Program-made: the position numbers and the translations under genes
Shown here: positions 1 to 64,000 of the stretch, one piece after another
How the letters are laid out: the number at the start of each line of letters is the position of its first letter
How positions within the stretch are numbered: the stretch's first letter is position 1
Notes under the pieces: model-generated
What the model was told of the DNA's origin: nothing
Seen by the model: the letters and a program-made list of their open reading frames with translations, nothing else
Databases searched by the model: none
DNA from: Modestobacter roseus
GTDB taxonomy: Bacteria; Actinomycetota; Actinomycetes; Mycobacteriales; Geodermatophilaceae
Length of the DNA stretch: 64,000 bases
Assembly (NCBI RefSeq): GCF_007994135.1
Contig: NZ_VLKF01000001.1
Coordinates: 3,534,001 to 3,598,000, forward strand
Direction of reading: 5' to 3'

Positions 1-273
1 CAGGGCGAGGGCCGCGAGGACGGCGCCGGCGGCCCGCCAGGGGCTGCGGCCGACCTCCTCGACGCCCGCCACCGCCTTGTCCTGGGCGTAGTCCAGCGGC
101 TTCTTCGCCCACGCGAACCGGGTGGCCAGCACGGCCAGCCCCGCGGCGACGAGCACGAACCCCGGCCCGGGCAGCACGAGCAGCGCGAGGCCGGAGAGGG
201 TCAGCAGGCCACCGAGCACGGCGACGACGACGGTCTTCACCGTCCGGTTGTGCCCCACCGGTCCCCCGGCCAT
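1..273 (-). CDS. PGPGW-family small transmembrane protein (C-terminus cut off by window edge)
   Basis: Ninety-one residues are visible from an ATG at 271-273, and the frame runs off the left edge. The protein has a short polar N-terminus, then a hydrophobic segment (about residues 14-34), the sequence LVLPGPGFVLVAAGLAVLATRF, an amphipathic stretch with WAKKPLDYAQDK, and the start of a second hydrophobic segment. The PGPGF core followed by a second helix is the signature of the actinobacterial PGPGW/TIGR02611 putative transmembrane family, whose function is unknown. It starts 10 bases after the glutamate dehydrogenase stop on the same strand, so co-transcription is likely. The family call rests on the motif; the missing C-terminus cannot be judged. 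Confidence 0.75.
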   Translation of the reverse strand, partial: MAGGPVGHNRTVKTVVVAVLGGLLTLSGLALLVLPGPGFVLVAAGLAVLATRFAWAKKPLDYAQDKAVAGVEEVGRSPWRAAGAVLAALAL

Positions 274-283
274 GCCCCCGGGG

Positions 284-3200
284 TCAGCGGGCGCGGCGGC
301 GCAGGCCGCGGAGCGTGCGGACGGCGACCAGCAGCTCGGCGAGCTCGTGCCGCTCGCCGGTCGCCAGCTCCTCCAGCTGGACGGCGGCACGCTGCTGGGC
401 GACGTCCCAAGCGTCGGCCCACCGTCCGACCAGCGCGTCCGCCGGCTCGTCGTCGGAGCTGCGCAGGTCCAGCACGTCGGCGGTGAGGGTGGCCTGCTCC
501 GCGGCCAGGTCGTCGCGCAGCGAGGTGCGGGCGATGGAGTCCCAGCGCCGGTTGCGCGGCAGCGCGATGACCAGCTCGCGCAGCGGGACCAGCCCCAGCC
601 GCTCGCCCAGGCACTGGGCCACCTGGCCGGCGAGCGCGATCGGCGCCCCCGCGGCCTCGGCGACCACCGCGAGGTCAAGCGCGGCCGGCAGCAGCGGCGC
701 CGCGGCCACCTCCGCCGCGAGGTCGGCGGGCACGCCGTCGGCCTGCAGCGCGGCGGCCCGCTCGGCGTACCCGGCCGCGTCGGCCCCCAGCAGCCACCCC
801 GGCAGCCCCGCGCAGACCTCCGTGACCGGCCCGGCGAACCGGTCGACGACCGTCTGCAGCGACGGCGCCGGCTCGGCGGTCAGCTCCGGCAGCCGGATCA
901 GCCAGCGGGTGGCCCGCTCGGCCAGCCGGGTCGCCTCGGTGCGCAGGTGGACGAGGGTGGCGGCCGGCACCCGGTTGTCCAGCTCCCGTGGGGCGTCCCA
1001 CATCCGGTCGACGTCGAACACGGCCCGGGCGACCGCGTGGGCGCGGACCACCGCGGCCAGCGGCGCACCGGTCTCCTCGGCCAGCCGGAACACCCCGGTG
1101 ACGCCGGCGGTGTTCACCGTCCGGTTGGTGAGGACGGTCGCCACGATCTCCCGCCGCAGCGGGTGGTCGGCGATCGCCGCGGCGAAGCGGCCGCGCAGCG
1201 GGCTCGGGAAGTAGTCCGACAGCAGCCCGGCCAGCGCCGGGTCGTCGGGCAGCCCGGAGGCGAGCACGGCGTCGCCGGCCTCGATCTTGGCGTAGGCCAG
1301 CAGCACCGACAGCTCGGGCCCGGTGAGCGCCAGCCCGTCGCGGCGACGCTCGGTGATCGCCCGGTCGTCGGGCAGGAACTCCACGGCCCGGTCCAGCCGC
1401 CCCGCCCGCTCCAGCCAGCGCAGGTAGCGCTGGTGCGCGTCGAGCAGGCCCCGCGAGGCCGCGGCGTCGCTGGCCAGCGTGGCGTTCTGCGCGTGGTTGT
1501 CGGTGAGCACGGCGGCCGCGACCTCGTCGGTCATCCCGACCAGCAGCCGGGCCCGGCCGTCGGCGTCCAGCCCGCCCTCGTCGACCACCCGGTTCAGCGC
1601 GATCTTGATGTTGACCTCGTGGTCGGAGGTGTCCACCCCGGCCGAGTTGTCGATGGCGTCGGTGTTCAGCCGCCCGCCGGTCAGCGCGTACTCGATCCGG
1701 CCGCGCTGGGTCAGGCCGAGGTTGCCGCCCTCCCCCACCACCCGCACCCGCAGTTGCCCGCCGTTGACCCGGACGGCGTCGTTGGCCTTGTCGCCCACGT
1801 CGGCCGCGCTCTCGGTGGCCGCCTTCACGTAGGTGCCGATGCCACCGTTGAACAGCAGGTCGACCGGGGCGAGCAGCACCGCGCGGACCAGGTCCACCGG
1901 GCTGAGCGACGCGACGTCGGCGGGCAGCCCGAGGGCCTCGCGCATCGGCGCGGAGACCGGCACGGCCTTCGCCGTCCGGGGCCACACCCCGCCGCCGGGG
2001 CTGATCAGCGACCGGTCGTAGTCCGCCCAGGAGGAACGGGGCAGGGCGAACAGCCGCTGCCGCTCGGCGAAGGAGGCGGCGGCGTCCGGCGTCGGGTCGA
2101 CGAACACGTGCCGGTGGTCGAAGGCGGCGACCAGCCGCAGGTGCTCCGACAGCAGCATGCCGTTGCCGAAGACGTCGCCGGACATGTCACCGACGCCGAC
2201 GACGGTGACCTCCTGGCTCTGCACGTCGACGCCGAGCTCGCGGAAGTGCCGGGTGACCGATTCCCACGCCCCGCGCGCGGTGATGCCCATCGCCTTGTGG
2301 TCGTAGCCGACCGAACCGCCGGAGGCGAACGCGTCGCCCAGCCAGAAAGCCCGCTCGATCGCCACCGAGTTGGCCAGGTCGGAGAAGGTCGCCGTCCCCT
2401 TGTCGGCGGCGACCACCAGGTAGGTGTCGTCGCCGTCGTGCCGGACCACCCGCTCGGGCGGCACGACGGTGCCGTCGACCAGGTTGTCGGTGAGGGAGAG
2501 CAGCGCGCCGATGAACAGCCGGTAGCAGGCCTGCCCCTCGGCGACGACGTCGTCGCGGGTGGCGCCGTCGGCCGGCGGCCGGAGCGGCACGAACCCACCC
2601 TTGGCGCCGGTGGGCACGATGACCGTGTTCTTCACCGTCTGCGCCTTGACCAGGCCGAGCACCTCGGTGCGCAGGTCCTCCCGGCGGTCGCTCCAGCGCA
2701 GCCCGCCCCGGGCGACGGCGCCGAAGCGCAGGTGCACGCCCAGCACCCGCGGCGAGCTCACCCACACCTCCCGGGCCGGCCGCGGCTCGGGCAGGTCGGG
2801 CACGCCGGTCGGGTCGAGCTTCAGCGCGAGCGGCGCCCGGCCGGCGACGACGTCGGCGGTGTAGGCGGTGGTCCGCAGGGTGGCCCGGACCGCGGCCAGC
2901 AGCGCGCTGAGCACCCGGTCGGCGTCCAGCGACGCCACCTCGCCGATGGCCTCGGTGAGCGAGCCGACCAGCGCCTCGGTGCGGGCCTCCCGCCCGGCGG
3001 CGCGGTCGGGGTGGAAGCGGGTCTCGAACAGCGCCACCAGCCGGGCGACGATGCCGGGGTGGGCGGCGAGGGTCTGCTGCACGTAGTCCTGCCCGAAGGG
3101 CAGCCCGCCCTGGCGCAGCCACTGCACGTAGGCGCGCAGCACCGCCACCTGCCGCCAGGTCAGTCCGGCCAGCAGCACCAGCGCGTTGAGCCCGTCGTCC

Positions 3201-5212
3201 TCGGCGCGGCCGGCCCAGATCGCGGTGACGGCGTCGGTGAAGCGCTCCGGCAGCGTGCCGGCGAAGGGCACCTCGTCGGTCGGCGAGGCGAGCCCGAAGT
3301 CGTACACCCAGGCCAGCGGCGCGCCGATCCGGTCGATCTCGTAGGGCCGCTCGTCGAGGACGTCGACCCCCATGTGCTGCAGCACCGGGAGGACGTCGGA
3401 CAGCAGGAGCCGATCCCCCACCCGGTAGACCGTCAGCCGCCGCTCCCCCTCGGCCGGGTTCCGCGGGGCACGCAGCCGCAGGTCCATCTCACCGGGGCCG
3501 AGCCGGTCGAGCCGGGCCAGGTCGTCGACGGCGACCGCGGCCGGGAAGTCGCCCTGGTAGGCGGCCGGGAAGGCGTCCGCGACCCGGGCGAGCAGCCGGG
3601 GTGCGTCGTCGCCGTACCGGGCGGTCAGCGCGTCGGACAGCTCGTCGGTCCAGCTGCGGGCGGCACCGGCCAGCGCCGTCTCCAGCGCCGGCACGTCGAC
3701 GTCGGGCAGCCGCGGCAGCTCCCGCCGGCTGACCGGCACCCGCACGACGAAGTGCAGCCGGGTCAGCACCGACTCGCTGGAGCGGACGGTGAACTCCACC
3801 GTCGTCCCGCCCAGGTGCTCCAGCAGCAGCTGCTGCATCGCCAGGCGGACGGCGGTCGTGTACCGGTCCCGGGGCAGGTAGACCAGCGCGGAGAAGAACC
3901 GGCCGAACGGGTCCCGGCGCAGGAACAGCCGGGTCTGCCGCCGCTCGCGCAGGTGCAGCACCGCCAGCGCGACCGGCAGCAGCTCGTCGACGTCGACCTG
4001 GAGCAGCTCGTCGCGCGGGTAGCTCTCCAGGACGTCGAGCAGCTCCTTGCCCGAGTGGCTGTCGGCCGGCACGCCGGAGCCGGCGAGGACGGCGTCGGCG
4101 GTGCGGCGCACCAGCGGCACGTCCCGGACGCTGCTCGCGTAGGCCTCGGTGGGGAACAGGCCGACCAGCAGGTGCTGGCGGGCCCGGCTGCCCGGGGCGT
4201 CGCTGGGCAGGTCGACGACGACGAGGTCCAGCCAGGCCGGGCGCTGCACGGTCGACCGGGCATCGCCCTTGGTGACCAGCACCCGGTGGCCGGTGCCGCC
4301 GCGCGCGGCCAGCGCGGCCGGGGCGACGGAGGTGGCCCGGTCGGGCGAGCTGCGCAGCAGCCCGAGCTCGGAGCCGGGCACGACCTCCGGGGTGGCGTCG
4401 GCCCCCACCAGCTCGACGGTGCGGGCGCCGAGGAAGAGGAACGTCCCGTCGGCGAGCCAGCGCAGCAGCGCAGCGGCCTCCGCCGGGTCGTCGGCCGGGT
4501 GACCGGCCCGGTCGTCGGCCGGCGCGCCGGGGAGCCGGTCCAGGGCCTCGGCCACCTCACGGGCGCGGTCGGCGAGCGCCGCGGCGTCCTCGTGGGCGCG
4601 CCGGACGTCGGCGAGCACCCCACCGAGCCCGGCGACGAGGTCGGCGGCGGCCTCGTCGTCGACCTGGCCGGCCAGCACCACCGCCATCCACGACTCGGCG
4701 GCCGCGCCCGCACCGCAGGACGCGACGTCGGCGCTGTCGCAGAACGCGGTCAGCCCGCCGTCGGTGTCCCGGCGGACCACCACGACCGGGTGGACGACGT
4801 GCTCCACGACCACGCCCTGGCGGACCACCTCCGCGGTGACCGAGTCGACCAGGTAGGGCATGTCGTCGACGACCACCCGCAGCACCGCCCGCCCCCCGGC
4901 GGTGCGGTGCACGTCGACCGTGGCCGTGCCCGGCGGCCGGGTGGCGGCCAGCCGGAGGTGCGCCAGGGCCAGCCCCGCGAGGTCGGCCGGGTCGTGACCG
5001 ACGATCTCGGCGGCCGGCTCACCGGAGTAGAAGCGGTGCAGCAGGGCCGCGGCGTCGACCGGGCCGAACGAGGCGGGCGCGTCGGCGGACTCGGCGAGCA
5101 GCGTGCCGGCGGTCTCGGCCGCCCGGTCCAGGAGGCGGTGCTTCTCCTCCTGGGCCGCCTCGAGGGCGGCCATGTCGGCGCCGACGTCGGGAGAGGAACC
5201 GCGGCGGACCAT
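284..5212 (-). CDS. gdhB: NAD-specific glutamate dehydrogenase, large (about 180 kDa) type
   Basis: The 1642-residue protein converts glutamate to 2-oxoglutarate and ammonium with NAD+, a mainly catabolic cytoplasmic reaction. The length matches the large GDH class known from Streptomyces and Pseudomonas (about 1600-1650 residues). The long N-terminal regulatory half contains an ACT-like stretch. The catalytic half has the lysine motif PTGAKGGF near residue 866, then VVGVGDMSGDVFGNGMLLS, GEGGNLGLTQRGRIEY and NTDAIDNSAGVDTSDHE, all typical of this family. The ATG at 5210-5212 gives MVRRGSSPDVGADMAALEAA; an internal ATG fourteen codons in is an alternative. The PGPGW gene follows 10 bases after the stop. 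A long open frame on the opposite strand covers the whole gene but has no recognisable protein features. Confidence 0.95.
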   Translation of the reverse strand: MVRRGSSPDVGADMAALEAAQEEKHRLLDRAAETAGTLLAESADAPASFGPVDAAALLHRFYSGEPAAEIVGHDPADLAGLALAHLRLAATRPPGTATVDVHRTAGGRAVLRVVVDDMPYLVDSVTAEVVRQGVVVEHVVHPVVVVRRDTDGGLTAFCDSADVASCGAGAAAESWMAVVLAGQVDDEAAADLVAGLGGVLADVRRAHEDAAALADRAREVAEALDRLPGAPADDRAGHPADDPAEAAALLRWLADGTFLFLGARTVELVGADATPEVVPGSELGLLRSSPDRATSVAPAALAARGGTGHRVLVTKGDARSTVQRPAWLDLVVVDLPSDAPGSRARQHLLVGLFPTEAYASSVRDVPLVRRTADAVLAGSGVPADSHSGKELLDVLESYPRDELLQVDVDELLPVALAVLHLRERRQTRLFLRRDPFGRFFSALVYLPRDRYTTAVRLAMQQLLLEHLGGTTVEFTVRSSESVLTRLHFVVRVPVSRRELPRLPDVDVPALETALAGAARSWTDELSDALTARYGDDAPRLLARVADAFPAAYQGDFPAAVAVDDLARLDRLGPGEMDLRLRAPRNPAEGERRLTVYRVGDRLLLSDVLPVLQHMGVDVLDERPYEIDRIGAPLAWVYDFGLASPTDEVPFAGTLPERFTDAVTAIWAGRAEDDGLNALVLLAGLTWRQVAVLRAYVQWLRQGGLPFGQDYVQQTLAAHPGIVARLVALFETRFHPDRAAGREARTEALVGSLTEAIGEVASLDADRVLSALLAAVRATLRTTAYTADVVAGRAPLALKLDPTGVPDLPEPRPAREVWVSSPRVLGVHLRFGAVARGGLRWSDRREDLRTEVLGLVKAQTVKNTVIVPTGAKGGFVPLRPPADGATRDDVVAEGQACYRLFIGALLSLTDNLVDGTVVPPERVVRHDGDDTYLVVAADKGTATFSDLANSVAIERAFWLGDAFASGGSVGYDHKAMGITARGAWESVTRHFRELGVDVQSQEVTVVGVGDMSGDVFGNGMLLSEHLRLVAAFDHRHVFVDPTPDAAASFAERQRLFALPRSSWADYDRSLISPGGGVWPRTAKAVPVSAPMREALGLPADVASLSPVDLVRAVLLAPVDLLFNGGIGTYVKAATESAADVGDKANDAVRVNGGQLRVRVVGEGGNLGLTQRGRIEYALTGGRLNTDAIDNSAGVDTSDHEVNIKIALNRVVDEGGLDADGRARLLVGMTDEVAAAVLTDNHAQNATLASDAAASRGLLDAHQRYLRWLERAGRLDRAVEFLPDDRAITERRRDGLALTGPELSVLLAYAKIEAGDAVLASGLPDDPALAGLLSDYFPSPLRGRFAAAIADHPLRREIVATVLTNRTVNTAGVTGVFRLAEETGAPLAAVVRAHAVARAVFDVDRMWDAPRELDNRVPAATLVHLRTEATRLAERATRWLIRLPELTAEPAPSLQTVVDRFAGPVTEVCAGLPGWLLGADAAGYAERAAALQADGVPADLAAEVAAAPLLPAALDLAVVAEAAGAPIALAGQVAQCLGERLGLVPLRELVIALPRNRRWDSIARTSLRDDLAAEQATLTADVLDLRSSDDEPADALVGRWADAWDVAQQRAAVQLEELATGERHELAELLVAVRTLRGLRRRAR

Positions 5213-5285
5213 GTCCGGCCACGCTAGTGGCCTCTCCCCCGGGCCGCACGCACATCGGCGAGCCGGGCGCGGCTCGCCGCGGGAA

Positions 5286-5675
5286 TCAGCTCGCGCGGAC
5301 CTTCAGCGGGAGGATCAGCTCGGCGATCCAGCTGAACAGCGCGATGAGGAAGCCGCCGAACAGCGCCGCCAGGAAACCGTCCACGCTGAACCGGTCGGAG
5401 ATCAGCGCGGTGAGGCCCAGCATCGCCGCGTTGATCACCAGCAGGAACAGCCCCAGGGTGAGGATCACGAACGGCAGCGCGAGCAGCCGCACGATCGGCC
5501 CGACGATGGAGTTGACCAGCGCGAACAGCAGCGCCACCCACAGGTAGGTGCCGGTCTCGCCGAAGAAGCCGGTGGGGTTGCCGATCACCTCGATCCCGTC
5601 GACGAGCCGGGTGACGGCGTAGATGATCGCCGCCAGCACGACGACGCGGAGGGCGAACTTCCCGATCGTGGCCAC
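5286..5675 (-). CDS. phage holin family (YvlD-like) membrane protein
   Basis: The 129-residue protein is almost entirely hydrophobic, with four predicted membrane helices at about residues 5-25, 40-62, 63-85 and 100-122. The arrangement IIYAVTRLVDGIEV, then NSIVGPIVRLLALPFVILTLGLFLLVINAAML, then FLAALFGGFLIALFSWI is typical of the YvlD / PF04020 group labelled phage holin family. In chromosomes these are ordinary small membrane proteins of unknown role, often linked to envelope stress; no phage genes are nearby, so the holin name should not be read as lytic function. It ends about 70 bases upstream of the dehydrogenase start on the same strand. Confidence 0.85.
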   Translation of the reverse strand: MATIGKFALRVVVLAAIIYAVTRLVDGIEVIGNPTGFFGETGTYLWVALLFALVNSIVGPIVRLLALPFVILTLGLFLLVINAAMLGLTALISDRFSVDGFLAALFGGFLIALFSWIAELILPLKVRAS

Positions 5676-5720
5676 GGCGGCACGCTAGCCCCTGGTGATC
5701 GTCATCGTGCGCTGTTGGAC

Positions 5721-5752
5721 CGTCTAGCGGACTCTCGCGTCTGCACTAGACG
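5721..5752. promoter_or_regulatory. inverted repeat CGTCTAG-N18-CTAGACG upstream of the TVP38-like gene
   Basis: Seven-base arms at 5721-5727 and 5746-5752 are exact reverse complements and lie 37 bases before the ATG of the TVP38-like gene and 46 bases before the holin-family gene on the other strand. The arm shares GTCTAG with the palindrome at 6653-6672. A role as an operator in the divergent region is inference from symmetry and position. Confidence 0.4.
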
Positions 5753-5788
5753 TTCGCAGAGACCGGCAGCACGCACACTGGACGGACC

Positions 5789-6514
5789 ATGACCACCCAG
5801 GAGCGACACCACCGGCTGCCGGCGCCCACTGCCGGCCGGGCTGCCCTCCTGCTCGTACTGCTGCTCTGCGGTGCCGCCCTCGCCCTCGTCGTCGACGTGC
5901 CCGGGGTGGGAGAGGTGCGCCGGTGGCTGGACGACGCCGGCCCCGCCGGATGGGCGGGCCTGCTGGCCGGCCTGGCGCTGGCCACCCTGGCCCCGGTGCC
6001 GCGGACCGCGCTGTCGGTGCTGGCCGGGGTGCTCGCCGGCTTCTGGGGCGGCCTGGCGCTGGCCCTGCCCAGCGGCGTGCTCGGTGCCCTGGCCGGTTTC
6101 ACGCTGGCGCGACTGCTGGGCCGCGAGGCGGTCACCCGCCTGGCCGGGCCGCGGCTGCTCCGGGCCGACGCACTGCTCACCGACCGCGGCGTGCTCGCGG
6201 TGCTGATCGCCCGGCTGACGCCGGTGCTGCCGTTCACCCTGATCAGCTACGCCGGGGGCCTGTCCGGCATGCGGCTGCGCGACCACCTGCTCGGTTCGGC
6301 CGTCGGCCTGACGCCGGGCACGGTGCTGCACGTGGCCGTGGGCGCTAGCGTGGGCGCGGCCGGCCTCGGAGACGGCCGGACCCTGCTCCTCACGCTGGTG
6401 CCGCTGACCCTGGCGCTGCTCGCCCTGGCGGGCGCGCGGTGGTGGCGACGCCGGGCGGCACCGGCCGGTCGGGCGGCGGAGGAGACGGCTCTGCCGTCGT
6501 CTACCGCTCTCTAG
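5789..6514 (+). CDS. TVP38/TMEM64 (DedA-superfamily, VTT domain) membrane protein
   Basis: The 241-residue integral membrane protein has an N-terminal helix (residues 17-36) and then a VTT-type domain: two re-entrant-like hydrophobic blocks around LAPVPRTALSVLAGVLAGFWGGLALALPSG and the family-typical ARLTPVLPFTLISYAGGLSGM, followed by a last helix near residues 205-223. The R-x-x-P-x-x-P-F-x-x-x-S/N-Y pattern is the hallmark of this family. Bacterial members are implicated in lipid scrambling or transport, but the substrate here cannot be read from sequence. Its start ATG at 5789 lies 37 bases downstream of a symmetrical GTCTAG repeat. The coding end itself contains GTCTAC and TCTAGCG, the same short words as in the following intergenic region. 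Confidence 0.85.
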   Translation: MTTQERHHRLPAPTAGRAALLLVLLLCGAALALVVDVPGVGEVRRWLDDAGPAGWAGLLAGLALATLAPVPRTALSVLAGVLAGFWGGLALALPSGVLGALAGFTLARLLGREAVTRLAGPRLLRADALLTDRGVLAVLIARLTPVLPFTLISYAGGLSGMRLRDHLLGSAVGLTPGTVLHVAVGASVGAAGLGDGRTLLLTLVPLTLALLALAGARWWRRRAAPAGRAAEETALPSSTAL

Positions 6515-6578
6515 CGCAGGCGGAAGAGAGTCGCAGACCGTGCTCGTCATGATGCCCTCCCCTCGGCGTCCCGCCTAT

Positions 6579-6594
6579 TCGAACACACGTTCGA
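6579..6594. promoter_or_regulatory. perfect SOS (LexA) box, TCGAAC-ACAC-GTTCGA
   Basis: The 16-mer is an exact 6-base inverted repeat around a 4-base spacer and matches the actinobacterial/mycobacterial LexA consensus TCGAAC-N4-GTTCGA at every position. It lies in the 246-base gene-free stretch 6515-6760, about 167 bases before the AAA ATPase start, which is the only gene it could serve on the plus strand. No minus-strand gene starts nearby. LexA control of the ATPase is inferred. Confidence 0.7.
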
Positions 6595-6652
6595 TCTCTC
6601 TGCTAGTCTCGGCAGCGCGGACGTCGCACGGACTCTGACCCCGTCTCACGAC

Positions 6653-6672
6653 GTCTAGCGCAGCGGCTAGAC
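6653..6672. promoter_or_regulatory. palindromic element GTCTAGC-N6-GCTAGAC upstream of the AAA ATPase gene
   Basis: Exact 7-base arms (6653-6659, 6666-6672) flank six bases. It is 88 bases upstream of the ATPase ATG. GTCTAC is repeated twice just downstream (6711 and 6721) and the half-site TCTAGCG recurs at 5723 and 6510. CTAG is rare elsewhere in the window, so the cluster is unlikely to be random. It is a probable regulator site of unknown partner. Confidence 0.5.
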
Positions 6673-6760
6673 ACGGGCAGACGACGGTCGAGTGGGCACT
6701 GCATGCCCTCGTCTACCCGTGTCTACCGAGCGAGCTATACGAGGCCATAGGCTGCTCGAC

Positions 6761-7948
6761 ATGGACCCCGTGCGGAACCCGTACGCCCCCGGCGCCGGGC
6801 AGCGCCCGCCCGAGCTCGCCGGCCGGGACACCGAGCTCTCCGCGTTCGACGTCGTCCTCGAGCGGATCGCGCACGGCCGGCCGGAGCGGTCGCTGGTGCT
6901 CACCGGCCTCCGCGGGGTCGGGAAGACGGTGCTGCTCAACCAGCTGCGCTCGGCGGCGATCAGCCGCGGCTGGGGCACCGGGAAGATCGAGGCCCGCCCC
7001 GACCAGTCGCTGCGCCGGCCGGTCTCCTCCGCCCTGCACATGGCCCTGCGCGAGCTCCGGCACCCCGACCAGGAGTCGATGGAGGCGGTGCTCGGCGTGC
7101 TGAAGGCCTTCGCGCTGCGCGGCTCGGACGCCTCGGCGAAGGTCCGCGAGCGCTGGCAGCCGGGGATCGACGCCCCCGCCAGCAGCGGCCGGGCCGACTC
7201 CGGGGACATGGAGATCGACCTGGTCGAGCTGCTCAGCGACGCCGCGGGGCTGGCCGCCGACGTCGGCAAGGGCATCGCCCTGTTCATCGACGAGATGCAG
7301 GACGTGCAGGCACCCGACGTCTCGGCGATCTGCGCGGCCTGCCACGAGCTGTCCCAGCAGGGCGCGCCGCTGATCGTCGTCGGCGCCGGGCTCCCCCACC
7401 TGCCCGCGGTGCTGTCGGCGTCCAAGAGCTACTCCGAGCGGCTGTTCCGCTACCTGCGGATCGACCGGCTCGACCGGCCCGCCGCCGACCGGGCGCTGCT
7501 GGCCCCCGCCGAGCGCGAGGACGTCACCTTCGAGGCCGCGGCGCTGGACGCCCTCTACGCCGCCGCCGACGGCTACCCCTACTTCGTGCAGGCCTACGGC
7601 AAGGTCACCTGGGACGTCGCCGCCTCCTCCCCCGTCACCGCCGCCGACGTCGCGATGGCCGCCCCCGCCGCCGAGGCCGAGCTGGCGGTCGGGTTCTTCG
7701 GCTCCCGCTACGACCGCGCGACCCCGGCCGAGCGGGAGTACATGCACGCCATGGCCGAGCTCGGCGGACCGCAGGGCACCCCGGTGGCGACCGCCGAGGT
7801 GGCCGCCGCGCTGGGCCGCAAGCCGGCGTCGCTCTCCCCCGCGCGGGACTCGCTGATCAAGAAGGGCCTGGTCTACTCCGCCGAACGCGGGCAGATCGCC
7901 TTCACCGTGCCGCACTTCGGCCGCTACCTGCTCAGCCACGCCGAGTGA
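6761..7948 (+). CDS. AAA-type ATPase with C-terminal winged-helix-like region
   Basis: The 395-residue P-loop ATPase has Walker A GLRGVGKT (about residues 49-56), Walker B GIALFIDEMQD (about 171-181), a sensor region VVGAGLPHLPAVL, and a C-terminal stretch (about 325-395) with AEVAAALGRKPASLSPARDSLIKKGLVY that reads like a winged helix. The layout resembles the ORC/Cdc6-like or Archaeoglobus-type ATPases seen scattered in actinobacteria, often next to mobile or defence genes. I cannot assign a specific role. I chose the ATG at 6761 because the ATPase-type N-terminus MDPVRNPYAP begins there; an in-frame start 69 bases upstream would add a stretch without family resemblance. A LexA box and GTCTAG repeats precede it, suggesting induction by DNA damage. 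Confidence 0.8.
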   Translation: MDPVRNPYAPGAGQRPPELAGRDTELSAFDVVLERIAHGRPERSLVLTGLRGVGKTVLLNQLRSAAISRGWGTGKIEARPDQSLRRPVSSALHMALRELRHPDQESMEAVLGVLKAFALRGSDASAKVRERWQPGIDAPASSGRADSGDMEIDLVELLSDAAGLAADVGKGIALFIDEMQDVQAPDVSAICAACHELSQQGAPLIVVGAGLPHLPAVLSASKSYSERLFRYLRIDRLDRPAADRALLAPAEREDVTFEAAALDALYAAADGYPYFVQAYGKVTWDVAASSPVTAADVAMAAPAAEAELAVGFFGSRYDRATPAEREYMHAMAELGGPQGTPVATAEVAAALGRKPASLSPARDSLIKKGLVYSAERGQIAFTVPHFGRYLLSHAE

Positions 7949-8005
7949 ACCGGGCGGGCCGGTGCCGGACGTGCGACCACCGGCCCGCCGGGGCAGGGTG
8001 ATCCC

Positions 8006-8953
8006 ATGAGCGCCACCGGGAGCAGCAGCCACGACGTCCGCACGCCGGAGGAGATCACCGTCCCGGTCGCCGGCGGTGACCTCGCCGCGCTCTACTGGGG
8101 CGCGGACGCACCCGGCTCGCCCCTGGTGGTGCTGCTGCACGGCATCACCTCCAACGCGGCCACCTGGGGGCCGGTGGCCGCGGCGCTCGCCGGCGAGTGC
8201 GAGGTGGTCGCCCCGGACCTGCGGGGCCGCGCCGGGAGCGCCGGCCTGCCCGGCCCGTACGGGCTGTCCGCGCACGCCGCCGACGTCACCGCCCTGCTGG
8301 AGCGCTTCGGCGCCTCCGGGGACGCCGGTGCCGACGCGACGGTGCTCGTCGGGCACTCGATGGGCGCCTTCGTCGCCACCCTGGCCACCGCCGGTCAGGC
8401 CCGCGACCTCGTGCACGGGCTGGTGCTCGTCGACGGCGGCCTGCCCTTCGCCGTCCCCCCGGCCGCGGACACCGACGACATGCTCGCCGCCTTCCTCGGC
8501 CCGACGCTGGAGCGGCTGGACCGCACCTTCCCCGACCTCGCCGCCGTCCGCGGGTTCTGGGCCGCCCACCCGGTCATCGGCCGGTGGGTCGACGACCCCA
8601 CCGTCGGGGCCTTCCTCGCCCGCGACCTCACCGGCGAGCCGCCGGAGCTGCGCAGCTCGGTGGTGCACGAGGCGGTCCGGGTCGACGGGGCGGACATGCT
8701 GCGCAACCAGCCGGTGCTGGAGACGACGACGAACCTGCCGGTGCCGGCCACCCTGCTGTGGGCCACCGGCGGCATGGACGGCGAGGTGCCCGGCCTCTAC
8801 GACGAGGTGCGACTGGACCGGATGAACCTCTCCGACGCGCACGTGCGTGCCCGGGAGGTGCCCGGCACCGACCACGACACGATCATCTGGTCGGCCGACG
8901 GCGTGGCCGCGGTGGCCGAGGCGGTCCGGGCGGCGGCAGCAGCGGGCCGCTAG
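8006..8953 (+). CDS. alpha/beta hydrolase
   Basis: The 315-residue protein has the alpha/beta hydrolase fold: oxyanion-hole motif LLHGITSNAATW near residue 40, nucleophile elbow GHSMG (about residues 115-119), and a C-terminal GTDHDTII that supplies the likely catalytic histidine. An aspartate in the ATGGMDGEVPG region is a plausible acid. The natural substrate is not evident; annotations such as lipase or haloperoxidase would be guesses. It has no signal peptide. Its TAG stop shares bases with the stop of the convergent phosphatase gene: CTAG at 8950-8953 is read as TAG on both strands, so the two genes meet with no spacer. Confidence 0.88.
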   Translation: MSATGSSSHDVRTPEEITVPVAGGDLAALYWGADAPGSPLVVLLHGITSNAATWGPVAAALAGECEVVAPDLRGRAGSAGLPGPYGLSAHAADVTALLERFGASGDAGADATVLVGHSMGAFVATLATAGQARDLVHGLVLVDGGLPFAVPPAADTDDMLAAFLGPTLERLDRTFPDLAAVRGFWAAHPVIGRWVDDPTVGAFLARDLTGEPPELRSSVVHEAVRVDGADMLRNQPVLETTTNLPVPATLLWATGGMDGEVPGLYDEVRLDRMNLSDAHVRAREVPGTDHDTIIWSADGVAAVAEAVRAAAAAGR

Positions 8954-10674
8954 ACCACCGGGTGACAGCGCACCGCGAGCAGGGCGACGTCGTCCTCCGC
9001 GCCGTCGGCCAGCAGCTCCGCCAGCAGCCCGTCGGCGAGCCGGTCCAGCGGCTCCCCCGCCAGCCGGGACGCCGCGGCCCGCAGCCGCTCGCGCCCGGCG
9101 TCCAGGTCGCTGGTGCGCCGCTCGAACAGCCCGTCGGTGAACAGCAGCAGCGTGCTGTCCGGCGGCAGCACGGTCAGCCCCTCACCCCGGGCGCCGTCCC
9201 GCTCCGGCAGGCCCAGGTCGAGCCCCAGCCCCAGCGGTGGCCCCACCGGCGCCTCGAGGTCGGTCACCGTGCCGTCGGGGAGCACCAGCAGCGGCATGGG
9301 GTGCCCGGCGACGGCCCAGCGCAGCCGGCGCAGGCCGGCGGCCCGGTCGGCGTCGTCCATCTCGATCCGGGCGACCAGCGCGGTGGCCAGGGAGGCGACC
9401 TGCAGGCCGACGACGGCGCGGTCGACCCGACGCAGCACCTCGCCCGGTCCGGTCTGCCGGTCGTAGGCGATCGCCCGCACCAGGGTGCGCAGCTCCGCCA
9501 TCGTGGCGGCGGCCTCCAGGTCGTGGCCCATCACGTCGCCGATGACCAGCACGGTCGCGCCGTCGGGCTGGAGGAAGGAGTCGTACCAGTCGCCGCCGAT
9601 GGAGACGTCCTGCGCCGCGGGGCGGTAGCGGACGGCCAGCTCCAGGTGGTCGGGCTGCACGGGTGGGGACAGCAGGCTGCGCTGCAGCCGCTCGGCGACG
9701 CGGGTCTGCGCCGCGGCCAGCCGGGCGTTGTCCAGCGCCAGCCCGGCCCGCCGGGACATGATGTCGGCGGTGCGCAGCTCGGCGTCGGTGAACGCGCCCC
9801 GCTCCGGCCCGGTGACGAGGGTGACCGCGCCGAACAGCTCGCCCCGGGCCACCAGCGGGAAGGTGGCCACCGAGTGCACCCGCAGCGGCGCGAGCGCCTC
9901 CCGGGCCGCCGGGGTGGTCATCGCCTCCACCTGCCGGGGCTCGATCCCCTGGATCACCACCGGCCGGCCGTCCCGCAGCGCGGTGGGCACCGGCGCCGTC
10001 GCCTGGTTGGTGCGGGCCCGCAGGTCGGCGTACCGGTGCATGTGCGGCACCATCGCCGGGTCGCGGTGGGCGCGGCCGACGTCCCGCCGGACGCCGTCCT
10101 CGACGACGCTCACCAGACACCAGTCGGCCAACGGCGGGACGATCAGCTCCGCGAGCCGCTGCACCGCCTCGCCGGTGTCCAGCGTCGCGGTCATCGCCTG
10201 GCTGACGTCGCCGAGCAGCATGAGGTGCCGGCCGGCCAGCTCGGCGGCGTGCGCGGCCTCGGCGGCGCGCTCGGCCTCCTCCTCGCGGGCGGCGACGGCG
10301 TCGGCCCGGGCCTGCTCGGTCGCCCTCCGCTGGGTGACGTCGTCGTAGGTGACGACCAGCCCGGCCGCGGTGGCGAAGGCGTCGACGTGGAACCACGTCC
10401 GCAGCGGCGGGTACCAGGACTCGAACGCGACCGGCTCGCCGGTGCGCGCGACGTGCTCGTAGTGCCCCGCGAACTCGCTGCCGACCGCCTCCGGGAACTC
10501 CGCCCAGATCACCCGGCCCACCAGGTCCTCGACCCGCCGCTGCAGCAACTGCGCGCCGGCCGGGTTGACGTAGCTGAACCGCCAGTCCTCGTCCAGCACG
10601 AAGAGCGGCCGGGGCATGGCCCCGACCGCCTGGACCAACAGGTCCGCCGACGGCGCGGCGCCGTCCGGGGTCAT
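8950..10674 (-). CDS. PAS-GAF-SpoIIE/PP2C serine phosphatase
   Basis: The 574-residue protein has three domains: a PAS fold (about 15-125, with FVLDEDWRFSYVNPAGAQLL), a GAF domain (about 175-325) and a C-terminal PPM/SpoIIE-type phosphatase (about 340-570). Metal-binding signatures are visible as SIGGDWYDSFL, IGDVMGHDLEAA and a late LLLFTDGLFERR. Such phosphatases usually dephosphorylate anti-sigma factor antagonists in partner-switching stress pathways. No anti-sigma or antagonist gene is adjacent. The PAS lacks the GRNCRFLQ cysteine motif of LOV domains, unlike the related phosphatase at 37-39 kb. I chose the ATG at 10672-10674 (MTPDGAAPSADLL); an upstream in-frame start would add 28 unconserved residues. 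It is convergent with the hydrolase and shares its stop. Confidence 0.87.
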   Translation of the reverse strand: MTPDGAAPSADLLVQAVGAMPRPLFVLDEDWRFSYVNPAGAQLLQRRVEDLVGRVIWAEFPEAVGSEFAGHYEHVARTGEPVAFESWYPPLRTWFHVDAFATAAGLVVTYDDVTQRRATEQARADAVAAREEEAERAAEAAHAAELAGRHLMLLGDVSQAMTATLDTGEAVQRLAELIVPPLADWCLVSVVEDGVRRDVGRAHRDPAMVPHMHRYADLRARTNQATAPVPTALRDGRPVVIQGIEPRQVEAMTTPAAREALAPLRVHSVATFPLVARGELFGAVTLVTGPERGAFTDAELRTADIMSRRAGLALDNARLAAAQTRVAERLQRSLLSPPVQPDHLELAVRYRPAAQDVSIGGDWYDSFLQPDGATVLVIGDVMGHDLEAAATMAELRTLVRAIAYDRQTGPGEVLRRVDRAVVGLQVASLATALVARIEMDDADRAAGLRRLRWAVAGHPMPLLVLPDGTVTDLEAPVGPPLGLGLDLGLPERDGARGEGLTVLPPDSTLLLFTDGLFERRTSDLDAGRERLRAAASRLAGEPLDRLADGLLAELLADGAEDDVALLAVRCHPVV

Positions 10675-10764
10675 GCCGGCCACTCTGCCCCATCCCGGCG
10701 CCCGCGCAGCCACGCCGTCCCGGGAAGACCGGAACCCCGTCCCCCCAGCGGGTGACACGACGAC

Positions 10765-10818
10765 GGGACCGGGGGAGCGGGGCCGCCCGCGAGAGGACGG
10801 TCACGCTCCCCCGGTCCC
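10765..10818 (-). terminator. hairpin terminator of the che operon
   Basis: GGGACCGGGGGAGCG (10765-10779) pairs perfectly with 10804-10818 (15 bp) around a 24-base loop. It starts 35 bases beyond the stop of the last che-operon gene. No T-tract follows, as is common in very GC-rich actinobacteria. Confidence 0.6.
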
Positions 10819-10853
10819 GGGGTCGTGCAGGTGGTGCGCGGTCGTGCGGTGGG

Positions 10854-11342
10854 TCAGTGCGCCATCACGATGGACAGGTGGCCCGACCCGAAGCCGGCGA
10901 CGTCGACCTTCAGGTCGATGCGGTTGAACGCCGCCGCCAGCCCGGCGATGTCGCCGGGGATCGACTCCCCGGGAGCGTGCAGGGTCTGCAGCTTCGAGTG
11001 GTTGACGCCCTCGCCGTTGAACATCGACGCGGCGATGTTCACCACCTCGTACAGCGCCTCGAGGTGCATCGGGTAGAGCTCGCCCTCGTCGATCGCGTCC
11101 TCGAGGCCGCCCTTGGGGAGCAGCGCCAGGGCGCCGGCGAGCCAGGCCCCGAGCCGCAGGTCGACCAGGCACAGCGCCGTGGTGGCCATGGTCGGGTCGA
11201 CGTACACCGCGACGGCGGGCTTGTCGTTCAGCGAGACCGGGTCACCGGGGGAGACCACGACCGCCTTGCCGAAGAGGCCCTCGAGCATGTCGCGGACGTC
11301 CTTGGCGGTGGGCAGCGTGGCCGGCTGCAGGGCGGCGGTCAC
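10854..11342 (-). CDS. CheC/CheX-like chemotaxis phosphatase (divergent)
   Basis: The 162-residue cytoplasmic protein is the last gene of the cheB operon. In the centre it has EALYEVVNIAASMFNG, which matches the E-x2-N core of CheC/CheX/FliY phosphatases, with a proline 22 residues later. The usual D/S four residues before the glutamate is E here. This family removes the phosphate from CheY. The GTG start at 11340-11342 overlaps the TGA of the preceding cheY by four bases, which implies translational coupling and fixes the start. The rest of the sequence is diverged, so a non-catalytic CheY-binding role is possible. Pairing with the preceding CheY is suggested by the operon order cheY-cheX-cheY-this gene. 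Confidence 0.55.
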   Translation of the reverse strand: MTAALQPATLPTAKDVRDMLEGLFGKAVVVSPGDPVSLNDKPAVAVYVDPTMATTALCLVDLRLGAWLAGALALLPKGGLEDAIDEGELYPMHLEALYEVVNIAASMFNGEGVNHSKLQTLHAPGESIPGDIAGLAAAFNRIDLKVDVAGFGSGHLSIVMAH

Positions 11343-11701
11343 GCGATCACCCCGTCCAGCGCGTCCTTGAAGGTGTCCTCGTTGAACGGCTTGGCGATGA
11401 GGAAGAGGGCGCCGGCGTTCGCCGCCTTCTCCCGCATCTCCGGGGAGCCCTCGGAGGTCACGAAGCCGAAGGGCACCTGCGACCCGGAGGCGCGCAGCGC
11501 CTCGAGGCACTCGATGCCGGTCATGTTCGGCATGTTCCAGTCCGACAGCACCAGGTCGGGCTTGTCGGAGCCGACCTTGGCCAGGCACTGCTGCCCGTCC
11601 TCGGCCTCGATGATGTCGTGGTCGTCGTACCCCGCCTGGCGCAGGGTGCGGATCACGATCTGCCGCATGACACGGCTGTCGTCGGTCACCAGGATCTTCA
11701 C
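11339..11701 (-). CDS. cheY: CheY-type single-domain response regulator (second of two)
   Basis: The 120-residue receiver domain alone has no output domain. The acidic pair is in VTDDSRVMRQIV, the phosphoacceptor aspartate in DLVLSDWNMPNMTG, the switch threonine in FGFVTSEGS and the conserved lysine in LIAKPFNED. Phosphorylated CheY normally carries the signal from CheA to the motility motor. The start is GTG at 11699-11701, overlapping the cheX stop by four bases, and the stop overlaps the next gene in the same way. Two CheY genes in one operon suggest one drives the motor and the other serves adaptation or acts as a phosphate sink; sequence alone does not say which. Confidence 0.92.
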   Translation of the reverse strand: MKILVTDDSRVMRQIVIRTLRQAGYDDHDIIEAEDGQQCLAKVGSDKPDLVLSDWNMPNMTGIECLEALRASGSQVPFGFVTSEGSPEMREKAANAGALFLIAKPFNEDTFKDALDGVIA

Positions 11702-12204
11702 TGCTGCGGCACCTCGTTCCGCTCGGTGTCCGGCGCCGTGGCGGCGCCCTGGACGGTGATGGTCAGGGACTGGCCGCGCCACTGGCCGTTGATGCGGCAG
11801 ACGTCGTCGAGTCGCCCGGTGGGCGGTGCGGCGCCGGTCTGGGGGAGCCCGAGGGTGGAGACCCCGGGCAGGACGGACTTGATGTTGCCGCCGAGCACGT
11901 TGGCCAGTTCGCCCAGCGCGTCCTCGACGTCCTCCTCCTCCACGAGGGTGGGCGGCCGGAGCATCAGGACGCTCTCGGTCAGCGCCTCGGCCGTGTGGCT
12001 GTCGCAGGTGATCACGACGGCGCCGTTCCACGGGCCGGAGATGGTCACCCAGGCGCTGACCGGCTCGAGCGGCGGCGGGGCCGGGACCGGGACGAAGACC
12101 TCGCCGTCGCCGACCAGGGACGGCCAGACGTCGTCGGCGATGCTCTGCACGGTCTGCGCGTCGAGCAACGCGGAGATCGGTTGAGCCAGCTCGGGGGCGG
12201 TCAT
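11698..12204 (-). CDS. cheX: CheX-type CheY-P phosphatase
   Basis: The 168-residue protein contains the CheX/CheC active-site signature D-x3-E-x2-N in EDVEDALGELANVLGGNIKSVLPG, plus a following VSTLGLP segment, as in PF13690 CheX proteins. It would dephosphorylate CheY-P to end the signal, a role played by CheZ in enterobacteria. The ATG at 12202-12204 overlaps the TGA of the upstream cheY (ATGA), and its own TGA overlaps the GTG of the downstream cheY. Placement between two cheY genes fits a paired receiver/phosphatase design. Confidence 0.85.
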   Translation of the reverse strand: MTAPELAQPISALLDAQTVQSIADDVWPSLVGDGEVFVPVPAPPPLEPVSAWVTISGPWNGAVVITCDSHTAEALTESVLMLRPPTLVEEEDVEDALGELANVLGGNIKSVLPGVSTLGLPQTGAAPPTGRLDDVCRINGQWRGQSLTITVQGAATAPDTERNEVPQQ

Positions 12205-12587
12205 GCGGGGGCACCTTCCGGGAGGAGGCCGAGGAGCGCCAGCTTGTCGCGCATGGCGTCGGCGGTGAACGGCTTGATCAGGTACTCGTGGGCGCCCGCG
12301 GCCAGGGCCTTGACGATCTGCCCGTGCTCGCTCTCGGTGGTGACCATCATCAGCGTCACCTGGCGGTGGACCGGCTCGGCCCGCACGGCGAGGACGAACT
12401 GCAGCCCGTCCATCACCGGCATGTTCCAGTCGATGCAGCAGATGTCGGGGACGAAGCCGGACGCCAGGACGTCGAGGGCCTGCTGGCCGTCGCCGGCCTC
12501 CCGCACCTCCTCGTACCCGAGATCGGTCAGGATGCTGCCGACGATGCGCCGCATGGCGCGGGAGTCGTCGATCACGAGGGCACGCAC
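12201..12587 (-). CDS. cheY: CheY-type single-domain response regulator (first of two)
   Basis: The 128-residue receiver has acidic residues in VIDDSRAMRR, the phosphoacceptor in DICCIDWNMPVMDG, the switch residue in MMVTTESEHG and the lysine in LIKPFTADAM. It starts with GTG at 12585-12587, two bases after the cheR stop, and ends with a TGA overlapping the cheX ATG. It shares the SDWNMP/IDWNMP core with the second CheY, but the two sequences differ widely, so they are not a recent duplication. Confidence 0.92.
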   Translation of the reverse strand: MRALVIDDSRAMRRIVGSILTDLGYEEVREAGDGQQALDVLASGFVPDICCIDWNMPVMDGLQFVLAVRAEPVHRQVTLMMVTTESEHGQIVKALAAGAHEYLIKPFTADAMRDKLALLGLLPEGAPA

Positions 12588-12589
12588 GG

Positions 12590-13414
12590 TCAGGACACCT
12601 TCCTCGGGCGGTAGGCGGAGCCGCGGCCGACGACGACCCGCTCCCAGTTGTCATCGACGCCGAGGGTGGTCTCGGCAGCGCCCAGGAACAGCCACCCGTC
12701 GGGTCGCATGAGCTGGCGGACGCGGGTCAGGATCCCCTGCTTGGTGGGGAGGTCGAAGTAGATGAGCACGTTGCGCAGGTAGACGACGTCGAACGGGCCC
12801 AGCCGGGGGAGCGGGGCGGCGAGGTTGCACTCGCTCGCGGTCACCATCCGGCGCAGCTCCGGGGCGATCTCCCACTCGTTGCCGGCCCGGGTGAAGTGCC
12901 GGACCAGCATCGGCGCGGGGAGCCCGCGGTTGACCTCGAGCTGGCTGAAGCGGCCGGCCCGGGTGCGCTCGACCATCTCCCGGGAGAGGTCGGTCGCGGT
13001 GATCGACACCCGGCTGGTCGCATTCGGCAGCGCGTCGGACAGCAGCATCGCGATCGTGTAGGCCTCCTGCCCGCTGGAGCAGGCGGCCGACCAGATCTGC
13101 AGACGCTCGTTGGGTCCCCGGGCCGCGAGCAGCTGCGGCAGCACCGTGCCGGTGAGCGCGGTGAACGGGTCGCCGTCCCGGAACCAGGAGGTCTCGTTGG
13201 TGGTGAGCGCCTCGACGATCCGGCGGGTGGTCGCCGGGTCGGGCCGGTTGCGGACGGACTCGACGAGCTCGCTGACCCCGGAGAGGCCGCGCTGCTGCGC
13301 CATCGGCAGCAACCGGGCCTCGACCAGGTACTCCTTGCCCGGCTGCAGCACGATCGCGCTCTCCCGGTGCACCAGCTGGCGCACCCAGTCGAAGCTGGTG
13401 GCGGTGAGCGTCAT
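12590..13414 (-). CDS. cheR: CheR chemoreceptor glutamate methyltransferase
   Basis: The 274-residue protein transfers methyl groups from S-adenosylmethionine to glutamates on chemoreceptors. An N-terminal helical domain (residues 1-70) precedes the SAM-binding domain, with TTNETSWFRD near 89-98, WSAACSSGQEAYTIAM near 126, ATDLSREMVE, and DVVYLRNVLIYFD near 223, all standard CheR motifs. The ATG at 13412-13414 would overlap a TGA of the preceding cheB by four bases once the cheB frameshifts are repaired. It is the methylation partner of CheB and of the receptors encoded at 15.8-25.4 kb. Confidence 0.95.
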   Translation of the reverse strand: MTLTATSFDWVRQLVHRESAIVLQPGKEYLVEARLLPMAQQRGLSGVSELVESVRNRPDPATTRRIVEALTTNETSWFRDGDPFTALTGTVLPQLLAARGPNERLQIWSAACSSGQEAYTIAMLLSDALPNATSRVSITATDLSREMVERTRAGRFSQLEVNRGLPAPMLVRHFTRAGNEWEIAPELRRMVTASECNLAAPLPRLGPFDVVYLRNVLIYFDLPTKQGILTRVRQLMRPDGWLFLGAAETTLGVDDNWERVVVGRGSAYRPRKVS

Positions 13415-14542
13415 CGCGCGCCTCCCATGGTCGTGAGGGGGCGGACGGTGCCGCCCGTCGGGCGGGGGTGGGGAGCAGCCGGGTGATCGCCTCGGCGACC
13501 CGACCCAGCGGCAGCACCTCGTCGGCGTAGCCGGCCTGGGTCACCGCGCCCGGCATGCCCCAGACCACCGAGGTGGCCTGGTCCTGGGCGACGACGGTGC
13601 CGCCGGCCTCGCGGATCTGGCCTGCGCCGATGCGGCCGTCGGAGCCCATCCCGGTGAGGACGACCCCGAGGACGGCGCCGTCGTAGGCGGCGACCGCGGA
13701 GCGGAAGAGCACGTCGACCGCGGGGCGGCAGAAGTTCTCCGGCGGCGCCTGGTTCAGCGCGGTGCGCTTGTTGCCGCCGCTGGAGCTGACGGTGAGGTGG
13801 AAGTCGCCGGGGGCGATGTGCACGGTGCCCGGGGCCAGCGGGGTGCCGTCGACGGCCTCGACGACCTGCAGCGGGCACAGCCGGTCCAGCCGCTGGGCGA
13901 ACTGCCGGGTGAAGACCGGGGGCATGTGCTGCACCAGCAGGACCGGCACGGGCAGGGACGCCGGGAGCAGCGGCAGCACCTTGCTCAGCGCCTCGGGGCC
14001 ACCGGTCGATGAGCCGATCACCAGGACGGCGGGCTGCTTGGCGGCGCGGGTCCGCGGGGCGGGCGGCCGGGGGCCACCGCCGCCGGGGCCGGCGCGGCGG
14101 CCGGGCCGGAGGTGATCGGGCGCCCGGTGAGCGCCTTGATCTTGGGGATGAGCTGCTGCCGGACGCTCTCCATCGACTGCGCGACGCTGCCGACGTTGGC
14201 CGGCTTGGTCACGTACTCGTTGGCGCCGGCGGAGAGCGCGTCCAGGGTGGCGGAGGCGCCGCGCTCGGTGAGCGTGCTGAACATGATGATCGGCACGCGG
14301 CTGTAGGCCTGGCCCCCGGCGCGGCTGCGGATGGCCCGCACCGCCTCGATGCCGTTCATGTCCGGCATCTCGATGTCCATCGTGACCAGGTCGGGCTTGA
14401 GCTGCTCGAGCTTGGCCACCGCGATCCGGCCGTTCGCTGCGGTGCCGACGACCTGGATCATGGGGTCCTCTGAGAGGACGTCTGTCACGATCTTGCGGAC
14501 GACGACCGAGTCGTCGACCACCATGACCTTGATCTTTTCCAC
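13411..14542 (-). pseudogene. cheB: CheB methylesterase, interrupted by two -1 frame changes
   Basis: Three reading frames together spell one CheB. The receiver domain (GTG at 14540-14542, VEKIKVMVVDDSVVVRK, phosphoacceptor in DLVTMDIEMPDMNG, TKPANVGS) occupies one frame and ends in a Pro/Ala linker. The methylesterase domain (VLVIGSSTGGPEAL with the catalytic serine, VQHMPPVFT with histidine, HIAPGDFHL, VLTGMGSDG) continues in a second frame. The natural stop, overlapping the cheR ATG as ATGA, lies in a third. Each change equals one missing base, near the G/C runs at 14054-14073 and again near 13455-13480. Adding two bases to 1132 gives 1134, 377 residues, a normal CheB length. Either sequencing undercalls or a real defect; every other gene of the operon is intact, which favours the former. 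Confidence 0.8.
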
Positions 14543-14590
14543 GCGCTCCCCCGCTGCCGATGTACCGGCCAGGTGGGCCGCACACAACCT

Positions 14591-14617
14591 TCATCGGCAT
14601 CCGCCGGCATCTCTTGA
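14591..14617 (-). promoter_or_regulatory. sigma28/WhiG-like promoter of the cheB operon
   Basis: On the minus strand this reads TCAAG, 14 bases, GCCGATGA. The -10 matches the FliA/SigD/WhiG consensus GCCGATAA in seven of eight positions. The identical -35 and -10 words with identical spacing occur upstream of cheA. The -10 ends 48 bases before the cheB start codon. Confidence 0.7.
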
Positions 14618-14642
14618 GGCCAGCGGCAGGACGAGCTGAGGA

Positions 14643-15569
14643 CTACCCCGCGAGGGGGAGCGACCTCCCGGTCACCATCGCCCAGGGCGCCCCGAGGACG
14701 GTCATCGACTCCTCGTCGAGCAGGTCGGACATCGCCAGGCCCTGCACGCAGCCGGCCAGCGCGTTCCAGACGCCCTCGGCCCCGTCGCGGGAGGTGAAGC
14801 CGCTCTCGGTGAAGGCGGTGACCGCCATCAGCTGCGCCGCGGCGAGGGTGCGGGTCCGGCCGGAGACGTGGGCGGCCCAGGATGCGCCGTGCATGGCAGC
14901 GGCCCACGGCCGCCGCTGGGCGCGGCCGACCTCGACCGCGAGCCGCCAGCGGCGGCGACCGTTCTCACCCAGCCCGCGGATCTCCGCGAGCAGCTCCGCC
15001 AGCCCGTCGGTCGCCGGACCGAGGTCCGGGCGCGGGGTGGGCTCCAGCGCGGTGACCGACGCGTAGGGGGCGGTGAGCTCCTGCCGCACCGGGCGGGCGA
15101 GGGCCTCGGCGGCCCACCAGCCGGTGGCGGCGTCGGCCAGCACGTCGGCGGCGACCGCGGCGACGGCCGGGTCGAGGTCGGCGACCGCGGGGTGCTCGGC
15201 GCCGAGGACGTCGTCGCGGACGAGCCGCTCCAGCGCGGGGGTGTTGCCGATCGTGCCCCGCTCCAGCAGCGCGACGAGCCGGGCGTTGCGCTCGCCGCCC
15301 GCAGCGCTCTCACCGGGGTCACCGGTGGGGACGTCGCGCAGCTGCGGCACGCCGCCGGCGGCCAGCTCGTGCGCCCGCCGGGCACGGACGGCGAGCTCGG
15401 CCCGCTCCTTGGCGGGCCGGCCGGCGCCGGGGTGGGCGGCGGCGATCCGGTGCAGGGTCGCGGCGTCGGCGCCCAGACCGGTCAGCAGCACGTCGGCGAC
15501 CTGGCCGCCGGCGGGCAGGCGGACGAGGTCGAAGCCGAGCGTGGCCGCGCTGACCAGGGAGTAGGGCAC
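14643..15569 (-). CDS. hypothetical alanine-rich protein inside the chemotaxis locus
   Basis: The 308-residue soluble protein matches no family I recognise. It starts at GTG 15567-15569 (VPYSLVSAATLGFDLVRLP), five bases after a GGAGG ribosome-binding site. It is helical and rich in Ala, Arg, Glu and Leu, with no signal peptide or membrane segment. Its stop lies 26 bases before the -35 box of the cheB promoter, so it is transcribed separately. It is flanked by the first chemoreceptor terminator on one side and the cheB operon on the other, on the same strand. A role in chemotaxis or receptor organisation is only a guess by location. Tryptophan-containing segments GWWAAEALARPV and HGASWAAHVSGRTR could help identify homologues. 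Confidence 0.65.
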   Translation of the reverse strand: MPYSLVSAATLGFDLVRLPAGGQVADVLLTGLGADAATLHRIAAAHPGAGRPAKERAELAVRARRAHELAAGGVPQLRDVPTGDPGESAAGGERNARLVALLERGTIGNTPALERLVRDDVLGAEHPAVADLDPAVAAVAADVLADAATGWWAAEALARPVRQELTAPYASVTALEPTPRPDLGPATDGLAELLAEIRGLGENGRRRWRLAVEVGRAQRRPWAAAMHGASWAAHVSGRTRTLAAAQLMAVTAFTESGFTSRDGAEGVWNALAGCVQGLAMSDLLDEESMTVLGAPWAMVTGRSLPLAG

Positions 15570-15749
15570 GTCGCCTCCTGTGGAAGTGGTGCACCCATCG
15601 TGGGGGCGGCGGCGGGAGTGCGCCACGCGGCCGTCACCCGGTCGCGCGACGGCGGCCGGGCAGGGAGCGGGTGTCCGTGCCGGACGGTCAACGACCAGCG
15701 ACAGAGCGTGAACCCCTCGTCACCCGGACGATGACGCCCCCGGACACGG

Positions 15750-15789
15750 CGGCGGCCGCCGCCCTCCGGGTGGAGGGCGGCGGCCGCCG
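15750..15789 (-). terminator. strong hairpin terminator after chemoreceptor 1
   Basis: CGGCGGCCGCCGCCCTCC (15750-15767) pairs perfectly with 15772-15789: 18 bp and a 4-base loop. It begins 15 bases after the receptor stop. It shares the CGGCCG core with the other receptor terminators. Confidence 0.8.
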
Positions 15790-15804
15790 TCGGGAGCGCC
15801 TGCC

Positions 15805-17412
15805 TCAGTAGGTGAAGCGGGCCGCCGTGGTGCGCAGGTCGCTGGCCATCCTCGACAGCTCGTCCACGGCCTGCCGGGTCTGCCCCAGCGCCTCGGTGGT
15901 GGCCGACGCCGCGGCCGACACCCCGGTGATGTTGGTGGCGATCTCCGTCGACCCACCCGCGGCCTCCTGCACCGACCGCGACATCTCGTTCGTCGTCGCC
16001 GTCTGCTCCTCCACCGCACTGGCGATGGTCAGCTGGAAGTCGTTGATCGACCCGATCACCTCGCTGATCCGCCCGATCGCCGCCACCGCACCCGAGGTGT
16101 CGCCCTGGATCGCCTCCACCCGACGCGCGATGTCCTCCGTCGCCCGCGCGGTCTCCTGCGCCAGCTCCTTCACCTCGTTCGCCACCACCGCGAACCCCTT
16201 GCCCGCCTCACCGGCCCGCGCCGCCTCGATCGTCGCGTTCAGCGCCAGCAGGTTCGTCTGCTCCGCGATCGAGGTGATCGTCTTCACCACCGCACCGATC
16301 TCCTGCGAGCTCACACCCAGCTTCTCGATGGTCCCGGTGGTCGTCTGCGCCTCGGCGACCGCCTGCGCCGCCACCCGGGTCGCCTCGTTCACGCTCTGGC
16401 TGATCTCCCGGATCGCCGAGCTCATCTCGTCGGCACCCGCCGCGACCGTCGCCACGTTGCGGGAGACCTCCTCCGCCGCCGCCGACACCACACCCGACTG
16501 CGCCGAGGTCTCCTCCGCCGACACCGAGATCTGCGCCGACGACGCCGACAGCTCCTCCGAGGCCGCCGCGACCGCGTCGGAGGAGGCCACCACCAACCCC
16601 ATGACCCCACGCAGGCTCGCCATCGCGCCGTCCAGCGCCTGCCCCATCTGCCCCAGCTCGTCGTTGCCGGTCAGCCCGCTGCTGCGGGTGAGGTCGCCCT
16701 CGGCGAGCCCCTGGACGACCTCCCGCACCCTGCCGGCCGACCGGGCGATCCCCGAGGCGACGAACCAGCCCAGCCCCAGGGCGACCGCGATGCCCGCGAT
16801 CATCAGCACGATCGCGGTGGTCCGCTGCGACTCGTACTCGCTGCGGATGGCGGCTACGGCCCGCTGGGCCTCGTCGGCCTCCAGGTCGCGCAGCTGGGCG
16901 ACGTCGTCCATCACCGCCGTGGACAGCGGCGCCGCCTGTGCGGCGTTGGTGGCGATCCAGTTCGGGTAGTCCCTGGCCGTGGCCAGGGGCACCAGCACCG
17001 TCTGCTGGAGGTCGACCCACTCGCCCATCCTCATCCGCACGTCGTCCACCAGCTCCTGCTTGGCCGGCACCAGCCCGCCAGCGGCGTAGTCGTCCGTGGC
17101 CTCGCTGAACCGGTCGGCCAGGGTGTCGATGTTGCTGATGCTGCCCGGGACGTCCGTGCCGACGAGGGTGTCGCGCAGGTTGACCCGCATGTCGCGCACC
17201 GTGTCGCCCATGACGGCGACCGCGACCAGGCCGGAGACGTTCTCGCGGTAGAGCGCATCCCCGGAATCGGCCGAGCGGCTGAGCGCGCCCAGGCCGAGCA
17301 CCCCGATGCTGGCGGCGACGACGCCGGCCACGCCCACGGTGGCGAGCACCTTCGTGCGGACGCTGCGATCACCCCACCACGAACCGGTGCCGGCCAACGA
17401 GTTGCGGGACAT
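15805..17412 (-). CDS. methyl-accepting chemotaxis protein 1 (4-helix-bundle sensor)
   Basis: The 535-residue membrane receptor has TM1 at about residues 20-42, a periplasmic/extracellular four-helix-bundle sensor (about 43-195), TM2 at about 198-218, HAMP, then a long cytoplasmic coiled coil. The hairpin tip [37 protein letters not shown], near residues 380-415, binds CheA and CheW. The C-terminus ends ARFTY and lacks a CheR/CheB tethering pentapeptide. ATG 17410-17412 follows an AGGAG site. The N-terminus [13 protein letters not shown] resembles that of receptor 5 ([13 protein letters not shown]), so these two are probably the closest paralogues in the sensing half. The ligand is unknown. 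Confidence 0.93.
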
Positions 17413-17589
17413 GCGTCGCTCCTGGGGTCGTGCGCGATGGGTGGGAGAACCGTGCAGGTCCGGTGAGCGCGCAGACTCGTCGGACGACCACCGGACGACC
17501 CGGCGCCTGGACCGATCGTGGAGGGTGCACCGACGCGGGACCCCCGTCCTGCCCGGCGTGTCCGGTTGTGCACGACCAAGAATGTGGAC

Positions 17590-17617
17590 GACCGACTCGC
17601 CGGGTCTCCCTGTCGAC
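17590..17617 (-). promoter_or_regulatory. conserved receptor-upstream element, copy at receptor 1
   Basis: On the minus strand: GTCGAC, 16 bases, TCGGTC, then GTCC and a T-rich word. The same GTCGAC-N16-xxGGTC geometry occurs upstream of receptors 4 and 5. It lies 178 bases before the ATG. A second GTCGTCC-rich stretch lies at 17477-17500. Confidence 0.5.
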
Positions 17618-17651
17618 CCATCCGGCACAGCAGGCCCGCCACGGCACGACG

Positions 17652-17687
17652 ACGGCCGCCGCCCCCGGATGCGGGGACGACGGCCGT
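17652..17687 (-). terminator. hairpin terminator after chemoreceptor 2
   Basis: ACGGCCG (17652-17658) pairs with CGGCCGT (17681-17687); an inner CCCC/GGGG stem follows after a 4x4 internal loop. It ends 14 bases from the receptor stop. Less perfect than the others. Confidence 0.6.
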
Positions 17688-17701
17688 GGCCGTGCACTGC
17701 G

Positions 17702-19306
17702 TCAGAAGGTGAAGCGGGCGACGCTGCCGCGCAGGTCGCTGGCCATCCGGGACAGCTCGTCCACGGCCTGCCGGGTCTGCCCCAGCGCCTGCGTGGTCGA
17801 GGACGCCGCGCTGGAGACGCCGGTGATGTTCGCGGCGATCTCCGTCGAGCCGCCCGCGGCCTCCTGCACCGACCGGGACATCTCGTTCGTCGTCGCCGTC
17901 TGCTCCTCCACCGCGCTGGCGATGGTCAGCTGGAAGTCGTTGATGCTGCCGATGACCTCGCTGATCCGGCCGATCGCGGCCACCGCACCCGAGGTGTCGC
18001 CCTGGATGGCCTCCACCCGGCGCGCGATGTCCTCGGTCGCCTTCGCCGTCTCCTGGGCCAGCTCCTTCACCTCGTTCGCCACGACGGCGAAGCCCTTGCC
18101 CGCCTCACCGGCCCGCGCCGCCTCGATGGTCGCGTTCAGCGCCAGCAGGTTCGTCTGCTCGGCGATGCTGGTGATCACCTTCACCACGTTGCCGATCTCG
18201 GTCGAGGACACCCCGAGCTTCGTGATCGTCTCCGTCGTCGCCTGCGCCTCCCCGACCGCCTGCGCCGCCACCCGCGCCGCCTCGTTGGCGTTCTGGCTGA
18301 TCTCCCGGATCGACGCACCCATCTGCTCCGCGCCCGCGGCCACGGTGGCCACGTTGCGCGACACCTCGTCGGCGGCGGCCGAGACCACCCCGGACTGGGC
18401 CGAGGTCTCCTCCGCCGACGCCGAGATCTGCCCGGCCGACGCCGACAGCTCCTCCGACGAGGCCGCCACCGCATCGGCCGACGCGACCACCGCGGCCATC
18501 ACCGACCGCAGCTGGGTCATCGCGCCGTCCAGCGCCACCGCCGTCCGGCCCACCTCGTCCCGGGAGGCGACGTCGGCCGTGCGGGTCAGGTCGCCGGCGG
18601 CGAGCCCCTCGGCCGCGTGCTGCACCCGGCGCAGCCCGGCAGTGATCCGGCGGGCCACCAGCACCCCGATCGCCAGCGCCGCAGCGGCTCCGATCACGAT
18701 CACGCCGACCAGCACCCAGCGCGTCTCCTGGAAGGACGCCCGCGCCTCGGCCGCCTCGGCTGCTGCGTTGTCCTGGCGCAGGGTCGCGAGCTCGTCCAGG
18801 TCGGTCAGGATGGACTCGGCGATCGGATCGGCCTCGGCGGCACGGGCCGCCGACCACGCGGCCAGGTCACCGGCGTCGGCCAGGTCGTCGAGGCCCGGCA
18901 TCACGGCCTTGAACTCGTTCACCTCCGCCAGCGCGTGGTCGATGAGCTCGCGACTGCGCGCCGTCGGCCGGGTCGCCAGGTAGTGCGACGCCGCGCGCGC
19001 CAGCCCCTGGTAGGCGGCCTGCCGGTCGCCCATGTAGCCCTGCTTCTCCATGGGGTCATTCGCGACGGCGTAGTTCACGGCCGACAGCCGCAGCGCGTAG
19101 AGCTCACCCCGGACGGCCTCGACGTCGACGGTGCCGACGAGCTCGTCCTGGTACATGGCCTCCGTCGTGCCGGCCGACTCACCCAGGCTGCGCAGCCCCA
19201 CCAGCCCCACGCCGACGGCCACGACGACGGCCAGCCCCACGGCGGCGACGATCTTGGCCAGGATCCCGCGCAACCGGAACCGGGCGAGGACGGATGGTGC
19301 ACTCAC
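17702..19306 (-). CDS. methyl-accepting chemotaxis protein 2
   Basis: The 534-residue receptor has TM1 near residues 15-37, a four-helix-bundle-like sensor to about 195, TM2 near 198-220, HAMP, and a signalling domain with its tip near residues 380-415. The C-terminus reads GSVARFTF. I chose GTG 19304-19306 ([14 protein letters not shown]) because GGAGG sits eight bases upstream; an in-frame ATG at 19393 would add 29 residues of basic, unconserved sequence. From HAMP onward it is almost identical to its neighbours, while the sensing half is unrelated in detail, so the five receptors report different stimuli to one CheA-CheW system. Confidence 0.92.
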
Positions 19307-19445
19307 GGGTGGCCTCCTGGGCTCGAGCTGGGTCGACCGGTCCGTCGGTCGGCGGTGCCGCGGCCGGTCATGGCTGGGTCCCCTGGGACGCATGTGACTC
19401 GGTCTCGTCCGGCAGATCGTCGGGCAGCGGAACGGCCCGATCGTT

Positions 19446-19473
19446 GATCATCTCGGCGTGTCGCGCCGCTGAC
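19446..19473 (-). promoter_or_regulatory. degenerate receptor-upstream element at receptor 2
   Basis: Minus strand: GTCAGC, 16 bases, ATGATC. This is the GTCGAC-N16-ATGGTC pattern with three mismatches at unchanged spacing, 140 bases before the chosen start. Confidence 0.35.
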
Positions 19474-19547
19474 CTGCGGAAAGACCGGTGACCGTCGACC
19501 GGGGACGACGAGTCGACACCCCGCTCGGGCGACGGGAGCCGGGAACG

Positions 19548-19588
19548 CAGCAGGGCCGCACGGACCCGAGGTCCGAGCGGCCCTGCTG
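19548..19588 (-). terminator. hairpin terminator after chemoreceptor 3
   Basis: CAGCAGGGCCGC (19548-19559) pairs with 19577-19588, and an inner CGGACC/GGTCCG stem with a 3-base loop stacks on it. It is 17 bases from the receptor stop. Confidence 0.8.
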
Positions 19589-19605
19589 TGCGGTGGAGCG
19601 GGGGA

Positions 19606-21213
19606 TCAGAAGGTGAAGCGGGCGACACTGCCGCGCAGGTCGCTGGCCATCCGGGACAGCTCGTCCACGGCCTGCCGGGTCTGGGTGAGCGCCTGCGTGG
19701 TCGAGGACGCCGCGCTGGAGACGCCGGTGATGTTGGCGGCGATCTCCGTCGAGCCGCCCGCGGCTTCCTGCACCGACCGGGACATCTCGTTCGTCGTCGC
19801 CGTCTGCTCCTCCACCGCGCTGGCGATCGTGAGCTGGAAGTCGTTGATGCTGCCGATGACCTCGCTGATCCGACCGATCGCGGCCACCGCCCCGCTGGTG
19901 TCGCCCTGGATGGCCTCCACCCGGCGGGCGATGTCCTCGGTCGCCTTCGCCGTCTCCTGGGCCAGCTCCTTCACCTCGTTCGCCACCACCGCGAAGCCCT
20001 TGCCCGCCTCACCGGCCCGCGCCGCCTCGATGGTCGCGTTCAGCGCCAGCAGGTTCGTCTGCTCCGCGATGCTGGTGATCACCTTCACCACGTTGCCGAT
20101 CTCGGTCGAGGAGATGCCCAGCTTCTCGATCGTCTCCGTCGTCGTCTGCGCCTCGCTGACCGCCTGTGCCGCCACCCGCGCCGCCTCGTTGGCGTTCTGG
20201 CTGATCTCCCGGATCGACGCACCCATCTGCTCCGCGCCCGCGGCCACCGTCCCGACGTTGCGGGAGACCTCCTCCGCCGCCGCCGACACGACGTTCGACT
20301 GCGCCGAGGTCTCCTCCGCCGACGCCGAGATCTGCGCCGAGGACGCGCTCAGCTCCTCCGACGACGCCGCCACCGCGTCCGCCGACCCGGCCACCGAGGC
20401 CAGCACCGACCGCAGGCTCTCCTGCGCCGCCGCCAGCGAGGCCGCCATCCGGCCGATCTCGTCCAGGTCACGGACCTGCGGGGTCCGGGTCAGGTCGCCC
20501 GACGCCATCGCCTCCACCGACTGCTGCACCGAGCGGACGGTCACGAGCACCCGGCGGACGACGAGGACCGCCAGGACGCCGGCCACCAGGATCGCCACCA
20601 CCGCCGTGACGAGCAGCGAGGTGATGGACGCGCGCGCCGCAGCCGCGGCCTCCTGGTTCCGCTGGTCGGCCACCGCGGACTGCGCGAGCCCCTCTTCCTC
20701 CAGCCCGTCAGCGATGTCGTCGAAGAACGGCTGCATGGCCTCCCGGACCAGCTGGCCGTAGCCGGCCAGGTCACCGGAGGCGCCCAGCGGGAAAGCGGTC
20801 GTCGTCAGCAGGTCCAGCAGGCCCGCGCGGGCGTCCAGGTACTTGTCCATCGCCGCCTGGTCCACGATGTGCGGCTCGTACTCGGCCAGCGCAGCGTCGA
20901 CGTCGGCCTGCTTCTCCTCCATCTGACCGATCAGCTCCTGCTGACGCGCCGGGTCGGAGAAGGCGTACTCGAGCACCCGGGCCCGGTGCGCCGCCGTCGC
21001 GCGCTGCACGGCGGACAGGTCGTTGAGCGGGCGCAGGTTCTCCTCGTAGAGGAGCTCCTGGCTCGCCGCACGCTCCTCGATGCGCCACGCGGCGAAGGCG
21101 CTGGTGGCGAGCACCACCACTGCGAGCAGGGCCACGACGGCCCCGATCTTGACACCGATCGACCGGTCGGTGAACCACGCGAGCCTCCGGGGAGGCGTGG
21201 CGACAGCGTTCAT
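19606..21213 (-). CDS. methyl-accepting chemotaxis protein 3
   Basis: The 535-residue receptor starts at ATG 21211-21213 ([24 protein letters not shown]) with GGAG five bases upstream. TM1 is about residues 20-42, the sensor helix bundle about 43-190, TM2 about 193-215, then HAMP and signalling domain (tip about residues 375-415), ending GSVARFTF. The sensor contains [31 protein letters not shown], typical of 4HB_MCP domains. The cytoplasmic half differs from receptor 2 at only a few positions, including shared [13 protein letters not shown] and [17 protein letters not shown], so these two form a subgroup. Confidence 0.93.
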
Positions 21214-21385
21214 GGTGGCTCCAGAGGGGGGTTCGAGAGGAGAAGCGGCAGCCGGCGTCGTCGCCCTGCCGCGGTCGATCCCCCGCGGCGGGCGGATCGG
21301 CGTACGGACTGATGGTGGCGGCTCGCAACGGTCGCGACCGCGCCAGCCGAGCCGTGTCGGGGCGGCTCACCCCAGAAAGACGGGC

Positions 21386-21413
21386 CACCGGTCCCGACCG
21401 GCGCCTTGTCGAC
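21386..21413 (-). promoter_or_regulatory. possible receptor-upstream element at receptor 3
   Basis: Minus strand: GTCGAC, 16 bases, CCGGTG. Only the first half-site is exact and the second matches three of six positions, so this is the weakest copy; spacing and position (173 bases upstream) agree with the rest. Confidence 0.3.
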
Positions 21414-21443
21414 ACGCCCCTCGACGATCCCGCCGGGAACGGC

Positions 21444-21480
21444 GACGGCCGCCCCGCCCGGAGCGGGCGGAGCGGCCGTC
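21444..21480 (-). terminator. hairpin terminator after chemoreceptor 4
   Basis: GACGGCCGC (21444-21452) pairs with GCGGCCGTC (21472-21480); inner GCCCG/CGGGC stem. It is 20 bases from the receptor stop. Nearly the same hairpin recurs at 23691-23727. Confidence 0.8.
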
Positions 21481-21499
21481 GGGGCGCGCCGGATCGGGG

Positions 21500-23482
21500 T
21501 CAGTAGGTGAAGCGGGCGACGCTCCCGCGCAGGTCGCTGGCCATCCGGGACAGCTCGTCGACGGCCTGCCGGGTCTGCCCCAGTGCCTGGTTGGTGGAAC
21601 CGGCGGCGGTGGAGACCCCGGTGATGTTCCGGGCGATCTCGGTGCTCCCGCCGGCGGCCTCCTGGATCGACCGGGACATCTCGTTGGTGGTGGCCGTCTG
21701 CTCCTCCACCGCGCTGGCGATCGTCAGCTGGAAGTCGTTGATGCTGCCGATGACCTCGCTGATCCGACCGATCGCCGCCACCGCACCCGAGGTGTCGCCC
21801 TGGATCGCCTCCACCCGACGCGCGATGTCCTCCGTCGCCCGGGCCGTCTCCTGGGCCAGCTCCTTGACCTCGTTGGCGACGACGGCGAAGCCCTTGCCGG
21901 CGTCCCCGGCGCGCGCCGCCTCGATCGTGGCGTTGAGCGCCAGCAGGTTGGTCTGCTCCGCGATGCTCGTGATGGCCTTCACCACCGCACCGATCTCCTG
22001 CGAGCTCGCGCCCAGCTTCTCGATCGTCTCCGTCGTCGACCGCGCCTCGCTCACCGCCTGCGCCGCCACCCGGGTGGCGTCGTTGACGTTCTGGCTGATC
22101 TCCCGGATCGCCGAACCCATCTCATCCGCACCCGCAGCCACGGTCGCCACGTTCCGCGACACCTCCTCGGCGGCGGCGGAGACCACCCCGGACTGGGCCG
22201 AGGTCTCCTCCGCCGACGCCGAGATCTGCGCCGACGACGCGCTCAGCTCCTCCGACGACGCCGCCACCGCATCGGCCGAGGCCGCGACGCCGCTGAGCAC
22301 GCCCCGCAGCTCGTCCAGGGCGCCGTCCAGCGTCCGCCCCATCGAGCTGAGCTCATCGGTGCCCTGCATCCCGCAGCGTTCGGTCAGATCGCCGCCACCG
22401 AGCTGCAGCAGGACGTAGGACACCCGGCGCAGGGCTCGGTTGATGCCCACGACCACCAGGACCATCACCGTGAAGACCGCCGCGGTGATCAGCATGCCCA
22501 GTGCGGCCAGCACGATCAGCTGCTGGGTGGCCTCGGCCTGCCGCTCGGCAGCGAGCTCGCCCAGGACACCGGTCAGCTCGGACTCCAGCCCGCCCAGCAC
22601 CGCGATCCGGTCGGTCGCCTGGGCGAACCAGCTGGTCGGGTCGACACCGAAACCCCCGGCGCCCGCACCGGACAGGGCGAGCTCCTCGGTCGCGGCGACG
22701 GCCTGGAACTCGGGGCCCTGCCGGGCTTCCCGGAGACGGTCGACGACACGCTGCGGTGCCAGCTGCTCGACCCGGTCCAGTTCATCAGCGACGACAGCCC
22801 GCAGGCCACCGACCGTCGCCAGCTGCCCCGGGGCGAAGGCGTCGAGGGTGAAGACGTTGCTCAGCTGGGCCCGCTCCAGCCCGGCCTTCTCCTTCGCCGT
22901 GAGCAAGGCCAGGTGAGCGACCAGGTAACGGCTCTGCGCGGCGTCCGACGACCCTGACGCGATCGTGCCCAGCGAACCGAGCAGCGCGTCGTTCGCCGTC
23001 GTGTACCAGCCGATCCGCTCCGGGATCGGCGGGGTGAGGGCGTCGACCGCACTGCGTGCACCGGCCAGGTCATCGAGCTCCGCGACCGCACCCCGGACGG
23101 ACTCCCGGAGCTCGTCGGAGAGGGCACTGTCGGACCCGAGAACGCCGTCCAACGCCCCCAGCCGGCTGTCCAGCTGCTCCCGGGCGGCCCCCATCTCCTC
23201 GGCGAACCGGGCGCCGCTGGAGGAGAGGTACACGCTGCTGGTCCCGCGTTCCACCTGGACCGCGTCGACGACGCCACCCACGGCAGCCACCAGGGACACC
23301 GCCGATTCCAGCTCGGCCGCCTCGCTACGAGCCTGCCAGTCGGTCGCCACCTGGGGGCCGAGCAGTCCCAGGAAGGCGAGCAGGGGAAGGCCGCCGATGA
23401 GGAGCAGGCGAGTCCGGACGCGCAGCGAGGACAGCCACCGCGCGGGGGACCAGGGACGACGATCTGACGTGGGAAGGGACAT
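21500..23482 (-). CDS. methyl-accepting chemotaxis protein 4 with NIT-like (nitrate/nitrite) sensor
   Basis: The 660-residue receptor is about 125 residues longer than its neighbours because of a larger sensor. After TM1 (about 28-48) come [17 protein letters not shown] and [11 protein letters not shown], then [24 protein letters not shown] and [19 protein letters not shown]. The ERG, the conserved GLERA block and the W-x-x-A-x-x-R-I pattern are hallmarks of the NIT domain known from nitrate- and nitrite-responsive receptors, so inorganic nitrogen oxides are the best guess for ligand. TM2 is about residues 325-347, followed by HAMP and the usual signalling tip (about 505-540), ending ARFTY. 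ATG 23480-23482 follows a GGAG site. Confidence 0.9.
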
Positions 23483-23592
23483 GACCGGCTCCAGGGCACT
23501 CGTGGCGAGGACGAGGACAGGGTGGAGCGCCCGAAACCGCAGGGTGCCGTAAACCAGGCTGTGTCGCTCGATCCAGGTATGGAAACCCGGAC

Positions 23593-23620
23593 GACCATCT
23601 CGCCAGGTCTCCGGGTCGAC
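23593..23620 (-). promoter_or_regulatory. conserved receptor-upstream element, copy at receptor 4
   Basis: Minus strand: GTCGAC (23615-23620), 16 bases, ATGGTC (23593-23598), followed by GTCC and TTTCC. It lies 111 bases before the ATG, almost the same distance as for receptor 5. Confidence 0.55.
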
Positions 23621-23690
23621 ACATCTCCCCCGCCCCGGAGACCACCGCCCTGGACCTCGCGGGCCCTGCGGACGATGCCGCCGGAACGGC

Positions 23691-23727
23691 GACGGCCGCC
23701 CCGCCCGGGATGGGCGGAGCGGCCGTC
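23691..23727 (-). terminator. hairpin terminator after chemoreceptor 5
   Basis: GACGGCCGC (23691-23699) pairs with GCGGCCGTC (23719-23727), with an inner GCCC/GGGC stem. It is 20 bases from the receptor stop and nearly identical to the hairpin at 21444-21480. Confidence 0.8.
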
Positions 23728-23747
23728 GGGGCGTGCCTGGTCGGGGG

Positions 23748-25361
23748 TCAGTAGGTGAAGCGGGCGACGCTGCCGCGCAGGTCGCTGGCCATCCGGGACA
23801 GCTCGTCCACGGCCTGCCGGGTCTGCCCCAGCGCCTGCGTGGTCGAGGACGCCGCGCTGGAGACGCCGGTGATGTTCGCGGCGATCTCCGTCGAGCCGCC
23901 CGCGGCCTCCTGCACCGACCGGGACATCTCGTTCGTCGTCGCCGTCTGCTCCTCCACCGCGCTGGCGATGGTCAGCTGGAAGTCGTTGATGCTGCCGATG
24001 ACCTCGCTGATCCGCCCGATCGCGGCCACCGCACCCGAGGTGTCGCCCTGGATCGCCTCCACCCGGCGCGCGATGTCCTCCGTCGCCCGCGCCGTCTCCT
24101 GGGCCAGCTCCTTCACCTCGTTCGCCACGACCGCGAACCCCTTGCCGGCGTCCCCGGCCCGGGCCGCCTCGATCGTCGCGTTCAGCGCCAGCAGGTTCGT
24201 CTGCTCCGCGATCGAGGTGATGGCCTTGACCACCTCACCGATCTCCCGGGAGCTGTCGCCCAGCTTGGTCACCGTGACCGTGGTGGCCTCGGCCTCGGCC
24301 ACCGCCTGCGCCGCCACCCGCGCCGCTTCGTTCGCGTTCTGGCTGATCTCCCGGATCGACGCACCCATCTCCTCCGCACCCGCGGCCACCGTGCCCACGT
24401 TGCGCGACACCTCCTCCGCCGCCGCCGACACCACGTTCGACTGCGCCGAGGTCTCCTCCGCCGACGCCGAGATCTGCGCCGAGGACGCGCTCAGCTCCTC
24501 CGACGCCGCCGCCACGGCATCCGAGGACGCCACCACCGACGCCATCACCGACCGCAGCTCGGCGAGCGCACCGTCCACGGCCGCGCCGACCTGCCCGAGC
24601 TCGTCCCTGGTCGTCAGCCCGACGGTCGTGGTCAGGTCGCCCGCCGCGAGCGCCCGGGCGGCGTCCTGCACCCGGCGCAGCCCGCGCGCGATGCCGCGGG
24701 CCACCATCAACCCGACGGTCACGGCCGCGACGACCCCGGCGATCAGCGTGGCCAGCACGACGAGACGCGCTGCCTCGGCCTCCTCCCGGGCAGCAGCAGC
24801 CGCGGTCGAGGCGCTGGCCCGCTCCTCCTCCGCCAGCTCACCGAGACCGGTCGTCGCCTCGGTGAGGAGGAGGTTCTGGCTGTTGGCCGCGATCCAGCCG
24901 GCGTAGTCGTTGGCCACGGCCCGCGGCGCGAGCACGTCGGTCGAGAAGACCGACCACTGGTCCACGAGGGCATCAGCCTCGTCCAGCACCGCACGCTTCG
25001 CGCTGTTGCTGGTGGCCGCCGCGTAGGCCGACCGGTGCTCCTCGTACCGGGTGAGCACTTCGGGGATGGCGGCGAGCGCCTGCTGGGTGGCGGCGCCATC
25101 GACGGCCAGCGCGGCATTGCGCGACTGGACCCGGAGTTCTTGCACGTCGTCCTGCATCGCCGCGATCGCGCTGAGGCTGGTGAGGTTGTTGCTGTAGATC
25201 TGCTCGGTGCGATCGGCGGCTGAGTTCAGTGCCTGGATCCCGACGACGCCGATCACTGTGCCAGCCAGGGCCGCAGTGCCGATGCCCGTGAGGATCTTGG
25301 TGCTGACGTGGCGGTCGCCCCACCAGGAGCGCTTCGGGGACGGGGGGATCGATGCGGACAT
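23748..25361 (-). CDS. methyl-accepting chemotaxis protein 5
   Basis: The 537-residue receptor starts at ATG 25359-25361 ([19 protein letters not shown]) with GGAG seven bases upstream; a longer in-frame start would add 45 residues of arginine-rich leader and is unlikely. TM1 is about residues 25-45, the helix-bundle sensor about 46-195 ([31 protein letters not shown]), TM2 about 200-222, then HAMP and signalling tip (about 380-415), ending GSVARFTY. It is the receptor closest to cheW-cheA but is separated from cheW by a terminator and 476 bases holding two copies of the GTCGAC-N16-ATGGTC element. Confidence 0.93.
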
Positions 25362-25474
25362 GGCGTGCTCCAGAACGGCAGGGGAAGGGCGTCGGGACAG
25401 AGCGTGGTGGAAACGGAAACGTGCGGTGTCGACCGCGCCCGCGTGTCGGACCGATCGGTACAGGAATTGCCGCT

Positions 25475-25502
25475 GACCATTTCCCCCGGTGTCCATGTCG
25501 AC
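25475..25502 (-). promoter_or_regulatory. conserved receptor-upstream element, proximal copy at receptor 5
   Basis: Minus strand: GTCGAC (25497-25502), 16 bases, ATGGTC (25475-25480). It is 114 bases before the ATG. It lies in the 476-base gene-free stretch 25362-25837, where I see no gene, only this element, a second copy and a terminator. Confidence 0.55.
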
Positions 25503-25719
25503 AACCCCGCGACGGTCCCGGAAACGCCACCGCGGCCACCACCTCGCCCGGGGAAGGGGGCAGGGCAGTGGCCGCGGAGGTGGTGCGTGTCCCGGTCGAG
25601 TGACCGTCGACCGGGGGGGTGTTCGGCTCTACCGGAGTGTGCATTCGGGCCCGACCGGCACGAGACCATTCTCTCGGTTCACGCGGCCTTTGTCGCGCAC
25701 TTCGGGAAAATGGTCGGAC

Positions 25720-25747
25720 GACCATTCCCGGAAGGCGACGTGTCGAC
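25720..25747 (-). promoter_or_regulatory. conserved receptor-upstream element, distal copy at receptor 5
   Basis: Minus strand: GTCGAC (25742-25747), 16 bases, ATGGTC (25720-25725). The ATGGTC half overlaps a perfect palindrome, AATGGTCG-GA-CGACCATT (25708-25725), which only this copy has. Confidence 0.5.
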
Positions 25748-25773
25748 CGGGCGGGCCGGTCGCGGGAACGGCG

Positions 25774-25810
25774 ACGGCCGCCGGCCTCCCGGAGGAGGCA
25801 CGACGGCCGT
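25774..25810 (-). terminator. hairpin terminator after cheW
   Basis: ACGGCCG (25774-25780) pairs with CGGCCGT (25804-25810); an inner GCCTCC/GGAGGC stem. It is 27 bases from the cheW stop and ends the cheA-cheW unit. Confidence 0.7.
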
Positions 25811-25837
25811 CGTGGTCGTGCGGTGCTGGGCCCTTCC

Positions 25838-26284
25838 TCAGGTGCCGACCGCGCGGTTGACGTCGAGGGCGAGCAGCAGCTGCCCGTCGAGCTTGTAGGC
25901 GCCCCGGATCAGGTCGCGGCCGACGCCGTCGAGGGTGTCCGGCGGGGCCTCGAAGTCCCGGACGTTGACGTCGACGACGTCGGCGATGCTGTCGACCAGC
26001 ACGCTGACCGCCTCGCCGTGCAGCCGGATCACGATCACCACCGGCTCCTGGCCCTCGGGCCGGGGCTTGCGGCCCAGCCGCTCGCGCAGCTCGATGGCGG
26101 TGACCACCTGGCCGCGCAGGTTGATCAGCCCGGCGACGGCCGGCGGCGCGAGCGGGACCCGGGTGATGCCCTGGCTGCGGAGCACCTCCTGCACGTGCTC
26201 CACCTCCACGCCGAACAGGTCGCCGTCGAGCCAGAAGGTGGCCAGCTGCGCACTGGCCGGCATCGTGGCGGTCGCACTGCTCAT
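25838..26284 (-). CDS. cheW: CheW chemotaxis coupling protein
   Basis: The 148-residue protein is a single CheW (SH3-like double barrel) domain: FWLDGDLFGVEVEHVQEVLRSQGITRVPLAPPAVAGLINLRGQVVTAIELRERLG, then VIVIRLHGEAVSVLVDSIADVVDV. The LINLRGQVV motif and the VDSI-x-DVV strand are diagnostic. It links CheA to the receptor tips at the membrane array. The ATG at 26282-26284 lies one base after the cheA stop, so the two genes are co-translated. A terminator follows 27 bases after the stop. Confidence 0.95.
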   Translation of the reverse strand: MSSATATMPASAQLATFWLDGDLFGVEVEHVQEVLRSQGITRVPLAPPAVAGLINLRGQVVTAIELRERLGRKPRPEGQEPVVIVIRLHGEAVSVLVDSIADVVDVNVRDFEAPPDTLDGVGRDLIRGAYKLDGQLLLALDVNRAVGT

Positions 26285-26285
26285 G

Positions 26286-28817
26286 TCAGACCTCCGTCAG
26301 GTGGTTCGGGGAGACGCCGTCGAAGCCGAAGGCGGGGGAGTCGAAGCCGGTCGTCGGCAGTTCGGCGAGCGGCGCGCTGCTGGTGTAGAAGGCCGGGTCG
26401 GCGGCGAGGATCGCGGCCCGGACGTCGAGCAGCTCGGTGACCCGGTCGCCGATCACCGCGGAGCCCAGCAGGCCGAGGTCGTCGATGTCGCTCTGCACGG
26501 CGGCCTCGCCGTCGACGATGTCGAGGATCTCCTCCACGACGATCGCGACGCTGCGGCCGTGGTCGGCGTAGACGATGACCTCGAGCACCTCACGGTCGGT
26601 CTCGCCGTAGGCACCCAGGTGCCGGTCGAGCCGGACGATCGGCAGGATCGCGCCGCGGTACTGCACGACCTCGCGGGAGCCGACCCGCTCCACGGTCTCG
26701 CTGCGCACCTGCTCGAGACGGGTGACGGTGTCCAGCGGGATGGCCACCCGGCGGCCCCCGCCGATCGCGGCCAGCAGCATCCGGGTCCGCTCGGTGGCCG
26801 AGACGGCCGCGGCGGCCAGGGCGTTGCGGTGCTCCTGCCGGTCGGTGGTCTCGGTGCGCAGGGCACGGCGGGCCAGCGCCTGCACGTCCAGGATCAGCGC
26901 GACGGCGCCGTCACCCAGGACGGTGGCCCCGGAGTACAGCCCGATCTGCTTGAGCTGGCCGCTGACGGCCTTGACCACGATCTCCTCGGTGTTGATGACC
27001 CGGTCGACCACCAGGCCGAACCGACGCCCTTCGGAGCTGAGCACGGCGATCACGACGTGCCCGTCGTGCCGGTCCGAGGGCAGGCCGAGCACGTCGGCCA
27101 GGTGGACCAGGGGGAGCAGCTCGCCGCGGAGGCGGTAGACCGAGGCACCACCGACGTCCTCGACGGCGGCGGCAGCCTTCTCGGCGTCCAGCGCCACCAG
27201 CTCCTGCAGGCTGATCTGCGGGATGGCGTAGCGGTCGCCGGCGCACTCGATGGTCAGCGCGGGGACGATCGCCAGGGTCAGCGGGATGCGCAGGCGCATG
27301 ACGGTGCCACGGCCCGGCGCCGACTCGACCTCGATGGTGCCGCCGATGCCCTCGATGTTGGTCTTCACCACGTCCATGCCGACGCCGCGGCCGGAGACGT
27401 TGGTGACCGCCGCGGCGGTGGAGAAGCCGGGCAGGAAGATGAGCTGCAGCAGGTCCGGCGGACCCATCCGGGTCAGCGCGTCGGCGGTGATCAGCCCCCG
27501 CTCCACGGCCTTGGCGCCGATCTTGGCCGGGTCGATGCCCGCGCCGTCGTCGGCGACCTCGACCACGACCTGGCCGCTCTCGTGCCGCGAGCGCAGGGTC
27601 AGCACGCCCTCGGCGGGCTTCCCGGCGGCGGCCCGGCCGGCCTTGTCCTCGATGCCGTGGTCGACGGAGTTGCGCACCAGGTGGGTCAGCGGGTCCTTGA
27701 CCGCCTCGAGCAGGGTCTTGTCCAGCTCGGTGTCGCGCCCCTCCATCTCCAGGCGGACCGACTTGCCGCACTGCAGGCCCAGGTCGCGGACGACCCGGGG
27801 GAGCTTGCTCCAGATGTGGTCGATCGGCTGCATGCGCGTCTTCATCGCGCTCTCCTGCAGCTCGCTGGCGATCAGGTTGAGCCGCTGCGAGGCGCGCACC
27901 AGGTCCTGGTCGTTCTGCCGGCCGACGTACTGGACGATCTGGTTGCGGGTGAGCACCAGCTCACCGACCAGCAGCATCAGGTTGTCCAGCAGGTCGACGT
28001 CGACCCGGATGGTGCTGTCGGCGACGGCGCGCCGGCCGGACTGGGCCTCGGGCGTGCCCGGCTCCGGAGCCAGGTCACCGGCGGCCTCCGCCGGGACAGC
28101 CGGCGCCACCGGGGTGGGGGGAACGTCCACGGGGACCTCCTGGTGGACCTCGGCCACGGCCGGGAGGTCGATGACCCCCGGTGCCGGGGCGTGGATGGAC
28201 TCGACCTCCGGCGCCGCCGCGGGCGCCGGGACGACGGGGGGTGCAGCGGCCTTTGCCGGGGCCTTGCGCACGGGCGCCTTCTTCGCCGGGGCCTTGGCGG
28301 CCGCCTTGGCCGGGGCCTTGCGCACGGGCGCCTTCTTCGCCGGGGCGGCCGCGACGGGAGCCGGCTCGACCGGCGCAGGAGCGGGCTCCACCGGGGCGGG
28401 CTCCTCGGCGGGAGCTGCCGCGGCGGCCGGGGACTCCTCCAGCGCGGCGCTGAGCAGGGCCACGGTGTCGGCGACGTCGACCGTGCCCTCACCGCCGGAG
28501 GCCTCGATGGCGGCCAGCAGCGCACGGATGGTGTCGGTCATCGACAGCAGGGCGCTGGTCCGCGAGGGGGTCAGGTCCAGGGCGCCGTCGCGCAGCCGGG
28601 ACAGCAGGTTCTCCCCGACGTGCGCGACCTCCTCCAGCCGGTTGAAGGCGAGGAAGCCGCTGGTGCCCTTGATGGTGTGGATCGTGCGGAAGATGCTCGA
28701 CAGGCGCTCACGGGAGCGGGGGTCCTGCTCCAGGGCCACGAGGTCCTGGTCCAGTTGGTCGAGGTTCTCGTGGCTCTCCACGAGGAACTCCTCGACGATG
28801 TCGTCCAGACCGTCCAC
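26286..28817 (-). CDS. cheA: CheA chemotaxis histidine kinase with two CheW-like domains
   Basis: The 843-residue kinase begins with an HPt domain (phosphoacceptor His47 in FRTIHTIKGTSGFL). A long linker (about 130-235) of Lys/Ala/Pro repeats such as KKAPVRKAPAKAA takes the place where CheA proteins often have a CheY-binding P2 domain; I see no P2. Dimerisation helices follow (DLLDNLMLLVGELVLTRNQIV), then the ATPase with N box HLVRNSVDHGIE (about 380-392) and G box SGRGVGMDVVK (about 477). The C-terminus has one CheW-like regulatory domain (about 525-660) and a second, more diverged one (about 680-805). Phosphate passes to the CheY and CheB receivers. The gene is preceded by a sigma28-like promoter and followed directly by cheW. 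Confidence 0.95.
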   Translation of the reverse strand: MDGLDDIVEEFLVESHENLDQLDQDLVALEQDPRSRERLSSIFRTIHTIKGTSGFLAFNRLEEVAHVGENLLSRLRDGALDLTPSRTSALLSMTDTIRALLAAIEASGGEGTVDVADTVALLSAALEESPAAAAAPAEEPAPVEPAPAPVEPAPVAAAPAKKAPVRKAPAKAAAKAPAKKAPVRKAPAKAAAPPVVPAPAAAPEVESIHAPAPGVIDLPAVAEVHQEVPVDVPPTPVAPAVPAEAAGDLAPEPGTPEAQSGRRAVADSTIRVDVDLLDNLMLLVGELVLTRNQIVQYVGRQNDQDLVRASQRLNLIASELQESAMKTRMQPIDHIWSKLPRVVRDLGLQCGKSVRLEMEGRDTELDKTLLEAVKDPLTHLVRNSVDHGIEDKAGRAAAGKPAEGVLTLRSRHESGQVVVEVADDGAGIDPAKIGAKAVERGLITADALTRMGPPDLLQLIFLPGFSTAAAVTNVSGRGVGMDVVKTNIEGIGGTIEVESAPGRGTVMRLRIPLTLAIVPALTIECAGDRYAIPQISLQELVALDAEKAAAAVEDVGGASVYRLRGELLPLVHLADVLGLPSDRHDGHVVIAVLSSEGRRFGLVVDRVINTEEIVVKAVSGQLKQIGLYSGATVLGDGAVALILDVQALARRALRTETTDRQEHRNALAAAAVSATERTRMLLAAIGGGRRVAIPLDTVTRLEQVRSETVERVGSREVVQYRGAILPIVRLDRHLGAYGETDREVLEVIVYADHGRSVAIVVEEILDIVDGEAAVQSDIDDLGLLGSAVIGDRVTELLDVRAAILAADPAFYTSSAPLAELPTTGFDSPAFGFDGVSPNHLTEV

Positions 28818-28871
28818 GCGCGCCTCTTCCCTCTGGGTGCCGCGGCGGGCCTTCCCCGCGCAGCGTCGGTT

Positions 28872-28898
28872 TCATCGGCACACCGCCGATCTCCTTGA
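28872..28898 (-). promoter_or_regulatory. sigma28/WhiG-like promoter of cheA-cheW
   Basis: Minus strand: TCAAG, 14 bases, GCCGATGA. Both words and the spacing match the element upstream of cheB exactly, while the spacer sequences differ. The -10 ends 54 bases before the cheA start codon. Confidence 0.7.
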
Positions 28899-28957
28899 GG
28901 GGAACCCAGGCGTTGTGCACGATTTTCTGCTCCGGACGTCACCGATCGGGTGAGGCC

Positions 28958-28981
28958 GCACGCCGGCGTTGCCCGGCGTGC
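28958..28981 (-). terminator. hairpin, probable terminator after otsB
   Basis: GCACGCCGG (28958-28966) pairs perfectly with CCGGCGTGC (28973-28981) around six bases. It lies about 70 bases beyond the otsB stop and upstream of the cheA promoter, where it would insulate the two units. Confidence 0.5.
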
Positions 28982-29052
28982 TCTCAGCCATCGGCAGGGA
29001 CGGCGCGCACCCTGACCACCGGCGGGGGGGTGGCAGGGAGGGGAGGGAGGGT

Positions 29053-29799
29053 TCAGCCGCCGAGCGCGTCGGCGAGCCGGGCGAGCACGGCACGCGCCCC
29101 GGCCAGGTCGGGCACCCGGTGGGCGGCCGCGGTCTCGCCGTCGCCGACCTTGACGGTCACCCCGTCGGCGCCGAGAGCGCGGAAGCCGTCCTCGTCGGTG
29201 ACGTCGTCCCCGAGGTAGAGCGCACCCGCCGCTCCGAGCTCGTCGCGCAGCCGCAGCAGCGCCGAGCCCTTGTCGGCGTCGGTGACGGCGATCTCCAGCA
29301 CGTCCTTGCCCGGCTTGGGCGTGTGGTGCGGACCCGCCGCCGCGGCGGCGCGCTCCAGCAGCGCCGGGCGGGCGGCCGGCTCGGGCACGGTGCGCACGTG
29401 CACCGCCACGGCGGCCGGCTTGACCTCCAGCCGGGCGCCGGGGACGGCGTCCACCAGCGGCGACAGCGTCGCGACCAGCTCGTCCCGGGCGGCGCGCAGC
29501 TCGCCGGCGAGGGGGCCGTCGAACTCCGCGCCGTGGCTGCCGATCCAGCGGAACGGCCCGGTGAGCCCGCTGGTGCGCTGCAGGTCCTCGACCCCGCGCC
29601 CGCTGACCAGCGCAACGGTCACGCCGTCGACGGCGCCCAGCCGGGTCAGCAGCTCGGCCACCCCCGGCTCGGGGACGGCGGCGGCGGGGTCGTCACGCAG
29701 CCCGGCCAGCACGCCGTCGTAGTCGCTGGCCAGCAGCAGCGGACGCCGCGCGGCCAGCCCGTCGAGCGCGTCGGTCAGCGCCGGGTCGAGCCCGGTCAC
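29053..29799 (-). CDS. otsB: trehalose-6-phosphate phosphatase
   Basis: The 248-residue HAD-superfamily enzyme hydrolyses trehalose 6-phosphate to trehalose, the second step of the OtsAB pathway. HAD motif I is LASDYDGVL with nucleophile Asp26 and general acid Asp28. VALVSGRG and SHGAEF form the cap/motif II region, and [11 protein letters not shown] is motif IV with the metal ligands. Its GTG start (29797-29799) overlaps the otsA TGA by four bases. Trehalose made here is a compatible solute and desiccation protectant. Confidence 0.93.
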
Positions 29800-31187
29800 G
29801 CCTGGGCCTCCAGCGAGTCGAAGAACGAGTTCGCCCAGTGGTCGAGGTCGTGCTTGGTCACGTGCCGGCGCATCGCCCGCATCCGCTTGGTGGCCTCGGC
29901 CGGCTCCATCCGGAGCGCCCGCACCAGCTGGTTCTTCACCCCGGCGATGTCGTGCGGGTTCACCAGCAGCGCCTGCTTGAGCTCTGCGGCAGCGCCGGCG
30001 AACTCGCTGAGCACGAGCACCCCGCCCAGGTCGCCCCGGGCGGCCACGTACTCCTTGGCCACCAGGTTCATCCCGTCGCGGTAGGGGGTGACCAGCATGA
30101 CGTCGGCCGCGCGGTACATCGCGGCGAGCTCCTCGCGGGGCATCGACTGGTTGAAGTACTGCACCGCCGGCCCGGCGATCGATCCGTACAGGCCGTTGAT
30201 GTGGCCGACCTGCTGCTCGATCGTCTCCCGCATCGTCACGTAGTGCTCGACCCGCTCGCGGCTGGGCGTGGCCACCTGCACGAACACCGTGGAGGGCGCC
30301 TCGATGACGCCGTCCTCCAGCAGCTCCTCGAACGCCTCCAGGCGCACGCCGATGCCCTTGGTGTAGTCGAGCCGGTCGACCCCGAGCACGATCTTCTCCG
30401 GCTGGCCCAGCTCCTCGCGGATCTCCGCGGCCCGGGCGAGCACCTCCGGGCTGCGGGCGAGCTCGTCGAAGACGGAGACGTCGATGGAGATCGGGAACGA
30501 CTTGGCCACCACGGTGCGGCCCTCGTAGCTGACCGTGTTGCCCTTCGTCGGCAGGTCGTGCAGCCGCTTGGCCAGGTTGACGAAGTTGGTCGCCGCGGCC
30601 GGCTGCTGGAAGCCGATGAGGTCGGCGCCGAGCAGGCCCTCGATGATCGCCGACCGCCAGGGGAGCTGGGTGAACAGCTCGTACGGCGGGAAGGGGATGT
30701 GCAGGAAGAAGCCGATGGTCAGGTCAGGACGTCGCTGGCGGAGCATCGCCGGCACCAGCTGCAGCTGGTAGTCGTGCACCCAGACGATCGCGCCCTCGCC
30801 GGCCACCTCGGCGGCGCGGTCGGCGAAGCGCTTGTTGACCTGGACGTAGGTGTCCCACCAGTGCCGGTGGTACTCCGGCTTCTCCACCACGTCGTGGTAG
30901 AGCGGCCAGAGGGAGGCGTTGGAGAAGCCCTCGTAGTACCGGTCGACCTCCTCCTCCGACAGCGACACCGGCACCAGGTGCATGCCGCCGGACTCGAAGG
31001 GCTCGGGGGCGTCGCCGGCCGCGCCGGACCAGCCGACCCAGGCGCCGCCGCGGCCGGCGACGAAGGGCTCCAGGGCGGTGACCAGACCGCCCGGACTGCG
31101 CTGGTAGCGGGTCGAGCCGTCGGGGTCGGTGACCTGGTCGACCGGGAGCCGGTTGGCGACCACCACCACCGGGCTGTCGGCGCTCAC
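29796..31187 (-). CDS. otsA: trehalose-6-phosphate synthase
   Basis: The 463-residue GT20 glycosyltransferase joins a nucleotide-activated glucose to glucose 6-phosphate. [12 protein letters not shown] marks the N-terminus, [14 protein letters not shown] is the acceptor region, [12 protein letters not shown] and the C-terminal [12 protein letters not shown][12 protein letters not shown] bind the nucleotide sugar. Length and motifs are normal. The GTG at 31185-31187 follows GGAGG at proper spacing. otsB overlaps the stop by four bases, so the two enzymes should be made together. Confidence 0.95.
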
Positions 31188-31268
31188 TGACGTCCTCCGC
31201 GCTGCGTTGTTCCACTCATCCTGTGCCGACCCTAGGCGACGGACACCCCCGGGCGCGCGCCCGGCGAC

Positions 31269-31622
31269 CTAGCGGACCAGCAGGAACCCGGCCGCGGCGG
31301 CGCCCAGCCCGAGCACCAGCGAGCCGGTGAGGTACGCCAGCGCGCGGGCCACCGCCCCCTCCTCGACCAGCCGGACGACGTCGTTGGCGTAGGTCGAGAA
31401 GGTGGTGAGCGTGCCGCAGAAGCCGGTGCCGACCAGCGCCAGGACGGCGGGGGAGACCCCGCGCAGGCCGAGCAGCACGCCGAGCAGCGCGCTGCCGACG
31501 ACGTTCACCGTCAGCGTGCCCGCGACGCTGCCCCGGCCGCGGCGGGCGACGGCGACCCGCTCGACCAGCAGCCGCAGCGGCGCCCCGGCCAGCGCGCCGA
31601 GCACCACCCACAGCGCCGTCAC
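31269..31622 (-). CDS. crcB: CrcB/Fluc fluoride ion channel, second subunit gene
   Basis: The 117-residue protein has four hydrophobic helices with the CrcB landmarks: GALAGAPLRLLVER, TLTVNVVGSALLGVLLG, and GTGFCGTLTTFSTYAND with the TTFSTY pore motif. Fluc channels export fluoride as dual-topology dimers. Paired genes usually encode two halves of a heterodimer. The GTG start (31620-31622) overlaps the stop of the upstream crcB copy by four bases. No fluoride riboswitch was recognised upstream of the pair. Confidence 0.9.
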   Translation of the reverse strand: MTALWVVLGALAGAPLRLLVERVAVARRGRGSVAGTLTVNVVGSALLGVLLGLRGVSPAVLALVGTGFCGTLTTFSTYANDVVRLVEEGAVARALAYLTGSLVLGLGAAAAGFLLVR

Positions 31623-31995
31623 GGGCGCGCGCCCCGGGCGAGCCGGACCCCGGCGACCGCCGCCAGCAGGCCACCGAGCACCGAGGCGGCGACGTACCCG
31701 GCCGCCGTCGCGGCGGCACCGGCGTCGACCAGCCGCACCGTCTCGACGGCGAAGGTCGAGAAGGTGGTGAACCCGCCGAGCACCCCGGTGCCCAGGAACG
31801 GGCGCAACCAGCGCGAGTCGGGGTGCCGGGGGAACAGCACCGCCAGCAGCAGACCGAGCAGCAGGCAGCCGGCCAGGTTGACCAGCAGCGTCGCCCACGG
31901 CCAGCCGGCGGCGGGGGTGGGGAGCGCCTCGGCCAGGGCCCAGCGGGCGAGCGCCCCCAGGGCGCCCCGAGCGCGGCGGAGACGTACCCGACCAC
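31619..31995 (-). pseudogene. crcB: CrcB/Fluc fluoride channel, first subunit gene, frameshifted near the N-terminus
   Basis: The GTG at 31993-31995, six bases after a GGGAGGGG site, opens [10 protein letters not shown]. After that the family sequence continues one frame away as [38 protein letters not shown] and GTGVLGGFTTFSTFAVETVRLV. One missing base in the C4 run at 31965-31968 (G-run on the coding strand) explains the change; restoring it gives [15 protein letters not shown], the usual CrcB N-terminus, and 125 residues. A GTG at 32000-32002 in the downstream frame is possible, but it starts directly on the ribosome site and would give an arginine-rich, non-family leader. Probably a sequencing undercall. 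Confidence 0.75.
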
Positions 31996-32070
31996 CCCGC
32001 ACCCCTCCCGACCGGCGACCCCGCCGGGAGCTTGCCACCCGGCGGGGCGCCGATCGGTCAGGGCGCGGTG

Positions 32071-33099
32071 TCACGCCGTGGGCTCGGGCTCCCGGCGCCT
32101 GCGCCAGACCGGCTCCAGGCTCGCGATCTCCTCGGGCGTGGCGACCCGGAACGGGGGAGTGGCCGGTGCCGGCGCGGCCCGGCGCCCCTGGCCGCGGGTG
32201 GCCCGCAGGCTCAGCCCGACGGAGACGGCGAGGATCGTGGCGATCACCGCCAGCGAGAGCGTGGTCGGCACGTAGAGCAGGTCGACCTTCAGCGTCATCT
32301 TGACCCCGACCCAGATCAGCACCAGCGCCAGGCCGGTCTTGAGGTACACGAAGCGGTGGATCAGGTCGGCCAGCAGGAAGTACATGGCGCGCAGCCCGAG
32401 CAGGGCGAAGGCGTTGGCGGTGAAGACCAGGAACGGCTCGTCGGTGACCGCGAAGATCGCCGGGATCGAGTCGACCGCGAACACGACGTCACTGGCCTCG
32501 ACCAGCACGAGCACCGCGAGCAGCGGGGTGGCCAGCAGCACCCCGTTGCGGCGGACCAGCAGCCGCTGACCGTGGAAGGCGTCGGTCATCGGCACGTGCC
32601 GCCGGAAGGCCCGCAGCAGGCGGGACCGGGACGGGTCGACGTGCGCGTCCCGCTGGCGCAGCATCCGCCAGCCGGTCCACAGCAGCAGCGCCGCGAACAG
32701 GTAGAGCACCCAGCCGAAGGTGGCGATCAGGAACGCCCCGGCCGCGATGAACGCGCCGCGGAGCACGAGGGCCCCGACCACGCCGAGGAACAGCACCCGG
32801 TGCTGCAGCTCCCGGGGCACCGCGAAGAAGCTGAAGACCACCGCCCAGACGAAGACGTTGTCCACGGCGAGGGACTTCTCGATCAGGTAGCCGGCGAAGT
32901 ACTGCTGGCCCAGGTCGGCGCCGTACGCCGACCAGATCCAGGCACCGAAGGCGACGCCGATCGCGACCCAGGCCGCCGACCAGCCCAGCGCCTCCCGGAC
33001 GCCGATCACGTGCGCTCGCCGGTGCGCGACCAGGTCGAGTGCGAGCATCGCGCCGATCCCGGCCAGCACGGCGAACCACAGCCACAGGGGTACGTCCAC
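32071..33099 (-). CDS. TerC-family integral membrane protein (probable Mn2+ exporter, Alx-like)
   Basis: The 342-residue protein has about nine membrane helices and TerC landmarks: [22 protein letters not shown] and [50 protein letters not shown]. The acidic membrane motifs DN-x-F and EASD-x-x-FA-x-DS are those linked to metal export in Alx/TerC/MntP-like proteins. A GTG at 33097-33099 follows GGAGG by five bases; a TTG eight codons upstream is less likely. The leader carries a yybP-ykoY manganese riboswitch, which supports a role in manganese homeostasis. The C-terminal 40 residues are basic and cytoplasmic. Confidence 0.9.
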
Positions 33100-33121
33100 G
33101 GGTCCTCCAGTCGGTTCTCCC

Positions 33122-33232
33122 AACTGGAGGTCTCGCCCGGCCCCGCGCTCGGGGCCGCCCCGCCGGGCCGCCGCAGCGGCGAGCCGCGGGGCCGGGATGA
33201 CGACGGGGCGTCGGGGGGCTACTCCCCTCCAC
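33122..33232 (-). promoter_or_regulatory. yybP-ykoY manganese-sensing riboswitch
   Basis: In the transcript, the 5' part has GGAGGGGAGTAGC (plus strand 33218-33230) and the 3' part has GCGAGACCTCCA (33125-33136), the two most conserved blocks of the yybP-ykoY aptamer. UGGAGG near the 5' end can pair with CCUCCA at the 3' end as helix P1. GC-rich arms between (about 33140-33215) can form the intervening helices. The element ends about 23 bases before the start codon of a TerC-family gene, the classic target. Binding Mn2+ would switch expression on. Confidence 0.85.
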
Positions 33233-33300
33233 CTACGCCGACCAGTGAAGCAGACTTCGCCTTTCGTCGCCAGCTCCGTCCATCCCGCCGGCCCGCCGGG

Positions 33301-35061
33301 TCAGCGCCGCCGGGTCTCCGGGAACAGCAGGTCGACGAAGCGGGCGGCGGTGGGCTGCGGCTCGTGGTTGGCCAGCCCGGGACGCTCGTTGGCCTCGATG
33401 AACACCGCGTCCGGACCGGCGACGTCGGGCACCAGGAAGTCGATGCCGGTCACCGGGATGCCGATCGCCCGGCTGGCCCGCACGGCCGCGGCGCCGATCT
33501 CCGGGTGCAGCCGGTCGGTGACGTCCTCGATCGTGCCGCCGGTGTGCAGGTTCGCCGTGCGCCGCACCCGCAGCCGCTGCCCGGCGGGCAGCACGTCGCC
33601 CATCCGGTGCCCGGCGTCGGCGACCACCTCCGCGGTGGCGTCGTCCAGCGGGATGCTCGACTCCCCACCGGTGGCCCGCTCCCGTCGCCGGCTGGTCTCC
33701 TGCACCAGCGCGGCGACGTCCTGCCGGCCGTCGCCGACCACCTCCGCGGGGCGGCGCAGCGCCGCGGCCACCACCTCGTGGTCGATGACCACCACCCGCA
33801 GGTCGTCGCCGGCCACCAGCTCCTCGATCAGCACGTCGGGGCAGAACTGACCGGCCAGCTCGACGGCGCGCGCCAGCCCGTCGTCGTCCCGCACGCCGAC
33901 GGTGATGCCCTTGCCCTGCTCGCCGCGGGCGGGCTTGACCACCAGCTGGCCGCAGGCGGCGAGCAGGTCGCGGGCGGCGGCCAGGTCACCGCCGTCGACC
34001 ACGACGGCGCGCGGCACCCGGACCCCCGCCCGCTCGACGATCCGCCGGGTCACCCGCTTGTCGTCGCACCGGCTCATCGCGACCGCGCTGGTGAACTCCG
34101 ACAGCGACTCCCGGGTGAGCACCGACCGGCCGCCGAGGGACAGCCGGATCTCGCCCCACTCCGGGTCGGTGACCTGCACGCGGATGCCGCGGCGCAGCGC
34201 CTCGTCGGCGATGATCCGGGCGTAGGGGTTGAGCTCGGCCAGCCCCGCCGGGGGAGGGGAGAACAGCGGCGTGTTGATCGGGTTCTTCCGCTTCACGCAG
34301 ACCGCGGAGACCCGGGAGAAGCCGAGCTTGCGGTACAGCGCGATCGCCCCGGCGTTGTCGTGCATGACCGACAGGTCCAGGTAGGCGCGGCCCCGCCCGA
34401 TGTAGCGCTCGGCCAGCACCCGCACCAGGGCCTCCCCGGTGCCGGGCGGTGCGTCCTGCGGGTCGACGGCCAGGCACCACAGGCTGGTGCCGCCGTCGGG
34501 GTCGTCGAAGCCGAGCCCGTGGTCGACACCGGTGACGGTGCCGATCACGGCGCCGGTGCGGCGGTCCTCGGCGACCAGGTAGGTGAACGTGCGGGTGCGG
34601 TGGTTGCGCCACATGGTGGCGGCGTCGCCGACCACCATGCCGGCCTTGGCGTACAGGTCGTTGATCCGGCCCATCTCCGCGGCGGAGGTCACCGTGCGCA
34701 CGAAGACGCCCCGGATCACCTCCTCGCGCGGCCGGTACCGGTGCAGCGGGAGCCGGTAGACGTAGGACGGGTCGATGAACAGCTCGTCCGGGGCCAGCCC
34801 CACCAGCACCTGCGGGTCACGGGGGTAGATGCAGATGTCCCGGCGACCGGTCTCCTCCGCGCGCAGGGCGGCCAGGACGCCGGAGAGGTCGGCGAACGTC
34901 TGGCCGAAGACCAGCCGCCCCCAGCCCATGTCCAGGACGACGTCGGTCTCCATCCCGGCGAGGTCGTGGGCGTCGGGTTGCTGCCAGGAGCGGCTGGTGA
35001 GCGGCGCGCGGTAGCCGCGTCGCGTGCGGTGGCCGGCCAGTCGTCGCGGGGCACTGGTCAC
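33301..35061 (-). CDS. ngg: N-acetylglutaminylglutamine synthetase (GNAT plus ATP-grasp)
   Basis: The 586-residue protein joins a GNAT acetyltransferase domain (about 115-260: [27 protein letters not shown]) to an ATP-grasp ligase (about 330-586: [80 protein letters not shown]), like cyanophycin synthetase. This architecture is that of NAGGN synthetase, which makes an osmoprotectant dipeptide in rhizobia and pseudomonads. The usual partner, the AsnO-like amidotransferase, is not beside it. The GTG at 35059-35061 was chosen as the nearest start that includes [18 protein letters not shown]; the ribosome site is weak. A parS-like palindrome lies 34 bases upstream. Confidence 0.82.
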
Positions 35062-35094
35062 CGGTCCACCGTAGGGGACCCGCGTGTCGGGGGC

Positions 35095-35108
35095 GTTCCA
35101 CGTGGAAC
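35095..35108. other. parS-like palindrome GTTCCACGTGGAAC, copy 1
   Basis: A perfect 14-base palindrome in the divergent region between ngg and the aldo/keto reductase. It differs from the ParB parS core GTTTCACGTGAAAC at two symmetrical positions. Identical copies are at 41001-41014 and 63767-63780. Confidence 0.5.
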
Positions 35109-35226
35109 CGGACGGGACGGAGTCAGGCGAGAGCAACCGGCCGACGAGCGGCGCCGACCAGCGGCCAGGGCGTTGCGCGCACCCAGGACCGGATTGGGCG
35201 CGGAACCGGGTGGGCACCCCCGGCGC

Positions 35227-36219
35227 ATGCAGATCCGACAGCTCCGTGACCTGACCGTCTCCGCCCAGGGCCTGGGCTGCATGGGGATGAGCGAGTTCTA
35301 CGGCACCGGTGACCAGGCCGAGGCCGAGCGGACGATCCAGCGGGCGCTCGACCTGGGCGTCACCTTCCTGGACACCGCGGACATGTACGGGCCGTTCACC
35401 AACGAGCAGCTGGTGGGCCGGGCCATCGCCGGCCGGCGGGCCGAGGTGGTGCTGGCCACCAAGTTCGGCAACGAGCGGCTGCCCGACGGCACCCGGCTGG
35501 GCATCAACGGCCGGCCCGAGTACGTGCACGCCGCCTGCGACGCCTCCCTCCAGCGGCTCGGGGTCGAGGAGATCGACCTCTACTACCAGCACCGGGTCGA
35601 CCCCACGGTGCCGATCGAGGACACCTGGGGCGCGCTGAAGGAGCTGGTGGACGCCGGGAAGGTCCGGCACGCCGGCATCTCCGAGGCGGCCCCGGAGACG
35701 ATCCGCCGGGCCAACGCCGTGCAGCCGGTCACCGCGCTGCAGACCGAGTACTCGCTGTGGACCCGCGACCCCGAGGACAACGACGTGCTGGCCACCTGCG
35801 CCGAGCTCGGCATCGGGTTCGTCGCCTACTCGCCGATCGGCCGCGGGTTCCTCTCCGGGCAGATCCGCAGCATCGAGGACCTGGCCGCCGACGACTTCCG
35901 CCGGCACCACCCGCGGTTCCAGGGCGAGGCGTTCGAGCAGAACCTGCGGCTGGTCGACCGGGTCCGCGAGGTCGCGGAGGAGAAGGGCGTGACGGCCTCC
36001 CAGCTGGCGCTCGCGTGGGTGATGGCGCAGTCCGGCCGCGACGGCAACCCCGCGATCGTGCCGATCCCCGGCACCAAGCGGGTGTCCTACCTGAAGGAGA
36101 ACGCCGCGGCCGCGGAGCTCACCCTCGGCGAGGAGGACCTGCGCCGCCTCGACGAGGCGGCGCCCGCCGGCGCCACCGCGGGTGACCGATACCCGGACAT
36201 GTCCAGCATCCACCGCTGA
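35227..36219 (+). CDS. aldo/keto reductase
   Basis: The 330-residue NADPH-dependent oxidoreductase is a TIM barrel with the catalytic tetrad Asp49, Tyr54, Lys79 and His122 ([26 protein letters not shown]). The C-terminal [19 protein letters not shown] binds the cofactor phosphate. The start [10 protein letters not shown] and these features match the AKR13-like group common in actinobacteria, which reduces assorted aldehydes. The ATG at 35227 gives [18 protein letters not shown]. It stands alone, divergent from ngg. The substrate is not predictable. Confidence 0.92.
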
Positions 36220-36270
36220 CGGGGCAGGGCAGGATGGGCGGGTGCGTCCCCGCCCGTCCGGCCCCTCCCG

Positions 36271-36636
36271 GTGAACACCCCGCTGCTCGTCGCGGTGACC
36301 GCCGTCGCCGTCGCGCTGGCCCTGCTGGGCGTGCTGAGCACCGCGCTGCGCCGCCGGATCGGCACCGCCCACCTGGTCGGGGCCGGGCTGCTGCAGCTGC
36401 TGGTGCTCGCACTGGCCGCCGTCGCGGTCGCCGGGCTGGTGGGCGGGCACCGGCCCACCGAGCTGGCCACCTTCCTGGGCTACCTGGCCAGCGTGGTGCT
36501 GCTGCCGCTGGCCGGGGTGCTGTGGGCGCGCACCGACCCCACCCGCTGGGCGGGCACGATCATCGCGGTCGCGGCCGCCGCCGTCGCCGTCATGGTCTGG
36601 CGGCTCGAGCAGGTCTGGCAGGTCACCGGTGGCTGA
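36271..36636 (+). CDS. hypothetical membrane protein (four helices)
   Basis: The 121-residue protein starts with GTG at 36271. Hydrophobic segments at about residues 3-22, 35-55, 68-88 and 95-112 fill most of its length, with HRPTELATFLGYLASVVLLPLAGVLWARTDPTRW the only distinctive stretch. I do not recognise the family. Its stop overlaps the start of the next gene by eight bases, so the two are one operon and may form a complex. Confidence 0.7.
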   Translation: MNTPLLVAVTAVAVALALLGVLSTALRRRIGTAHLVGAGLLQLLVLALAAVAVAGLVGGHRPTELATFLGYLASVVLLPLAGVLWARTDPTRWAGTIIAVAAAAVAVMVWRLEQVWQVTGG

Positions 36637-37084
36637 GCCCTCCGACGCACCACCCGAACCGACGTCGGCCACCGCGGACACCACCCGCGGACCCGGCCGG
36701 GTGCTGGTCGCGCTCTACGGCGTCTTCGCGCTCGCCGCCGGCGCCCGCGCCACGGTGCAGCTGGCGACCCGCTTCGACGAGGCGCCGCTGGCCTACCTGC
36801 TCTCGGCGCTCGCCGCGGTCGTCTACCTGGTCGCCACCGTCGGGCTGGCCCGCGGCGGACGCGGTGGTCGGCGCACGGCGCTGGCCGCCGTCAGCGTGGA
36901 GCTGGCCGGCGTGCTCGTCGTCGGCACGCTCTCGCTGCTGGACCCGGTCGCCTTCCCCGACGCCACCGTCTGGTCGAACTACGGTCAGGGCTACGGGTTC
37001 ATCCCGCTGGCGCTGCCGGTGCTCGGACTGCTCTGGCTGCGCCACCAGTCCCAGGTCGCCGCCGACCGGGGCGATCCGCGCTGA
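36629..37084 (+). CDS. hypothetical membrane protein (four helices)
   Basis: The 151-residue protein has a polar Pro/Thr-rich N-terminus (1-23), then four hydrophobic segments at about 25-45, 55-75, 85-105 and 122-140. WSNYGQGYGFIPLALPVLGLLWLR lies before the last helix. GTG 36629 overlaps the upstream gene. No known family was recognised; it resembles small actinobacterial membrane proteins of unknown function paired with a second small membrane protein. Confidence 0.7.
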   Translation: MAEPSDAPPEPTSATADTTRGPGRVLVALYGVFALAAGARATVQLATRFDEAPLAYLLSALAAVVYLVATVGLARGGRGGRRTALAAVSVELAGVLVVGTLSLLDPVAFPDATVWSNYGQGYGFIPLALPVLGLLWLRHQSQVAADRGDPR

Positions 37085-37152
37085 CCCCCTGACCGGGTGG
37101 TCCTCACCCCTGTCGGTGGTGCCCAACCGAGTGCCTCGTTAAAGTCGCTCCC

Positions 37153-39465
37153 GTGGTGGACCAGGCCGGGGGACGGGTGAGCTCCGGTACCGAGGTCCCA
37201 CCGGAGGCCGCGGCCGCCCTCGCCGGCACCGGCGCCCCGGTCGTCGACAGCGAGCGCAGCCACCAGGCGTCCGTGGTCGGCGCCGCCGAGGCCGCGGTCT
37301 CGGGCACGAGCAGCGACACCGGTGCGCGGGCCGCGCTGCCCGGGGTGCTGGCCGACGTGCCGGTCGCGGTGCTCGTCATCGACCAGAGCGACGGCGCCGT
37401 GGTCTACGCCAACAGCGCCGCGATCGAGCTGGCCGGCAACGTCCGCCTCCCGCTGCCCGTCGACACCTGGGGCGCCTCGGTCGGGCTGACCGACCTCGGC
37501 GGCGCCCCGCTCGCCAGCACCGGCAACCCGCTGTCCCTGCTGGCGCAGGGGCGCCCGGTGACCGGCGAGGCGGTGCGGCTGACCCCGCAGCGCAGCTCCG
37601 ACGAGATGCGTGCCGCCAGCGCGACCGCCACCGACACCCCCGCGCAGCTGCTGTGGGTCACCGGCTTCCCGCTCTCCCGCGACGGCAGTGAGCAGCGCCT
37701 GTCCCTCGTGGTGTTCCTGCAGCTCGACGAGGGGCACCACCTCGCCGACCCCGACACCCACCTGCAGGCGCTGCGCGACCGGGCCGTCGTCGCCACGGAC
37801 ATCGCCTTCACCATCACCGACCCCCGCCAGCCCGACGACCCGCTGGTCTGGGTCAACCCGTCGTTCAGCCGCATCACCGGTTACAGCTACGAGGAGAGCG
37901 TCGGCCGCAACTGCCGGTTCCTGCAGGGTTCGGCCACCGACCTCGCGCGGGTCGCCGACCTGCGCACGGCGCTCCGGGCGCACGAGCCGGTGACGACGAC
38001 GCTGCTCAACTACCGCAAGGACGGCACGGCCTTCTGGAACCAGCTGTCCATCACGCCGGTCTTCGACGGCGAGGGCGAGCTGGTCAGCTTCGTCGGGGTG
38101 CAGACCGACGTCACCGAACGCGTGCGGGTCGAGGACGACCGGACCGCCGCCTTCGCCGCCGAGCAGGCCGCCCGGCACGAGGCCGAGGTCGCCCGTGAGG
38201 CGGCCGAGCGGGCGCAGAGCCGGCTGGCGCTGATGGCCGAGGCGACGAGCACGCTGAGCGCCACCCTCGACCTCGACGACCTGCTCGACCGGCTCTCCTC
38301 GCTGTGCGTCCCCCTGCTGGCCGACTGGGTGTTCATCACCCTGGTCGACGAGCACGGCGCCGTCACCGGCACCTCGGCCGCCCACCGGCGGGGCCTCACC
38401 GATGCGCTGCGCCGCTTCGCGGCGCTGCGCATCGCCGACCTGCCCGAGGCCGCGCCGATCCGGCGGGTCCTCACCTCCGCCGAGCCGGTCCTGGTCCCGG
38501 AGGTCACCGCGGAGATCCTGGACCGGGCCGCCCCCGACCCGGCGCTGCGCGCGGTGATGGCCGAGCTGGGCACCTCCTCGCAGCTGACCGTGCCGCTGGT
38601 GGCCCGCCGCCGCACCCTGGGCGCGCTCACCCTGGTCGCGGAGACCCAGGAGCGCCGCTTCGGCCCGGACGACGTCGACCTGGCCCGTGACCTGTCGCGC
38701 CGGGCCGCGATGGCGATGGACAACGTGCGGCTGTACCAGCAGGAGCACTCGGTCGCCGAGACGCTGCAGCGCTCGCTGCTGCCCGAGCTGCCCGAGATCC
38801 CCCGGATCAGCGCCGCGGGGGAGTACGTCAGCGCCTCCACCGCCGCCGAGGTGGGCGGGGACTTCTACGACCTGCTGCAGCTGCCCGACGGCTCGGTGGG
38901 CATCGCCATCGGCGACGTCGTCGGGCACGACGTCGCCGCCGCCGCCGCGATGGGCCACCTGCGCGGGCTGCTGCGCGCCTGCGCCTGGGACGCGGGGGAG
39001 ACCGACGCCGGGCAGGTGCTCGACCGGGTCGACACCCTGGTCCAGGGGCTGCACGTGGCCCGGATGGCGACGATGGTCTACGCCCGCGCGGTGCCCCCGG
39101 CCGAGCCGGGCCGTCCCTGGCACCTGACCCTGGCCAACGCCGGTCACCCGCCGCTCGCGCTGCGCCGGCCCGACGGGTCGGTGGAGCTGCTCGACGGGGT
39201 CACCGGCCTGCTCATCGGCGTCGACGACAGCGTGCGGCGCCGGTCGCAGACGTTCGAGGTGCCCGCCGGCTCGACCCTGGTGGCCTACACCGACGGGCTC
39301 ATCGAGCGCCCAGGCGCGGACATGGACACCGGCATCGCCCTGCTGGTCGAGCGGCTCGCGGTGGCGCCGGTGGACGCGCCCCCGGCGGAGCTGTGCGTCG
39401 CCGCCGTCGGGCCGAGCCCCGACCGCCGCGACGACATCGCCGTCATCGCCGTCCGCTTCGACTGA
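37153..39465 (+). CDS. LOV-domain blue-light photoreceptor phosphatase (PAS-LOV-GAF-PP2C)
   Basis: The 770-residue protein has a loose N-terminal PAS-like region (about 50-190), a LOV domain (about 205-320), a coiled linker, GAF (about 355-520) and a SpoIIE/PPM phosphatase (about 535-770). The LOV core is complete: NPSFSRITGYSYEESVGRNCRFLQG with the flavin-adduct cysteine at about residue 254, NYRKDGTAFWNQLSITPV and FVGVQTDVTER. Phosphatase metal sites are visible in EVGGDFYDLL, IGDVVGHDVAAA and VAYTDGLIER. Blue light should therefore control dephosphorylation of an anti-sigma antagonist, as in general stress partner switching. GTG 37153 is the chosen start; GTG 37156 is equivalent. Confidence 0.92.
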   Translation: MVDQAGGRVSSGTEVPPEAAAALAGTGAPVVDSERSHQASVVGAAEAAVSGTSSDTGARAALPGVLADVPVAVLVIDQSDGAVVYANSAAIELAGNVRLPLPVDTWGASVGLTDLGGAPLASTGNPLSLLAQGRPVTGEAVRLTPQRSSDEMRAASATATDTPAQLLWVTGFPLSRDGSEQRLSLVVFLQLDEGHHLADPDTHLQALRDRAVVATDIAFTITDPRQPDDPLVWVNPSFSRITGYSYEESVGRNCRFLQGSATDLARVADLRTALRAHEPVTTTLLNYRKDGTAFWNQLSITPVFDGEGELVSFVGVQTDVTERVRVEDDRTAAFAAEQAARHEAEVAREAAERAQSRLALMAEATSTLSATLDLDDLLDRLSSLCVPLLADWVFITLVDEHGAVTGTSAAHRRGLTDALRRFAALRIADLPEAAPIRRVLTSAEPVLVPEVTAEILDRAAPDPALRAVMAELGTSSQLTVPLVARRRTLGALTLVAETQERRFGPDDVDLARDLSRRAAMAMDNVRLYQQEHSVAETLQRSLLPELPEIPRISAAGEYVSASTAAEVGGDFYDLLQLPDGSVGIAIGDVVGHDVAAAAAMGHLRGLLRACAWDAGETDAGQVLDRVDTLVQGLHVARMATMVYARAVPPAEPGRPWHLTLANAGHPPLALRRPDGSVELLDGVTGLLIGVDDSVRRRSQTFEVPAGSTLVAYTDGLIERPGADMDTGIALLVERLAVAPVDAPPAELCVAAVGPSPDRRDDIAVIAVRFD

Positions 39466-39478
39466 GGCGCCGGCCTCC

Positions 39479-40000
39479 TCAGCCCTCCTCGACCAGCGCC
39501 TGCTGCAGGCCGTAGGCGCCGCGGTGGAACAGCAGCGGCGTGCGGCTGGCGTCGGCCCCCAGGTCGAGCACCCGGGCGACGACGATCGTGTGGTCGCCGC
39601 CGTCGTACTCGGCCCACAGCTCGCTGTCGATCCAGGCGACCACGCCCTCGAGCATCGGGGAGCCGTGCGGGCTGGGCGCCCAGCGCACCCCGGCGAACTT
39701 GTCGGTGCCGGAGCGGGCGAACTGCCGGGAGAGGTCGCTCTGCTGCTCGCCCAGCACGTTCACGCAGAACCGGCCCGCGTCGCGCAGCTGCGGCCAGGTG
39801 CGCGAGGTGCGGGCCGGGGCGAAGGCGACCAGCGGCGGGTCCAGCGACAGCGAGCTGAACGACTGGCAGGTGAACCCGACCGGGCCGTCCGGGCCCGCCG
39901 CGGTCACCACGGTCACGCCGGAGACGAAGTGGCCCAGCACGTCGCGCATCAGCTGGGGGTCGACCACGGGGGCGGGGACGTCGGCGCTCACGCGTCCCAT
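39479..40000 (-). CDS. flavin reductase-like FMN-binding protein
   Basis: The 173-residue protein belongs to the flavin reductase domain family (split-barrel): MRDVLGHFVSGVTVVTAAGPDGPVGFTCQSFSSLSLDPPLVAFAPARTSRTWP, then FCVNVLGEQQSDLSRQFA. It would supply reduced flavin to a monooxygenase. No monooxygenase is adjacent. ATG 39998-40000 is nine bases after GGAG; a GTG three codons in is possible. It follows the HMG-CoA lyase gene by 25 bases, probably as one operon. Confidence 0.87.
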   Translation of the reverse strand: MGRVSADVPAPVVDPQLMRDVLGHFVSGVTVVTAAGPDGPVGFTCQSFSSLSLDPPLVAFAPARTSRTWPQLRDAGRFCVNVLGEQQSDLSRQFARSGTDKFAGVRWAPSPHGSPMLEGVVAWIDSELWAEYDGGDHTIVVARVLDLGADASRTPLLFHRGAYGLQQALVEEG

Positions 40001-40025
40001 CCCACCACGCTCCGGAGGTGCCGGC

Positions 40026-40964
40026 TCAGGACGGCCGGACCGGCCCCCGCGGCACCGGCGCACCACCGGCCCGGTACAGCGAGCTGGGCAGCGGGTGACC
40101 GACCGCCCGCTCGGTGACGGCGGCGGCGGCGAGCACCGCGGCCAGCTCGATGCCCGTGTCGACCTCGGCGTCGGCGAGCCACCAGACGAGCTCCTCGGTG
40201 GCGATGTTGCCGCTGGCGCCCGGCGCGAACGGGCACCCGCCCAGGCCACCGACCGAGGCGTCGAGCTGGGTGACCCCGGCCTGCACGGCGGCCAGCGCGT
40301 TGGCCTGGCCGGTGCCGCGGGTGTCGTGGAAGTGCACGCCCACCGGCGTGCCCGGGCAGGCCCGGCGGACGGCGTCCAGCAGCCGCACCACCCGGCCCGG
40401 CGTGGTGGTGCCGATCGTGTCGCCCAGGCACAGCGCGTCGGCGCCACCGGTGACCGCGGCGCGGGCGACGTCGACGGTGCGGGTGAGGGGGGTGCGCCCG
40501 TCGAACGGGCAGTCCCAGGCGGTGGCCACCACGACCTCCAGCGACCCGCCGGCCCCGTGCGCCAGGGCGGCGATCTCGCCGACCGCGGCCAGCGCCTCGG
40601 CGGTGCCGCGCCCGGCGTTGGCCCGGCTGTGCGAGTCGGCGGCGGAGACGACGTACTCCAGGTGCGGGACGCCGGCGTCGACCGCGCGGACGGCGCCGCG
40701 GGGGTTGGCGACCAGCGCGGAGAAGTGCACGCCGGGGAAGCGGTGCAGCTCGGCGGCCACCTGGTCGGCGTCGGCGAGCGCCGGCACGGCCTTCGGCGAG
40801 ACGAAGGAGGTCACCTCCACCCGGCGGACGCCGGTGGCGACGATGGCCTCGAGCATGGCCAGCTTGTCGGCCAGCGGCAGCGGGTCCTCCAGTTGCAGGC
40901 CGTCGCGCATGCCGACCTCCCGGACGTCGACCGCCGCGGGCAGCACCAGGTCGAAGTCGTTCAT
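40026..40964 (-). CDS. mvaB: hydroxymethylglutaryl-CoA lyase
   Basis: The 312-residue TIM-barrel enzyme cleaves HMG-CoA to acetyl-CoA and acetoacetate, the last step of leucine breakdown. REVGMRDGLQ (Arg20, Asp21) and VGVHFHDTRGTGQAN supply metal ligands and the catalytic arginine. GGLGGCPFAPGASGN carries the catalytic cysteine loop. ATG 40962-40964 gives MNDFDLVLPAAVDVREVG. No other leucine-catabolic genes are visible next to it. A parS-like palindrome lies 37 bases upstream. Confidence 0.92.
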   Translation of the reverse strand: MNDFDLVLPAAVDVREVGMRDGLQLEDPLPLADKLAMLEAIVATGVRRVEVTSFVSPKAVPALADADQVAAELHRFPGVHFSALVANPRGAVRAVDAGVPHLEYVVSAADSHSRANAGRGTAEALAAVGEIAALAHGAGGSLEVVVATAWDCPFDGRTPLTRTVDVARAAVTGGADALCLGDTIGTTTPGRVVRLLDAVRRACPGTPVGVHFHDTRGTGQANALAAVQAGVTQLDASVGGLGGCPFAPGASGNIATEELVWWLADAEVDTGIELAAVLAAAAVTERAVGHPLPSSLYRAGGAPVPRGPVRPS

Positions 40965-41000
40965 GCGGCCATCCTGCACCCGGCGTTCCACCCCGCGTCC

Positions 41001-41014
41001 GTTCCACGTGGAAC
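41001..41014. other. parS-like palindrome GTTCCACGTGGAAC, copy 2
   Basis: Perfect palindrome in the 64-base gap between the HMG-CoA lyase start and the stop of the small cysteine protein. It is identical to copies 1 and 3. Confidence 0.5.
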
Positions 41015-41028
41015 CGGGGGCGGAACCG

Positions 41029-41262
41029 TCAGGGGCCGTACTGGCAGGCCCGGCACAACCCGGCGTCGTCCGGCACGTCCTCGACCGGCACCACCCGGAC
41101 CCAGGTGCCGCAGAGCGCCTGCACCTGTTCGTGGGACTCGCGGGCCGCGGCCCCGGGCTCCGCGGCGACGGCGTGCAGCGGCCCGGTCATCGTCTCGCCG
41201 CCGGGCCGGCCGGGGGCGGGTGGGGCAGGCGGGCGGACTTCCCGTCCGACGAGGTTCGGCAT
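41029..41262 (-). CDS. small cysteine-containing protein, function unknown
   Basis: The 77-residue protein starts at ATG 41260-41262 ([18 protein letters not shown]). After a proline-rich N-terminus it has HEQVQALCGTWVRVVPVEDVPDDAGLCRACQYGP at the C-terminus; the three cysteines (C, then C-x-x-C) could bind a metal. Many actinobacteria have small proteins with this type of CG/CRAC ending, but I cannot name the family. Same strand as the lyase, 64 bases upstream. It is short, so the call is moderately secure only because of the ordered cysteines and a clean gap to the neighbours. Confidence 0.55.
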   Translation of the reverse strand: MPNLVGREVRPPAPPAPGRPGGETMTGPLHAVAAEPGAAARESHEQVQALCGTWVRVVPVEDVPDDAGLCRACQYGP

Positions 41263-41300
41263 GCGCCCAGCTTGCCCCACCGCCCCGCCTGCCCCGCGGC

Positions 41301-43538
41301 TCAGCCGGCGACCGGCTCCGGCACCCGGTCGTCGTCCCGGGCGGAGAGCTTGGCGCCCTCGATGTCCAGGTCGGGCAGCGCCCGGTCCAGCCAGCGCGGC
41401 AGCCACCAGGCCGAGCGGCCCAGCAGCGCGAGCACCGCGGGCACCAGCGTCATCCGGACGACGAAGGCGTCCACCAGCACGCCCACCGCCAGCCCGAACG
41501 CGATCGCCTTCACGGTGACGTCCTCGATGGTCACGAAGCTCCCGAACACCGAGAACATGATCAGCGCCGCGGCGACGACCACCCGCGAGGCGTGCCGCAT
41601 GCCGGCGACCACCGCCTCGCGCGGCTCCGCCCCGTGCACGTACTCCTCGCGCATCCGGGAGACCAGGAAGACCTCGTAGTCCATGGCCAGGCCGAACAGC
41701 ACGGCCATCAGCAGGATCGGCATGAAGCTGATCACCGGGCCGGTGGCCGGGACGCCGAAGAGGTCCATCAGCCAGCCCCACTGGAAGACCGCGACCACGG
41801 CGCCGAAGGAGACGCCCACCGAGAGCAGGAAGCCCAGGGCGGCCTTGACCGGCACCAGGATCGACCGGAACACCAGCAGCAGCAGGACCAGCGCCAGGCC
41901 GACGACGACCACGGTGAACGGCAGCAGCGCGTCGGCCAGCCGGTCGGAGACGTCGATGGCGACGGCGGTCTGCCCGGTGACCGAGACCTCCGCACCGGTC
42001 TCGGTCTCCAGGTCGTCGCCCAGGTCGCGCAGGTCGCCCACCAGGGCGCTGGTCTCCTCGCTCTGCGGGCCGCTCTCCGGCACCACCGAGACGATCGCGG
42101 CGGTGCCGTCGCCGACCACCTGCGGCGCGGCGTAGGCGACGTCGTCCAGCCCGCCCTCGAACTCACCGGGCGTGCCCGTGGGGGTGCCACCGATGCTGAC
42201 GGCGGCCTGGCCGGCGGTCTGCTCGGCGGTCGCCGGGTCCAGGCCGTCGAGGAAGACCAGCAGCGGGCCGTTCACGCCGGGGCCGAAGTACTCGGCGATC
42301 GCGTCGTAGGCCTGCCGCTGCGGGGTCTCCTCACCGGCGCTGCTGGCGTCCGGGAGGGCCAGCTGCAGCTGGGCGGCGGGGATGGCGCAGACCAGCAGCG
42401 CGGCGAGGACGCCGAGCACGGTCAGCGCGGGGCGGCGGGTGACCAGGCGGGCCCAGCGGGCGCCACCGGTGCGGGCGGGGGAGTCGGCGTGCGCGGCCAG
42501 CGCGAGCTCGCGGCGGTGCGCGCGGGAACCCGGCTTCGGCGCCATCCGTGCCCCGGCGAAGCCGAGCAGGGCCGGCACCAGGGTCAGCGCGACCAGCACG
42601 GCGACCAGCACGGTGCCGGCCGCACCCAGGCCCATCACGGTCAGGAACGGGATGTTGACCACGGCCAGCCCGGACAGCGCGATCACCACGGTCAGGCCGG
42701 CGAAGACGACCGCGGAGCCCGCCGTCCCGGTGGCCCGGCCGGCCGACTCCTCCGGCGCCATGCCCTGCGCGAGCTGCGAGCGGTGCCGGCTGACGATGAA
42801 CAGCGTGTAGTCGATGCCGACCGCCAGGCCGATCATCAGCGCCAGGGTCGGCGCGGTGGAGGAGAGCGTGATGACGCCGGAGAGCGCGAGCAGACCGGTC
42901 AGCCCGATCCCCACCCCGACCAGGGCCACCAGCAGGTTCATCCCCGCTGCGAGCAGCGAGCCGAAGGTGATCACCAGCACCAGGACGGCGACGACGACGC
43001 CGATCAGCTCCAGCGGCCCGACGGTCACCGCCCCGGAGTTGAACGCACCCCCGCCGACCGCGACCTCCAGGCCGGCGTCCTCGGCCGGGGCGGTGGCCGA
43101 CTGCAGCCGCTCGAGTGCGTCCTCCTCCAGCTCGAGCGGGCCGACGGAGTAGGTCACCGTGGCCAGCGCGGCCCGGCCGTCGGGGCTGATCTGCTGGGTG
43201 GTGAAGGGGTCCTGCACCGCGGCGACGTCGTCGACCTGCCCAGCTGCCGCCACTGCCGCGCCGATCGCCTGGGCGTACTGCGGGTCGGTCACGGTGCTGC
43301 CGTCCGGGGCGACGAACACCAGGTCCGCGCTCACCCCCGCGGCGGCCGGCGCGACCTCGTCCAGCCGGTCGAGCGCGGTCTGCGACTCCGAGCCGGGGAT
43401 GGTGAACTCGTCGTCGAACTCCCCGCCGATCGTGAGGAAGAGCGCGATGACCGCGCCCAGCACCGCGACCCAGGCCGCGGTGAACAACGCACGTCGGCGG
43501 TAGGCGGCACGGCCCAGCCGGTAGAGCAGGGTGGACAT
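41301..43538 (-). CDS. MMPL-family RND transporter
   Basis: The 745-residue membrane transporter has two repeats of one helix, a large external loop and five further helices. TM1 is near residues 15-35. The first loop (about 45-190) contains GSESQTALDRLDEVAP. The second repeat has a loop near 390-550. Signature parts include MIGLAVGIDYTLFIVSRHRSQLAQGM and MAVLFGLAMDYEVFLVSRMREEYVHG, the Asp-Tyr proton-relay pairs in both repeats. Such proteins export lipids or drugs. It lies 44 bases downstream of a TetR-family gene, its probable repressor. Substrate unknown. Confidence 0.93.
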   Translation of the reverse strand: MSTLLYRLGRAAYRRRALFTAAWVAVLGAVIALFLTIGGEFDDEFTIPGSESQTALDRLDEVAPAAAGVSADLVFVAPDGSTVTDPQYAQAIGAAVAAAGQVDDVAAVQDPFTTQQISPDGRAALATVTYSVGPLELEEDALERLQSATAPAEDAGLEVAVGGGAFNSGAVTVGPLELIGVVVAVLVLVITFGSLLAAGMNLLVALVGVGIGLTGLLALSGVITLSSTAPTLALMIGLAVGIDYTLFIVSRHRSQLAQGMAPEESAGRATGTAGSAVVFAGLTVVIALSGLAVVNIPFLTVMGLGAAGTVLVAVLVALTLVPALLGFAGARMAPKPGSRAHRRELALAAHADSPARTGGARWARLVTRRPALTVLGVLAALLVCAIPAAQLQLALPDASSAGEETPQRQAYDAIAEYFGPGVNGPLLVFLDGLDPATAEQTAGQAAVSIGGTPTGTPGEFEGGLDDVAYAAPQVVGDGTAAIVSVVPESGPQSEETSALVGDLRDLGDDLETETGAEVSVTGQTAVAIDVSDRLADALLPFTVVVVGLALVLLLLVFRSILVPVKAALGFLLSVGVSFGAVVAVFQWGWLMDLFGVPATGPVISFMPILLMAVLFGLAMDYEVFLVSRMREEYVHGAEPREAVVAGMRHASRVVVAAALIMFSVFGSFVTIEDVTVKAIAFGLAVGVLVDAFVVRMTLVPAVLALLGRSAWWLPRWLDRALPDLDIEGAKLSARDDDRVPEPVAG

Positions 43539-43582
43539 CGGTTCTCCTGGTCGGCGGATCGGGTCGGCGGATCGGGGTCGGG

Positions 43583-44209
43583 TCAGGGGGACGGCGGCGC
43601 GGGGGCGACCGCCCCGCGGACGAGCGCGAGCAGGGCGGCGCGGCGCAGCGGTTCGAGATCGCCCTCGGCGGTGAGGGACATGGCCGTGAGGCCGCTGAGC
43701 AGCGCGGTCGCCGCCCCGATGAGCTCGGCGGCGGGGAGGGTGAAGGTCAGCCCGGCCTCGGCGGCCGTCCGGTCGACCAGCGCCGCCAGCCGGCCGCCGA
43801 CCTGCTCGTCGTGCCGGCGGAGCACCGCGGCGGCCTCGGGGTGCCGGGCGGCGTGCAGGGTGTACTCGGTGACCACCAGCGCCCAGGTGCGGTCACAGCG
43901 GAAGGCGCTCAGCACCCGGTCGACCGCGGCGGCCAGCGGGTCGGGCTCGTCGGCGAGGCCGGTGAGGAGCTCGGCGACCCGGGCGAGGTCACGCTCGACC
44001 TCGCGGGTCATCAGCGCCTCGAACAGCTCGTCCTTGGTCTTGAAGCTGGAGTAGAAGGCGCCGCGGGTGAACCCACCGCGGCTGCAGACGTCCTCCACGC
44101 TGGCCGCGGCGAACCCCTGCTCGGCGAAGGTGTCGAGGGCGGCGTCCAGCAGCCGCTCGACGGTGGCCTCACGGCGGCGCTTGGGCCGCTCCAGATCGGT
44201 CGCCGTCAC
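43583..44209 (-). CDS. TetR-family transcriptional regulator
   Basis: The 208-residue regulator has a helix-turn-helix in the first 60 residues (AALDTFAEQGFAAASVEDVCSRGGFTRGAFYSSFKTKDELFEAL) and a variable ligand-binding C-terminus. GTG 44207-44209 (VTATDLERPKRRREA) is the chosen start; an ATG eight codons upstream would place the palindrome GATACA-N4-TGTATC on the start codon. It precedes the MMPL transporter gene on the same strand and likely represses both. Confidence 0.9.
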   Translation of the reverse strand: MTATDLERPKRRREATVERLLDAALDTFAEQGFAAASVEDVCSRGGFTRGAFYSSFKTKDELFEALMTREVERDLARVAELLTGLADEPDPLAAAVDRVLSAFRCDRTWALVVTEYTLHAARHPEAAAVLRRHDEQVGGRLAALVDRTAAEAGLTFTLPAAELIGAATALLSGLTAMSLTAEGDLEPLRRAALLALVRGAVAPAPPSP

Positions 44210-44226
44210 GATGCAGGACTGTATTG

Positions 44227-44242
44227 GATACATCGCTGTATC
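44227..44242. promoter_or_regulatory. palindrome GATACA-TCGC-TGTATC, probable TetR operator
   Basis: Perfect 6-base arms with a 4-base spacer, 18 bases upstream of the tetR start. The surrounding 30 bases are AT-richer than the region and include the likely -10, so a bound repressor would block transcription of tetR and the transporter. Confidence 0.5.
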
Positions 44243-44304
44243 GAGAACTCGTGGCGGGTGTGACGTGCGTTGCCTCGAGGGGCGGTCACCGCCCCCCTGC
44301 GGAG

Positions 44305-44348
44305 ACGACCGTCCCCCCGCACCGGTGCCGGTACGGGGGGACGGTCGT
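44305..44348 (-). terminator. hairpin terminator after glpD
   Basis: ACGACCGTCCCCCCG (44305-44319) pairs perfectly with 44334-44348; an inner ACCGG/CCGGT stem closes the loop. It is 17 bases beyond the glpD stop. Confidence 0.8.
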
Positions 44349-44365
44349 TGCTCGGGTCGGGCGGG

Positions 44366-46096
44366 TCAGCTGGGCGTGCGGCCGACCAGGACGGCGCGGG
44401 TGTCCGGCGCCGCGATCCGGGCGGCGTCGGCCTCCTGGTCGTCCGGGGCGGCCTGCGAGAGCCGCTCGGCCTCCACCCGGGCGGCGTAGCCCTGCACCTC
44501 CGCGGTGACCCGGTCGGCGTCCCAGCCCAGCGAGGGGGCGACCGCGCGGGCCACCGGCTCGGCGGACTCGACCCCGCGGTGCGCGGTCTCGATGGAGATC
44601 CGGGTGCGGCGGGCCAGCAGGTCGTCCAGGTGGAGCGCGCCCTCGTGCTCCACGCCCCACACCATCTCGACCATCAGGTACTCCTCGGCGCCGGGCACCG
44701 GCTCCAGCAGCTCGGGCCGGTCGGCGGCGAGCGCAAGCACCTCGGGGGTGAGCGAGCCGAACCGGTTCAGCAGGTGCTCGGCGCGGAAGCGCGGGATGCC
44801 CCACCGGTCGGAGAGCCCGTCGAGGGAGTTGACCATCGCCGCGTAGCCCTCGGCGCCGACCAGGGGGATGTTCTCGGTGACGCTCGGCGGCACCCGTCGG
44901 GTGACGTCGTCGGCCACGGCGTCCACGGCGTCGGCGGCCATCGGCCGGTAGGTCGTGTACTTGCCACCGGCGACGGCGATGACGCCGGGCATCGGCCGGG
45001 CGACGGCGTGCTCCCGGGACAGCTGGCTGGTCGACTCGCTCTCCCCGGACAGCAGCGGGCGCAGCCCGGCGTAGACCCCGGTGATGTCGTCGTGGGTCAG
45101 CGGCACCGACAGCACCTCGTTGACGTGCTCGAGGATGTAGTCGATGTCGGCCCGGCTGGCGGCGGGGTGGGCCTTGTCCAGCTCCCAGTCGGTGTCGGTG
45201 GTGCCGACGATCCAGTGGCTGCCCCACGGGATGACGAACAGCACCGACTTCTCGGTGCGCAGGATCAGGCCGGCCTCGCCGTTGATCCGGTCGCGCGGGA
45301 CGACGATGTGCACGCCCTTGCTGGCCCGCACGTGGAACCGGCCCCGGCCGCCGATCAGGGTCTGGATGTCGTCGGTCCACACCCCGGTGGCGTTGACGAC
45401 CACCTCGCTGCGGACGTCGACCTCGGCGCCGGTCTCGACGTCGCGCACGCGCACGCCGACCACGCGGCCGCCGGCGTGGAGGAAGGAGACGACCTCGGCG
45501 GAGTTGAGCACCGTGGCCCCGTACGCCGCGGCGGTGCGGGCCACGGTGAGGGTGTGCCGCGCGTCGTCGGCCTGGGCGTCGTAGTACCGGACGGCGCCGA
45601 CGAACGCGTCGGGCTTGAGCGCGGGGAACATCCGCCGGGCGCCGGTGCGGGTCAGGTGCTTCTGCGCGGGCATCGGCTCGGACAGGGCGCCCAGGCGGGC
45701 CAGCCCGTCGTAGAGCGCCAGGCCGGCGGTGACGTAGGGCCGCTCCCAGCCGCGGCGGGTCAGCGGGTAGAGGAAGGGCACCGGCTTGACCAGGTGCGGG
45801 GCGATCCGGTTGACCGACAGGTCGCGCTCGTGCAGCGCCTCCCGGACCAGCCCGAAGTCGAACTGCTCCAGGTAGCGCAGGCCGCCGTGGAACAGCTTCG
45901 ACGAGCGCGAGGAGGTGCCGCTGGCGAAGTCGCGGGCCTCGACCAGCGCCGTGCGCAACCCGCGGGTGGCGGCGTCCAGCGCGACACCGGCGCCGGTCAC
46001 CCCGCCACCGACGACGAGAACCTCGAAGGACTGCTCGGCGAGCTCTGCCCAGGCTCGGGCACGCTGCTCGGGGCCGAGCGGGGGGACTGCGGTCAT
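44366..46096 (-). CDS. glpD: glycerol-3-phosphate dehydrogenase (FAD, aerobic type)
   Basis: The 576-residue flavoprotein oxidises glycerol 3-phosphate to dihydroxyacetone phosphate and passes electrons to quinone at the membrane. The FAD-binding GGGVTGAG is at residues 30-37. SSRSSKLFHGGLRYLE, DDARHTLTVARTAAAYGA, VVVNATGVWTDD and PLLSGESESTSQLSREH follow, then the C-terminal DAO_C helical domain. ATG 46094-46096 follows GGAGG by eight bases. It is divergent from the IclR gene across a 109-base region holding the GylR-type operator. Confidence 0.95.
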   Translation of the reverse strand: MTAVPPLGPEQRARAWAELAEQSFEVLVVGGGVTGAGVALDAATRGLRTALVEARDFASGTSSRSSKLFHGGLRYLEQFDFGLVREALHERDLSVNRIAPHLVKPVPFLYPLTRRGWERPYVTAGLALYDGLARLGALSEPMPAQKHLTRTGARRMFPALKPDAFVGAVRYYDAQADDARHTLTVARTAAAYGATVLNSAEVVSFLHAGGRVVGVRVRDVETGAEVDVRSEVVVNATGVWTDDIQTLIGGRGRFHVRASKGVHIVVPRDRINGEAGLILRTEKSVLFVIPWGSHWIVGTTDTDWELDKAHPAASRADIDYILEHVNEVLSVPLTHDDITGVYAGLRPLLSGESESTSQLSREHAVARPMPGVIAVAGGKYTTYRPMAADAVDAVADDVTRRVPPSVTENIPLVGAEGYAAMVNSLDGLSDRWGIPRFRAEHLLNRFGSLTPEVLALAADRPELLEPVPGAEEYLMVEMVWGVEHEGALHLDDLLARRTRISIETAHRGVESAEPVARAVAPSLGWDADRVTAEVQGYAARVEAERLSQAAPDDQEADAARIAAPDTRAVLVGRTPS

Positions 46097-46165
46097 TCCG
46101 ACACCTCCGGCGGATGGGCTCCCCGTCCACGGTAGGTGTGGGGTGGACCACCCGTCGACGCAGCG

Positions 46166-46185
46166 TGTTCGACATGGTCGGACGA
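46166..46185. promoter_or_regulatory. GylR/IclR-type operator, glpD/iclR copy
   Basis: TGTTCGACATGGTCGGACGA in the divergent glpD-iclR region. It matches the copy upstream of glpF in 19 of 20 positions. A binding site for the adjacent IclR regulator is inferred from recurrence at both regulated promoters. Confidence 0.65.
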
Positions 46186-46205
46186 GAAGGCGGTACGGTC
46201 CGCCC

Positions 46206-46991
46206 GTGCCGGGCAACGTGCAGGCGGTGGAGCGGGCGGCGGCGATCCTGCAGGCCATCGCGGGGTCGGGTGGACGGATGGGCGTGACCGAGCTGGCCGG
46301 CGCCGTCGGGCTGCCGAAGACCACGACGCACGGCCTGCTGCGCACCCTGCTGGGCGTGGGCTTCGTCGCCCAGGACCTCGATTCCGGCCGCTACACGCTG
46401 GGCCCCGGCCTGCTCGGGCTCGGTTCGCACCGCCCGGACGCCAACGAACTGCGCTCCCGGGCGTCCAACTGGACCGACGCGCTCGCCTCCCGCAGCGGCT
46501 GCGCGGTGCGGCTGGGCACCCTCACCGACGGGCCGGCGCAGGGGGCGACCCCGGGGGACGTGCTGGTGGTGCACCACGTGTTCCGGCCCGACGACTCCGC
46601 CCAGGAGCTGGAGGTGGGCCGGCGGCTGCCGGCGCACGCCACCGCCCTGGGCAAGGTGCTGCTGGCCTGCCTGCCCGGGGCGCCGCCGATCCCCGCACAG
46701 GCCGTGCTGGCCCGGCTGACCCGCGCCACCTGCACCGACCCCGCCGCGCTGACCACCGAGCTGCGCGCCGTCCGGCACCGCGGCTGGGCCGGGCAACGGG
46801 AGGAGCACACCGCGGGGGTGGCCGGGCTGGCCGCGCCGGTGCACGGCCCCGGCGGCCTGGTGGTCTGCTCCCTCGGGCTCACCGGCCCGGTCGAGTCGTT
46901 GTTCACCACCGCGGGGGAGCCCCGGCCCGCCCTGCTCGGCATGCTGACCGACTCGGCCGCCGCGGTCACCCGGGAGCTGAGCCACCGGTGA
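46206..46991 (+). CDS. IclR-family regulator of glycerol genes (GylR-like)
   Basis: The 261-residue protein has an N-terminal winged helix ([47 protein letters not shown]) and the IclR effector domain, with [19 protein letters not shown] and the later [29 protein letters not shown]. It resembles GylR of Streptomyces, the glycerol-operon regulator responding to glycerol 3-phosphate. GTG 46206 is used. Its stop overlaps the glpK1 GTG by four bases, so it is autoregulated with its kinase. Confidence 0.9.
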
Positions 46992-48499
46992 GCGAGCGCT
47001 ACGTCCTGGCGATCGACCAGGGGACGACGTCGACCCGGTCCATCGTGTTCGACCGCAGCGGCCGGCTGGTCGCGGTACGGCAGAAGGAGCACCGCCAGCA
47101 CTTCCCCCGCCCCGGCTGGGTGGAGCACGACCCCGAGGAGATCTGGGCGAACACCCAGCTGACGGCCGCACAGGCGCTGCGCGACGTGGCGTCCGCCCCC
47201 GGGGAGGTCGTCGCACTGGGGATCGCCAACCAGCGGGAGACCACCGTCGTCTGGGACCGGGCCACCGGGCGACCGGTGCTCCGCGCGCTGGTCTGGCAGG
47301 ACACCCGGACCGGGCAGCTGGTCGAGCAGCTCTGCGCCCGGCCGGACGCGGGGATCGTGCGCGAGCGCACCGGCGTGGAGATCGCCGGCTACTTCGCCGG
47401 GCCCCGGCTGCGCTGGATCCTCGACGCCGTCCCCCGGGCGCGCGAGCGCGCCGAACGAGGCGAGCTGCTGTTCGGGACGATGGAGAGCTGGCTGGTCTGG
47501 AACCTCACCGGCGGACCGGACGGCGGCGTGCACGTCACCGACGTGACCAACGCCAGCCGCACGCTGCTGATGGACGTGCACACCTGCCGGTGGGACCCCG
47601 ACCTGCTCGCCTTCTTCGACGTCCCGGCCGCGATGCTGCCGGAGATCCGCCCCTCGGTGGGGGTGCTGGGCCGGGCCACCGCGCTCCCGGTCGCCGTCCC
47701 GATCGGCGGCCTGCTGGGCGACCAGCAGGCGGCGCTGTTCGGGCAGACGTGCTTCGCCCCCGGTGAGGCCAAGTGCACCTACGGCACCGGCAGCTTCCTG
47801 CTGCAGAACACCGGCGGCGAGCTGGTCCGGTCCCGGCACGGGCTGATCAGCACGGTCGCCTACCAGCTGACCGGGGAGCCGGTGCACTACGCGCTGGAGG
47901 GGTCGATCGCGGTGACCGGCGCGCTGGTGCAGTGGCTGCGCGACGGGCTGGGGCTGATCGGCTCCGCCGCGGAGGTGGAGACGCTGGCCCGCACCGTGAC
48001 CGACAACGGCGGCTGCTACGTCGTCCCCGCCTTCTCCGGGCTGCTCGCCCCGCACTGGCGCGGGGAGGCCAGGGGGCTGGTCGCCGGCCTCACCTCCTAC
48101 GTCACCAAGGGGCACCTGGCGCGGGCGGCGCTGGAGGCCACCGGGTGGCAGACCCGCGACGTCGTCCGGGCGATGGACGCCGACTCCGGGCTGACCCGCA
48201 CGGCACTGCGGGTCGACGGCGGGATGACCACCAACAACCTGCTCATGCAGTTCATCGCCGATGCGCTGGACGGGCCGGTGGTGCGCCCGATGGTGGGCGA
48301 GACCGTGTCGCTGGGCGCCGCCTACGCCGCCGGCCTCGCCGTCGGGGTGTGGTCGGACACCGAGGCGCTGCGGCGGAACTGGCACCGGGCGGCGCAGTGG
48401 GAACCCCGCCCGGAGCGGGTGACCGAGCTGGACGCCGAGTACCCGCGGTGGGAGCGGGCCGTGGCGCTGAGCATCGCCTGGGGCGCACCCGCCCGCTGA
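46988..48499 (+). CDS. glpK: glycerol kinase 1
   Basis: The 503-residue FGGY-family kinase phosphorylates glycerol with [21 protein letters not shown] is the N-terminal phosphate loop, [17 protein letters not shown] follows, then [13 protein letters not shown] and [15 protein letters not shown], and [18 protein letters not shown] near the C-terminus. The substrate residues expected in R-E, W-x-D and D-Q positions are all present. The segment [19 protein letters not shown] is normal here and is useful for comparison with glpK2. Coupled by GTGA to the iclR gene. Confidence 0.95.
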
Positions 48500-48513
48500 A
48501 CCCCCGCGAGAGC

Positions 48514-48533
48514 TGTTCGACATCGTCGGACGA
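48514..48533. promoter_or_regulatory. GylR/IclR-type operator, glpF copy
   Basis: TGTTCGACATCGTCGGACGA, 108 bases before the glpF start, 19 of 20 identical to the glpD/iclR copy. A GAATACGGT word about 20 bases downstream may belong to the promoter. Confidence 0.65.
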
Positions 48534-48641
48534 CGATCGTTGTACCGCCTCCGCCGGTGTGAATACGGTCACGTGACCTGAGGCACCCGACGTTCCCGCG
48601 GTGCCTCCTACCCACATCACCGTCGATGAGGAGCACCCCGC

Positions 48642-49379
48642 GTGGAAGAGCTCAGCTTGTGGACCGTCTTCGGCAGCGAGGTGCTGGGCACCGGCATCCT
48701 GCTGCTCCTCGGCGTCGGCGTCGTCGCCAACGTCGTGCTGCCCAAGACCAACGGCAACGGCAGCGGCTGGATCGTCATCATCTTCGGCTGGGGGCTGGCG
48801 GTCTTCGCCGGCGTCTTCGCCGCCGCCTCGTCCGGAGCGCACATCAACCCGGCGATCACCGTCGGCCTGTGGGTGAGCGGCGCGGACGAGTACGCCCCCG
48901 GCGTGCCCATCACCATCGCCAGCACGCTGGTGTACTTCGCCGGCCAGCTGCTCGGCGCCTTCCTCGGCGCGGTCGTGGCCTACCTGGCCTACTACGGGCA
49001 CTACAACGACCCGGAGGCCGCCGGCACCCAGCTGGGCACCTTCGCCACCGGGCCGGCCCTGGGCACGATCAAGGACAACGTGGTCACCGAGGTGGTCGGC
49101 ACCTTCGTGCTGGTCTACATCGTGCTGCGGTTCGGTGACACCCCGACCGAGATCGGGCCGCTGGCCGTCGCCCTGCTCGTCGTCGGCATCGGCGCCTCCC
49201 TCGGTGGCCCGACCGGCTACGCCATCAACCCGGCCCGTGACCTCGGGCCCCGCCTGGCCCACGCCGTCCTGCCCATCCGCGGCAAGACCGGCAGCAACTG
49301 GGGCTACGCCTGGGTGCCGATCGTCGGCCCGCTCATCGGCGCCGTGCTCGCCGGCGCGCTCGCCCACGTGAACCTCTGA
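48642..49379 (+). CDS. glpF: glycerol uptake facilitator (aquaglyceroporin)
   Basis: The 245-residue MIP-family channel has six helices and two half-helices with NPA boxes [11 protein letters not shown] (near residue 68) and [12 protein letters not shown] (near residue 199). The Asp after the second NPAR (NPARD) is characteristic of glycerol-conducting rather than water-only channels. GTG 48642 follows GAGGAG by nine bases. It sits between the two glycerol kinases and is 59 bases from glpK2, with which it forms an operon. Confidence 0.95.
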
Positions 49380-49438
49380 CCCACCCGCCCGGGGCCGAGG
49401 TCGCGATCTCGGCCCCTCCCGCTGAAGGAGGAACCCCC

Positions 49439-50959
49439 ATGGCCCAGTACGTGGCCGCCATCGACCAGGGCACGACCAGCACCCGGTGCATGCTCTTCGA
49501 CCACGACGGCAAGGTCGTCTCGGTCGGGCAGAAGGAGCACCAGCAGATCTTCCCGCGCGCCGGGTGGGTCGAGCACGACGCGACCGAGATCTGGGGCAAC
49601 ACCCGCGAGGTGGTCGGGCAGGCCCTGGCCCGCGGCAACGCCAGCAACTCCGACATCGTCGCCGTCGGCATCACCAACCAGCGGGAGACCGCGGTGGTGT
49701 GGGACAAGAACACCGGCCAGCCGGTCTACAACGCCATCGTCTGGCAGGACACCCGCACCCAGAAGATCTGCGACGAGCTGGGCGCGCTCGGCGGCGGGGC
49801 CGACCGCTACAAGGACAAGGTCGGCCTCCCGCTGGCCACCTACTTCGCCGGGCCGAAGGTCCGCTGGATCCTGGACAACGTCGACGGCGCCCGGGAGAAG
49901 GCCGAGCGTGGCGACCTGCTCATGGGCACCATCGACTCCTGGCTGATCTGGAACATGACCGGCGGCACCGACGGCGGGCTCCACCTCACCGACGTCTCCA
50001 ACGCCTCCCGCACGATGCTCATGGACTACCGCAAGCTCGCCTGGGACGCCGACATCGCCGAGGAGATGGGCATCCCGATGTCCATGCTCCCGGAGATCCG
50101 GTCCAACTCGGAGGAGTACGGCAAGGGCCGCAAAGCGGGCTTCCTGGCCGGGGTGCCGATCGCCGGGTCGCTGGGCGACCAGCAGGCGGCCACCTTCGGC
50201 CAGGTCTGCTTCACCAAGGGCATGGCCAAGAACACCTACGGCACCGGCAACTTCATGCTGCTCAACACCGGTGAGGAGGCGGTGCCGTCGGAGAACGGCC
50301 TGCTCACCACGCTGTGCTACCAGCTGGGCGACGCCAAGCCGGTGTACGCGCTGGAGGGGTCGATCGCGGTCACCGGCTCGCTGGTGCAGTGGGTCCGGGA
50401 CAACCTGGGCATGATCAAGAGCGCGCCGGAGATCGAGGACCTGGCCCGCTCGGTCGACGACAACGGCGGCGCCTACTTCGTCCCGGCGTTCTCCGGCCTG
50501 TTCGCCCCGCACTGGCGCTCCGACGCCCGCGGCGCCGTGGTCGGGCTGACCCGGTTCGTCAACAAGGGCCACCTGGCCCGCTCGGTCGACGACAACGGCG
50601 GCGCCTACCAGACCCGCGAGGTGCTCGACGCGATGAACGCCGACTCCGGCGTCGACCTCACCGAGCTGCGGGTGGACGGCGGCATGGTCGGCAACGAGCT
50701 GCTCATGCAGTTCCAGGCCGACCTGCTCGGCGTGCCGGTGATCCGGCCGCAGATCCCCGAGACGACCGCACTGGGCGCGGCCTACGCGGCCGGGCTGGCG
50801 GTCGGGTTCTGGTCCGACCTGGACGAGCTGACCGCCAAGTGGGCCGAGGACAAGCGGTGGGACCCGGAGATGTCCGAGGACCAGCGGGAGAAGTACTACC
50901 GGCAGTGGCAGAAGGCGGTCACCAAGAGCCTGGACTGGGTCGACGAGGACGACGACTGA
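49439..50959 (+). CDS. glpK: glycerol kinase 2, with an internal 38-bp duplication
   Basis: The 506-residue FGGY kinase has a fuller consensus than glpK1: [82 protein letters not shown]. At about residues 379-387, where glycerol kinases read [14 protein letters not shown], this protein reads [15 protein letters not shown]. The inserted words repeat exactly the upstream [12 protein letters not shown] (about 335-346). The frame stays open and is one residue longer there. This may impair the enzyme, be tolerated, or be an assembly error. ATG 49439 follows AGGAGG. Operon with glpF. Confidence 0.93.
50439..50608 (+). repeat. 38-bp exact direct repeat inside glpK2
   Basis: Bases 50439-50476 and 50571-50608 are identical over 38 positions, 132 bases apart (44 codons), and read in the same frame. 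The first copy encodes the expected [12 protein letters not shown] followed by FVPAF. The second copy sits where the family normally has [11 protein letters not shown], before QTREV. Confidence 0.9.
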
Positions 50960-50972
50960 GGCAGGCCCGGCA

Positions 50973-51006
50973 CGTGGAGGGCGGCACCCCGGACGGGGTG
51001 CCGCCC
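50973..51006 (+). terminator. hairpin terminator after glpK2
   Basis: GGAGGGCGGCACCCC pairs with GGGGTGCCGCCCTCC around GGAC: a 15-bp perfect stem that begins 14 bases after the stop. Confidence 0.85.
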
Positions 51007-51075
51007 TCCGGCGTCCCCAGGACACGGTCGGCAAGTAGCTTGCGCGCCTGAGTAGTCAGTCGTACTGTCCACCGC

Positions 51076-51420
51076 GTGCACGAGGAGCGGTGGCCCGGCG
51101 AGTGGATGCGCGGCGTGCTGTCACTGTGCGTGCTGCGTGTCGTCGCCGACGGCCCCACCCACGGCTACGCCATCGCCGGCCGACTGGCCGAGGCCGGCCT
51201 GGGCGCGGTCAAGGGCGGCACCCTCTACCCGATCCTCACCCGGCTGGAGGCCGAGGGGCTGGCGACCGCCGCCTGGGAGGCCGGCGACGGCGGCCCCGGC
51301 CGCAAGGTCTTCACCGTCACCGAGGCCGGCGTCACCGCCCTGCGGCAACGCGCCGAGCAGTGGCACGTCTTCAGCGAGCGGGCCGCCGGCCTGCTGTCGT
51401 CCCCCGCCGTCCCCGCCTGA
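51076..51420 (+). CDS. PadR-family transcriptional regulator
   Basis: The 114-residue protein has the PadR winged helix: MRGVLSLCVLRVVADGPTHGYAIAGRLAEAGLGAVKGGTLYPILTRLEAEGLATAAWEAG, then PGRKVFTVTEAGVTAL. HGY and GTLYPxLxRLE are diagnostic. GTG 51076 is the start. The next gene begins 10 bases after its stop and encodes a HAAS-type membrane protein, a common partner in which the membrane protein is the regulated target. Confidence 0.92.
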   Translation: MHEERWPGEWMRGVLSLCVLRVVADGPTHGYAIAGRLAEAGLGAVKGGTLYPILTRLEAEGLATAAWEAGDGGPGRKVFTVTEAGVTALRQRAEQWHVFSERAAGLLSSPAVPA

Positions 51421-51430
51421 GGAGCCCGCC

Positions 51431-51997
51431 ATGGCAAGGGTCTCGAACCGCACCGAGCAGGGCTGGCGCGACGACCTGCTGATGCGCCTGCGGATGCGCG
51501 ACGTCCCGGGTGCCCGCATCGGCGAGGTGCTCGCCGAGGTGCAGAGCCACGTCGCCGAGACCGGCGAGCACCCGCAGGAGGCCTTCGGCCCGCCGAAGGA
51601 GTACGCCGACCGGGTCGCCGACGCCATCGGTGCCCCGCCGAGCCAGGGCTGGCGGGACGCGGTGCGCGGGGTGTCGTGGCGCGACTGGGCGACGACTGTG
51701 GTCATCGGGGTCAGCTCCTTCCTGCTCGCCGACTCGCTGTGGGCCCTCGGCGCCGGCGGGACCTCGGTGCTCGGGCTCCCCGCGTGGCTGGTGTTCCTGC
51801 TCGCCGCGACAGCACTGGGGGCGAGCGTCACCCGGATCGTGCGCAGCTTCCGCGCGGACGTCTCCGGGGCCCGGGTCACCGATCCCCGGACCGGTGCCGA
51901 CATGGTGCCGCTGCCGCGGTGGGCCGTGGCCGTCCTGGTCGGCATCCCGCTGGTCCTCCTGCTGGGCACCCTGGCCGCCGGTCTGCTCACCCGCTGA
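51431..51997 (+). CDS. HAAS-type membrane protein paired with PadR
   Basis: The 188-residue protein has an N-terminal cytoplasmic helical region (DDLLMRLRMRDVPGARIGEVLAEVQSHVAETGEHPQEAFGPPKEYADRVADA, residues 12-65), similar to HAAS domains, then three hydrophobic segments at about 90-112, 115-135 and 160-183. ATG 51431 follows GGAG. HAAS proteins coupled to PadR are thought to act in membrane-linked signalling, but no function is established here. Confidence 0.75.
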   Translation: MARVSNRTEQGWRDDLLMRLRMRDVPGARIGEVLAEVQSHVAETGEHPQEAFGPPKEYADRVADAIGAPPSQGWRDAVRGVSWRDWATTVVIGVSSFLLADSLWALGAGGTSVLGLPAWLVFLLAATALGASVTRIVRSFRADVSGARVTDPRTGADMVPLPRWAVAVLVGIPLVLLLGTLAAGLLTR

Positions 51998-52075
51998 GCC
52001 GCTGTGCGATCTTGTTGACCTGAACGTCACGCCCGCCGGCTGCACCCCCGGCTGCAGCGCGCCGATGACCGGACC

Positions 52076-53095
52076 GTGCCGGAGAGAGTCGTCGCGCTGG
52101 CCGAGCGCGTCCAGCAGCAGTCCTCGGCGCGACTGCGCGACCTGGACTCGATCGCCCGCACCACGCGCATGCTCGCGCTCAACGCGCTGGTCGAGGCCGC
52201 CCGGGCCGGGGACGCCGGCCGTGGCTTCGCCGTCGTGGCCGAGGAGGTCAAGCAGATCGCCGAGCAGGCCGCCGGCGTGAGCACCGGGCTGTCCGCCGAG
52301 CTCGGCCCCACCGTCGCCGAGCTGCAGGAGCTGGGCGCCCGGCTGGTCACCCAGGTGCGCGGCCAGCGGCTGGCCGACCTGGCGCTGACCGCGATCGAGC
52401 TGGTCGACCGCAACCTCTACGAGCGCACCTGCGACGTCCGCTGGTGGGCCACCGACGCCGCCGTCGTCGACGCCGCGGCCGCGGGTGATCCCCACGGGCC
52501 GGCCGCCGCGACCGCCACCCGGCGGCTGGGCGTCATCCTGCGCAACTACACCGTCTACCTCGACCTGTGGGTCGCCGACACCTCGGGGCGGGTGCTGGCC
52601 AACGCGGCGCCGCAGCGCTGGCCGGGCGTGGTCGGCAGCGACGTCAGCGGCCAGCGCTGGTTCCGCGACGCGCTCGCCACCGCCGACGGCGACGCCTACG
52701 CCGTCGAGGACGTCCGGGAGTCGGCCGAGCTGGGCTCGTCCGTGGCGACCTACGCCACCGCGGTGCGCCGGGACGGCGAGACCGACGGCGAGGTGATCGG
52801 CGCGCTCGGCGTCTTCTTCGACTGGGCACCGCAGACCCAGGCGATCCTCGACGGCCTCCGGCTCGCCGACGACGAGCGCGCCCGCACCCGCTGCCTGCTG
52901 CTGGACGGCGGCGGCCGGGTGCTCGCCGCCTCCGACGGGCGAGGAGTGCTCACCGAGCGGGTGGGGCTGCGCACCGAGGGCGCAACCAGCGGCTCGTACG
53001 CCGACAGCACCCGCACGGTCGGGTTCGCCCGCACCCCCGGCTACGAGACCTACCAGGGCCTCGGCTGGTACGGCTGCCTCGTCCAGGAGTGCTGA
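52076..53095 (+). CDS. soluble MCP-like tip fused to a C-terminal Cache/PAS-like sensor
   Basis: The 339-residue protein begins with a short chemoreceptor signalling segment (about 1-90) centred on [38 protein letters not shown], the CheA/CheW-binding tip. There is no transmembrane segment or HAMP. The rest (about 115-339) has [40 protein letters not shown] and a second half with [15 protein letters not shown], like a double Cache or PAS-type sensor, usually extracytoplasmic but here with no export signal. This is the reverse order of a normal receptor and would be a cytosolic sensor. GTG 52076 is the start; an upstream ATG is out of frame. It is 27 kb from the main receptor cluster. Confidence 0.75.
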
Positions 53096-53147
53096 CCGCG
53101 AGGGCGAGGAGCGCCATGTCCGCCCAGCGGCCAGCCGGGTCCTTCCT

Positions 53148-53363
53148 TCAGTCGGTGGGGGTCGGCCCGTCGTGCGACCGGCGGGCCTGTGCGGCGTCGA
53201 CCGCCACGCCGATCGCCACCCCGAGCCCGAGACCGAGGGCGAGGTTGTCCAGCAGCGTCAGACCGAAGGTCACGCCCAGCGACAGCCCCAGCGCCATGCC
53301 GGTGCCCTGCTGCCAGCCGGACTTCTCCGACGGGGACGGCGGCGGGGCGGACGGCTCGGTCAT
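53148..53363 (-). CDS. small glycine-rich membrane protein, function unknown
   Basis: The 71-residue protein starts at ATG 53361-53363. After a polar 20-residue head it has one hydrophobic stretch, MALGLSLGVTFGLTLLDNLALGLGLGVAIGVAV, with glycines at regular spacing as in glycine-zipper helices, then a charged tail. It could insert as a hairpin of two helices. I do not recognise a named family. It stands alone between the soluble chemoreceptor-like gene and pgm, on the minus strand. Confidence 0.6.
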   Translation of the reverse strand: MTEPSAPPPSPSEKSGWQQGTGMALGLSLGVTFGLTLLDNLALGLGLGVAIGVAVDAAQARRSHDGPTPTD

Positions 53364-53439
53364 CCCCGCACGCTAGATGAGCCGACTTCGTTTCGGAAGA
53401 ACCACGATCCGCCGAGTGGCATGGGCCGCAGGGCGGCCG

Positions 53440-55074
<1,635 letters not shown>

Positions 55075-55150
55075 GGCCTGATCTTCGCGCCGCGCCCCCA
55101 GTGCCCGCGACCCGGGCCGCTCTGTCGGGGGTCGGCCGTAGCCTGGTCGG

Positions 55151-58100
55151 GTGCTCGGGGACTGGCGGGAGATGGTCACCGACGCGGCGTTGGCCGAGGC
55201 CGTCGGGGAGCACGTGCTCGACCGGGCACGGTCCTACGCCGGCCGCAGCGTGCTCGACGTCCGGGTGGGTGACGGCGCGCGCCGGCTGACCGGTCTGGTG
55301 CAGGGCGGTGCACCCGAGCCCTACCGGACGACGGTGGTGCGCACCGAGGGCGGCCGGGTCGGCTGGGCCGCCGCCTGCACCTGCCCGGTCGGCGACGACT
55401 GCAAGCACGCGGTGGCGGTGCTGCTGCACCTGCGGCCGGAGATCGAACGCGCGCCGGGCGGGTCGCGGCCCGGGCGCCCCGCCGCCCGCACCTGGGAGCA
55501 GGAGCTCGCCGAGCTGGTGACCTCCGCGGGCCGGCCGGCGCCCGCGACCGTCCCGATCGCGCTGCAGTTCGAGCTGGTCGAGCCCGAGCCGGGCCGGGGG
55601 CGCTCGTCGGTCGCCGCACCAGGCACCCGGCAGCGGCTGATCCGGCTGCGGCCGGTGGTGCCCGGCAAGCGCGGGCAGTGGGTGCGCAGCGGCGTCTCGT
55701 GGCGGCAGCTGCAGTACGAGAACACCCAGGCCGGCTGGGACCCGGCGCACCTCGCCGCGATGCGCGCGCTGCACGCCACCCACCAGGCGGCCCGCAACCA
55801 GTACTGGTCCTACGCGCCGGCCGACGTGTACCTGCACGAGTTCGGCGCCGGGCTCTGGCGGCTGCTCGCCGAGGCGGTGGCCGACGGCGTCCCCCTGGTC
55901 ACCGCCGACCGGTCGGCCCGGCCGGTGGTGCTCGCGCAGGTACCGGCGGACGTCGCCGTCGACCTGCGCCGGGACGGCGAGCACACCGAGCTGTCCGCCG
56001 TGCTGCAGCTCGACGGCCGCGCCGTCGACCCCGGGCGGCTGTCCTTCCTGGGCATGCCCCCGCACGGGGTGTCCGTGGAGGGGCCCGCCGGTGGAGACGG
56101 CGACGTCCCCGGGCTGGTGCTGGCCCGCCTGGACCGGCCGGTGCCCCCTGTGCTGGCCGGGCTGGTGGGCCGCGGTGGCCGGATCGAGATCCCGCCCGGC
56201 GACGTCGACCGCTTCCTGCGCGACTGGTACCCGGGCCTGCGGCAGGCGGTCCCGGTGATCTCCGGCGACGGCTCGGTCGCCCTGCCGGAGGTGCACCGGC
56301 CCCGGCTGGCCGTCGAGGTGCGCTACCCCGGCGACGCCACGCTCGGCCTCGCCTGGGCGGTGCGCTACGGCGACCGGTCCTTCGCCCCGGGTGCGCCGTC
56401 GACGCCGGGTGACGGCCGCGACCCGGCCGCCGAGCGGCTGCTGGTCGAGGGGTTGCCCGGCCCGGCCACCGCGCTGCCCGAGCTGTGGACGCCGGAGGGC
56501 TCCCTCGCCGAGCGCACCGAGCTCGCCGGGATGGAGGCGCTGGAGTTCACCACCGAGGTGCTTCCCGCGCTCCGCGCCGACCCGGCCCTCGACGTCACCG
56601 TGGTGGGCACCCCCACCGACTACCGGCACACCACCGCCGCGCCGCAGTTCAGCTTCACCGCCCGCGACACCGGGGAGTCCGACTGGTTCGACCTGGGCGT
56701 CAGCGTCACCGTCGACGGCCAGAGCGTGCCGTTCGAGACGCTCTACAAGGCCCTGGCCGCCGGGCGCACCCGGCTGCTGCTGATCAGCGGCACCTACTTC
56801 TCCCTGCAGCGCCCGGAGTTCGAGCAGCTGCGGCTGCTGATCGAGGAGGCCCGCGCCCTGCAGGACGTGCCGGGCGAGGGCACCCGGGTGAGCCGCTACC
56901 AGGCGTCGCTGTGGGAGCAGCTGCTCGGCCTGGGCGTGGTCGAGGAGCAGAGCGAGCGGTGGACCCGCGAGGTGCGCGGGCTGATCGAGGCCGAGCACGC
57001 CGAACCCCCACCGGCGCCGGCCGGGCTGGCCGCGGAGCTGCGGCCCTACCAGCTGGACGGGTACGGCTGGCTGTCCTTCCTCTGGGACCACCGGCTGGGC
57101 GGGGTGCTCGCCGACGACATGGGGCTGGGCAAGACGCTGCAGGCCTTGGCACTGCTGGTCCGCGCGCACCAGGCCGGCGACCTCGACGACGCACCCGTGC
57201 TCGTGGTGGCGCCCACCAGCGTGGTGCCCACCTGGGCCCGGGAGGCGGCGCGGTTCGCCCCGGGCCTGCGGGTGGCGGTGGTGGGGGAGACCGAGCGGAA
57301 GTCGGGCACGGCGCTGCGCGACCGGGTGGCCGGCGCGCACGTCGTCGTCACGTCGTACGCGCTGTTCCGGATCGACGAGGAGGCGTGGGCCGAGCTGCCG
57401 TGGCGCGGTCTGGTGCTCGACGAGGCGCAGTTCGTGAAGAACCACCAGGCCCGCACCTACCAGTGCGCGCGGCGACTGCAGGCCCCGGTGAAGCTGGCGC
57501 TGACCGGCACGCCGCTGGAGAACAGCGTGATGGACCTGTGGGCGCTGATGTCGATCGTCGCCCCCGGGCTGTTCCCCGACCCGGCGCGGTTCACCGAGGC
57601 CTACCGCATCCCGATCGAGCGGGACGGCGACGCGGAGAAGCTGGCGACGCTGCGCCGCCGGATCCGCCCGCTGGTGCTGCGCCGGACCAAGGAGATGGTC
57701 GCCGCCGAGCTGCCGCCCAAGCAGGAGCAGGTGCTCGAGGTGGTGCTCAACCCGCGGCACGAGAAGCTCTACCAGACCCACCTGCAGCGGGAGCGGAGCA
57801 AGGTCCTCGGCCTGGTCGAGGACATGTCCAAGAACCGGATGACGATCTTCCGGTCGCTGACGCTGTTGCGGCAGCTGAGCCTGGACCCGGCGCTGATCGA
57901 CCCGGCCTACGCCGACGTCCCCTCCAGCAAGGCCGACGCCTTCCTCGAGCACCTGCGCGCGGTGGTCGCCGAGGGCCACCGGGTGCTGGTGTTCAGCCAG
58001 TTCACCCGCTTCCTGCGGAACATCCGCGACCGGCTGACCGCCGAGGGCATCGACTGGGAGTACCTGGACGGGCGCACCCGTGACCGCGACGGCGTCGTCC

Positions 58101-58426
58101 AGGGCTTCCGGGAGGGCACCGCGCCGGTGTTCCTGATCAGCCTCAAGGCCGGCGGGTTCGGGCTGACCCTCACCGAGGCCGACTACGTCTTCGTGCTCGA
58201 CCCGTGGTGGAACCCGGCCAGCGAGGCCCAGGCCGTCGACCGGGCGCACCGGATCGGCCAGGACAAGACGGTGATCGTCTACCGGCTGGTGTCGGTCGGC
58301 ACCATCGAGGAGAAGGTCATGGAGCTCAAGGCCCGGAAGTCGGCGCTGTTCTCCCGGGTCGTCGACGACGGTGCGCTGGCCTCCGGGGCGCTCACCGCCG
58401 ACGACGTCCGCGGGCTCTTCGGGTAG
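55151..58426 (+). CDS. SNF2/RapA-family helicase with SWIM zinc finger
   Basis: The 1091-residue protein begins with a SWIM zinc finger (C76-x-C78 ... C84-x-H86 in [18 protein letters not shown]), then a long middle region (about 110-600) typical of actinobacterial SNF2 proteins. The helicase core follows: Walker [11 protein letters not shown] near residue 658, DEAQ box [10 protein letters not shown] near 757, [18 protein letters not shown], and the C-terminal RecA lobe with [28 protein letters not shown] and [11 protein letters not shown]. These ATPases move along DNA and remodel protein-DNA contacts; the specific role is unknown. GTG 55151. Confidence 0.95.
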
Positions 58427-58433
58427 GGCCTGT

Positions 58434-58847
58434 TCAGCTGAGCCGGGGCTCACCCCGGTAGGTGCCCACGCTCCAGAGGTTGCCCTCCGGGTCGCGGACG
58501 GCGAACTCGCGACCGCCGTAGTCGGTGTCGTGCAGCTGCTGCACGACGTCCGCGCCGGCGCCGACCGCGCGGGCGTGCACGGCGTCGGCGTCGTCGGTGA
58601 CCAGGTAGGCGGCGGCCGAGCCTGGCTGCGCGGGCCACGGGTCGTCGGGGACGTCGCGCACCGAGCCGAGCATCACCCCGCCGCCGGGCGGCCAGGAGAG
58701 CTGGGCGTGCTGGACGACGGGGCCCTCGCCGTACACGGCGGTCTCCTCGAAGCCGAGGGCGTCGACCAGGAAGCGGATGAGTGCGCGGGCGTCGCGGGCC
58801 CGGAAGGCGGGCCAGACGGTGGGCGGGGGAGCGGCGGGATCGGTCAT
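58434..58847 (-). CDS. VOC-superfamily (glyoxalase/bleomycin-resistance-like) protein
   Basis: The 137-residue protein has the paired beta-alpha-beta-beta-beta modules of the VOC fold: WPAFRARDARALIRFLVDALGFEETAVY, VQHAQLSWPPGGGVMLGS, AYLVTDDADAVHARAVGAGADVVQQLHDTDYGGREFAVRDPEGNLWSVGTY. The last block is the classic RDPEGNLWxxGT ending. A reaction cannot be assigned. It begins 4 bases after the AraC-type gene and is probably co-transcribed with it. It converges with the SNF2 gene, 7 bases apart. Confidence 0.9.
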   Translation of the reverse strand: MTDPAAPPPTVWPAFRARDARALIRFLVDALGFEETAVYGEGPVVQHAQLSWPPGGGVMLGSVRDVPDDPWPAQPGSAAAYLVTDDADAVHARAVGAGADVVQQLHDTDYGGREFAVRDPEGNLWSVGTYRGEPRLS

Positions 58848-58851
58848 GGCC

Positions 58852-59697
58852 TCAGATTGTCGACACGGGGGAGCGGCCGTCTTGGACGTATCCGAACTCC
58901 TCGGCCAGCCATCGCGATGGCGGCAGCCCGGTCAGCGCCCGCCACTCGCGGGTCAGGTGCGCCTGGTCGGCGAAACCACCAGCCGCGGCGAGGCCGGCGA
59001 GGTCCAGCGCCTGCCCGGCCCCGGCCCGGGCCTGCAACGCCCTGCGGGCGCGCGAGAAGCGCGCGACCCGGGCCGCCTCCTTCGGGGCCAGCCCGGTCTC
59101 GGCACGGAAGCGGCTGAGCAGGTGGCGCTCGGACCAGCCGACCCGCCCCGCGATCTCAGCGACCCGCAGCCGCCCACCGGAGGCGACGGTCAACCGCCAC
59201 GCCTCGGTGACCTCCGGTGCCGGTGCACTGTCCGGGCGCACCCGGCGGAGCAGGACCTCCTCCAGGACCGCGAACCGGGCCGGCCAGCCGGCCGCGGCCC
59301 GGAACCGCTCGATCAGCTCCACGCCGTCCGCGCCGAGGACGTCGCCGACCGGGCAGTCCAGGGAGGCCAGCGCACCGGCGGGCAGGCCGAGCAGCCGGCG
59401 GGCACCCAGCGGGGTGAGGGCGAGCTGGACGCCGGCTTGCCGGCCGGGATGACGGATCAGCGCTGGTGCGGTGTGCAGCCCACCGACCAGGCCCGCGTAG
59501 CTGCCGGGCGCCTGCCCCGGGTCGGGATGGGCGGCCATCTCCAGCGGGTCGTCGAGGGTGACGACGAACGTCAGCGTGGGGGAGGGGAGCCCGCGGTGCA
59601 GCCCGGGAGCCAACCCTTCCTGCCGGTAGCCGGTGGCCGCGGCGACCAGCCCGTGCAGCGCCGGGTGCGGTCGGTGCCCCACCCACTCGCTGCCCAT
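58852..59697 (-). CDS. AraC-family transcriptional regulator
   Basis: The 281-residue protein has an unusual N-terminal domain (about 1-160, with GLVGGLHTAPALIRHPGRQAGVQLALTPLGARRLLGLP, like DUF6597-type sensors) and a C-terminal AraC double helix-turn-helix (about 170-265: VAEIAGRVGWSERHLLSRFRAETGLAPKEAARVARFSRARRAL, then LAGLAAAGGFADQAHLTREWRALTGLPPSRWL). ATG 59695-59697. It lies immediately upstream of the VOC gene, its likely target and operon partner. Confidence 0.9.
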   Translation of the reverse strand: MGSEWVGHRPHPALHGLVAAATGYRQEGLAPGLHRGLPSPTLTFVVTLDDPLEMAAHPDPGQAPGSYAGLVGGLHTAPALIRHPGRQAGVQLALTPLGARRLLGLPAGALASLDCPVGDVLGADGVELIERFRAAAGWPARFAVLEEVLLRRVRPDSAPAPEVTEAWRLTVASGGRLRVAEIAGRVGWSERHLLSRFRAETGLAPKEAARVARFSRARRALQARAGAGQALDLAGLAAAGGFADQAHLTREWRALTGLPPSRWLAEEFGYVQDGRSPVSTI

Positions 59698-59754
59698 GCC
59701 GCCAGCCTGGCCCGCCGGGCAGCACGGGTCCAGAGCGACCGTTCCCGGCCGGCG

Positions 59755-60021
59755 TCAGTCCCACCAGAAGTGCCACGCCGTGGCGCCCCGCAACCGGGCG
59801 GCGTCGTCGGCCCGGCTGATCGGTTGGTCGTCGAACCCGGTCTGGGGGGAGGAGTTGTCCGGGCAGAAGGCGAAGTCCTCCGCCGCCATCACATCGCACT
59901 GGCGCGCAGTGACCGGAGGACGCAGGACCACCAGGTCCAGCGCTCCGGCTGCTGCCAGGCTGCCCGGACGCTCGGTCCGCACTGGCACACGGAAAGGGTG
60001 TTCGCCAACCGACCAGGTCAT
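59755..60021 (-). CDS. small protein of unknown function
   Basis: The 88-residue protein starts at ATG 60019-60021 (MTWSVGEHPFRVPVRTERPG) with GAGG eight bases upstream. It is soluble, contains two cysteines and ends CPDNSSPQTGFDDQPISRADDAARLRGATAWHFWWD. I see no known family. Codon usage is slightly less GC-rich than the neighbours. It sits between the AraC gene and two DnaA-box-like sites. Confidence 0.5.
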   Translation of the reverse strand: MTWSVGEHPFRVPVRTERPGSLAAAGALDLVVLRPPVTARQCDVMAAEDFAFCPDNSSPQTGFDDQPISRADDAARLRGATAWHFWWD

Positions 60022-60079
60022 CGTCCGCTCCTCTCGGGAGCAGCGATCCGAGCGCGATCCCCGACCGTCGGGCCGGCCG

Positions 60080-60107
60080 CTGTCCACAGTGGACGCGGTT
60101 GTCCACA
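60080..60107. other. pair of DnaA-box-like sites
   Basis: CTGTCCACA (60080-60088) and TTGTCCACA (60099-60107) lie in tandem with a 10-base gap. The second is an exact match to the actinobacterial DnaA box TTGTCCACA and the first differs at one base. They fill most of the 94-base gene-free gap before the bluB-cobT stop. Whether DnaA binds here is not shown. Confidence 0.45.
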
Positions 60108-60115
60108 GGTCCCGG

Positions 60116-61842
60116 TCAGCGGTCGACGCGGGCGGCCTCCCGGCGGAGGGTCAGCCCGTGACGCAGCAGCCCCGCGGCGAGCACCGCCCCGACGCCTTCA
60201 CCGGCCCGCAGCCGGAGGTCCAGCAGCGGCTCGACGCCCAGCGCCTGCAGCACCAGCTCGTGCCCGCGCTCCCGGCTGCGCTGCCCGGCCACCAGCGACG
60301 ACTGCGCGGCCGGCTCCAGCCCCACGGCGACCAGTGCGGCCACCGCGGTGGCGAACCCGTCGACGACCACCACCGCGCCGGCCTCCGCCGCCCCCAGCAC
60401 CGCGCCGGCCAGGACGGCCAGCTCCGGTCCGCCGAGCTCGGCCAGCGCGCGCAGCGGGTCCAGGCCCCGCCCGGCGCGGGCGACGGCCGCGTCGACCACC
60501 GACCGCTTCCGGTCCACCATCGCCGTGTCCGCGCCGGCACCCAGCCCGACCACGTCGGCCGGTTCCACGTGCAACAGCCCGCAGGCCAGCGCCGCCGCCA
60601 CGGTCGTGTTGCCCACCCCCACCTCGCCGAGCGCGACCAGGCCGGTCGCCGCCCCCGCTCGGCGCCCAGCCGGCGGCCGGCGGCGAGCAGCGTCGCGACG
60701 TCGTCGGGGGTCATCGCCGGCGCGGTCAGCAGGTCCCCGCGCACGCCGACCGGGCGGACGGCGAGCGCGCCGGGCACCGCGGTGCCGTGCACCCCGGCGT
60801 CCACGACGACGACGTCCAGCCCCGCGGTCCGCGCGGCGGTCGCGCCCAGCGCCTGACCGGCGACGGCGGCCGCGGCGATGTCCCGGGTCGTCGACACCGG
60901 GAACGCGGAGACGCCGTGGCCGGTGACCGGGTGGTCGGCGGCGGCGAGCAGCAGGGTGCCGCCGGTGAGCTCGGTGCGGCCCAGCGCGACCGCCCGGTCG
61001 ACCGCCCGGTCGAGCACGCCCAGCGACCCGGGTGGGGTGAGCAGCCGGTCGGCCGCGTCGCGGGCGCCGACCACCGCGGCCGGCTCCGGGCTGCGGAGCC
61101 GGTTCGGCGGGGGAGCAGGGTCGGTGGCCGGCCACCGGTCGGTGAGGACGACGTCCTCCAGTGGCTGCCGCCGCGACCAGCCGGCCCGCTCCAGCCCTGG
61201 CGCGGGCGGTCGCTCGTCGGGCCAGCCCAGGCACAGCCAGCCCAGGGTGACCACACCGTCGGGCAGGGCCAGCAGCTCGCCGAGCTCCGCGGGACGGAAC
61301 AGCGTCACCCAGCCCAGGCCGAGCCCCTCGGCACGGGCGGCCAGCCACAGGTTCTGGATCGCCGCGGCGCAGCTCCACAGGTCGGCGTCGGGGAAGGTGG
61401 CCCGGCCGAGCACGCCGGCGGCCGGCGTCCGCCGGTCGCAGCAGACGACGACGCCCAGCGGCGCCTCTCGCACGCCCTCCAGCTGCAGGTCCAGCAGCCG
61501 GGCGCCCGCCTCGGGCTCCAGCTGCGCAGCCTGGCGCAACCGCTCCCGGTCGGTGAGCACCGCGGCCCGGTCGCGGACGGCCGGGTCGCGGACGACGACG
61601 AACCGCCACGGCTGGCTGTGCCCGACGCTCGGGGCGGCGTGCGCGGCACCCAGCACCCGGGTGAGCACCTCGTCGGGCACCGGGTCCGGGCGGTAGCGGC
61701 GGACGTCGCGCCGCGCGCCGATCGTGCGGTACAGGCCCGCACGGTCCGGCTCGGGGAGCGCCCAGCCGGTGGGGTCGGCGGCCCGCTCCGAGGCGGCGGT
61801 GTCGTCGCCGATGAGCGGCACCGGGCGGGGCCAGGTGGTCAC
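60116..61842 (-). pseudogene. cobT: BluB-CobT fusion (DMB synthase / DMB phosphoribosyltransferase), one -1 frame change
   Basis: The GTG at 61840-61842 opens a BluB domain (about 1-225): RRDVRRYRPDPVPDEVL, AAHAAPSVGHSQPWRFVVVRD, LEGVREAPLGVVV and AAIQNLWLAARAEGLGLGWVTLF, an O2-dependent flavin enzyme that makes 5,6-dimethylbenzimidazole. It continues into CobT (LGVLDRAVDRAVAL, AADHPVTGHGVSAFPVSTTRDIAAA, VVDAGVHG), which attaches ribose phosphate to that base for vitamin B12. At the C5 run 60652-60656 the frame shifts by one lost base; the remainder, with catalytic GEVGVGNTT, is in another frame and ends at 60116. Restored length 575 residues. Probably a sequencing undercall. Confidence 0.8.
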
Positions 61843-62699
61843 TCCTCCACCTGCCGCAGGCCATCCCGTCGCTCGACTCCGTCGAGAAAGTGCCGCACGG
61901 TCTCCAGGAAGACCTCGGGCTGCTCCGAGTGCACCCAGTGACCGGCGTTCTTCACCCGCACCAGCCGGGTCGAGGGGAACAGCGCGTCCATCCGCGGCCG
62001 GTCGTCGTCCAGCACGTAGTGCGAGTTCGCCCCGGCGATCCACAGCACCGGGCCGTCGTAGTGCGCGCCGGGCTCGGGCTCGGGGAACCGGCGCAGCTCG
62101 CCCACGTCGCGGGCGAGGGTCTCCAGGTTCAGCCGCCAGCGCCAGCCCTCCTGGCCGTCACGGACCAGGCTCTGCAGCAGGAAGCCGCGGACCATGGGGC
62201 TGCGCACCGCGTCGCGCAGCGCCCGATCGGCGTCCTCCCGGGTCTGCAGCGCCCCGACGTCGACCGCCTGCATCGCGGCGATGAACGCGGCGAACGGCGA
62301 CTCCTCCTCGTCCGGGTCATCCGTCCGGCCGCCGGTCTCCGGGTAGTCGACCGGGGCGATGTCGACGACGACGAGGCCGCGCAGCAGCTCCGGCCAGCGC
62401 AGCGCCAGCAGCATCCCGACCTTGCCGCCCATGGAGTGCCCGACCAGGGTCACCGGCTCGCCGAGCAGGGCGAGTTCGGCGGCGACGAACTCGGCCATGT
62501 CGCCGTAGTCGACCCGGTCGGTCCACGGCGAGTGCCCGTGGTTGGGCAGGTCGAGCAGGGTGACCCGGTGCCCGTCCTCGGCCAGCGCCTTGGCGGCGGT
62601 CGTCCAGTTGCGCCCCTGGCCGAAGAGTCCGTGCACGAAGACCACCCGCGGCCCGGAGTCGCCGAGCGTGCGGGCCGCCAGCCGGTTCGGGTCCGTCAT
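61839..62699 (-). CDS. alpha/beta hydrolase (esterase YbfF-like)
   Basis: The 286-residue hydrolase has LHGLFGQGRNW-type oxyanion region (VFVHGLFGQGRNWTTAA), nucleophile GHSMGGKVGML, acid-containing VVVDIAPVDYPETGG and terminal histidine in KNAGHWVHSEQPEVFLE. The pattern, with GHSMGGKVAM and AGHWVHxExP, is that of the YbfF/ABHD11-like esterases. ATG 62697-62699 follows GAGG closely. Its TGA overlaps the GTG of bluB-cobT by four bases, so a role near cobamide synthesis is possible but not supported by homology. Confidence 0.9.
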   Translation of the reverse strand: MTDPNRLAARTLGDSGPRVVFVHGLFGQGRNWTTAAKALAEDGHRVTLLDLPNHGHSPWTDRVDYGDMAEFVAAELALLGEPVTLVGHSMGGKVGMLLALRWPELLRGLVVVDIAPVDYPETGGRTDDPDEEESPFAAFIAAMQAVDVGALQTREDADRALRDAVRSPMVRGFLLQSLVRDGQEGWRWRLNLETLARDVGELRRFPEPEPGAHYDGPVLWIAGANSHYVLDDDRPRMDALFPSTRLVRVKNAGHWVHSEQPEVFLETVRHFLDGVERRDGLRQVEE

Positions 62700-62795
62700 G
62701 CCCTCATCCCACCAGACCCGATGTCGCTGCCGGCGACCGTCGGTGCCCACGCCTACCGTCGACCCGCTCACCGCCGCCTCCCCGAGGAGATCCCC

Positions 62796-64000
62796 GTGCC
62801 CGGACGCCGCCGGCGTGCCACCCGCTCGTCCACGGCCAGCACCTCACGGACGGCCGCGTCCGGGCAGGCCGCCCCGAGGAAGGCCGCGCCCGCCCGGAAG
62901 GCGGCGCCGAAGAAGGCGGCACCGAAGAAGGCCGCAGCGAAGAAGGCCCCCGCGAAGAAGGCCCCCGCGAAGAAGGCCGCGCCGGCGCTGCCGGTCGCCG
63001 GGCCGGGGGAGCGGGTCTGGGTGCTCGCCGTCCCGTTCCGGGCGCCCGCGCCCGGCGCGAGCTGGCACGCCGGGCTGTCCGCGCACGTGTACGTCGGCGC
63101 ACGGCTGCCCGCGGCGCTGCAGCCGTACGACCCGCCGCCGCACAGCCTGGAGCGCTGGCTGGAGGACGAGCTCAACGCCGAGCCCCGCCCGCTGCGGGCG
63201 GCCCGGCCGATGACCCCGCGGGAGCAGCAGGTCATCGGGGCGGCCGTGATCGCGGCGCACGCGGCCGCCGGCGGGCGGATGTTCCTGCTCGGCGACGACC
63301 CCGGCGTCGGCAAGACCGGCACCGCGGTCCTCGCCGTCCAGCAGATCGCCCGGCAGCGGCCGGTGCAGCGGGTGCTCGTGGTGGCCGACCGCCCGGCGGC
63401 GATCACCGTGCCGCACTGGACCCGGTCGATCGGGGCCTTCGGCGACGCCGGGCTCCGCTGGTGCGTGACCACCTGGGACCGGCTGGGCAAGATCGCCGCC
63501 GCGACCAGGGCGCTCGGGCACGGCTTCGACGTCGTCATCGCCGACGAGGCGCACATGGTGCGGCACACGACCACCCAGCGTTGGAAGCACTGGAAGGCGG
63601 TCTCCGGCAGCGGCCGGGTCAAGGACGCCCCGTTCGTGCTGCTGGCGACGGCGACGCCCGCGCACACCCCGCTGGAGCTGCCCTACCTGGCGCCGCACTT
63701 CGCCGCGCTGCACGGGGAGCCGCTGCGGGAGTGGGCCGACCTGCCCACCCGGCTCGCGGCGCACGGGTTCCACGTGGAACGTGGCCGGTACGGCTGGACG
63801 TGGACCGAGGACGCCGACGAGCGCCGGGCCGACCTCGCCCGGCTGCGCAGCTGGCTCGCCGACACCGAGCCGCCGGCCACGCTGCACCGGCCGGCGCCGT
63901 GGGGCCCGGTGAGCGTCACCGGCACCCCGGTGGAGCTCACCCCGGCCGAGCGCGCGCAGTACGAGGCCGAGTGGTCGGAGTTCCGGGCGGAGATGCAGCT
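62796..64000 (+). CDS. DEAH-box helicase-like protein with Lys/Ala-rich N-terminus (cut by right edge)
   Basis: The frame is open from GTG 62796 (GAGGAG nine bases upstream) to the window end, so at least 401 residues. The N-terminus (about 20-60) is a run of KKAAPKK and KKAPAKK repeats, a basic DNA-binding-like tail as in actinobacterial HupB and in the CheA linker of this window. The helicase core follows with Walker A LLGDDPGVGKTGTA, DEAH box VIADEAHMV and motif III LLATATPAHTPLEL. The C-terminal lobe is missing. It may be a phage-type or SNF2-like DNA translocase. The parS-like palindrome copy 3 lies inside it, coding for FHVER. Confidence 0.85.
   Translation, partial: MPGRRRRATRSSTASTSRTAASGQAAPRKAAPARKAAPKKAAPKKAAAKKAPAKKAPAKKAAPALPVAGPGERVWVLAVPFRAPAPGASWHAGLSAHVYVGARLPAALQPYDPPPHSLERWLEDELNAEPRPLRAARPMTPREQQVIGAAVIAAHAAAGGRMFLLGDDPGVGKTGTAVLAVQQIARQRPVQRVLVVADRPAAITVPHWTRSIGAFGDAGLRWCVTTWDRLGKIAAATRALGHGFDVVIADEAHMVRHTTTQRWKHWKAVSGSGRVKDAPFVLLATATPAHTPLELPYLAPHFAALHGEPLREWADLPTRLAAHGFHVERGRYGWTWTEDADERRADLARLRSWLADTEPPATLHRPAPWGPVSVTGTPVELTPAERAQYEAEWSEFRAEMQ
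63767..63780. other. parS-like palindrome GTTCCACGTGGAAC, copy 3
   Basis: Third exact copy, inside the helicase gene, where codons for Phe-His-Val-Glu-Arg are read. A one-mismatch version, GTTCCACGTGCAAC, is at 60562-60575 inside bluB-cobT. Confidence 0.5.

Follow-up and report, generated by a model that had tools for sequence, protein, structure and literature searches.

A LexA box and nested inverted repeats upstream of an ORC/STAND-type ATPase gene in Modestobacter roseus

Introduction

Why should a perfect LexA box stand in front of an AAA+ ATPase gene, and what might be gained by placing such a protein under SOS control? These questions are raised by one intergenic gap in the window, by which we mean the whole stretch of 64,000 nucleotides from Modestobacter roseus that was analysed. 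A first-pass annotation of this DNA had reported an exact actinobacterial SOS consensus in the only gap able to serve the ATPase gene, had described the product as ORC-like, and had proposed that it might be mobile or linked to defence, or be a repair factor not yet characterised.

The LexA targets of Streptomyces venezuelae have been mapped by ChIP-seq and RNA-seq, and the main text of that study gives the consensus tCGAAC-N4-GNNCGa, with validated boxes reaching up to -162 from the start in the case of recA (J Bacteriol 2022, PMC9380542). Among the titles and abstract openings listed in searches of the open-licence PMC literature, none deals with this ATPase gene or its SOS control. Our preferred reading, which we hold with a probability of about 0.72, is that the ATPase is an autoregulated, DNA-binding protein of the ORC/STAND type that would act through 38-bp repeats, and that its gene has a second promoter repressed by LexA.

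Results

The LexA box and its genomic context

The sequence TCGAACACACGTTCGA shows no mismatch to TCGAACN4GTTCGA and is the only perfect match in a pattern scan of the window, where five matches are found at up to two mismatches against 1.4 expected. Throughout the 4.52-Mb genome there are six perfect matches and 34 at no more than one mismatch (the six included), while the backwards pattern finds three places, and the reported consensus match is thereby upheld. Thirteen further genomes contain between 3 and 10 perfect boxes each, and there the backwards control finds none.

Owners of the boxes were assigned from open reading frames and Pfam matches for part of the 34. The lexA gene has a perfect box and two additional one-mismatch boxes, at a place shared with a divergent LysM gene and nrdR; the DUF6504-dnaE2 pair, dinB and one DUF222 gene have perfect boxes, and a further perfect box lies at genome position 1107606. 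Boxes with one mismatch are found at recA, ruvCAB, an AlkB-like oxygenase gene, a radical-SAM gene and four additional DUF222 genes. The DUF222 genes, which we take to be of the 13E12 type, have their boxes (0-1 mismatch) at or near the start (loci L150, L153, L157, L159 and L161). The radical-SAM gene (locus L155, G000:C1:1403970) gives weak matches to Hint and LAGLIDADG models and may hold an intein. As far as the main text of the S. venezuelae study shows, the two regulons have recA, lexA, dnaE2, DNA polymerase IV, ruvC/ruvA and alkB in common, and the distances from box to start are similar; the words ATPase, AAA and ATP-binding are absent from that main text (PMC9380542).

Layout of the locus

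The features of the locus are collected in Table 1. The gap between the VTT gene and the ATPase gene (6515-6760) has a GC content of 63-64% against 74% for the window, and the LexA box ends 166 nt before the ATPase ATG. This gap is indeed the only one able to serve the ATPase; besides the box it holds the repeats and a TAGGCT hexamer 7 nt before the ATG, and a TA-type hexamer is kept at this proximal -10 position in aligned relatives.

Table 1. Features of the ATPase locus, with positions counted along the window.
Feature	Position	Strand	Remarks
LexA (SOS) box TCGAACACACGTTCGA	6579..6594	palindrome	consensus match and conservation
-10 hexamer TAGTCT, predicted LexA-repressed distal promoter	6604..6609	+	9 nt after box
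-10 hexamer TAGGCT, predicted proximal leaderless promoter	6748..6753	+	7 nt before ATG
AAA+ (AAA_16) ATPase with C-terminal winged helix, 395 aa	6761..7948	+
Operator-like site O4, 38-bp nested inverted repeat	6712..6749	.	over proximal promoter; ends 11 nt before ATG
Operator-like site O3, perfect TCT-N7-TCTA-N10-TAGA-N7-AGA	6644..6681	.	68 bp upstream of O4
Operator-like site O2, 1 mismatch	6500..6537	.	41 bp upstream of LexA box; overlaps end of VTT gene
Operator-like site O1	5723..5760	.	between PF04020 gene (-) and VTT gene (+)
Small membrane protein Phage_holin_4_2 (PF04020), 129 aa	5286..5675	-	likely second target of 38-bp site
NAD-glutamate dehydrogenase (gdh)	284..5212	-	downstream of PF04020 gene; possible operon
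VTT-domain membrane protein	5789..6514	+	neighbour upstream of ATPase

Conservation of the box in Modestobacter

In 19 of the 23 Modestobacter genomes the ATPase start is preceded, at 172-209 nt, by a perfect LexA box, whose arms are unchanged and whose spacer bases differ between species; the box is kept in genome G106, where the VTT gene was not found nearby. Exactly 9 nt after the box comes a TANNNT hexamer (19 of 19 boxed genomes; background frequency 0.0045), so that LexA bound here would be well placed to block the predicted distal promoter. In a first sample of 96 ATPase loci outside the genus, some of whose genomes were counted twice, no perfect box was present, 700 nt being rechecked; nine genomes of other genera, with none at the ATPase, contain 3-9 perfect boxes at other places. 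SOS control is not basic to the ATPase, because four of the 23 Modestobacter genomes and all 96 of these outside loci are without the box. In a gene tree that leaves out L135 and L136 (less than 500 nt), the fourth boxless and one boxed genome being too short, the other three boxless Modestobacter genomes form a supported clade, and the best tree needs four label changes; the box may have been gained a single time within the genus.

A second lineage with LexA boxes

A scan of 400 nt upstream of the gene at each of 86 homologue loci, with a threshold of at least 11 of the 12 box bases, found boxes at 20 loci, and the reversed control found none of 86. Nineteen of the 20 lie in the family designated f86, which has 20 genomes, and the other in Nonomuraea gerenzanensis, from which we take f86 to be probably Streptosporangiaceae. 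Six of the f86 boxes are perfect, and the exceptional genome, G656, retains 10 of 12 bases. The boxes stand 135-284 nt before the ATPase start, and TACAGT or TACTGT (a TACWGT -10) is found 9-14 nt ahead of the box in 20 of 20 loci. The box thus precedes the -10 in Modestobacter whereas it comes after it in f86, and this difference in order suggests separate origins; SOS control of the ATPase apparently arose twice.

The occurrence of the box in relatives that have the gene, proposed earlier as a check on SOS control, is thus divided: it holds for 19 of 23 Modestobacter genomes and 19 of 20 of f86, and fails for the other relatives examined and for the remaining four Modestobacter genomes. The proposal of SOS control is strengthened by the conserved box, the fixed geometry with the -10, a site of the same class as those of lexA, dnaE2 and dinB, and the recurrence in f86, and together these sequence features make LexA-type control of the ATPase gene very likely.

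Operator-like sites upstream of the ATPase

The pattern taken from the proximal promoter occurs at up to two mismatches at four sites in the whole genome (O1 to O4), all of them at the ATPase locus; at three mismatches there is one further place elsewhere, the control giving 0 and 2 on the two strands. The shorter pattern TCTAGN8CTAGA, at up to one mismatch, is found at two places in the genome, each no more than 1.1 kb from the ATPase gene, against 205 for its backwards control, a figure explained by the different make-up of the reversed pattern.

Across the 23 Modestobacter genomes the symmetric pattern TCT-N7-TCTA-N10-TAGA-N7-AGA, allowing up to two mismatches, gives 62 sites against 10 in the control, and 60 of the 62 fall in the 1.6 kb upstream of the ATPase. 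In every one of the 23 a site ends 11 nt before the ATPase start codon, and the spacing of O4 to O3 is 67-69 bp in 22 and 96 bp in one; distances like that of O2 (171 and 240 nt before the start) are found only in G094 and G104, which are boxless. Eighteen genomes of other genera hold 55 sites against 2 in the control, 53 of them within about 12 kb of the ATPase, and the site at 11 nt before the start is present in 17. In 16 genomes of other families there are 30 sites, 23 within 5 kb of the ATPase and 7 elsewhere, and since the control is nearly as frequent there (22), only the position of a site is informative: 10 of the 16 have one 10-30 nt before the ATPase start, and one genome has no site at all.

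A second gene shares the sites. In 10 of 17 loci of other genera the PF04020 gene has a 38-bp site 8-50 bp ahead of its called start, comparable to O1, and an ATPase-type site accompanies a PF04020 holin-like gene at L325 (6321-6358). The VTT gene was considered as the owner of O1 and rejected, for in the VTT-less genomes G106, where the site lies 5.7 kb from the ATPase, and G097 it precedes the PF04020 gene; the trace of a third site covered these two of the four VTT-less genomes, with G094 and G104 left out.

Some sites stand just behind neighbouring genes: in Geodermatophilaceae about 6 nt after an amidase stop codon (L330 15297-15334, L338 9506-9543, L339 8910-8947, L333 3158-3195) and, in family f88, 2-3 nt behind the stop codon of a gene near the ATPase that encodes 487 aa (L344 6462-6499, L346 3836-3873). 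Promoter control is no explanation for these. An RNA hairpin or terminator was considered for them; some are perfect hairpins, yet in L346 the spacers are unpaired, as judged by eye, and the half-sites are kept, so that a DNA site is preferred, although not proven. A trehalose/glycogen regulon, prompted by GH15 and nucleotidyltransferase genes near extra sites, was dropped as a matter of single genomes and not general.

Repeats at the promoters of homologues

Inverted repeats were tested at 54 of 167 prepared loci. At the promoters of homologues 25 of the 54 reach p 0.05 and 15 reach p 0.01. Two comparison stretches were taken from 53 loci each: farther upstream, where L190 was too short, 5 reach p 0.05 and 1 reaches p 0.01, and within the gene, where L136 was too short, the numbers are 5 and 0. 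A regular expression for four half-sites, devised after inspection of the sequences and applied without stretches shorter than 95 nt, matches 16 of 31 accessory homologues (14 distinct promoters) against 1.0-1.7 expected. Among 139 core loci, with some genomes counted twice, its loose form matches 98 (0.76 expected) and its strict form 26 (0.31 expected); in distant homologues (below 35% identity) 12 of 30 match against 6.6-8.3 expected, which is no clear excess.

With the expression fixed, it was applied to unseen loci, L310 being omitted as its plasmid is identical to that of L167. Six of 19 accessory loci match (expected 0.24 loose, 0.10 strict), as do 4 of 20 core loci in the loose form (0.08 expected) and 0 of 20 in the strict form, and all controls are 0. 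Generic inverted repeats occur at 6 of the 19 unseen accessory loci against 0 and 1 of 19, and are not enriched in the unseen core loci (3 of 20 against 2 and 0 of 20). The geometry of the repeats is thus found again, though less often. These sequence patterns are most simply read to mean that the ATPase binds the promoter of its own gene, site and protein changing in step.

Fold and class of the ATPase

The ATPase matches the Pfam family AAA_16 (E 1.1e-22). An AlphaFold2 model built from 30 sequences (pLDDT 92.1, pTM 0.89) predicts an AAA+ core, lid helices and a winged helix; it replaced a weak first model (A1; 23 mostly near-identical sequences, pLDDT 72.7), along with the fold search made from that model. 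Walker A lies at residues 49-56, Walker B at D177-E178 and a GYPYFxQ motif at 271-277; G49-T56, D177, E178, Y272 and P273 are present in 30 of 30 sequences and G271 in 27.

Foldseek places Cdc6/Orc1 and RuvB at the top of its matches to the predicted model. By VIA-align the closest structures are the archaeal ATPases PABY2304 (2qen; Z 23.7 over 324 residues, rmsd 4.3) and SSO1545 (2fna; Z 22.4 over 322 residues, rmsd 4.0), which we take to be of the STAND type, at an identity of 13-15%. Aeropyrum Orc2 follows (1w5t; Z 20.5 over 338 residues, rmsd 5.7), then plant NLRs (Z 16-19) and MalT (8bob; Z 15.4, rmsd 12.0). A sequence search of solved structures returned insignificant matches only, the best being a MarR-like winged helix at E 0.2, and the Orc1/Cdc6 sequence model TIGR02928 scores 17.7 bits, far under its cut-off of 181.3. 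The description of the protein as ORC-like thus holds for the predicted fold, in which an AAA+ domain is followed by a winged helix, and fails at the level of the sequence model.

STAND ATPases are marked by a P-loop, a Walker B motif with DE and a GxP motif ahead of the winged helix, and have C-terminal sensor repeats or an N-terminal effector domain. The P-loop, the Walker B DE and a GxP-type motif are present here; sensor repeats and an effector domain are not, the 395-aa model ending at the winged helix. MalT, a STAND transcription regulator of broadly the same ATPase class, has sensor repeats and a different DNA-binding domain, unlike the present protein with its winged helix only. On the predicted structure the protein may work like an ORC/STAND DNA-binding ATPase, and we do not assign it to Orc1/Cdc6.

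Distribution and the question of defence

The ATPase is present in 109 of 112 Geodermatophilaceae genomes, and in 96 of 96 good ones. It was found in 34 of 296 genomes of a phylum sample (E no more than 1e-20) and in 116 of 394 of a class sample (E no more than 1e-50). A close branch of homologues (about 67-94% identity) is chromosomal, and a second branch (about 35-50%) occurs on plasmids, on viral contigs and as a paralogue in the same genome. Matches were found in 112 plasmid records, 110 of them below 60% identity, and at 36 viral-contig loci at 27-52% identity. The paralogue (L164, G000:C1:3887773-3888921) is 44% identical, and its promoter has a long inverted repeat of a different kind. 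An unverified 5.9-kb 'Bacteriophage sp.' record, MT837995.1 (L171), encodes an ATPase of the chromosomal branch (70% identity) whose gene has similar promoter elements, and is probably bacterial DNA.

When 22 loci were compared, no neighbour was common beyond Geodermatophilaceae except in single pairs; within the family the recurrent neighbours are gdh and the PF04020 gene. The best match of the ATPase among the PADLOC models is partial (E 2.4e-4, 18.7 bits; no curated cut-off shown). Of four annotated plasmid copies, two have toxin or Abi genes no more than about 7 kb away, and no partner common to the four was seen. A defence system was accordingly considered and set aside, the PADLOC matches and the neighbourhood being unconvincing.

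Position on the chromosome

The distance from the ATPase to dnaA ranges over 63-258 kb, with a median of 109 kb, in 28 of 28 genomes, a set restricted to assemblies of one or two contigs whose members are not mutually independent. For 14 genomes from seven families other than Geodermatophilaceae the median is 123 kb, whereas gdh lies 775-2445 kb away (rounded lengths were used for G583, G547, G761 and G416; where there are several gdh copies, the near one was taken in G043 and G048 and the nearest in G742). Under uniform placement the product over these 14 genomes is about 1e-19, a value overstated because of relatedness and the stability of genes near the origin, with gdh as a single control. 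Positions 3000-10000 contain no match to the DnaA box consensus at up to one mismatch, and an origin at the ATPase locus was set aside for this reason; the cognate-like 38-bp sites stand at the ATPase's own locus, about 100 kb from dnaA.

Discussion

The circuit that we propose has two inputs. The ATPase would bind the 38-bp nested inverted repeats, whose four half-sites of the TCT(A)/TAGA type lie about one helical turn apart, and would occupy O4 at the leaderless promoter, O3 farther upstream and O1 before the PF04020 gene. Occupancy of O4 would autoregulate the proximal promoter, and since O4 overlaps that promoter, repression is the most likely sign. At the distal promoter of Modestobacter, LexA bound to its box would occupy the stretch immediately ahead of the -10 and repress transcription; DNA damage, through RecA-stimulated cleavage of LexA, would open this promoter and allow more ATPase to be made independently of the autoregulated one, from a transcript whose leader would contain O3. 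The same logic would apply in f86 with another layout, the box there following the -10. The SOS input looks like an addition over an older set of putative binding sites that are almost confined to the ATPase's own gene.

Several other explanations deserve weighing. The repeats and the ATPase could form an origin-linked nucleoprotein locus concerned with replication control, titration or segregation, with transcription secondary and the SOS response raising the protein so as to restrain or restart replication after damage. The archaeal orc1/cdc6 genes, which adjoin their cognate origin boxes, offer a likeness, and the steady distance from dnaA inside and outside the family, as compared with gdh, the sites after stop codons and on both flanks of the gene, the low GC content of the gap and a fold close to Orc2/Orc1 all point this way. 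We nevertheless consider it unlikely: the distance is compared with one control gene in genomes that are not independent, genes near oriC may generally keep their distance, a locus 100 kb away is not in itself an origin, and positions 3000-10000 hold nothing within one mismatch of a DnaA box. That some other transcription factor binds the repeats, the ATPase gene being merely one of its targets, would account for the 38-bp site at the PF04020 gene; this is rather less probable still, given the near confinement of the sites to the ATPase locus and the fact that homologues have repeat sequences of their own in the equivalent place.

A functional box might also serve an ATPase that is a defence or mobile-element factor induced with the SOS response, as the earlier proposal of a mobile or defence-linked protein would have it. 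A STAND-like fold, a sister branch on plasmids and viral contigs, and the toxin or Abi genes near two plasmid copies would fit, but the copy studied here is found in every good genome of the family, is near the origin in 28 of 28 genomes examined, has no effector domain, meets the PADLOC models weakly and in part, and recurs beside gdh and the PF04020 gene. For this copy the proposal is not supported, and we regard such a role as very improbable. Hardest to believe is that the box serves no ATPase promoter at all, being there by chance or for a non-coding transcript. The box does lie beyond the proximal promoter, 166 nt from the ATG; however, it is conserved while its spacer changes, keeps a constant spacing to the -10, persists in G106 where the VTT gene was not found nearby, and recurs in f86, and validated S. 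venezuelae boxes extend to a similar -162 at recA in the main text of that study (PMC9380542).

The autoregulated, LexA-responsive ATPase that we favour has an archaeal parallel. Orc1-2 of Saccharolobus islandicus is described, in excerpts of PMC9738581, as a DNA-damage-responsive, ATP-switched regulator that binds its own promoter. An AAA+ domain of the ORC type with a winged helix is common to both, as would be binding to the own promoter. According to the same excerpts Orc1-2 itself regulates damage genes through a short asymmetric motif, whereas here the link to damage would be LexA; the present protein also differs in having long nested repeats at one locus and a sequence that is not Orc1/Cdc6 by TIGR02928 (PMC9738581). 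The parallel is an analogy, with no claim of membership. Cdc6-like or STAND proteins are also mentioned in PMC12839542 and PMC8195603.

If the proposed circuit is right, a widespread and uncharacterised bacterial ATPase of the ORC/STAND type gains a candidate DNA target and a likely autoregulatory circuit, to which two lineages would have added a likely damage input with different promoter layouts. A bolder version, which we put forward tentatively and with considerable doubt, is that an ORC-like ATPase, which holds a place about 100 kb from oriC in several actinobacterial families, assembles on the 38-bp sites almost confined to its own locus, acts on replication or segregation, and has been wired independently to the SOS response in at least two lineages (Modestobacter and f86), making it a bacterial counterpart of the archaeal damage regulator Orc1-2. 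Were it to act at the origin region, the SOS response would be joined to replication control through a protein class whose part in such control is known from archaea.

One minor observation concerns the coding sequence in f86. Several loci of this family (L298, L291, L292, L354, L357 and others) have an additional in-frame ATG, which lies downstream of the LexA promoter and 39-57 codons ahead of the start normally used for the ATPase, so a transcript made after damage could encode a longer form of the ATPase.
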